Positions 1-29,549 of a DNA stretch of 29,549 nucleotides are shown one piece after another; positions within the stretch are counted from its first letter, which is position 1; every line of letters starts with the position of its first letter. This DNA comes from an uncultured Oscillospiraceae bacterium (GTDB taxonomy: Bacteria; Bacillota; Clostridia; Oscillospirales; Ruminococcaceae). Made by a program: the position numbers and the translations under genes. Where the stretch lies: contig URGV01000026.1 of the NCBI GenBank assembly GCA_900547455.1, positions 1 to 29,549 of the forward strand. The letters are read 5' to 3'. The notes under the pieces are model-generated. The model made no database searches. It was not told the DNA's origin and saw only the letters and a program-made list of their open reading frames with translations.

Positions 1-10
1 AGCGAAGAGC

Positions 11-126
11 CAAGTCTAACGACTTGCTCCTGGAGGGGCGCAGCCCCTCCTCGCATCGGTGGGCGCGCATAAACCCGCGGGGCGGAGCCCCAAAAAAAGA
101 ATCGTGTCCCCGCCTACGAAGGCGGG
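11..126. repeat. Intergenic hairpin cluster
   Basis: Four inverted repeats lie in a row: CAAGTC/GACTTG (11-26, 4-nt loop), GGAGGGGC/GCCCCTCC (32-50, 3-nt loop), GGGGC/GCCCC (79-91) and CCCGCC/GGCGGG (109-126). Read on the minus strand, the 109-126 hairpin directly follows the stop codon of the TVP38-like gene. A T7 run (98-92) begins about ten bases later, so this hairpin may serve as a weak terminator for that gene. The other hairpins have no T-run. The cluster resembles the one at the far end of the window. Confidence 0.5.
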
Positions 127-129
127 CAC

Positions 130-813
130 CTACCGCGAGGACCACCTCCGGTTGAGCACCACCGACGAGAGAATCGAAACCCCAATCAAAATAACCACCA
201 GCCCAACACTCTGCGGCGTCAGCACCTCCCATAAGCTGCCGGTGAGGCTCTGCGCCACCATGTCCGCCAGCAGCACGTGCACAATCATCAGCGGCGAAAG
301 CCCCAGCATCGAGCCCAGCAGGTAGCGGGGATAGCTCACCGAGCAGGCCCCTAAAAATAAGCTGCAGAAGTCCCCCGGCAACACCGTGACAATCCGCGGC
401 AGGTAGGACAGCATCACCTGGTTGGAGCTGCCGGCCTGATAGAGCTTGTCCAGCCGGGGATATTTCCGGATGAGATGCTCCACCACCCCCGCGCCGAACC
501 GCCGCCCAATCAGATACGGCAGGGTGCAGCTGACCGTCAGGCCAAGGTAGCACATCATCAGCCCGCCCCAGCGCCCAAACCAGAGCGCGCAGGCGATGTA
601 CAGCACCGACAGCGGAAAGACCACCGACAGCGATTTCACCGCGTACAGCGCCAGAATCCCCGCCGCGGCCAGCAGCAGGTTCGGGGGCGTGTAGGTCAGC
701 AGGTTGGACCAGGAAATCCGGCTGCCCACCACAAGACAGACCACCACCAGCAAAACGGTGAGGACCGGCGGCAGGACGCGCAGCAGCCGTTCAAAGGAAA
801 GGGTCGTTTTCAA
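130..813 (-). CDS. TVP38/TMEM64 (DedA/VTT) family membrane protein
   Basis: This is a 227-residue integral membrane protein with several hydrophobic segments (about 13-30, 44-56, 64-80, 84-100, 150-190 and 203-220). The VTT-domain pattern is visible: YLIGRRFG at 100-107, then R140, P146-G-D148 and LGA at 154-156. These are hallmarks of the TVP38/TMEM64 branch of the DedA superfamily, members of which have been linked to lipid scrambling or undecaprenyl-phosphate recycling; the substrate cannot be told from sequence. The start is a TTG at 813, chosen because AAAGGAG (824-830) sits about 10 bases upstream and no better ATG is available. It is a single gene with its own promoter, divergent from the S9 peptidase. 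Confidence 0.85.
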   Translation of the reverse strand: MKTTLSFERLLRVLPPVLTVLLVVVCLVVGSRISWSNLLTYTPPNLLLAAAGILALYAVKSLSVVFPLSVLYIACALWFGRWGGLMMCYLGLTVSCTLPYLIGRRFGAGVVEHLIRKYPRLDKLYQAGSSNQVMLSYLPRIVTVLPGDFCSLFLGACSVSYPRYLLGSMLGLSPLMIVHVLLADMVAQSLTGSLWEVLTPQSVGLVVILIGVSILSSVVLNRRWSSR

Positions 814-858
814 AAAATCAGAGCTCCTTTGTCAAAAAGGGAATAGGTACTGCATTTC

Positions 859-886
859 ATTGTAACCGCAGCAGACAAAAAGTCAA
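859..886 (-). promoter_or_regulatory. Sigma-A promoter for the TVP38-like gene
   Basis: On the minus strand, the -35 TTGACT (886-881) and the -10 TACAAT (864-859) are separated by 16 bp. The predicted transcript starts about 40 bases before the TTG start codon. Confidence 0.6.
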
Positions 887-920
887 GAAAAATTTTTGTT
901 AACCGCTTGGGGAAAATCCC

Positions 921-949
921 TTTTCAAGCGTCAAACAATGTGCTAAAAT
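921..949 (+). promoter_or_regulatory. Sigma-A promoter for the S9 peptidase
   Basis: The -10 TAAAAT (944-949) is preceded by an extended TG at 941-942. The -35 TTTTCA (921-926) is weak but spaced exactly 17 bp away. The CGCTTG/CAAGCG inverted repeat just upstream (904-930) overlaps the -35 and could be an operator. Confidence 0.5.
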
Positions 950-1011
950 GGAGAAAAACACCGGGAGTCCGGCAGTTTTTTTGTAAATGATGTGAAGGAG
1001 CGTAGATTGTT

Positions 1012-3003
1012 ATGGAACGAATCAAACTGGACGAATTTTTGCAGTATCATTTTTTGTCCAATGTAAGGCTCAGTCCCAATGCCAAAAAGGCAGCCTTTGT
1101 TGTCAGCAGGGCAAACGAGGCCAAAGACGGGTACGAGGCGGGCATCTGGACGGTGGATCTGGAAACCCGTCAGTGCCGCCAGCTGACAGCGGGCAAGGAT
1201 GAGCGTTCCTTTGTATGGCTGGACGATCAGACCATCCTGTTCACCTCCAAGCGCGACAGCAAAAAGGAGGATGTGGACAGTTTCTATACCGATTGCTTCC
1301 AGATTTCCCTCACCGGCGGCGAGGCCAGAAAGGTGATGACCCTTCCCGCACCGGTGGAGGCACTGGAAAAGCTGGACGACGATACCTGGCTGCTCTGTGT
1401 CGACTACGACGGCAGCCTGCCGGAGGACTTTTTCCTGATGAGCCGGGAGAGCCGCAAAAAGCTGTTGGCTGACCGCAAGAAGGAGAAGGACTATTCGGTC
1501 TTTACCGAGCTGCCCTTCTGGAGAAACGGCGGCGGCGTCACCGACAAAAAGCGCGACCGCCTCTATCTCTACCACGTCAAGGCGCAGGAACTGGAGCCAA
1601 TTACCGGCCCGCTCTACCTGATGCTGGATTATTCCGTTTCCGCGGACAAAAAGCATCTGCTCTATGTCGGCAGCGAGTTTAAGGGCCTCCAGAGCTTAAA
1701 GCAGGAGCTGGTCGAGGTCGACCTTGCCACCGGAGAAGCGGATGTGCTGATTCCGGTTTCCAGCTGGGACATCCACCACGCTGAGTATGCCGGGGACAAG
1801 ATTCTGGTCACCGCCACCGAGAATAAGGAGTACGGCATCAACGAGAACGCCGACCTCTACTGCTACGACCGCGAGCAGCGCGCGCTGGAGCTGATTCTCT
1901 CCCCGGACCGCTCCTGGTACAGCAGCGTCGGTTCGGACTGCCGTCTGGGCGGCGGAAAGAGCATGGTGGCCGAGGAGGACGGCGTCACCTACATCACCAC
2001 CGAGCGCAACTGGTCCAAGATCAACCACACCGACTACAACGGCCACGTCACCTCGCTGACCGCCGACGAGGGCTCGGTCGACTGCATGGACAAAAAGGGC
2101 GGGGCGCTGGTCTACGTCGCCATGCGCAGGGATCAGCTGCAGGAGCTGTACTGCCTGACCGAACAGGGTGAGGTGCAGCTGAGCCACATCAACGAACGCA
2201 TCTTTGAAAAGAAATCGGTTGTCACACCAAAACCGCTGCGCATCACCAACGACGAGGGCGTCGAGATCGACGGCTGGGTGCTGGAGCCGGTGGGCTACGA
2301 CGAAAGCAAGAGCTACCCCGCCATCCTGGACATCCACGGCGGACCAAAGACGGTCTACGGCACCTGCTTCATGCACGAGATGCAGTACTGGGCCAACGAG
2401 GGCTACTTTGTCTTTTTCTGCAATCCGCGCGGCGGCGACGGCAGAGGAAACGAGTTTGCCGACATCCGCGGACGGTACGGCCAGGAGGACTATGAGGACA
2501 TCATGGCCTTCACCGACTATGTGCTGTGGAGCTACCCGCAGATTGACAAGAGCCGCATCGGCATCACCGGCGGCAGCTACGGCGGCTTTATGACCAACTG
2601 GATCATCGGCCACACCCACCGCTTTGCGGCGGCGGCCTCCCAGCGGTCGATTTCCAACTGGATCTCGATGGAGGGCACCTCGGACATCGGCCCGTACTTC
2701 GGCCTTGACCAGGCCGGCGGCAACGCCTGGGAGCGCCAGGACCAGGCGTGGTGGCATTCGCCGCTCAAATACGCCGACAAGTGCACCACCCCGACGCTGT
2801 TCATCCACTCGGACGAGGACTACCGCTGCTGGATGGTGGAGGCGCTGCAGATGTTCTCAGCGCTCAAGGTTCACGGCATCGAGTCGCGGGTCTGCCTGTT
2901 CCATGGCGAGAACCACGAGCTCTCCCGCTCCGGCAAGCCCGAGCACCGCATCCGCCGGCTCAAGGAGATCACCGACTGGTTTAACCACTACCTCAAAAAG
3001 TAA
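1012..3003 (+). CDS. S9-family serine peptidase (acylaminoacyl-peptidase / oligopeptidase type)
   Basis: This is a 663-residue peptidase with an N-terminal beta-propeller-like region (about 1-400) and a C-terminal alpha/beta-hydrolase domain. The nucleophile is Ser522 in GGSYGG, the probable acid is Asp603 in HSDEDYR, and the base is His635 in HGENHE, which is the S9 catalytic triad in order. Family members trim short peptides in the cytosol, and no signal peptide is seen here. AAGGAG at 995-1000, 11 bases before the ATG, supports the start. The gene is monocistronic, with its own promoter upstream and a bidirectional terminator right after its stop. The exact specificity (acylaminoacyl- versus dipeptidyl-peptidase) cannot be assigned. 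Confidence 0.93.
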   Translation: MERIKLDEFLQYHFLSNVRLSPNAKKAAFVVSRANEAKDGYEAGIWTVDLETRQCRQLTAGKDERSFVWLDDQTILFTSKRDSKKEDVDSFYTDCFQISLTGGEARKVMTLPAPVEALEKLDDDTWLLCVDYDGSLPEDFFLMSRESRKKLLADRKKEKDYSVFTELPFWRNGGGVTDKKRDRLYLYHVKAQELEPITGPLYLMLDYSVSADKKHLLYVGSEFKGLQSLKQELVEVDLATGEADVLIPVSSWDIHHAEYAGDKILVTATENKEYGINENADLYCYDREQRALELILSPDRSWYSSVGSDCRLGGGKSMVAEEDGVTYITTERNWSKINHTDYNGHVTSLTADEGSVDCMDKKGGALVYVAMRRDQLQELYCLTEQGEVQLSHINERIFEKKSVVTPKPLRITNDEGVEIDGWVLEPVGYDESKSYPAILDIHGGPKTVYGTCFMHEMQYWANEGYFVFFCNPRGGDGRGNEFADIRGRYGQEDYEDIMAFTDYVLWSYPQIDKSRIGITGGSYGGFMTNWIIGHTHRFAAAASQRSISNWISMEGTSDIGPYFGLDQAGGNAWERQDQAWWHSPLKYADKCTTPTLFIHSDEDYRCWMVEALQMFSALKVHGIESRVCLFHGENHELSRSGKPEHRIRRLKEITDWFNHYLKK

Positions 3004-3020
3004 ACTATACCAAAATAGAA

Positions 3021-3051
3021 AATCCCTGTGTACCGTCGGTACACAGGGATT
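3021..3051. terminator. Bidirectional terminator between convergent genes
   Basis: A perfect 14-bp stem (3021-3034 with 3038-3051, loop GTC) is flanked by a T-rich stretch on each strand. It serves the S9 peptidase from the left and the Glu-Pro protein from the right. Confidence 0.85.
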
Positions 3052-3054
3052 GTT

Positions 3055-4041
3055 TTATCGCTTGGCCAGCCGGAACACCACCGCCGCCAGCGCCGCGACA
3101 ATCAGCAGAACCACCGCAGCGATCAGCAAGGGGGAACTGTCCGCCTTGGCGGGGATTTCCTCCGGGATTTGCTCCGGCTCGGGTTCAGGCTCGGGTTCAG
3201 GCTCGGGTTCAGGTTCAGGCTCGGGTTCGGGTTCGGGTTCAGGCTCGGGAGCAGGTTCGGGTTGCGGTTCGGGTTGTGGGGCAAGCTCCTGCGGCGTCAC
3301 CTGAGCAGGAGTTTCTGCGGAAGCAGAATCGGGTGCGTCAGATTCGGTGTCGGCAGGCTCCGCTTGCGTTTCGGTGGAAGCAGTGCCCGAAGCGGTCTCC
3401 TTTTCCCCCTGCTCCGGCTCGGTCTGCACCGGGGCGGAAGGAGCGGCGCCGACCTCCGGCTCACTGTTTTTCTGCACACCGTCCGCCGGTGCATCCGAGA
3501 GGTTCAGTTCCAACGGAGCCGCCTGACAAAGCGCAAAATTTTCCCGCACCGCCGGGTCTGCCTCGTCGAAGGTGCGCAGTGCGAAGATTTCTTCTCCCTG
3601 CTTCCAGCAGTAGGTGGTGCTGCCGTCGTAAAAGCTGTACACCGTGTTGCCGTTGACCTCCTGTGTGGCAGGGTAATAACTCTCATACTCCTGCCATTCT
3701 ACTGCGGATTGATAGGTATCGTCGTCACCATAGCGCAGCTCCAACAGTTGTCCGTTCCAGTTGAAATAGACACTGATATAGCGGGGAACAGCAAGAATGT
3801 TCGAGATCGCATCGGTCTGCCCCTCCAGCACGGCCGGGAGATAGAGCACCTTCATGGTGGAGAGGTAGGGCTGGTCGGGATGCTTCACCGCGCTGTGGCT
3901 GCGGATGCAGTTTTCCAGATCAGCGACCGAATCATATTCATAACCGTTGAGCTCATAGTTGGGCTTTTCTGCAAAGGCGGGGAGGGCAAGGGTGCAGCAG
4001 AGCAGGAGCACTGCGAGCAGTTTTGTCAGTACATGTTTCAT
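3055..4041 (-). CDS. Exported membrane-anchored protein with a Glu-Pro stalk, function unknown
   Basis: This 328-residue protein has a signal peptide (about 1-24, ending AFA), a globular region (about 26-180), an acidic Ala/Glu/Thr-rich linker, and a nearly pure Glu-Pro dipeptide tract at about 256-291. It ends with a transmembrane helix (about 303-323) and a short basic tail (RLAKR). This layout suggests a domain held away from the membrane by a rigid wall-spanning stalk; no LPXTG sorting signal is present. The globular part is clearly related to the neighbouring upstream protein: both carry Y-[DN]-S-V-x-x-L-E-x-C-I near the N-terminus and YCW followed by a conserved Leu-Arg segment near the end of the domain. 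It is transcribed with that gene, eight bases separating the two. I do not recognise the domain family. Confidence 0.75.
   Translation of the reverse strand: MKHVLTKLLAVLLLCCTLALPAFAEKPNYELNGYEYDSVADLENCIRSHSAVKHPDQPYLSTMKVLYLPAVLEGQTDAISNILAVPRYISVYFNWNGQLLELRYGDDDTYQSAVEWQEYESYYPATQEVNGNTVYSFYDGSTTYCWKQGEEIFALRTFDEADPAVRENFALCQAAPLELNLSDAPADGVQKNSEPEVGAAPSAPVQTEPEQGEKETASGTASTETQAEPADTESDAPDSASAETPAQVTPQELAPQPEPQPEPAPEPEPEPEPEPEPEPEPEPEPEPEPEQIPEEIPAKADSSPLLIAAVVLLIVAALAAVVFRLAKR
3169..3276 (-). repeat. Hexanucleotide repeat coding (Glu-Pro)n
   Basis: An uninterrupted run of six-base units, GARCCN on the coding strand, encodes the Glu-Pro stalk. Synonymous variants (GAGCCT, GAACCC, GAGCCC, GAACCT) alternate. 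Units are multiples of three, so length change would alter the stalk length without a frameshift. Confidence 0.85.
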
Positions 4042-4049
4042 GGAGACGA

Positions 4050-4670
4050 TTACACTTCTTTCTCATTTTGTTGCGGAACGTTCAGCACCAGCTTGCGCGC
4101 ATCGCACAGCTGCAAATGTTTCTCCAGCGTCTTGTCGTCCCGGTTGTCGGGCACGACGTGCAGGGCGCGCAGCTCGAAGCACTCTCCATCCTGCAACCAG
4201 CAGTAGTCACATTCCTCACCGGTATGACTTGCTGCGTAGATGGTCTTGCCGCCGACCTCAAAAAGGGCGGTGCCGTCCTTTTTGAGATCGTAGAGAGATT
4301 GGAAGTACTCATACTCGGAGTGGTCGGGATAGTGGTGCTCGAACAGATATTCCTTCCCGCCTTCCTCGAAGGTCACCTGCACCCAGATCGGGGTGACGAG
4401 GATGCTGGTGATCCGCTCGGGATGTTCCACGCACACCGGCGGGACATACAGGTTTTCCATCTCGGAGAGGTGCTCCGCTATCTCTTCATGGGAGATTTCC
4501 CCCAGATGGTTCCCGATGCAGATTTCCAGTGCTTCCACCGAATTGTACTCAGTACCGGCAAACTCAGGCCTGCTCTGTTCGGCGGGGGGCTGCTGCCTTA
4601 ACTGCGGCAGTCCGAACAAGAGCAGAACGGCGGCGACAAGAATGCAAAGGGAAATGAGGGCTTTTTTCAT
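4050..4670 (-). CDS. Exported/membrane-anchored protein, paralogue of the Glu-Pro protein, function unknown
   Basis: This is a 206-residue protein with an N-terminal hydrophobic segment (about 4-22) acting as signal peptide or anchor. No lipobox cysteine is evident. The body is related to the first half of the next gene: GTEYNSVEALEICI here matches GYEYDSVADLENCI there, LYVPPV matches LYLPAV, and DYCWLQDGE matches TYCWKQGEE. The stalk and C-terminal helix are absent. AGGAGG (4679-4684) lies 8 bases before the ATG. It is the first gene of a two-gene operon driven by a strong promoter. The pair looks like a tandem duplication that diverged in its mode of surface display. Confidence 0.75.
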   Translation of the reverse strand: MKKALISLCILVAAVLLLFGLPQLRQQPPAEQSRPEFAGTEYNSVEALEICIGNHLGEISHEEIAEHLSEMENLYVPPVCVEHPERITSILVTPIWVQVTFEEGGKEYLFEHHYPDHSEYEYFQSLYDLKKDGTALFEVGGKTIYAASHTGEECDYCWLQDGECFELRALHVVPDNRDDKTLEKHLQLCDARKLVLNVPQQNEKEV

Positions 4671-4724
4671 GGAATTTACCTCCTGCGGATGGAAAAAATG
4701 TCTGGACGAACAGCTTATAAAGCC

Positions 4725-4753
4725 ATCATATCAAACTACAAACATCATGTCAA
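4725..4753 (-). promoter_or_regulatory. Strong sigma-A promoter for the paralogue pair
   Basis: On the minus strand, a perfect -35 TTGACA (4753-4748), a 17-bp spacer and the -10 TATGAT (4730-4725) lead into a leader of about 50 bases. No clear intrinsic terminator separates it from the permease gene upstream, so some readthrough is possible. Confidence 0.85.
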
Positions 4754-4800
4754 CATAATGAGATAAAATTCGTCAGAATCGATAAAAATAAGAGAATACT

Positions 4801-5826
4801 TTAGGCAAACAGCGGCCCTACCAGATTGAACAAAAATCCAATCCCCATAATCCCCACCGTCACGATGCCGGTGAACACCGCCAGCAGCTTTGGCTTGACC
4901 GCCTTGCGCAGCATCACCAGCGAGGGCAGCGACAGCGCCGTCACCGCCATCATGAAGGCCAGCACCGTCCCCAGCCCCGCGCCCTTGGCGTACAGGCTTT
5001 CCGCAATCGGGATGGTGCCGAAGATGTCGGCGTACATCGGCACGCCCACCAGTGTCGCCAGCGGCACCGAATACCACTGCCCGCTGCCCAGCACCCGCTC
5101 CACAAACGCCTGCGGGATAAAGTTGTGGATGGCCGCCCCGATGCCGACCCCCACCAGCACATAGGGAGCCACCTTGCGCACGGTGGAGAGCACCTGATTC
5201 TTGGCGTAGTCCAGCCGCTCGGCGGTGGAGAGGGTGGGGGACTGCAGGTCGACGCTGCCGATCTGCCGCGCCGCCTCCCGGATGAAGTCCTCGATCTGCT
5301 CCTCCATCCCCAGCCGCTCGATGATGCTGCCGCCGATGACCGCCAGCACCAGCCCCACCGCCACATAGGCCACCGCGATGCCGCCGCCAAAGACGCTGGT
5401 CAGCAGCACCAGCGACCCCAGATCGACCAGCGGCGAGGAGATGAGAAACGAAAAGCTCACCCCCAGCGGGATGCCTGCGCTGGTGAATCCCATAAACAGC
5501 GGGATGGACGAGCAGGAGCAGAACGGCGTCACTGTCCCCAGCAGAGCCGCCAGCGTGTTTGCCCCGAGGCCGTGGAACCGTCCGAGAATCTTTTTGGTGC
5601 GCTCGGGCGGAAAGAAGCTCTGGATGTAGGAGATGCCGAAAATCAGCACCGAGAGCAGCACAAAAATTTTGATGGTGTCATAGATAAAAAACTGCAGCGC
5701 CCCGCCCCAGCGCCCGGTGATGTCCACTCCCAGAGAGGAGAGCAGCCTGCCGGTGAGGGTGTTCAGCCACTTCATCCCCAGAATTTGATTTTGAAAAAAG
5801 TCCCATGCCAGCTGCATTGCTTCCAT
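4801..5826 (-). CDS. ArsP-like/DUF318 (YraQ-type) permease
   Basis: This 341-residue polytopic membrane protein belongs to the DUF318 permease family. The family signature TPFCSCSSIPLF lies at residues 100-111, with Cys103 and Cys105, followed by SPLVDLGS at about 131-138. Characterised relatives such as ArsP export trivalent methylated arsenicals; others are uncharacterised metal(loid) permeases. The start is ATG 5826 with AGGAGG (5834-5839) 7 bases upstream. It follows a CxxC redox protein and an ArsR-CobW gene on the same strand, which supports a metal(loid) role. An intrinsic terminator and an ATCGAT-type operator lie in the 90-base gap before it, so it may be controlled separately. Organoarsenical efflux is an inference. 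Confidence 0.85.
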   Translation of the reverse strand: MEAMQLAWDFFQNQILGMKWLNTLTGRLLSSLGVDITGRWGGALQFFIYDTIKIFVLLSVLIFGISYIQSFFPPERTKKILGRFHGLGANTLAALLGTVTPFCSCSSIPLFMGFTSAGIPLGVSFSFLISSPLVDLGSLVLLTSVFGGGIAVAYVAVGLVLAVIGGSIIERLGMEEQIEDFIREAARQIGSVDLQSPTLSTAERLDYAKNQVLSTVRKVAPYVLVGVGIGAAIHNFIPQAFVERVLGSGQWYSVPLATLVGVPMYADIFGTIPIAESLYAKGAGLGTVLAFMMAVTALSLPSLVMLRKAVKPKLLAVFTGIVTVGIMGIGFLFNLVGPLFA

Positions 5827-5846
5827 GGCAAATCCTCCTGTATCAT

Positions 5847-5862
5847 ATCGATTTTAATCGAT
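5847..5862. promoter_or_regulatory. Candidate ArsR operator upstream of the permease
   Basis: ATCGATTTTAATCGAT is a near-perfect palindrome (7-bp arms around 2 bases) made of two ATCGAT boxes separated by four bases. The same layout occurs at 7458-7473 in the promoter region of the ArsR-CobW gene. It lies between the upstream terminator and the permease ribosome-binding site. No convincing sigma-A promoter with correct spacing is visible around it. Confidence 0.55.
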
Positions 5863-5873
5863 GTATTCTTTTC

Positions 5874-5907
5874 AAAAAAACTCCCGGAGCGCCGTCCGTC
5901 CCGGGAG
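5874..5907 (-). terminator. Intrinsic terminator after the CxxC redox protein
   Basis: On the minus strand, CTCCCGG and CCGGGAG (5907-5901 and 5887-5881) form a stem followed by T7. It would end or attenuate the ArsR-CobW/redox transcript before the permease. Confidence 0.75.
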
Positions 5908-5916
5908 GCAGTGCGT

Positions 5917-6150
5917 TTATTGTTGCAGCAGCTTCACAATCTTGTCGACCGGGAGCACCTGCCCGCTGACAATCAGCTTGCCGTCCTTCATCAGCGAAGG
6001 GGCGGTCATCACGCCCAGCTTGACGATCTCGACTAAGTTTTCAATCTTCTCGACCTTGGCGTCCAGCTGCAGCTGCTCCACCGCTTCCAGCGTGTTGGTG
6101 TAGAGCTTGTCGCACTCCGGACAGCCCGCTCCGATAACCTTCAGATTCAT
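5917..6150 (-). CDS. Small thioredoxin-like redox protein (redox-active disulfide protein 2 family)
   Basis: This 77-residue protein has a thioredoxin-fold start, MNLKVIGAGCPEC, giving a CxxC active site at Cys10/Cys13, and a cis-Pro-like TAPSL segment further on. Proteins of this family are commonly encoded beside DUF318 permeases and probably act as their redox or metal(loid)-transfer partners; no defined substrate is known to me. GGGAGG (6159-6164) lies 8 bases before the ATG. It starts 16 bases after the ArsR-CobW stop, so the two are co-transcribed, and it is followed by a terminator. Confidence 0.85.
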   Translation of the reverse strand: MNLKVIGAGCPECDKLYTNTLEAVEQLQLDAKVEKIENLVEIVKLGVMTAPSLMKDGKLIVSGQVLPVDKIVKLLQQ

Positions 6151-6166
6151 TTTCCATGCCTCCCTG

Positions 6167-7444
6167 CTAGTTTTTCAGCGGCATCGGCTCACCGAAATGC
6201 TGCTGCCAGGCCGCTGTCAATGGGTGGATGATGGCCGGACCGATTTTGGAGATAAAGACCATCTCCGCCTTCTCCTTTGGTTCGCAGGGCTTTAAGTCCA
6301 CCCTCCGGCCGACCAGGTCCACCTGCTGCCAGCCCTTGCCCGCAATCTCAAAAAAGCCCTTGGCGCGCAGCAGGCTGTCCGCGACGTCCAGCAAAAAGGC
6401 GCGCAGCGTTTCCTCCTCCACCGGTTTGTCATAGTTCATAAAGAGGGTCTTGGGCTTGGTTTCGACCGAGTTGCTACTCTCCTCGCTCTCGGCCCAGCGG
6501 TACTGGGTCAGATCCTTCTGCAAAAAGGAGAGGTCGAGGTTGGCGTTGGCGCTGACCTCGATGGGGCAGATGGGGTTGATCTCCCGAATCTTTGCCTCCA
6601 CTGCCTCCAGCCGCTGCGGGTCGACCAGGTCCACCTTGGTGACCACCGCCAGATGGCAGTGCTTGACCTGCCGGTAGACCGTCTCCTCGTCGCTGGGCTG
6701 GCCGTCCGCCAGCTGGTCGAAGAAGTTGACCGCATCCACCAGGCAAATTGCGCCCTGAAAGTCAAACACATCTCCGGCCAGCTCCTTTGCCGCCGCCAGA
6801 ATTTCCTCGAGGTTGGAGGGGTCGCCCCAGCCGGAGCTCTCGACGAACAGATATTCCAGATTCTGCTTTGCCATTTCGGCCAGCCCCTGCACAAACGAGA
6901 GCTTTAAGCAGGTGCAGAAGATCGAGCCGCGGTTGAGCTCGACCATCTTGATGTCGCCGTCCCGCAAAATCTCCCCGTCGATGCTCAGCTTGCCAAATTC
7001 GTTTTGGATGACGCCGACCCGATGGCCTTTGAGCTGCTCAAGCAGCTTGAGCAGGATGGTTGTCTTGCCCGACCCCAGAAAGCCGGTCAGCACATACAGT
7101 TTTGTTTTGCCCTCCACAATTGTCTCCTCCTTTTTGGTGCAGGCGCACAGCGATGGGGCCTGCCGGGAGGCGGTGAGCAGGCCGTCCAGCAGCCCCTTTG
7201 CCGCCTGTATCCCCTCGGGCCGCAGCGAGTAGTGGGTCCACTTGCCATCCCGGCGGCTGGTGATCAGCCCCGCGTCGCACAGCACCTTCATGTGGTGGGA
7301 GAGGGTGGACTGGCTGATCTGCATCCGGGTGAGCAGCACGCAGGCGCAGCGCTCCCCCTCCTTGAGTGTTTCCAAAATCCGCCAGCGGTTCTCGTCGCCC
7401 AGCGCCTTAAAGATGGCCGCCGCGGCAGGATTATGTTTTTCCAC
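6167..7444 (-). CDS. ArsR-family repressor fused to CobW/COG0523 GTPase
   Basis: One frame carries two proteins. Numbering from the upstream ATG at 7459, residues 1-100 are an ArsR winged helix (ISQSTLSHHMKVL recognition region). Cys38 and Cys40 in ERCAC sit where As(III)-sensing ArsR proteins have CVC; a second pair, Cys105/Cys107, ends the domain. Residues 119-430 are a CobW-type GTPase: Walker A GFLGSGKT, NEFGKLSIDGE, a Cys-Thr-Cys variant (GSIFCTC) of the usual CxCC metal site, TKVD, and a CobW C-terminal domain. The ATG at 7459 lacks a ribosome-binding site and overlaps the operator, so I prefer GTG at 7444, with GGGAG 8 bases before it. An internal AAGGAGGAG plus GTG at the domain junction could also yield free GTPase. 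It is the first gene of a metal(loid) operon. Confidence 0.85.
   Translation of the reverse strand: MEKHNPAAAAIFKALGDENRWRILETLKEGERCACVLLTRMQISQSTLSHHMKVLCDAGLITSRRDGKWTHYSLRPEGIQAAKGLLDGLLTASRQAPSLCACTKKEETIVEGKTKLYVLTGFLGSGKTTILLKLLEQLKGHRVGVIQNEFGKLSIDGEILRDGDIKMVELNRGSIFCTCLKLSFVQGLAEMAKQNLEYLFVESSGWGDPSNLEEILAAAKELAGDVFDFQGAICLVDAVNFFDQLADGQPSDEETVYRQVKHCHLAVVTKVDLVDPQRLEAVEAKIREINPICPIEVSANANLDLSFLQKDLTQYRWAESEESSNSVETKPKTLFMNYDKPVEEETLRAFLLDVADSLLRAKGFFEIAGKGWQQVDLVGRRVDLKPCEPKEKAEMVFISKIGPAIIHPLTAAWQQHFGEPMPLKN
7115..7132 (-). promoter_or_regulatory. Internal ribosome-binding site and GTG at the ArsR/CobW junction
   Basis: On the minus strand, AAGGAGGAG (7132-7124) is followed six bases later by GTG (7117-7115), in frame with the fused protein (Val115 from the upstream ATG). 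It sits immediately before the GTPase domain. A separate CobW protein of 316 residues could start here. Confidence 0.6.
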
Positions 7445-7457
7445 CTCATCATCTCCC

Positions 7458-7505
7458 ATCGATATTGATCGATATCAAGATAGCACACAAATCGATGAAT
7501 GTCAA
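7458..7505 (-). promoter_or_regulatory. Promoter and ArsR-type operator of the ArsR-CobW operon
   Basis: On the minus strand, a -35 TTGACA (7505-7500) and a -10 TATCTT (7482-7477) are 17 bp apart. Two ATCGAT boxes four bases apart (7458-7473) lie just downstream of the -10, overlapped by the TTGAT/ATCAA inverted repeat (7465-7478). A third ATCGAT (7491-7496) is inside the spacer. This arrangement fits autorepression by the ArsR domain. Confidence 0.7.
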
Positions 7506-7515
7506 TATGTTGGCG

Positions 7516-7548
7516 AAAAAAGGAGCGGCAGATTTTTTCTGCCGCTCC
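7516..7548 (-). terminator. Intrinsic terminator after proC
   Basis: On the minus strand, an 11-bp stem (GGAGCGGCAG and its complement) with a short A-rich loop is followed by T6. It lies 13 bases past the proC stop and separates proC from the ArsR-CobW promoter. Confidence 0.85.
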
Positions 7549-7561
7549 ACAGTAGGGTGGA

Positions 7562-8347
7562 CTATTTTCCTTCGATCTCGTCGATGGCCCCGATGACCGC
7601 CCCGCGGAAGCCCGCCTTTTCCAGCGCGGAGACGCCGCGGATGGTGGTGCCGCCCGGCGAGCAGACCGCGTCCTTCATTGCCCCGGGATGGGTGCCGGTC
7701 TGCAGGTAGAGCTTGCCGGTGCCGCAGAGCATCTTGGCGGCGATGCGGTAGGAGGCGGCGCGGGTCAGGCCGTACTTGACGCCTGCGTCGCCCAGCGCCT
7801 CCAGGTACATGGCGGTGAAGGCCGGGGTGCAGCCGCTGAGCGTACCGGCGGCGGAGAGGTGGTTGGTGTCGATCATCTCGATGAGCGCGATGGGGCTGAA
7901 GAGCTGCTCAAACTGCGCAAACTCCTGCTCGCTCAGCGAGTGACTCTGCTCGCAGACAAAGATGCCTTCGCCCACCGCGACCGGGGTGTTGGGGACGGTG
8001 CAGATGCAGTGGGTGCCCTGCGGCAAAATCTGCTGGTAGCGTTCCAGCGTCCAGCCCGCCGCCACCGAGACGACCACCTTGCCTGCCAGCAGCTGCGCCA
8101 CCGGCGCCACCACCTGCTCGATGAGGTAGGGTTTGACCGCCAGGATGACCCAGTCGCTGTGCTCGACTACCTCCTGGGCGGTTGCCACCGGGTGGACGCC
8201 CAGCTCCCCGGCGGTGCGCTGCAGTTTGTCGAAATGCGCCGCACAGGCGTACATCTGGCTGCCCGGCAGCACGCCAGCCCCGATCAGTCCCTTGGCGATG
8301 GCCTGCGCCATGTTGCCGAATCCGACGAATCCGAGTTTGATTTCCAT
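7562..8347 (-). CDS. proC: Pyrroline-5-carboxylate reductase
   Basis: This 261-residue enzyme performs the last step of proline synthesis, NAD(P)H-dependent reduction of 1-pyrroline-5-carboxylate, in the cytosol. The N-terminal Rossmann fold carries GFVGFGNMAQAIAKG (6-20), VKP follows in the middle, and the C-terminal family signature HPGAMKDAVCSPGGTT is at about 220-235. The length is normal. GAGGAGA (8354-8360) lies 6 bases before the ATG. It appears monocistronic, with its own extended -10 promoter and terminator; proA and proB are not in the window. Confidence 0.96.
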   Translation of the reverse strand: MEIKLGFVGFGNMAQAIAKGLIGAGVLPGSQMYACAAHFDKLQRTAGELGVHPVATAQEVVEHSDWVILAVKPYLIEQVVAPVAQLLAGKVVVSVAAGWTLERYQQILPQGTHCICTVPNTPVAVGEGIFVCEQSHSLSEQEFAQFEQLFSPIALIEMIDTNHLSAAGTLSGCTPAFTAMYLEALGDAGVKYGLTRAASYRIAAKMLCGTGKLYLQTGTHPGAMKDAVCSPGGTTIRGVSALEKAGFRGAVIGAIDEIEGK

Positions 8348-8405
8348 AATGCTTCTCCTCGCTTTCCTGATGGGCAGCCGCAGGTTGCCAGCTGCCTTTT
8401 ACACC

Positions 8406-8414
8406 AGTATACCA
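8406..8414 (-). promoter_or_regulatory. Extended -10 promoter for proC
   Basis: On the minus strand, TGG followed by TATACT (8414-8406) forms an extended -10 element about 58 bases before the proC start. No good -35 is present at 17 bp. Confidence 0.5.
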
Positions 8415-8476
8415 GACAAATATGAAGAATTTGTGGATGAATCCGGACATGGGCGGGATTTTTTCAAAGGCTGTTT

Positions 8477-10576
8477 TTAACCGGCAGCCAGCAGGCGGAC
8501 AAGCTGCAGCAGGCCACAAAGCAAGAAGCCGATGGCGGTGGGCAGCAGGGCGGAGAGGGCGCACCAGCGCAGGCTGCTGGTCTCCTTGCGGATGGTGAGC
8601 AGGGTGGTGGAGCAGGGCCAGTGGAACAGGCACAGCACCATCATCGCCAGGGCGGTCCACACCGTCCACCCCTGGGAGAGCAGCAGGCTGTGCAGCTCGG
8701 TCAAGCCCACCTCGGTCAGGGCCGCGCTCTGCAGATAGCCCATCAGGATGAGGGGCAGGAAGATCTCGTTGGCCGGGAAGCTCAAAATCAGGGCGGTCAA
8801 AATCACCCCGTCGATGCCGAACAGCTGCGCGAAGGGGTCGAGCGCCGAACAGATCAGCCCCAGCAGCGTCTGTCCGCCGGCCGAGCAGTTTGCCAGCAGC
8901 CAGATCAGCAGCCCCGCCGGGGCGGCCACCGCGGCGGCGCGGCCCAGCACAAAGAGGGTGCGGTCCAGCACCGAGCGGACAATCACCTTGCCGATCTGGG
9001 GGCGGCGGTAGGGCGGCAGCTCCAGCGCAAAGGAGGAGGTCTTGCCTTTGAGCGCGGTTTTGGAGAGCAGCCAGGAGGAGAGGAAGGTGGCCAGAACCGA
9101 GAGGACGATCAGCCCGGTCAGCACCAGGGCGCGCAGCAGCGAGGAGCCGGCGACCTGCCCCACCACCACAAACATCGCAATCAATGAGATCAGGGTGGAG
9201 AAGCGGCCGTTGCAGGGCATCAGGCTGTTGGTCAGCACCGCAATCAGCCGCTCCCGCGGGGAGTCGATGATGCGGCAGCCGGTGACGCCCACCGCGTTGC
9301 ACCCCAGCCCCATGCACATGGTCAGCGCCTGCTTGCCGCAGGAGTTGGCCTTCTGGAAGCAGTGGTCGAGGTTGAAGGCGACGCGGGGCAGGTAGCCGAA
9401 ATCTTCCAGCAGGGTGAACAGCGGGAAAAAGATGGCCATCGGCGGCAGCATCACCGCCACCACCCAGCTGAGCACCCGCAACACCCCCTGCACCAGCATC
9501 TCGCACAGCCACTGCGGGGCGTGCAGCGAGAGCAGCAGAGCGGTCATCGGCCCTTCCAGCGAGGAGAGCGCCTTGGAGAGGATTGCCGAGGGGACATTTG
9601 CCCCGCTGATGGTCAGCCAGAGGATGCAGAACAACAAGAGCAGCATCACCGGCACGCCGGTTTTGGGGCTGAGGAAGAGGCGGTCGAGGCGGCGGTCCAG
9701 CTCCCGGCGGGGAGAGGGCGCGGCAAAGACGCAGGCCGCGCAGAGCTGTTCGGCGCGGCGCACCAGCGCGGTCACCGACCGGTCCAGCAGCGACTGCCGG
9801 GAATAGCCGCGTGTTTGCAGCTGCTCCTTCGCCAGCTCCAGCGCGCGGCGCACCTGCTCCTGCCGGGCAAGGTCAAAGCCCAAAAAGCCTTTCAGCGCGT
9901 CCAGGATGCCCTCGTCCGGGCAGAGCAGCCGCAGCGCCACCCAGCCGGCGGGCAGCGATTCGGGCAGGAGGGGGCGGAGGGCTTCGGCAAGATTTTGCAC
10001 CACCGGCTTCATGTCGCGGGGCAGGTGGGGCGGCTGGGGCGAGAGAGTTTTGCCGGATACTTCCCGGATGGCACAAAGCAGCTCTTCCAGCCCCTTTTTG
10101 TCCCGGGCGGTCATGCAGACGACCGGGATGCCGAGCTTTTGGGAGAGCAGCGTTGGGTCGATGTGAATCTGCTTTTTGCGCGCCTCGTCCATCAGGTTTA
10201 GGCACAACACGGCGCGGCCGGTGATCTCCAGCACCTGCAGCAGCAGGTTGAGCCCGCGCTCCAGACAGGTGGCGTCGCAGACCACCACCGCCGCGTCGTA
10301 CTGCTCAAAGCAGAGAAAATCCCGCGCCACCGCCTCCTCCGGCGAGTGGGCCATCAGCGAGTAGGTGCCGGGCAGGTCGACCAGCCGGAATTGTCCCGCC
10401 CCGTCCCGGCAGCTGCCGCTGGCCAGCGAGACGGTTTTGCCCGGCCAGTTGCCGGTGTGCTGGTGCATGCCGGTCAGGGCGTTGAAGATGGTGCTTTTGC
10501 CGACATTGGGGTTGCCGGCCAGGGCGACAGTGAGCGGCTTGGGAGAGGAGGCAGGGGAAAGGGAGGAAGGTTTCAT
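8477..10576 (-). CDS. feoB: Ferrous iron transporter FeoB
   Basis: This 699-residue inner-membrane Fe(II) transporter has an N-terminal G-protein domain followed by polytopic Gate domains. G1 is GNPNVGKS at 21-28, G3 is DLPG at 67-70 and G4 is NLMD at 127-130. A linker with the GTPase helical region runs to about residue 300; hydrophobic helices fill the rest, including the conserved MGLGCNAVGVTG segment. The length is normal for the family. It starts 15 bases after feoA, with a GA-rich ribosome-binding site. Its stop lies about 60 bases upstream of the proC promoter, and no strong terminator is visible between them. Confidence 0.96.
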   Translation of the reverse strand: MKPSSLSPASSPKPLTVALAGNPNVGKSTIFNALTGMHQHTGNWPGKTVSLASGSCRDGAGQFRLVDLPGTYSLMAHSPEEAVARDFLCFEQYDAAVVVCDATCLERGLNLLLQVLEITGRAVLCLNLMDEARKKQIHIDPTLLSQKLGIPVVCMTARDKKGLEELLCAIREVSGKTLSPQPPHLPRDMKPVVQNLAEALRPLLPESLPAGWVALRLLCPDEGILDALKGFLGFDLARQEQVRRALELAKEQLQTRGYSRQSLLDRSVTALVRRAEQLCAACVFAAPSPRRELDRRLDRLFLSPKTGVPVMLLLLFCILWLTISGANVPSAILSKALSSLEGPMTALLLSLHAPQWLCEMLVQGVLRVLSWVVAVMLPPMAIFFPLFTLLEDFGYLPRVAFNLDHCFQKANSCGKQALTMCMGLGCNAVGVTGCRIIDSPRERLIAVLTNSLMPCNGRFSTLISLIAMFVVVGQVAGSSLLRALVLTGLIVLSVLATFLSSWLLSKTALKGKTSSFALELPPYRRPQIGKVIVRSVLDRTLFVLGRAAAVAAPAGLLIWLLANCSAGGQTLLGLICSALDPFAQLFGIDGVILTALILSFPANEIFLPLILMGYLQSAALTEVGLTELHSLLLSQGWTVWTALAMMVLCLFHWPCSTTLLTIRKETSSLRWCALSALLPTAIGFLLCGLLQLVRLLAAG

Positions 10577-10591
10577 GGTGAGCCCTCCCCC

Positions 10592-10837
10592 TCACAGCAG
10601 CCGGACCAGAATCTGCTGGGAATCTTTGCTGCGCAGGGCGATCACCGCCCCGCGGATGAGGTAGGCGCAGGGGTCGCCGAAGGCGCTTTTTTGCAGGCAC
10701 TGGACAGCGGTCCCCTCAATCAGCCCCAGGTCCTGCAGGCGGCGGCGCATCTGTCCGGTGACGGACAGGCTGGATACCTGTCCCGACTGCCCTTCCCGCA
10801 GCTGGGAAAGGCAGCAGAAGGTTTGTGAAGACGGCAT
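10592..10837 (-). CDS. feoA: FeoA, small cytosolic partner of FeoB
   Basis: This 81-residue protein has an SH3-like FeoA domain: G-Q-S-G-Q-V near 16-21, the conserved RRRLQDLGLIEGT at about 31-43, and a final strand ILVRLL. FeoA proteins are thought to assist or regulate FeoB. AAAGGAG (10846-10852) lies 8 bases before the ATG. It is the first gene of the feoAB operon. No clear Fur or DtxR-type box is visible in the 160-base divergent gap upstream. Confidence 0.92.
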   Translation of the reverse strand: MPSSQTFCCLSQLREGQSGQVSSLSVTGQMRRRLQDLGLIEGTAVQCLQKSAFGDPCAYLIRGAVIALRSKDSQQILVRLL

Positions 10838-10946
10838 AACGATAACTCCTTTTGGATGAAGATCGGATGTACACAGGGCGCCCCTTGCACAGGATGGAAG
10901 GGCGCTGCTTTATTCTATTCCGCCCACAAAGAAGCTGTGTGCGCTC

Positions 10947-10975
10947 TGGACGGAGGGAGGATTTTATAGTATGAT
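10947..10975 (+). promoter_or_regulatory. Probable promoter for the GNAT gene
   Basis: The -35 TGGACG (10947-10952) and the -10 TATGAT (10970-10975) are 17 bp apart. The rest of the feoA/GNAT gap has a GCGCCC/GGGCGC inverted repeat but no clear regulator site. Confidence 0.5.
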
Positions 10976-10996
10976 GGTAAAAAAGGGGGAAGAAAG

Positions 10997-11491
10997 ATGA
11001 GACAACAGGAAAATCTGACCATCCGTCCGGTCGAAGAGCGGGACCTTGCCTTTTTGCAGCTGGCGCAGACGCAGGAGATGCGCGGACGATTTCAGGAGGC
11101 GCAGATGGAATCGATGGCGCGGCTGCGCAGCCAGTGGGAGAAGGACGGGATGCTCGGCTTACAGTTCCAGATGCTGATGGTGGAGCTGGAGGGGCAGCCG
11201 GTGGGCTTTGTGACCGCCTTTTTTGTCCGGGAAGGAATGGTTCGAGTGGGCATCCAGCTGGATGAGAACTGCCGGGGACAGCGGGTGGGCAGCCGGGCGT
11301 TTGCGCTGCTGCGGGACTATCTGCTTGAAAATTTCCCGCTGGTGCGGCTGGAGGCGGACACCGATGTGGACAACATTGCCGCACAGAAGATGCTGGAACG
11401 GTGCGGATTTCGGGCGGAGGGGGTGCTGCGCAAGTACCGCTTTCATCATGGAAGCTACCACGACAGCTATCTGTACAGCTATATCCGGTAA
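10997..11491 (+). CDS. GNAT-family N-acetyltransferase (RimJ/RimL-like)
   Basis: This 164-residue acetyltransferase has the acetyl-CoA pyrophosphate-binding loop CRGQRVGSRA (about 93-102). It is followed by DVDNIAAQKMLERCGFRAEGVLRK, the typical C-terminal half of RimJ/RimL-type GNATs acting on protein N-termini, antibiotics or small amines. The substrate is not predictable. A GGGGGAAGAAAG purine-rich stretch precedes the ATG. It is monocistronic, ending in a strong terminator. Confidence 0.85.
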   Translation: MRQQENLTIRPVEERDLAFLQLAQTQEMRGRFQEAQMESMARLRSQWEKDGMLGLQFQMLMVELEGQPVGFVTAFFVREGMVRVGIQLDENCRGQRVGSRAFALLRDYLLENFPLVRLEADTDVDNIAAQKMLERCGFRAEGVLRKYRFHHGSYHDSYLYSYIR

Positions 11492-11542
11492 AAAAAGGGA
11501 GCAGCCTGCACAATTTTTGGCGTGCGGGCCGCTCCCTTTTTT
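11492..11542 (+). terminator. Intrinsic terminator after the GNAT gene
   Basis: An A-rich/T-rich flanked long stem (AAAAAAGGGAGC with GCTCCCTTTTTT, plus inner GCCTGCAC/GTGCGGGC) ends in T6. Confidence 0.85.
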
Positions 11543-11581
11543 GCTTAGATGGAAAATAAAAACAAAATGTTAAGAAAGTGT

Positions 11582-11610
11582 TTGTAAAGTGATAAGAAAA
11601 CCGCTATAAT
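11582..11610 (+). promoter_or_regulatory. Sigma-A promoter for the NCS2 permease
   Basis: The -35 TTGTAA (11582-11587), a 17-bp spacer and a perfect -10 TATAAT (11605-11610). The leader of about 30 bases is too short for a purine riboswitch. Confidence 0.85.
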
Positions 11611-11646
11611 AAAAGGACACCAAAACGCGAAAAAAGGAGTATCACG

Positions 11647-12996
11647 ATGGCGAAAACACTTCCAAAAGAAAAGAACGTTTCGACCTCCAACATCTACCAG
11701 CTGGATGGACGGGTGCCGTTGGGAACGGCGATTCCCTTCGGCCTGCAGCATGTGCTGGCAATGTTTGTGGCGAACCTGACCCCGATCACCATGATCGGCG
11801 CGGCATCGGGACTGGACAGCGCGCAGATTGCGGTGCTGCTGCAGAACGCGATGTTTGTGGCGGGCATCGCGACGCTGATTCAGCTGTATCCGGTCTGGCG
11901 GGTCGGCTCGCGGCTGCCGATTGTCATGGGCGTCAGCTTCACCTTTGTCACCATTTTGAGCTATATCGGCGCCTCCTACGGCTACCAGACGGTGGTCGGC
12001 TCGGTGCTGGTGGGTGGCCTTATCGAGGGAACGCTCGGCCTGCTTGCCAAATACTGGCGGCGGATCATCACTCCGGTGGTGGCCGCTTCGGTGGTGACGG
12101 CCATCGGCTACTCGCTGTTCACCGTCGGCACCCGCTCGTTTGGCGGCGGCTACACCGAGGACTTCGGCTCGGCGCACAACCTGCTGCTGGGCACCATCAC
12201 CCTGGTCACCTGCCTTCTGTTTAACATCCTGGCCAAGGGTTACTTAAAGCAGCTCTCGGTGCTGGCGGGCCTGATTGTGGGCTATGTCGCGGCGCTCCTG
12301 ACCGGAGCGGTGGATTTAAGCCAGATCTTCTCCGGCGGCTTTGTCTCACTGCCGCGCCCGCTGCCGTACCTGCCGGAGTTTCATCTGGGCGCCATCGCCT
12401 CCACCACCATCATCTTTCTGGTCTCGGCGGCCGAGACGATCGGCGACAGCACGGCGGTGGTCTCCGGCGCGCTGGGACGGGAGATTGAGACCCGCGAGAT
12501 CAGCGGCTCGATTGCCTGCGACGGCTATGCCAGCGCCATCTCCGGCCTGTTTGGCTGCCCGCCGGTGACCTCCTTCAGCCAGAACGTGGGACTGATCAAC
12601 ATGACCGGCGTGGTCAACCGATTCACCATCATGACCGGCGCGGGCTGCATGATTCTGGCGGGATTGCTGCCGCCAATCGGCAACTTTTTTGCAAGCCTGC
12701 CCGAGTCGGTGCTGGGCGGCTGCACGCTGATGATGTTCGGCACCATTCTGGTCAGCGGCATCCAGATGATCTCCAAGGCCGGCTTCTCCCAGCGCAACGT
12801 CACCATTGTGGCGCTGTCGCTGGCCATCGGCATCGGCTTCACCTCCGCCAGCGAGACCCAGATCTGGAGCATCTTCCCGCAGGTGATTCAGGACGTCTTT
12901 GCGGCCAACTGCGTGGCGGTTGTGTTTGTGATGTCGATTGTGCTGAGCCTCATACTGCCAAAGAACATGGAGGTTCGCCCGCAGCAGGGCGAGTAA
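11647..12996 (+). CDS. NCS2-family nucleobase permease (xanthine/uracil type)
   Basis: This 449-residue proton-coupled nucleobase transporter has about 14 hydrophobic segments. Family motifs are visible: GLQHVLAMFVANLTP near the N-terminus (about 32-46), the SAAETIGDS segment with the binding-site Glu, and the signature SFSQNVGLINMTGVVNR. The closest groups by eye are the purine (xanthine/urate) and uracil permeases of Gram-positive bacteria; the substrate cannot be fixed. AAAGGAG (11633-11639) precedes the ATG by 7 bases. It is monocistronic and convergent with the next gene. Confidence 0.92.
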   Translation: MAKTLPKEKNVSTSNIYQLDGRVPLGTAIPFGLQHVLAMFVANLTPITMIGAASGLDSAQIAVLLQNAMFVAGIATLIQLYPVWRVGSRLPIVMGVSFTFVTILSYIGASYGYQTVVGSVLVGGLIEGTLGLLAKYWRRIITPVVAASVVTAIGYSLFTVGTRSFGGGYTEDFGSAHNLLLGTITLVTCLLFNILAKGYLKQLSVLAGLIVGYVAALLTGAVDLSQIFSGGFVSLPRPLPYLPEFHLGAIASTTIIFLVSAAETIGDSTAVVSGALGREIETREISGSIACDGYASAISGLFGCPPVTSFSQNVGLINMTGVVNRFTIMTGAGCMILAGLLPPIGNFFASLPESVLGGCTLMMFGTILVSGIQMISKAGFSQRNVTIVALSLAIGIGFTSASETQIWSIFPQVIQDVFAANCVAVVFVMSIVLSLILPKNMEVRPQQGE

Positions 12997-12997
12997 A

Positions 12998-13036
12998 GGG
13001 CAGCATTTTTAGGCGGACTTTTCGGAGGATGCTGCC
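12998..13036. terminator. Possible shared terminator stem
   Basis: GGCAGCAT (12999-13006) and ATGCTGCC (13029-13036) form an 8-bp stem with a 22-base loop that contains the stop codon of the minus-strand gene. T-runs are poor on both sides, so the assignment is weak. Confidence 0.3.
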
Positions 13037-13620
13037 TGCCCAAGGACAAAGTTGCTGAGAATAAACGAGCAGTCCTGCTCCGGGATGTCGGCGCGCAGGA
13101 TTGCCAGGGTGGATGGGTCGAGCTGTACGGTGCAGCTCGACCCATTTTCGATCAGCGGGAAGGTGAGCAGCACGGTGCCGTCCTCCTGGTTTGGGATTTC
13201 GATGTTCTGTCCGGCGCTTAAAGACTGCAGCACCTCCAGAAACATCCCCGCGCCCGACTGCTGGAACAGCTCGTCGGAGGGCACCGAGCAGTCCAGTCCC
13301 TTGTAGGAGAGGGAGACCTGACCATCCTGCACCGAGACACAGAAGCCGTCCAACGAAGGGGGAGAGGTGAACTGGAAGGTGCAGTCGCCGATGTAGCTCT
13401 GCTGGAAAGCGGCCTTGGCCTCAAAGTTGGCAAGGCGCATCTGCAGGTCCGCCGAGAAACTGCCGGAGAGGTTTGCGACGGCGCGGTTGAGGTCGAAGTC
13501 CTGCGCGCTGCCGGAAGGGTTGCGGCAGAACAGCAGGATGCCGCCTGCCAGCACCGCCAGCAAGACCAGCACCACAATCAGACGTTTGGGCACAAAAAAA
13601 CGGGACAACTTTTGCAGCAT
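13009..13620 (-). CDS. Membrane-anchored extracytoplasmic protein, LolA/YdcC-like by context, unknown
   Basis: This is a 203-residue protein with an N-terminal transmembrane anchor (about 13-32, after a KR pair) and an extracytoplasmic beta-rich region. Residues 45-190 alternate hydrophobic and polar residues (for example FSADLQMRLANFEAKAAF and CTVQLDPSTLAILRADI), as in LolA/DUF4367-type lipoproteins. AGGAGG lies 7 bases before the ATG, and the gene follows the NAD(P)H-hydrate repair gene after 72 bases on the same strand. In many Firmicutes a YdcC-type lipoprotein sits close to this repair gene and alr, which is why I suggest the link. I cannot confirm homology by eye. Confidence 0.6.
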   Translation of the reverse strand: MLQKLSRFFVPKRLIVVLVLLAVLAGGILLFCRNPSGSAQDFDLNRAVANLSGSFSADLQMRLANFEAKAAFQQSYIGDCTFQFTSPPSLDGFCVSVQDGQVSLSYKGLDCSVPSDELFQQSGAGMFLEVLQSLSAGQNIEIPNQEDGTVLLTFPLIENGSSCTVQLDPSTLAILRADIPEQDCSFILSNFVLGQAASSEKSA

Positions 13621-13692
13621 AAAACCGCCTCCTGTGAAAAGATGAGAGCGGATGGCAAAATGTCCCGTTTTTGTTTTCGCTTTTTTGAAAGA

Positions 13693-15201
13693 TTAGCGGA
13701 TGTGCTCCTTGAGCAGGCGGCCGAGATCGATGAGGATGTCGTCCGGCTGCATGAAGTATTCGCTCATCCGTTCGATGCAGCGGTCGGCGGCCGCGCCGTG
13801 CAGGTAAACCGCGCACACGGCAGCCTCAAACGGAGGCATCCCCTGGGAGATGAGCGAGGCCAGGATTCCGGTCAGCACATCGCCGCTGCCCGCCTTGGCA
13901 AGGCCGGGGTTGCCGGTCTGATTGATGAAGGTGGAGCCGTCCGGGGAGGAAATGATGGTGTGCGCGCCCTTGAGCACGATGGTGGCCTTGAGCTGCGCGG
14001 CCAGCTCCTGCGCGCACAGCAGCGGCGCCTTCTGGATCTCGCTGACCGAGGTGCGGCAGATTTTGGCCATCTCGCCGAAGTGCGGGGTCAGGATGACAGG
14101 ACATTTGGCATCCGCTACTATGGATATGTCCATGGCCAGGTTGTTTATGCCGTCGGCGTCGATGACCACCGGGCATTTGGCTAGGTAGAGCACCTCCTCC
14201 AAAATGCCGCGCTGGCGCTGGCCGGTGCCCATGCCGCAGCCGATGGAGATGGCGGATGCGCCGGTCAGCGCGCCGGCCACATCAGCAGCGGTCTCAATAA
14301 AGCAGAAGGGCGACTGCACCAGGCTGGGGGCGATGATGGGGTAGATGGCCTGCGGAACGCCGGTGACCACATAGCCCGCGCCGGAGCGCATGGCGGCGGT
14401 GGAGGAGAGGACGGCGGCTCCGGTGCAGCCGATGCCGCCGGCGATGTTGAGCAGCTTGCCGGTGGAGGTTTTGTGCGCGTCAGGCTGGCGCTGCGGGATG
14501 CGGGAGTAGACATAATCCTCGCCGGCGACAAAGTGGTTTTGCGCGACGCCCTCGTAGGAGAGGGAATCGATGCCGATCGGGGCGAGCGAAACCTGGCCGA
14601 GACCGGGCAGGTATTTGGGCAGCAGGTGGGCGGGCTTGTAGCTGTCAAAGGCGATGGTGAAGTCGGCGTTGACGGCGTCCTGGGCGGCCTCGCCGGTGTC
14701 GCAGTTGATGCCGCTGGGGATGTCCAGCGAAAAGACGGCGGCGATGGCCTCGTTGATCATCTGGGTGATCTGGCGGCGGCGAATGTCGATCTCCCCGTGA
14801 AATCCGCTGCCGTAGATGGCGTCGACGATGACGTCTACCTCGTCCATGGCGGCAGAGACCGCTTCCGGCTCGTCCTCAAAGGAAAAGACAGGCAGCTGCA
14901 TCGCGCGCACAAGGGAGAGCATCTGGATGGCGTCCGGGGTCTTGGGCTCGCCGTCGGCCAGCACGACGGTGACGTTGGCGCCCTGTTCACTCAGCTTGCG
15001 GGCGACCACAAAGCCGTCTCCGCCGTTGTTGCCCTTGCCGCAGAACACGACGCAGTTTAAGCCGGACACCGCGCGCAGCGTCTCAAGGATAAAGCGCGCG
15101 GCGGCGCAGCCCGCGTTTTCCATCAGGCGCAGGTAGCTCATCTGGTACTGGATCGAGTTTTGCTCGATCTGCTTCATCTGTTTGGAGGTTACAATCCTCA
15201 T
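13693..15201 (-). CDS. nnr: Bifunctional NAD(P)H-hydrate epimerase / ADP-dependent NAD(P)H-hydrate dehydratase
   Basis: This 502-residue metabolite-repair enzyme restores NAD(P)H from its hydrated R and S forms. The N-terminal YjeF epimerase domain (1-210) shows FCGKGNNGGDGFVVAR at about 53-68. The C-terminal ribokinase-like dehydratase domain (about 230-500) shows KTSTGKLLNIAGG, an ILTPHFGEMAKI segment and the catalytic GSGDVLTGIL at 438-447 (Asp441). Fusion of both activities in one chain is the common bacterial arrangement. AAAGGA lies about 9 bases before the ATG. The promoter overlaps the end of arsM upstream. Confidence 0.95.
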   Translation of the reverse strand: MRIVTSKQMKQIEQNSIQYQMSYLRLMENAGCAAARFILETLRAVSGLNCVVFCGKGNNGGDGFVVARKLSEQGANVTVVLADGEPKTPDAIQMLSLVRAMQLPVFSFEDEPEAVSAAMDEVDVIVDAIYGSGFHGEIDIRRRQITQMINEAIAAVFSLDIPSGINCDTGEAAQDAVNADFTIAFDSYKPAHLLPKYLPGLGQVSLAPIGIDSLSYEGVAQNHFVAGEDYVYSRIPQRQPDAHKTSTGKLLNIAGGIGCTGAAVLSSTAAMRSGAGYVVTGVPQAIYPIIAPSLVQSPFCFIETAADVAGALTGASAISIGCGMGTGQRQRGILEEVLYLAKCPVVIDADGINNLAMDISIVADAKCPVILTPHFGEMAKICRTSVSEIQKAPLLCAQELAAQLKATIVLKGAHTIISSPDGSTFINQTGNPGLAKAGSGDVLTGILASLISQGMPPFEAAVCAVYLHGAAADRCIERMSEYFMQPDDILIDLGRLLKEHIR

Positions 15202-15271
15202 GTGTTCATATCCTTTCTATCAAGGTCAATCCGCCGGATCAGCTGCCCGGCGTCAAAATGTTTCTGATTTG

Positions 15272-15300
15272 ATTATAGCAATTTTTGGCGGCATAAACAA
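15272..15300 (-). promoter_or_regulatory. Sigma-A promoter for the NAD(P)H-hydrate repair gene
   Basis: On the minus strand, the -10 TATAAT (15277-15272) is perfect and the -35 TTGTTT (15300-15295) is weak at 17 bp. The -10 contains the TAA stop codon of arsM (15275-15273). Confidence 0.65.
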
Positions 15301-16088
15301 GCGGAATTTACAGTTTCTGCACAAGGCTGCGGCGGTTTTCTGGCAAAGACTTTGGCGGAAAGGATGTACTGCCCGACCGTCAGCTCCCCGCCCCACTTTT
15401 CCTCGTAGGCCCTGGACACAGGCTCGGTGCGGATGGAGATGTCGCAGAAGCCGGCCATGCGGATGATTTTTTCCAGTTCTTCGACCGAAGAAGCGCCCGA
15501 CACTCAGCAGGCGTACATCTGGTCGTCCTGTTTTATCTCTTTGGGCAGCTCCTTCATGATGACGATGTCGGAGATGCCGATGGCGCCGCCCGGCTTCAGC
15601 ACGCGCAGGATCTCGCGGTAGACGCGGGGCTTATTTTGCGAGAGGTTGATGACGCAGTTGGAGATCACCACATCGGCCAGGTTGTCCGCCGCGGGCAGAT
15701 TCTCGATCTCACCCAGGCGAAATTCCACATTGCGGCAGCGGTTTTCCTTTGCGGTGCGGCGGGCAAGGGAGAGCATCTCGGGGGTCATATCGACGCCGAT
15801 GACCCTGCCTTTCCGGCCCACCTTGTGCGAGGCAAGGAAGCAGTCGAACCCGGCTCCGCTGCCGAGGTCGATCAGCGTGTCCCCCTCCTTGACCTCGACG
15901 ATGCGAAAGGGGTTTCCGCAGCCGAGGCCCATATTGGCGGCGGGAGGGACCAGGCTGATTTCCTCCTCGGAGTAGCCGACGCTGACGTTGAGCGCCTGCT
16001 GGTCCGGGGAGGAGGAGAGGATGGTGTCCTGCTTGCCCTGTGCGATATCCGAATAACTTTGGCGGACAAAGTCCATTTTATGGTTCAT
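15273..16088 (-). CDS. arsM: Arsenite methyltransferase ArsM, apparent selenoprotein (in-frame TGA as Sec)
   Basis: This 271-codon frame is continuous apart from one TGA (15506-15504, residue 195). It is a SAM-dependent As(III) methyltransferase: DLGSGAG (74-80) and VDMTPEM (99-105) bind SAM. The arsenic-binding cysteines of the family are Cys57 in GLGCGNP, Cys145 in SNCVINL and a third in a Y-x-x-C-[VL]-x-G-A motif. Here that motif reads YAC-TGA-VSGA, so the TGA replaces the third cysteine exactly. Homology continues after it (VEELEKIIRMAGFCDISI). A SECIS-like hairpin follows. The start has AAGGAG 8 bases before ATG 16088. The C-terminus has an unusual cysteine tail. A conventional annotation would call a truncated gene (16088-15504) or a pseudogene. 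Selenocysteine is an inference that needs sel genes in the genome. Confidence 0.85.
15477..15506 (-). promoter_or_regulatory. Candidate bacterial SECIS element with its UGA codon
   Basis: Read on the minus strand, the UGA (15506-15504) is followed by a perfect stem TTCTTC/GAAGAA (15492-15477) with loop GGTC. The loop GU falls at positions 22-23 counted from the U of UGA, nearly the same as the 23-24 seen in E. coli fdhF. Bacterial SECIS elements lie in this window and need a G/GU in the apical loop for SelB. Confidence 0.7.
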
Positions 16089-16153
16089 GGAAGGTTCTCC
16101 TTCAAAAAGTAGGATGGGCTGGCGGCAAAAGAGCGCCAGACTGTATTTTTTCT

Positions 16154-16183
16154 ATTGTATCACAAAAGCTTTGGTCACTGCAA
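16154..16183 (-). promoter_or_regulatory. Probable promoter for arsM
   Basis: On the minus strand, TGA followed by TACAAT (16162-16154) makes an extended -10. TTGCAG (16183-16178) is a weak -35 at 18 bp. No ATCGAT-pair operator like those of the ArsR-CobW/permease genes is found here; the nearest is a single ATCGAA. Confidence 0.5.
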
Positions 16184-16267
16184 TCGAATTTGCGGACAAA
16201 GGAGCGGGCAGATTCGGGGAAAATGGAAAAATCGGTGTAAAAAATAAATTTCTGGCGGCAAAGGGGC

Positions 16268-16296
16268 TTGCAAGCGGGGAAAAGTTGTGCTATGCT
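16268..16296 (+). promoter_or_regulatory. Sigma-A promoter for the pheST T-box transcript
   Basis: The -35 TTGCAA (16268-16273), a 17-bp spacer and the -10 TATGCT (16291-16296). It resembles the promoter at 26143-26171 in both boxes and parts of the spacer. Confidence 0.75.
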
Positions 16297-16302
16297 AAAA
16301 AA

Positions 16303-16606
16303 CATCCAGTAGATCAATCGCATAAAAAACGCTGAGAACAGGTCCAGTAACATTCCTGCTTTTCCCTTTTTCAGAGAGCTGCCGCCACAGGCTGCAAGCG
16401 GCGCAGAGGGGAAGGAGTGCGAACCTTCGCCTGGGAGCGGTTCCCCTGAAAGGATAGACGGTAGGGGGAGACGGAGGGCACCGTTATCTGCACAATGAAG
16501 CTGCCGGCTTTTTTGGCAAAGCCGGAATATGGGTGGTACCGCGGAAAGCGACAAGGCTTTTCGTCCCTGACGCCAGGCAAGGCGCGGGGGCGAAGGGCCT
16601 TTTTTG
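16303..16606 (+). promoter_or_regulatory. Phenylalanine T-box riboswitch leader
   Basis: This is a tRNA-sensing leader upstream of pheS. Stem I holds an S-turn pair (AGTA near 16346 and GAA at 16421-16423), distal-loop motifs (AGAGAG and GGCTGCAAG), and the specifier TTC (Phe) at 16426-16428. Stem III is CCGGCTTT/AAAGCCGG near 16504-16525. The T-box consensus GGGTGGTACCGCG is at 16531-16543 and would pair with uncharged tRNA-Phe in the antiterminator. A long terminator stem follows, ending in T6 at about 16600-16605. Low charged tRNA-Phe should allow readthrough into pheST. Confidence 0.95.
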
Positions 16607-16656
16607 TGCGGTGAAAACAGCAGATGAAGATGATTTGTGAAAGGAATGATAGACAG

Positions 16657-17676
16657 ATGAAAGCTGAACTGGAGGCAATTGCAAAACAGGCGCTGGAGGA
16701 GCTCAAAGGCGCACAGGACTTGAAGGTGCTGGATGCGGTGCGCGTCAAGTATCTGGGAAAAAAGGGTGAGCTGACCGCCATCTTAAAGCAGATGGGCAAG
16801 CTCTCCGCCGAGGAGCGGCCGGTCATCGGCCAGCTGGCAAACCAGGTCCGCGCTGACATTGAGCAGATGCTGGAGCAGACCAAGACCGACCTGGAGGCCA
16901 AGGCGCTGGATATCCGCCTTGCCGGCGAGACGCTGGACGTCACCCTGCCGGGCCAGAAAAAGCCGCTGGGCAAAAAGCACCCGCTGACCATTGTGCTGGA
17001 CGAGCTCAAAGAGATCGTTGTCGGCATGGGATTTGAGATTGCGACCGGCCCGGAGGTCGAGCTGGACTACTACAACTTTGAGGCGCTCAACATCCCCAAG
17101 GACCACCCGTCCAGAGATACCCAGGACACCTTCTACATCAGCGACAATGTTTTGCTCAGAACCCAGACCTCCCCGATGCAGATCCGCACCATGGAGAAGA
17201 AAAAACCGCCGATCCGCATCATCGCGCCGGGCCGTGTTTACCGCTCCGACGCGGTGGACGCCACCCACTCCCCGCTGTTCCATCAGGTAGAGGGTCTGGT
17301 GGTCGACAAGGGCATCACCATGGCCGACCTGAAGGGCACGCTGGAGGTCTTTGTCAAGAGACTGTACGGCGACAGCACCGTCGTCCGCTTCCGCCCGCAC
17401 CATTTCCCATTCACCGAGCCTTCCGCCGAGCTGGACGTTCAGTGCTTCCACTGCCACGGCGAGGGCTGCAGCCTGTGCAAGGGCGAGGGCTGGATTGAGA
17501 TTCTGGGCTGCGGCATGGTGCACCCGCAGGTGCTGCTCAACTGCGGCATCGACCCGGAGGAGTACAGCGGCTTTGCGTTCGGCCTGGGGTTGGAGCGCAT
17601 GGTCATGATGCGCTACGGCATCGACGACCTGCGTCTGTTCTATGACAACGACGTGCGTTTCTTAAAACAATTTTAG
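16657..17676 (+). CDS. pheS: Phenylalanyl-tRNA synthetase alpha subunit
   Basis: This 339-residue catalytic subunit of the alpha2-beta2 class II enzyme attaches Phe to tRNA-Phe in the cytosol. It has an N-terminal coiled coil (about 1-85). Class II motif 2 is [22 protein letters not shown], and motif 3 is [22 protein letters not shown] near the C-terminus. The frame is open to an ATG at 16624, but that has no ribosome-binding site; ATG 16657 follows an AAGGA by 11 bases and gives the usual family length and start ([11 protein letters not shown]). Expression is controlled by the T-box leader. Confidence 0.97.
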
Positions 17677-17694
17677 AATAAAAAGAAAGATAGA

Positions 17695-17761
17695 AAGTTT
17701 TCGCAAGCCTTTTTTGAAAAGGCGGCGGGCTGACCGGCGGGGCAGCGCCTGCCGGTCCCCG
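17695..17761. repeat. Palindromic intergenic element between pheS and pheT
   Basis: Two hairpins fill the 120-base gap: GCCTTTT/AAAAGGC (17707-17723, 3-base loop) and GACCGGC/GCCGGTC (17732-17757). The first, with its preceding TTTTCG and following GGCGG, matches a second copy at about 20477-20503 after pheT. No T-run follows on the plus strand, so it is not an obvious terminator. Confidence 0.6.
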
Positions 17762-17796
17762 GAAAAAAGATCAATCCACGAAAGGAATGAGGATCT

Positions 17797-20175
17797 ATGG
17801 ATCTTTCGATGAGATGGCTGAAAGATTATGTCGATATTGGGGAAGTCTCGATGCGGGATTTCTCCGAAGCAATGAGTATGTCCGGCTCGAAGGTAGAGGG
17901 CTGGAAAACCGAATTTGATGAGGTCAAAAATGTGGTGGTCGGCAAGATTCTGTCGGTGGAAAAGCACCCGGACTCCGACCATCTGGTGATCTGCCAGCTG
18001 GATGTCGGCCAGGAGGAGCCGGTGCAGATTGTGACCGGCGCCTCCAACGTCCATGCGGGCGACATCGTGCCGGTGGCCCTGCACAAATCCGAGCTGCCAA
18101 ATGGCGTCAAGATCACCAGGGGCAAGCTCAGAGGCGTGATGTCCAACGGCATGCTCTGCTCGCTGGGTGAGCTGGGCCTGACCAAAGGTGACTTCCCGTA
18201 CGCCATCGAGGACGGCATCTTCCTCATCGAGGAGGAATGCCAGATCGGCCAGGACATCGCCTCGGCGCTGGGCTGCAACGACACCACCGTCGAGTTTGAG
18301 ATCACCCCGAACCGTCCGGACTGCCTGTCGGTCATCGGCCTTGCCCGCGAGGCGGCGGCCACTTTCCACAAGCCGCTCAACCTTCATCAGCCGGAGGTCA
18401 AGGGCTGCGGCGGCAACATCCACGACTACCTCTCGGTCGAGGTGCAGAACAAGGAGCTCTGCCAGCGCTATGTGGCCAGAGTCGTCAAAAATGTCAAGAT
18501 CGGCCCGTCCCCGCGGTGGATGCGCGAGCGTCTGCGCGCCAGCGGTGTGCGCCCGATCGACAACATCGTCGACATCACCAACTACGTCATGCTCGAGTAC
18601 GGCCAGCCGATGCACGCCTTTGACATCGAGTATGTCAAGGGCCACAAGATTATCGTCCGCAACGCCCGCACCGGCGAGACCATCCAGACATTGGACGGCG
18701 TGGACAGAACCTTGAGCGAGGAGATGCTGGTCATCGCCGACGAGGAAAAGGCCAGCGCGGTAGCCGGCGTCATGGGCGGCGAGAACAGCGGCATCCACGA
18801 GGGCACCCACACCGTCGTCTTCGAGTCCGCCTGCTTTAAGGGCAGCTCGGTGCGCGTCACCGCCAAAAAGCTGGGCATGAGAACCGAGTCTTCCAGCCGC
18901 TTTGAGAAGGGCCTCGACCCGCAGAACTGCCTGCCTGCTGTCATGCGCGCCTGCGAGCTGGTCGAGCAGCTGGGCGCCGGTGAGGTTGTGGACGGCGTCA
19001 TCGACGTGGACAACAGCGGCTATCAGCCGACCGTCCTGCACCTGGACCCGGCCTGGATCAACACCTTCCTGGGCACCGATATCTCCCGCGAGAAGATGGA
19101 GGAGATCCTCAAAAACCTGCAGTTTGGAATCGACGGAGAGAACATCATCGTCCCATCCTTCCGCGGCGACGTGCAGCACAAGGCCGACGTGGCGGAGGAG
19201 ATCGCCCGCTTCTACGGCTACAACAACATCCCAACCACCACCGCCAAGGGCAATCCGGAGGGCGGTTACAGCGACTACCAGCAGTTTGAGCGCACCGTCA
19301 ACCAGAACATGCTGGCGCAGGGCATGTACGAGATCATGACCTACTCCTTTGTCAGCCCCAAGGAGTACGACCGCATCCGCCTGCCGAAGGACGACCCGAA
19401 GCGCGAGTCGGTTGTCATCCTCAACCCGCTGGGCGAGGACACCAGCATTATGCGCACCAACGCAATTCCGTCGATGATGCTGATCCTGGCCAAGAACTAC
19501 AACAACCGCAACGGCGCGGTTTCGCTGTACGAGATCGGCAACGAGTACATTCCGGTTCCGGGCGAGCAGCTGCCGGACGAGGTGCCGAACCTGATTCTGG
19601 GCATGTACGGCGAGGACAGGGATTTCTTCACCCTCAAGGGCGTGGTGGAAAATCTGTTCGACACGCTGGGCATCGAGGACTATGACGTCACCGCATGCAA
19701 GGACAACCCGACCTTCCATCCGGGCCGCTGCGCGGTCATCTCCAAGGACGGCGAGGAGATCGGTATCATCGGAGAAATCCATCCGCTGGTCTGCGCCAAC
19801 TACGGCATCAACACCCGCGTCTATGTGGGCAGGCTGAGAATGAGAAAGCTGTATGCCCTGCGCGGTGCGGAGAAGAAGTACCATCCGCTGCCGAAGTTCC
19901 CGGCTTCCACCCGCGACCTGGCGCTGCTGTGCGACGACAGCCTGCCGGTGCTGACTATGGAGAAGGCGATCAAAGCCGCTGCCGGCAAGATTCTGGAGAA
20001 GGTCGAGCTGTTCGACGTCTACAAGGGCAGCCAGATTGCCGACGGCAAGAAGAGCGTGGCCTTCAATATCACCATGCGCGCCAGCGACCGCACCCTCACC
20101 GACGAGGAAGTGGGCGGCGCGATGAACAGGATTCTGAAGGCCCTCGAAGAGCTGGGTGCCCAGATCCGTTCCTAG
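17797..20175 (+). CDS. pheT: Phenylalanyl-tRNA synthetase beta subunit
   Basis: This 792-residue beta subunit has the standard domain order. A tRNA-binding OB fold (about 40-150) carries the segment SDHLVICQLDVG. B3/B4 editing domains span about 210-380, a B5 domain about 400-475, the catalytic-like core with SFVSPKEYD and NPLGEDTSIMRTN about 490-680, and a C-terminal FDX-ACB anticodon-binding domain about 700-792 (KFPASTRDLALLCDD). The length is normal. The start ATG has GAGG and AAAGGAA purine-rich sites just upstream. It is co-transcribed with pheS under T-box control. The large antisense frame across it is a compositional shadow. Confidence 0.97.
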   Translation: MDLSMRWLKDYVDIGEVSMRDFSEAMSMSGSKVEGWKTEFDEVKNVVVGKILSVEKHPDSDHLVICQLDVGQEEPVQIVTGASNVHAGDIVPVALHKSELPNGVKITRGKLRGVMSNGMLCSLGELGLTKGDFPYAIEDGIFLIEEECQIGQDIASALGCNDTTVEFEITPNRPDCLSVIGLAREAAATFHKPLNLHQPEVKGCGGNIHDYLSVEVQNKELCQRYVARVVKNVKIGPSPRWMRERLRASGVRPIDNIVDITNYVMLEYGQPMHAFDIEYVKGHKIIVRNARTGETIQTLDGVDRTLSEEMLVIADEEKASAVAGVMGGENSGIHEGTHTVVFESACFKGSSVRVTAKKLGMRTESSSRFEKGLDPQNCLPAVMRACELVEQLGAGEVVDGVIDVDNSGYQPTVLHLDPAWINTFLGTDISREKMEEILKNLQFGIDGENIIVPSFRGDVQHKADVAEEIARFYGYNNIPTTTAKGNPEGGYSDYQQFERTVNQNMLAQGMYEIMTYSFVSPKEYDRIRLPKDDPKRESVVILNPLGEDTSIMRTNAIPSMMLILAKNYNNRNGAVSLYEIGNEYIPVPGEQLPDEVPNLILGMYGEDRDFFTLKGVVENLFDTLGIEDYDVTACKDNPTFHPGRCAVISKDGEEIGIIGEIHPLVCANYGINTRVYVGRLRMRKLYALRGAEKKYHPLPKFPASTRDLALLCDDSLPVLTMEKAIKAAAGKILEKVELFDVYKGSQIADGKKSVAFNITMRASDRTLTDEEVGGAMNRILKALEELGAQIRS

Positions 20176-20450
20176 CAGGCTGAGCCTGGCGGCACCAGGC
20201 TGAGCCTGGACCCAATTCGCGTATTGGTATGGTGGGCACTCTTAGATTCTACCTCGCGGCACCAGGCTGAGCCTAGACCCGATTCGCGGCGGCATGATGC
20301 CGCGCCCAATTCGCGTATTGGTTTGGTAGGAGGTCTTGGCTTCTACCTCGCGGCACCAGGCTGAGCCTGGACCCAATTCGCGGCGGCATGATGCCGCGCC
20401 CAATTCGCGTATTGGTATGGTGGGTAATCTTAGATTCTACCTCGCGGAAG
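20176..20450. repeat. Direct repeat array with nested palindromes after pheT
   Basis: Units starting GCGGCACCAGGC occur at 20189, 20256 and 20350, and a truncated fourth at 20444, giving periods of 67, 94 and 94 bases. Each unit holds the palindrome CCAGGCTGAGCCTGG; an extra half copy lies at 20176-20189. Units 2 and 3 also hold GCGGCATGATGCCGC flanked by two CCCAATTCGCG copies (one with an A-to-G change in unit 2). Unit 1 lacks exactly 27 bases: one CCCAATTCGCG plus the palindrome. The array lies before the pheST terminator, so it is probably transcribed. Confidence 0.9.
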
Positions 20451-20476
20451 CAAGCTTGTGGGGAGAAAAAATAAAA

Positions 20477-20535
20477 TTTTCGTCCGCCTTAAAAGGCTGG
20501 CGGTTTCAAAAGGCGAAACCATCGGGAGACGATGG
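20477..20535. repeat. Second copy of the TTTTCG-GCCTT/AAGGC element plus two hairpins
   Basis: GCCTT/AAGGC (20486-20497) is preceded by TTTTCG and followed by GGCGG, as in the pheS-pheT gap. Two further stems follow: GGTTTC/GAAACC (20502-20520) and CCATCG/CGATGG (20519-20535). Together with the array this fills the 460-base gene-free stretch after pheT. Confidence 0.55.
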
Positions 20536-20548
20536 GGACGTGTCACAT

Positions 20549-20577
20549 AGAAAAACCTCCCGGTTGGGAGGTTTTTC
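20549..20577 (+). terminator. Intrinsic terminator of the pheST transcript
   Basis: AGAAAAACCTCCC and GGGAGGTTTTTCT form a perfect stem with a GGTT loop and a T5 tail, 374 bases after the pheT stop. Confidence 0.88.
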
Positions 20578-20639
20578 TGCTATGGAATATCAAAATGACC
20601 GGCAGGGCCGGCCTGTCATCGGGAAAGGAGACGGTTGTA

Positions 20640-21080
20640 ATGCTGATTTTGGAGTTTCAGGAACACAGGGGAAACGAAGAAGGACGGGAAATTTTTGACG
20701 GCTATGACTGGTGGAAGGAGCTGGTGAGCAGGGCGGCGCAGGGGGCCGACCGGTTTGAACTGCGCTGCTGGGAGGACGAGCGCGAAGGAATCGCCTTCGG
20801 CCAGCAGTACGGCGAGCAGCAGGAGAGCACCACCCAGGAGCTGGTCTATACCGGGGCGCTCAGCCAGGAGGCGCTGGATGCACTGCTCGACGGGTGCGTG
20901 GCTGCCGACGGGGCGTTGAGCTACTTCACCCTCAACCTCTACAGCGGAGAGAAGATGCTCTTTTCCAGCTCCCACTACGGCTCGGAGGTTTACTGGTTCC
21001 AGGACAGCTTTGCCGAGATCGGCTTTTTGATGATGCTGGCCAAAAAGCATCCCTGCATCAAGGGGTTTGATAAGCGATAG
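20640..21080 (+). CDS. Hypothetical protein
   Basis: This is a 146-residue soluble acidic protein with no signal peptide or membrane helix. I do not recognise the family. It is rich in aromatic residues (GYDWWKEL near 22-29, YGSEVYWFQDSF near 113-124). It may be an immunity-type or regulatory small domain, but nothing specific supports that. The frame is open further upstream, but ATG 20640 is chosen because AAAGGAG (20624-20630) lies 9 bases before it and the upstream part crosses the pheST terminator. It ends before a bidirectional terminator. No strong promoter is seen between the two terminators. Confidence 0.7.
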   Translation: MLILEFQEHRGNEEGREIFDGYDWWKELVSRAAQGADRFELRCWEDEREGIAFGQQYGEQQESTTQELVYTGALSQEALDALLDGCVAADGALSYFTLNLYSGEKMLFSSSHYGSEVYWFQDSFAEIGFLMMLAKKHPCIKGFDKR

Positions 21081-21166
21081 CTTGTTTGAGGAGGGCTGTT
21101 TGCTGTGAGCGGAGCAGAAAGTGGCAGCAGGAAAGTTTCTTCCGACGGCTGTTTTCAGGAAAAAGG

Positions 21167-21203
21167 GAAAGAGGCGGCAGCATGGAGTGCTGCCGCCTCT
21201 TTC
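21167..21203. terminator. Bidirectional terminator between convergent genes
   Basis: A 16-bp stem GAAAGAGGCGGCAGCA/TGCTGCCGCCTCTTTC with a 5-base loop is followed by T-rich sequence on both strands. The 85 bases before it (21081-21166) hold no supported gene. Confidence 0.85.
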
Positions 21204-21218
21204 TTTGCCCAGCTGGTT

Positions 21219-21860
21219 TTATAAATCGACTTTTTCAAAGCGTTTTGCGGAAATGCGATAGGCCAATGGAACAAGGAGCGCATAGCAAAGAATCCCGATC
21301 AGCAGAATTGGCAGCTGCATCAGCAGGTGTTCTGGTTGGCAGCTATCCATCCAGACAAGCGCTGGGATGTAGGCGGTGGATTCTGTTGCGACCATGAGAA
21401 AAATCATGGGAATTGCCGCGAGGACAAAGGATTTTCCGATCTGGTAGGCGTTTTTATAAAATGCCGTTAGAAACACAAGATCGAACACCGCATATAAGAT
21501 CAATCCAAATCCATACCAAGCGACGGTTGCGTCCAAGCCGACGGGATTATTTGCTGTCTTCAAGGCGCTTCGTAAAATTGCGAAGGGGATGGAGAAAAGC
21601 AGTTGAAACAGCTGAAAGAAAACGACAAGCAGGCATTTTCCAAGGACACTTTCCCGTTTGGTTACGGGTAAAACGGCGGTGTACCAAACGTCGTTTGTCT
21701 CCCGCGCGTTTAAAAAAGTGATGTAGGCTGCCAAACATCCAAACATGAAAATGACGCTGTAAGGGTAGGCCGGTACCAGAACAAGGCAGCCCAAAAGGGC
21801 AAAAACAATCGAGGTTGGATGGGCTACAAGCAGAATTTCCTTATGCAGTAATGTCATCAT
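21219..21860 (-). CDS. ABC-2 type transporter permease
   Basis: This protein of about 213 residues has six hydrophobic segments and no soluble domain. It is encoded directly after an ABC ATPase, so it is the membrane half of an ABC-2 type exporter. The frame extends upstream, but AAAGGAG with 8-base spacing points to the ATG pair at 21860/21857 (M-M-T-L-L-H-K-E). This start lies inside the end of the ATPase gene, a 20-base overlap that implies translational coupling. Base composition is clearly lower in GC than the flanking housekeeping genes. The substrate is unknown; relatives are often linked to peptide or antibiotic stress. Confidence 0.8.
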   Translation of the reverse strand: MMTLLHKEILLVAHPTSIVFALLGCLVLVPAYPYSVIFMFGCLAAYITFLNARETNDVWYTAVLPVTKRESVLGKCLLVVFFQLFQLLFSIPFAILRSALKTANNPVGLDATVAWYGFGLILYAVFDLVFLTAFYKNAYQIGKSFVLAAIPMIFLMVATESTAYIPALVWMDSCQPEHLLMQLPILLIGILCYALLVPLAYRISAKRFEKVDL

Positions 21861-22602
21861 CCCATTCACTCCTTTCTGTGCGCAGCATAATTTCTTCCAA
21901 GGTGAGTGGCCCCGTATCATCTGGGGTTTTCAAATGTGCAAAGGAGCGCAAAAAGGTGTCTTTGTCCGCGCTTTGTAGCACCCGCCCATTCTGGATATAG
22001 GTAATATCATCTGTACATCTATCCAAATCGGAAGTAATATGTGTGGAAAACAGGATGGAACATGTTTCGCTTTTCACAATTTGCCGGAAAATGTGGAGCA
22101 GTTCCTCACGGGAGACCGGGTCCAAACCGGAAGTCGGTTCATCCAAAATCAGCAGCTCGGCGTGGTGGGACAGTGCCAGGGCAAGCAGATATTTTACCTT
22201 CATTCCATTTGAAAGCTCTTTGAATTTTTTATTTTCATCCAAGGCAAAATGTTTGATATACTTTTGATACTGGGCCTGATCCCAGTTTGTATAAAATTTC
22301 CGGGTGACGGCAGTAATGGTGGAAAGTTTCTTCAACGGGTAAAAGTCAATCCCGCCAAACACGACACCGATTCGTTGCTTGCACTCTTTTTCATGCTGAT
22401 AAAAATTTTTTTGAAACATGGTGACGCTCCCGCTTTCTGGGGACACCATGTTGAGGATTGCTTTTAAGGTTGTGCTTTTTCCGGCTCCGTTTTTTCCAAT
22501 CAGCCCCATAATGCGGTTGGGGGCAAGCGAAAAGCTGACATTTTCCAAAGCAAATCCGGGGTAGTTTTTGTTGATATTCTGGATACGCAGCACCGTTTCC
22601 AT
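21841..22602 (-). CDS. ABC transporter ATP-binding protein
   Basis: This 253-residue ATPase has Walker A GLIGKNGAGKST (about 34-45), a Q-loop region, an ABC signature LSNGMK in place of LSGGQ, Walker B LLILDEPTSGLD and an H-loop STH. Together with the downstream permease it forms an ABC-2 exporter. The start codon overlaps the stop of the XRE-AbrB regulator by one base (TAATG), and AAGGAG precedes it. The sequence is AT-rich compared with its surroundings. This is a regulator-ATPase-permease cassette of the type seen in detoxification or bacteriocin immunity; the ligand is not known. Confidence 0.92.
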   Translation of the reverse strand: METVLRIQNINKNYPGFALENVSFSLAPNRIMGLIGKNGAGKSTTLKAILNMVSPESGSVTMFQKNFYQHEKECKQRIGVVFGGIDFYPLKKLSTITAVTRKFYTNWDQAQYQKYIKHFALDENKKFKELSNGMKVKYLLALALSHHAELLILDEPTSGLDPVSREELLHIFRQIVKSETCSILFSTHITSDLDRCTDDITYIQNGRVLQSADKDTFLRSFAHLKTPDDTGPLTLEEIMLRTERSEWDDDITA

Positions 22603-23078
22603 TATCTTTTCTCCTTTCCGTCGGGAGTATCGGCCATGTTTAAAGCGGTTTTAAACAGCTGGGCAATACCCAGAAAAAAATCTTCTTTCATCAGTGCAAT
22701 TCCCGGATGGTTTGGATCTTCATCCCCCAAAACGACCAGCATATCTCCGGGTTTAATTTTGAATATCTCCCTGGCCTGCTTGGGGAGGACAATCTGACCG
22801 CGTTCACCCACACGAACCGCTCCGAATATGTGCTTGCCTTTGGGCGGTATGCTTTTGCCGCTTTGCTCCTGGTCGTAATGGATGAGGTCGTCCAGTTCCA
22901 CGTCATACAGTTTGGCCAGCGCGTCACAGTTCAGAATGTCGGGCACGGATTGACCGGCCTCCCACTTTGCGACAGCCTGCCGGGAAACGCCAATCTGCTC
23001 TGCCACCTGTTCTTGCGAAAATTGATTGAGTTGTCGCAGGGTGGTCAAATTGTGAGCGATATTATTCTGTATTTTCAT
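22602..23078 (-). CDS. XRE-family HTH regulator with C-terminal AbrB/SpoVT domain
   Basis: This 158-residue DNA-binding protein joins two domains. Residues about 5-62 are an XRE/Cro HTH (QFSQEQVAEQIGVSRQAVAKWEAG). Residues about 80-125 are an AbrB/MazE-like swapped-hairpin domain (GAVRVGERGQIVLPKQAREIFKIKPGD). Such proteins typically autoregulate and control a neighbouring ABC transporter. The frame opens with a GTG at 23087, but AGGAGG (23089-23094) is only one base from it, so the ATG at 23078 (10-base spacing) is chosen. It is the first gene of the three-gene cassette. Confidence 0.9.
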   Translation of the reverse strand: MKIQNNIAHNLTTLRQLNQFSQEQVAEQIGVSRQAVAKWEAGQSVPDILNCDALAKLYDVELDDLIHYDQEQSGKSIPPKGKHIFGAVRVGERGQIVLPKQAREIFKIKPGDMLVVLGDEDPNHPGIALMKEDFFLGIAQLFKTALNMADTPDGKEKR

Positions 23079-23101
23079 ACTTTTCACACCTCCTGCCCCC
23101 T

Positions 23102-23130
23102 ATTATACGCTTGATTTTTTGAAACTTCCA
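23102..23130 (-). promoter_or_regulatory. Promoter of the XRE-AbrB/ABC cassette
   Basis: On the minus strand, a perfect -10 TATAAT (23107-23102) lies 17 bp from a weak -35 TGGAAG (23130-23125). The weak -35 fits a regulated promoter. The rest of the gap (23131-23244) shows nothing clear. Confidence 0.5.
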
Positions 23131-23244
23131 CCAACCGCAACAGGCAAAAGATGTTATCTTTGGTTGCGCCGACAGCTCTCCTGATCCAAGGTTCAGCAAA
23201 TGGGTGGAGTTGTCCCTCGGATTTTTTGTTTGCTTTTGTGCTGG

Positions 23245-23289
23245 AAAAAAGAGGTGGGAGCAAAAGCGGAATGCTTTTGCTCCCACCTC
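23245..23289 (-). terminator. Intrinsic terminator of the DEAD-box helicase gene
   Basis: On the minus strand, a perfect 17-bp stem (23289-23273 with 23267-23251), a 5-base loop and T6 lie just after the helicase stop. Confidence 0.9.
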
Positions 23290-23305
23290 CCTCTTTGAGA
23301 AAAGG

Positions 23306-24469
23306 CTATTTGGAAACCGGTTTAAAGACGCCCCAGCCGTCCATCTCCAGGGGGATGATGTTCGAGCGGGTGTAGTGGATGATATTTTGCAGGCGGCTTG
23401 CCTCGTCCTTGGAGTGCAGCACAAAGGAGATGCCCTCCTTCTTGGCGCGGCCGGTGCGGCCGATGCGGTGCAGGTAGGCGTCGTTCTCCTGCGGGATGTC
23501 GTAGTTAAAGACCACCTGGATGCCGCTGACGTCGATGCCGCGGGCGGCCACGTCGGTGGCGACCAGGATGTCGATCTGTCCGGCCTTGTACTGCTCCATG
23601 ATCTTGTTGCGCTCCGACTGGCGCATGTCGCCGTGCAGGCAGGCGGTGTTGAGCTTCTGGGCGTGCAGCTGCTCGGCCACCATGCCGGTGGTGTACTTGG
23701 TGTTGCAGAAGATGATGGCGCGGCTGACCTCGAACTGCTTCATCAGGCGCAGGATAATTTCGATCTTCTCCCGCCCGATGCACTGCACGCTGTACTGGTC
23801 GATCTTCGGCTCGCTCTCCTCCACCGGCAGCACGGTGATCTCCTCCGGGTCGCGCTGGAACAGCCAGCCGATGTCCATGACCTCCCGCGAGATGGTGGCG
23901 GAAAACATGCACATCTGCTTCATCGCTTTAAGCGAATCCAGGATTTTGCGCACGTCCTTATAAAAGCCCATGTCCAGCATCCGGTCGGCCTCGTCGAGCA
24001 CCGCGGTGGTGACCGACTTGAGCGAGACGGCCCGGTGCTGCATCAGGTCGAGCAGGCGGCCGGGGGTGGCCACCAGGATGTGCGCGCCCTTTTTCAGCTG
24101 CTGCTTCTGCCGCTCCATCGACTGCCCGCCATAGACCACCACCACCCGCAGCTGCGGCAGAAAGCGGGTCAGGTTTTTGAGGTCCTCGCAGATCTGGGTG
24201 GCAAGCTCGCGGGTGGGCGCCAGAATCAGCGACTGGATGTCCGGCTTTTCGGTGTCGCAGTGCTCGATTAAGGGGATGCCGAAGGCCAGCGTCTTGCCGG
24301 TGCCGGTGGGGGCCTTGGCGATGACGTCCTGCCCGGCGAGCATCGGCGGGATGGCCTTTTGCTGGACCTCGGTCATCTCCTCAAAGCCCATCTGTTGGAT
24401 TGCCTGCAAAATCTCGGGTTTGACAGGCAGGGAAGCAAAGGATTGCTGCATAAATTGTTCACGCTCCAT
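23306..24469 (-). CDS. DEAD-box ATP-dependent RNA helicase
   Basis: This 387-residue helicase core has almost no C-terminal extension. Motifs appear in order: Q-motif around EVQQKAIPPM, motif I APTGTGKT (about 53-60), Ia PTRELA, Ib TPGR, motif II DEAD, motif III SAT, then ARGIDV and motif VI HRIGRTGR. It probably remodels RNA in ribosome assembly or cold adaptation. The absence of an RNA-specificity tail separates it from DbpA/CsdA-type proteins. The first ATG (24469) lacks a ribosome-binding site; an alternative in-frame ATG at 24451 follows GGAG by 12 bases. It is monocistronic, with a strong extended -10 promoter and terminator. Confidence 0.94.
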   Translation of the reverse strand: MEREQFMQQSFASLPVKPEILQAIQQMGFEEMTEVQQKAIPPMLAGQDVIAKAPTGTGKTLAFGIPLIEHCDTEKPDIQSLILAPTRELATQICEDLKNLTRFLPQLRVVVVYGGQSMERQKQQLKKGAHILVATPGRLLDLMQHRAVSLKSVTTAVLDEADRMLDMGFYKDVRKILDSLKAMKQMCMFSATISREVMDIGWLFQRDPEEITVLPVEESEPKIDQYSVQCIGREKIEIILRLMKQFEVSRAIIFCNTKYTTGMVAEQLHAQKLNTACLHGDMRQSERNKIMEQYKAGQIDILVATDVAARGIDVSGIQVVFNYDIPQENDAYLHRIGRTGRAKKEGISFVLHSKDEASRLQNIIHYTRSNIIPLEMDGWGVFKPVSK

Positions 24470-24513
24470 ATTTGAAACATCTATGTTTTTTAGAATCGTT
24501 GTCGAATAATTTT

Positions 24514-24541
24514 ATTATAGCATAATTTCGCATACTTGCAA
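24514..24541 (-). promoter_or_regulatory. Sigma-A promoter of the helicase gene
   Basis: On the minus strand, the -35 TTGCAA (24541-24536), a 16-bp spacer ending in TGC, and the -10 TATAAT (24519-24514). The AT-rich leader contains AAACAT/ATGTTT as a small inverted repeat just before the start codon. Confidence 0.8.
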
Positions 24542-24588
24542 AGATTCCGGCGCCGGAGAGGCAGGAAAGTTCCCCTTGCTCTGCGCGG

Positions 24589-24741
24589 TCAGAGAGAAAT
24601 TTCACTGCCGGCTATGTTCTGATTTTCCCATTCTTTTTTCAGAATCGCAAACTGCATGGTGTTTTCATAAAGGGGGGAGCTGTCCGGCTGGCTGATAAAG
24701 GAGACAAAAGCGGGCGGCGACAGCGGGGCTGTACTTTGCAC
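24589..24741 (-). pseudogene. Possible remnant of an acetyltransferase gene
   Basis: A short open frame lies downstream of a good minus-strand promoter but has no ribosome-binding site or convincing start. Its end, NTMQFAILKKEWENQN, resembles the C-terminus of RimJ/RimL-type GNATs (aliphatic-x-Leu-x-x-Glu-Trp-Glu). It may be a decayed fragment or a chance frame. It lies in a 350-base stretch between the helicase and radical SAM genes that otherwise holds only promoters. Confidence 0.25.
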
Positions 24742-24758
24742 AAGCGTTGTAGTATACT
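24730..24758 (+). promoter_or_regulatory. Possible promoter for the radical SAM gene
   Basis: A weak -35 TGTACT (24730-24735) and the -10 TATACT (24753-24758) at 17 bp. It overlaps the opposite promoter region, so the two could compete. Confidence 0.4.
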
Positions 24759-24762
24759 TTTT

Positions 24763-24790
24763 ATTATACCATAACAAAGCGGCCTTGCAA
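24763..24790 (-). promoter_or_regulatory. Minus-strand promoter with no clear gene
   Basis: TTGCAA (24790-24785), a 16-bp spacer ending in TGG, and TATAAT (24768-24763) make a strong extended -10 promoter. It points into the gene-poor region holding the possible GNAT remnant. Confidence 0.6.
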
Positions 24791-24820
24791 AGGTTGGGCC
24801 CCAAAGGAGATGGCGATTGG

Positions 24821-25702
24821 ATGGAGCAGATAGAAGCAAAGCGTATCCTGCAGCGCAAAAGGGACAAAAGCTGGTTTGGCAGCAGCTACAACGTCAACCT
24901 CTACCGGGGCTGCCCGCACGGCTGCATCTACTGCGACAGCCGCAGCGTCTGCTATGGGGTGGAGGATTTTGCGCGGGTGCGGGTGAAAAAGGACGCGCTG
25001 CCCCGGCTGCAGCAGGAGCTGGCGGCCTGCCGGGAGAGCGGAGTAGTGGTGGCCACCGGCTCGATGTCCGACCCGTACAACCCGCTGGAGCGGCGCTACG
25101 GCTACACCCGCGGGCTGCTCGAGCTGCTCGACCGGTATCGCTTCGGCGCTGCCATCGCCACCAAGGGGACGCTGGTGGAGCGGGACATCGACCTGCTGCA
25201 GCAGATTTCCACCCACTCGCCGGTCATCGTTAAGATCACCGTCACCACCCCGCACGATGCGCTCTCCGCCCTGCTGGAGCCGCATGCGCCGCCCTCCTCC
25301 CGGCGGCTTGCCGCGTTGGAAGCGTTGTCCCACGCGGACATCTTTGCCGGGGTGCTGCTGATGCCGGTGCTGCCCTTTCTGGAGGACGATCCGCAGGACA
25401 TCCGTCTGCTGGTGCAGCTGTGCGCCAGGGCGGGGGTGAAGTTTATCTACCCCTACTTTGGGGTCACCCTGCGGGACCGGCAGCGGGAATATTTTCTGCA
25501 GCAGGTGCGTAAGAATTGGCCGAAGGTCTGGGAACGGTATCTGGACTACGGCGGGGATTACCTCTGCCCCTGCCGCAACGATGGAGAGCTGTGGCAAATC
25601 TTTGAGAGAGAGTGCAGCCGGTACGGCATCCTCTGCCGGATGGAGCAGATTGTGAAGGCCTACCAGTCCCCCTACCAAAGCGAACAGCTGCGCCTGTTCT
25701 GA
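24821..25702 (+). CDS. Radical SAM protein of the SplB (COG1533) group
   Basis: This 293-residue enzyme has the CxxxCxxC cluster motif at Cys31-Cys35-Cys38 (RGCPHGCIYCDSRS), which binds a 4Fe-4S cluster and SAM. It is followed by the SPL-type GSMSDPYNPLE segment and ATKGTLVERDIDLL. The family is related to spore photoproduct lyase, but most COG1533 members have no known substrate. The length fits the COG1533 family, not the longer, spore-specific SplB. The start is ATG 24821 with AAAGGAG about 11 bases upstream, preferred over an upstream TTG (24785). It is monocistronic, with a bidirectional terminator. Confidence 0.9.
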   Translation: MEQIEAKRILQRKRDKSWFGSSYNVNLYRGCPHGCIYCDSRSVCYGVEDFARVRVKKDALPRLQQELAACRESGVVVATGSMSDPYNPLERRYGYTRGLLELLDRYRFGAAIATKGTLVERDIDLLQQISTHSPVIVKITVTTPHDALSALLEPHAPPSSRRLAALEALSHADIFAGVLLMPVLPFLEDDPQDIRLLVQLCARAGVKFIYPYFGVTLRDRQREYFLQQVRKNWPKVWERYLDYGGDYLCPCRNDGELWQIFERECSRYGILCRMEQIVKAYQSPYQSEQLRLF

Positions 25703-25707
25703 CGCGC

Positions 25708-25738
25708 AAAAAATCCCTCCCGGACGGGAGGGATTTTT
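25708..25738. terminator. Bidirectional terminator between convergent genes
   Basis: AAAAAATCCCTCCC and GGGAGGGATTTTT form a long stem with a GGAC loop, giving T-runs in both directions. Confidence 0.9.
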
Positions 25739-25748
25739 GTTGTCCGGA

Positions 25749-26111
25749 TTATTTGAGCCTGCCGTTTTTCTGGCGGTTGGAGTTGCAGCGCTGGATAAAG
25801 TACCCGACCGCGACCCCGATAAAGGCGGTCAGGGTGTAGACCAGCCACAGCGGCCAGACGCTCAGATCAAAGAAGAAGAGCATCGAGGGGACAAACAGCA
25901 CGGCGGTCAGCGCCGGATAGTGCAGCTGCAGGCCGTTTTCCCGCCCGCACAGGATGCCGCAGATCAGGCACAGCAGCGGGAAGCCGATGAGCAGAATCAC
26001 CGACAAAAAGTTCATCGAGCCGACGGCATTGGCAATCATCGGCATGGCGATAAAGAGCGTCAGGGTCAGGATCGAGCAGTCGATCAGAATTTTTGGGTTT
26101 TGCATTTTCAT
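25749..26111 (-). CDS. Small integral membrane protein, unknown
   Basis: This is a 120-residue protein with four likely membrane helices (about 9-27, 31-50, 62-80 and 85-105) and short loops ending in a basic tail (QRCNSNRQKNGRLK). The family is not recognised. The frame continues upstream, but ATG 26111 is chosen because GGGAG lies 8 bases before it and a strong promoter sits just upstream (26171-26143). It is monocistronic and divergent from the sipL-spoIVA pair. A membrane role is all that can be claimed. Confidence 0.75.
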   Translation of the reverse strand: MKMQNPKILIDCSILTLTLFIAMPMIANAVGSMNFLSVILLIGFPLLCLICGILCGRENGLQLHYPALTAVLFVPSMLFFFDLSVWPLWLVYTLTAFIGVAVGYFIQRCNSNRQKNGRLK

Positions 26112-26142
26112 AAAAGGGACTCCCTCTCTTTCTGTTTGTACC

Positions 26143-26171
26143 AGTATAGCACATCCGCGCCCCGCTTGCAA
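26143..26171 (-). promoter_or_regulatory. Sigma-A promoter for the small membrane protein
   Basis: On the minus strand, the -35 TTGCAA (26171-26166), a 17-bp spacer ending in TGC, and the -10 TATACT (26148-26143). Confidence 0.82.
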
Positions 26172-26174
26172 TCG

Positions 26175-26203
26175 GCATATTCCGGACAAAACCCTCATAT
26201 TCA
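26175..26203 (+). promoter_or_regulatory. Candidate sigma-E promoter for sipL-spoIVA
   Basis: GCATATT (26175-26181) fits the sigma-E -35 consensus KMATATT exactly. After 14 bp, CATATTCA (26196-26203) matches the first half of the -10 consensus CATACAMT. Mother-cell expression by sigma-E is expected for both genes. Confidence 0.6.
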
Positions 26204-26290
26204 TGGGACAGAGCATGTGAGCCCCCACAAGCGCCTGACGCATTCGGCGCCCGGGATGATCCGGCTTGACAGGAAAGAGAGGTTATCGAT

Positions 26291-27904
26291 ATGGAATGTA
26301 ACGTAATGAACCACGCGGTCTGCGTCAACGAGACGGTGTATGACTCGGTGGTGGAGGTGCCGCTGGAGGCGGACATCATGCTGCCCGATTACTGTCCGGA
26401 CATCGTCAAGATCCTCAAGTGCACGCTCAATGCCTGCGTCAAATCCGCCCGGGCACAGGGCCGGACGCTGCAGCTGGAGGGGATGTGCAGCGTCAATGTG
26501 CTGTATCTGGGCGAGGACAACAGCGGGATGTCCGGTTCCGGACAATCTGCACTGCAGCTGCGCAGCGTCGACTACAAGCTGCCCTACAGTAAGAGCGTGG
26601 ACCTCAAAAGCGAGGTGGGGCAGGTCATCGTCTTTGTCTCGGCCGATTCCTCCTACTGCAGCTGCCGCGCGGTGAGCAAACGCCGGGTGGAGCTGCGCGC
26701 CTCGGTCAGCCACAAGCTGAGTGTGGTCAGCTCTGGGGAGGAGCAGGTGGTCGCCGATGTGGCGGAGGACACCCAAAACCCGCAGGGCATCCAGCTGCGC
26801 AAAAAGACGATGCAGCAGGATGCCTTTGTCACCCAGGCGCGGGAGACGATCAGCGTGCACGAGGAGCTGGAGCTTGCCCAGGGCAAGCCGCCGGTGCGCA
26901 GCGTCATCTGCTCGAATGGCTGCGCGGTGATGACCGACCGGAAGCTGATTTCCGGCAAGATTGTGACCAAGGGCGAACTGCGCCTGCAGATATTGTACTG
27001 CACCGATCAGAACAGCATCGAGCAGATGGAGTACGCGCTGCCCATCAGCGCGGTGATCGATGCGCCGGGTGCGGACGACGGCTGCGTCTGCTCGGCGGGG
27101 TACGCGGTGTGCGAGCTGGAGATTTTGCCAAAGCTCGGGGAGGACGGGCAGAACACCCGCTTTGAGCTCAACGCCCAGGTGGTCGCCACGGCGGAGGTCT
27201 GCCGCCGCACCGAGATTGCGGTAGCGGACGACTGCTACTCCACCCGGTACGCCTGCGAGGGACACAACAGGCCGCTGAGCTTTCTGAGCCTATTACAGCA
27301 GGTGGAGGAAAAGTGCCTGTACAAGGGGGAAATCGAGCTGCCCGACGGGGTGGACAGCATCATCGCCGGCTGGGGCAGGGTGACCGACAGCGCCGTAAGC
27401 TTCGAGGAAGAAAACGGCGAATACAAGGCCCAGTTGCAGTTGAGCCTCAACCTCTGCATGCTGGCCTACGACGATAGCGCAGGCATCCAGTTTTATGACA
27501 AGACCGAAAAGCTGGACTGCTCCTTCCCCGTCAGCGGGGTGGATGCGCAGGAGCAGCGGTTATTGTTCTGCCCGCAGCTGACGGTGACCGGCTTTGACTA
27601 CAGCCGCAGCGCGGGCGCCCTGCAGGTGCGCTGTGAGGTGCTGGTGCGCGGCTGCATCTGTCAGCTGAAAAAATGCAGCGTGATGGAGGAGATTGTGGTG
27701 GATGAGCAGAAGCCTGTCGAGCGGGAGGACGACTGCTCGCTGACCATCTACTACGCCGACCCGGGAGAAAACCTCTGGGAGATCGCAAAGGCCTACCACA
27801 CCGCCATGCAGTCGGTGCTGGAGGCCAACAGCCAGCTGGAGCTTTCCCAGGAGGACGCCGTCTCCAAGCGGGAGATGCTGCTGATCCCGATTTTGTCCAA
27901 CTGA
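26291..27904 (+). CDS. sipL: SipL-like spore coat morphogenesis protein (DUF3794 + LysM)
   Basis: This 537-residue protein has DUF3794 (SipL/SPOCS) regions through most of its length; an early hallmark is VVEVPLEADIMLPDYCPDIVKILKC (split here as VVEVPLEADIM and LPDYCPDIVKI). A C-terminal LysM domain spans about 485-533 (YYADPGENLWEIAKAYHT). In Clostridioides difficile, SipL binds SpoIVA through its LysM domain to build the coat basement layer around the forespore. Its position directly before spoIVA (44-base gap) strongly supports that role. The cysteine content is high for a coat protein. AGAGAGG precedes the ATG. It is probably driven by sigma-E in the mother cell. Confidence 0.85.
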   Translation: MECNVMNHAVCVNETVYDSVVEVPLEADIMLPDYCPDIVKILKCTLNACVKSARAQGRTLQLEGMCSVNVLYLGEDNSGMSGSGQSALQLRSVDYKLPYSKSVDLKSEVGQVIVFVSADSSYCSCRAVSKRRVELRASVSHKLSVVSSGEEQVVADVAEDTQNPQGIQLRKKTMQQDAFVTQARETISVHEELELAQGKPPVRSVICSNGCAVMTDRKLISGKIVTKGELRLQILYCTDQNSIEQMEYALPISAVIDAPGADDGCVCSAGYAVCELEILPKLGEDGQNTRFELNAQVVATAEVCRRTEIAVADDCYSTRYACEGHNRPLSFLSLLQQVEEKCLYKGEIELPDGVDSIIAGWGRVTDSAVSFEEENGEYKAQLQLSLNLCMLAYDDSAGIQFYDKTEKLDCSFPVSGVDAQEQRLLFCPQLTVTGFDYSRSAGALQVRCEVLVRGCICQLKKCSVMEEIVVDEQKPVEREDDCSLTIYYADPGENLWEIAKAYHTAMQSVLEANSQLELSQEDAVSKREMLLIPILSN

Positions 27905-27948
27905 TTGTTCTGCCACGCAGCACCAAAGAGAAGGAGTGAAGCCAACGC

Positions 27949-29427
27949 ATGGAAAGCCGCAACATCTATACAGACATCGCCAGGCGCACCGGCGGCGACA
28001 TCTACATCGGGGTCGTCGGGCCGGTGCGGACCGGAAAGTCCACCTTTATCAAACGGTTTATGGAGGATCTGGTGATCCCCAACATCGAGAGCGAGTTTTT
28101 TAAGGAGCGCGCGGTCGATGAGCTGCCGCAGTCGGCGGCCGGCCGCACCATCATGACCACCGAGCCGAAATTTATCCCCGAGGAGGCGGTGAAGATCGAG
28201 CTGGAACAGGGCGCCCAGCTCAACGTCCGCCTGATCGACTGCGTGGGCTACATCGTCCCAAGCTCATTGGGCTATATCGAAAACGAGCAGCCCCGCATGG
28301 TGATGACACCCTGGTTTGAGCAGGAGATCCCCTTCAACATGGCCGCCGAGATCGGCACCCAGAAGGTCATCCAGGAGCACTCCACCATCGGGCTGGTGGT
28401 GACCACCGACGGCTCGATCAGCGACATCCCCCGCGAGGAGTACGCCGAGGCCGAGGAGCGGGTCATCCGCGAACTGCAGGAGCTGCAAAAGCCGTTTGCC
28501 GTGCTGCTCAACTGCGAGCGCCCCAGCAGCGCCGAGGCGCAGGAGCTGGCCGAACAGATGCAGCAGCGCTACGGTGTGCCGGTGCTGGCGGTCAACTGCC
28601 TGGATATGACCGAGGCGGATATCCGCAAGATCCTCTCCAACGTCTTGATGGAATTCCCGGTCAAGGAGATCAAGGTCAATTTGCCGCGCTGGATCCTCTC
28701 GCTGCAGAAGGGGCACTGGCTGAAAACGGCGCTCTACGACGCCATCTGCAGCGCCTGCGGGGAGATTCGCCGCATCAACCACGTCGCCGAAAAGCTGCAG
28801 GAGATCGAAGACTGCGAGCACATCGCCCACGCGCAGGTCACCGGCATGGACCTGGGCAACGGCAAGGTGATGCTCTCGATCACCGTCAAGCCAAACCTGT
28901 TTTATGACATCCTCAGCGAGGCCAGCGGCCTTGCCATCGGCGGCGAGGAGGGCCTGCTGCCCTGCCTGTGCGAGCTGGCCCGCATCAAGAAGGAGTACGA
29001 CAAGGTCAAGGGCGCGCTGGAGGAGGTGGCCGCCACCGGCTATGGCATCGTGATGCCGTCGCTGGAGGAGCTGACGCTGGAGGAGCCGCAGATTGTCAAG
29101 CAGGGCGGCCGGTACGGCGTGCGGCTGCGCGCCTCCGCCCCCTCCATCCACATGATGCGCGCCGACATCACCACCGAGGTCAGCCCCATCGTCGGCAGCG
29201 AGAAGCAGTCGGAGGAGTTGGTGATGAGCCTGCTGCAGGAGTTCGAGGACAATCCGCAGAAGATCTGGGAGAGCAACATCTTTGGCAAATCGCTGCACGA
29301 GCTGGTCAACGAGGGGCTGCACAACAAGCTCTACCGGATGCCCGCCGACGCGCGCATCCGCATGCAGGAGACGATCGAGCGGATCATCAACGAGGGGTGC
29401 AACGGGCTGATCTGCATCATCCTTTAA
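27949..29427 (+). CDS. spoIVA: Spore coat morphogenetic ATPase SpoIVA
   Basis: This 492-residue protein, the same length as in Bacillus subtilis, polymerises by ATP hydrolysis on the outer forespore membrane to form the coat base layer. Walker A GPVRTGKS (24-31) places Lys30 exactly where the B. subtilis protein has it. Thr70/Thr71 and Asp97 (RLIDCVGY) match the sensor threonines and Walker B. The C-terminus NGLICIIL is the conserved membrane-targeting end that contacts SpoVM in Bacillus. AAGGAG precedes the ATG. It follows the sipL-like gene, probably in the same transcript. Confidence 0.97.
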   Translation: MESRNIYTDIARRTGGDIYIGVVGPVRTGKSTFIKRFMEDLVIPNIESEFFKERAVDELPQSAAGRTIMTTEPKFIPEEAVKIELEQGAQLNVRLIDCVGYIVPSSLGYIENEQPRMVMTPWFEQEIPFNMAAEIGTQKVIQEHSTIGLVVTTDGSISDIPREEYAEAEERVIRELQELQKPFAVLLNCERPSSAEAQELAEQMQQRYGVPVLAVNCLDMTEADIRKILSNVLMEFPVKEIKVNLPRWILSLQKGHWLKTALYDAICSACGEIRRINHVAEKLQEIEDCEHIAHAQVTGMDLGNGKVMLSITVKPNLFYDILSEASGLAIGGEEGLLPCLCELARIKKEYDKVKGALEEVAATGYGIVMPSLEELTLEEPQIVKQGGRYGVRLRASAPSIHMMRADITTEVSPIVGSEKQSEELVMSLLQEFEDNPQKIWESNIFGKSLHELVNEGLHNKLYRMPADARIRMQETIERIINEGCNGLICIIL

Positions 29428-29428
29428 A

Positions 29429-29548
29429 CGTCAGGCACTGCCTGACGGGGCGAGGGGGCCGCACCTCCGGTGCACCCCTCTGCACTCCCCGAGATGCAGG
29501 CGCTCCGCCCTGCACCCGGGTGACTTTCCCGTCGCGGGGAAAGTCACC
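29429..29548. repeat. Hairpin cluster downstream of spoIVA
   Basis: Four stems in a row: CGTCAGGC/GCCTGACG (29429-29447), GCACC/GGTGC (29461-29473), TGCAGG/CCTGCA (29495-29514) and a 12-bp GGTGACTTTCCC/GGGAAAGTCACC (29519-29548). None has a T-run, so a terminator role is uncertain. The style matches the cluster at 11-126. Confidence 0.6.
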
Positions 29549-29549
29549 A

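Follow-up and report, generated by a model that had tools for sequence, protein, structure and literature searches.

The window, by which we mean the whole 29,549-nucleotide stretch of DNA analyzed here from an uncultured Oscillospiraceae bacterium, carries an arsM gene with an in-frame TGA, a SECIS-like hairpin just downstream of that codon, and two further genes whose families are associated with ArsM in a relative (Table 1). The first-pass annotation of this DNA had given no strand for the arsM gene, which is encoded on the minus strand. It begins with an ATG at 16088 and ends with a TAA at 15275-15273, a span of 271 codons in which the TGA at codon 195 (15506-15504) is the sole in-frame interruption.

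Table 1. Features of the arsM locus and of the neighboring candidate arsenic genes (window coordinates).
Feature	Position	Strand	Basis or remark
ArsP-type permease (PF03773), candidate exporter of methylated product	4801..5826	-	about 9.4 kb from arsM
ArsR-family regulator fused to CobW-type GTPase	6167..7459	-	family match; relatives beside Sec-arsM in L004
arsM, arsenite S-adenosylmethionine methyltransferase, 271 residues with internal TGA read as Sec	15273..16088	-	NF008823 match
C-terminal tail, residues 254-271, not conserved	15276..15329	-	absent from relatives
Conserved coding region 3' of the TGA, residues 196-253	15330..15503	-	homology, codon-position differences
SECIS-like hairpin, 6-bp stem TTCTTC/GAAGAA, loop GGTC (15483-15486)	15477..15492	-	positions 15-30 from the U of UGA
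TGA at codon 195, in frame and read as selenocysteine, in the place of CmArsM Cys224	15504..15506	-	alignment, homologue codons
Cys194 codon, immediately 5' of the Sec codon (CU pair)	15507..15509	-	sequence
AAGGAG, ribosome-binding-like site 5' of the arsM start	16097..16102	-	8 nt before ATG

Read through the TGA, the protein passes the NCBI family model for ArsM, NF008823, with 299.7 bits against a cut-off of 263. A relative whose predicted protein ends at its own TGA (P0077) scores 254.5 bits and falls under that cut-off. We predicted the structure of the window protein from a 30-row alignment (mean pLDDT 84.7). In each of two PDB searches CmArsM structures ranked first, ahead of CrArsM and human AS3MT, and the C224A mutant of CmArsM, 5jx7, was among the matches to the model. 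The overall superposition on CmArsM is loose, because the TM-score is 0.62 by query length (4fr0 first) and the rmsd is 6.7 over 250 columns. In the sequence alignment with CmArsM, which runs as far as residue 219 of the window protein, U195 is paired with Cys224, C145 with Cys174, and C57 with Cys72. Therefore, the first-pass annotation was correct, by order, in placing the TGA at the third conserved arsenic-binding cysteine. The motif around the codon is YAC-U-VSGA, in which U195-V-S-G fits the UxxG Sec motif. The further claims of the first-pass annotation, that this is an arsM gene and that the frame is broken by one TGA only, are likewise borne out by the family score and by the lack of any other internal stop.

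We then counted the residues found at codon 195 in homologues, as had been proposed in the first-pass annotation, taking only alignments that span this residue. From a scan of GTDB contigs we kept the best 80 of at least 578 confirmed stretches, and among these 80 the codon was TGA in 11 and TGT or TGC in 69. Order-level and family-level samples and one relative supplied further loci at thresholds of E 1e-70, 1e-10, and 1e-40, and 6 duplicates were removed. The resulting collection of 107 distinct arsM genes holds 24 TGA genes and 83 Cys genes; these proportions are not population frequencies, because the added loci were picked by score thresholds. A residue other than Cys at this site in relatives had been named beforehand as a point against selenocysteine, and no codon besides TGA and Cys occurred in the 107 collected genes. 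Of the 394 genomes in the order sample, 3 had an ArsM match at E 1e-70, and all three matches have an internal TGA, one of them spanning a TAG too. In a tree from which the Sec codon and its flanks (3 residues upstream, 9 downstream) had been left out, the 24 TGA genes form one side of a single branch with an SH-aLRT of 100.

Two members of the TGA set, L148 and L149 (from genomes G1356 and G1410), are distant ArsM relatives with 38 to 39% identity and TGA at the same codon. Their motif is T-U-VGGALP or S-U-VGGALP, neither of the two positions ahead of Sec is a Cys, and L148 scores 223.1 bits, under the NF008823 cut-off of 263. Their position in the tree is unsure because of a long branch; they are possibly a separate Sec methyltransferase group. 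Separately, two genomes contain Sec and Cys forms of ArsM together: G006 (L130 and L154) and G1386 (L131 and L155).

Predicted proteins in the databases bear the mark of the same codon. In alignment A1, 9 of the 29 database rows (64 to 87% identity) terminate exactly one residue before U, as do P0002, P0003, and P0004 at 96 to 99% identity. These shared ends make a sequencing error unlikely. P0005, at 98% identity, departs from the frame upstream of the U position. Several short database ArsMs, P0003, P0004, and P0006 among them, are predicted as 192 to 195 residues, cut at the TGA position.

Downstream of the TGA, homology continues in the same frame to about residue 252, which confirms the in-frame homology noted at first pass. 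Among the 23 other TGA genes, 22 keep the frame open for 56 to 61 residues past the TGA, and L113 keeps it open for 75. Over codons +11 to +57, the window protein is 53 to 62% identical to six Oscillospirales and Lachnospiraceae Sec-ArsMs. Compared over the same 47 codons with L112, L001, and L113, the window gene has 23, 26, and 33 third-position differences, respectively, with 13 to 18 differences at the first position and 8 to 9 at the second. The GC content of third positions is 0.84 upstream of the TGA, 0.77 in codons +1 to +57, and 0.33 in codons +58 to +75. The tail contains three cysteines, at residues 256, 264, and 266. Other TGA genes stop before the position of the tail; only L113 runs on, into a longer tail of a different sequence.

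The hairpin TTCTTC-GGTC-GAAGAA is perfect. Counted from the U of UGA, its loop spans positions 21-24 with GU at 22-23, so that the geometry first described for it (a perfect 6-bp stem, a GGUC loop, and GU at 22-23) was exact as written. We found the inner five stem pairs formed in 22/24 TGA genes but in only 5/83 Cys genes, and all six pairs formed in 12/24 versus 1/83. GU at 22-23 is present in 23/24 TGA genes and 24/83 Cys genes. L148 and L149 lie outside the hairpin register of the other TGA genes, with shifted hairpins visible by eye. Taken alone, the hairpin in the window sequence is weak evidence for a SECIS; its conservation across the TGA set and its rarity in the Cys set are the stronger signs of a putative element of this kind. 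The stem and the peptide that it encodes are confounded, however, because SSVEE, which carries the stem, is found over it in 22/24 TGA genes and 0/83 Cys genes.

A synonymous-codon control on the window hairpin alone gave P = 0.146; the P-values of individual genes were left uncombined because the genes are related. Covariation at third codon positions on both sides of the stem is better evidence than this single-gene control. In 22 TGA genes, 5 cells changed on both sides, a number equaled in 0 of 500 shuffles. Two other measures in these 22 genes were ordinary: of the 500 shuffles, 68 reached the observed count of pairs with changes on both sides, and 365 reached the observed number of further pair types. 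The outermost stem pair is broken in 10 of the 22, and sliding the register of the stem by +1 gives a covariation score of 0.133 versus 0.102 for the proposed register. Folding energy over 42 nt gave no signal (z = -0.18). At that length the best fold differs from the proposed hairpin; at 54 nt it contains the proposed stem. An Rfam search returned no SECIS match.

We next consider the machinery for Sec insertion, for which 18 genomes were searched. SelA and SelB both scored over cut-off in 11/11 genomes with a TGA-arsM and in 1/7 genomes with a Cys-arsM (G013). A tRNA-Sec was over cut-off in 13 of the 18. Ten of the 11 TGA genomes have one of 93 to 94 nt and at least 60 bits; among the 7 Cys genomes the matches are in G013 (56.7), G015 (52.2), and G017 (47.1). 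The exception among TGA genomes is G002 (Faecalicatena contorta ET51), in which selA, selB, and a TGA-arsM are present and no tRNA-Sec match exceeded the cut-off, possibly through a gap in the draft. SelB and tRNA-Sec were found in both of two more TGA genomes of the order, G476 and G611.

With TGA or Cys alone at codon 195, with Sec machinery in the TGA genomes searched, and with the frame and the hairpin after the TGA kept in TGA genes, the first-pass reading of Sec at a catalytic Cys is supported. We conclude with high confidence that the gene encodes an arsenite methyltransferase selenoprotein of the known Sec-ArsM family, in which UGA at codon 195 is read as Sec. The strongest rival is that arsM was transferred horizontally into a lineage without Sec machinery, where the TGA would stop translation and leave only a 194-residue fragment. 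Genomes related to that of the window were sought by pheS in samples of two families (300 and 349 genomes), the order (394), and the class (391). The best match among the sampled genomes has 79% DNA identity; nearer genomes may exist, because these were samples of larger groups searched with strict E-values only. In eight of the best pheS matches (77 to 79% DNA identity), neither selB (at E 1e-70) nor tRNA-Sec (at E 1e-8) was found. A close ArsM is missing from all eight: seven show none at E 1e-10, and the one in the eighth genome is a Cys form with 42% identity. With ArsM itself lacking from seven of them, these absences do not refute Sec, and at only 77 to 79% identity in pheS these relatives belong to species other than that of the window. 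The five database proteins of 76 to 87% identity whose sequences were inspected (P0006, P0012, P0015, P0017, and P0018) all end before the TGA position, as a fragment would. Against transfer followed by truncation stand the intact hairpin of the window and the region past the TGA, with its 53 to 62% identity to six Sec-ArsMs and its excess of third-position differences over codons +11 to +57. We therefore regard this rival as improbable. Sec use in the window's own species is something that we infer from the arsM gene itself.

A variant genetic code, in which TGA would stand for another amino acid such as tryptophan or glycine, is less probable still. Trp does appear at the Sec position in 12 of the 29 database rows of A1 (P0016, P0020-P0022, and others), probably through gene callers that translate TGA as Trp. 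However, the 107 genes read from DNA have no codon there other than Cys or TGA, and FeoB, PheS, PheT, and SpoIVA of the window match their families with frames uninterrupted under table 11. Least credible of all is that a Cys codon was misread in sequencing or recently mutated to a stop: although TGA is one base from both TGC and TGT, it occupies the same codon in 24 distinct genes, and database clusters spanning 64 to 99% identity end at the same residue.

Whether such an ArsM had been described was left open at first pass; published work does describe Sec at this ArsM position, and the window gene adds one member to the family. In Table 1 of PMC13188914, an arsenite methyltransferase of NF008823 with the motif UxxG and one Sec (WP_011987699.1) is marked "Experimentally verified," and this entry is credited there to Fomenko et al. 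2007 (reference 87 of that paper). A Sec arsenite methyltransferase is also listed in PMC9312934. Eight Sec ArsM sequences from ocean samples are given in PMC2398784, where arsM is named among the families occurring in both prokaryotes and eukaryotes, and 41 Sec-ArsM selenoproteins in 39 organisms are given in PMC5029168. Among the closest known systems is the Sec-ArsM of NF008823/PRK11873 (WP_011987699.1), which is of the same family as the window protein and has the same U-V-S-G motif. A related methyltransferase domain occurs in NF041536 (ArsM_DUF2284_UU), NF041537 (ArsM_AhpD_UU), and NF047649 (MTase_UXPK_star), for whose proteins PMC13188914 also gives UxxG as the Sec motif. The window protein scores far under the cut-offs of all three models (141.8 of 575, 155.6 of 510, and 146.9 of 460, respectively), and its 271 residues make it shorter than each (459, 345, and 283 positions). 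CmArsM shares with the window protein its fold and the three arsenic-binding positions aligned above, but it differs in having Cys rather than Sec at position 224 and in the N-terminal segment, which is without Cys in the window protein.

Two features mark the branch of the window among the Sec-ArsMs judged here, namely, the CU pair and the missing N-terminal Cys. A Cys one or two residues ahead of codon 195 is found in 22/24 TGA genes versus 11/83 Cys genes. The window ArsM has no Cys in the 40 residues preceding the GY motif, and neither has any of the 8 rows of its Sec branch. By contrast, a Cys lies within this stretch in each of the 71 Cys forms, out of 83, for which the stretch was judgeable, and in 14/14 rows of the Clostridium Sec branch, as CC in 13 and as CY in L010. 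L148 and L149 were not judgeable for the N-terminal Cys and stand outside these counts. The Clostridium branch has CGU at the Sec site together with the retained N-terminal Cys. In ordinary ArsM, the N-terminal Cys (Cys44 in CmArsM) probably belongs to a disulfide relay. It is tempting to speculate, although we give it less than even weight, that the branch of the window has a rewired redox chemistry, in which a strained selenenylsulfide between C194 and U195 would replace a long-range disulfide, with the Clostridium branch as an intermediate. The combination of a CU pair with a lost N-terminal Cys was not met in the parts of the Sec-ArsM literature covered by our searches, which says little, since the motif was never named in searching.

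Finally, we looked at the genes around arsM. The genes for the ArsP-type permease and the ArsR-CobW fusion share the strand of arsM and lie 7.8 to 10.5 kb away from it; the next same-strand gene past arsM, which encodes an NAD(P)HX repair enzyme, is 71 bases away. Immediately upstream of the Sec-arsM in Faecalicatena contorta ET52 (L004) are genes for an ArsR regulator, a CobW-like protein, and an ArsP permease. Relatives of all three occur in the window, at 64% identity (ArsP), 61% (CobW part), and 43% (ArsR part); the last two are separate ORFs in L004 and fused in the window. Against the model for the CobW-related selenoprotein, the fusion scored 63.5, under the cut-off of 180. A Pfam search of neighbors, limited to 20 chosen ORFs in 11 of the 13 Sec-arsM loci (L008 and L112 were left out), found an ArsR-family gene in 4 of the 11 (L004, L006, L007, and L011) and ArsP in 1 (L004). 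In L006, L007, and L011, too, the ArsR-type genes are upstream of arsM, and an ArsR-like stretch is recognizable in L128 by sequence similarity. This gene setting fits arsenite methylation coupled with export of methylated arsenic. That ArsP exports methylated arsenic is our assumption, read from the family name.

In the mechanism that we propose, UGA at codon 195 would be decoded as Sec via SelB and Sec-tRNA, aided by the hairpin just downstream. Sec195 would hold As(III) together with Cys145 and Cys57, and SAM would donate a methyl group to the bound arsenic; the residues are those of the alignment, and the chemistry is modeled on that of CmArsM. Methylated trivalent arsenic may then exit via the ArsP-type permease, as the order arsR, cobW-like gene, arsP, and arsM in one relative suggests.

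Surveys of arsenic genes in the Clostridia may overlook this well-supported selenoprotein or record it as truncated, because gene callers cut it at residue 194. With a selenolate ligand in the place of Cys224, it would offer a natural test of the effect of this residue on the rate and the product of arsenic methylation.
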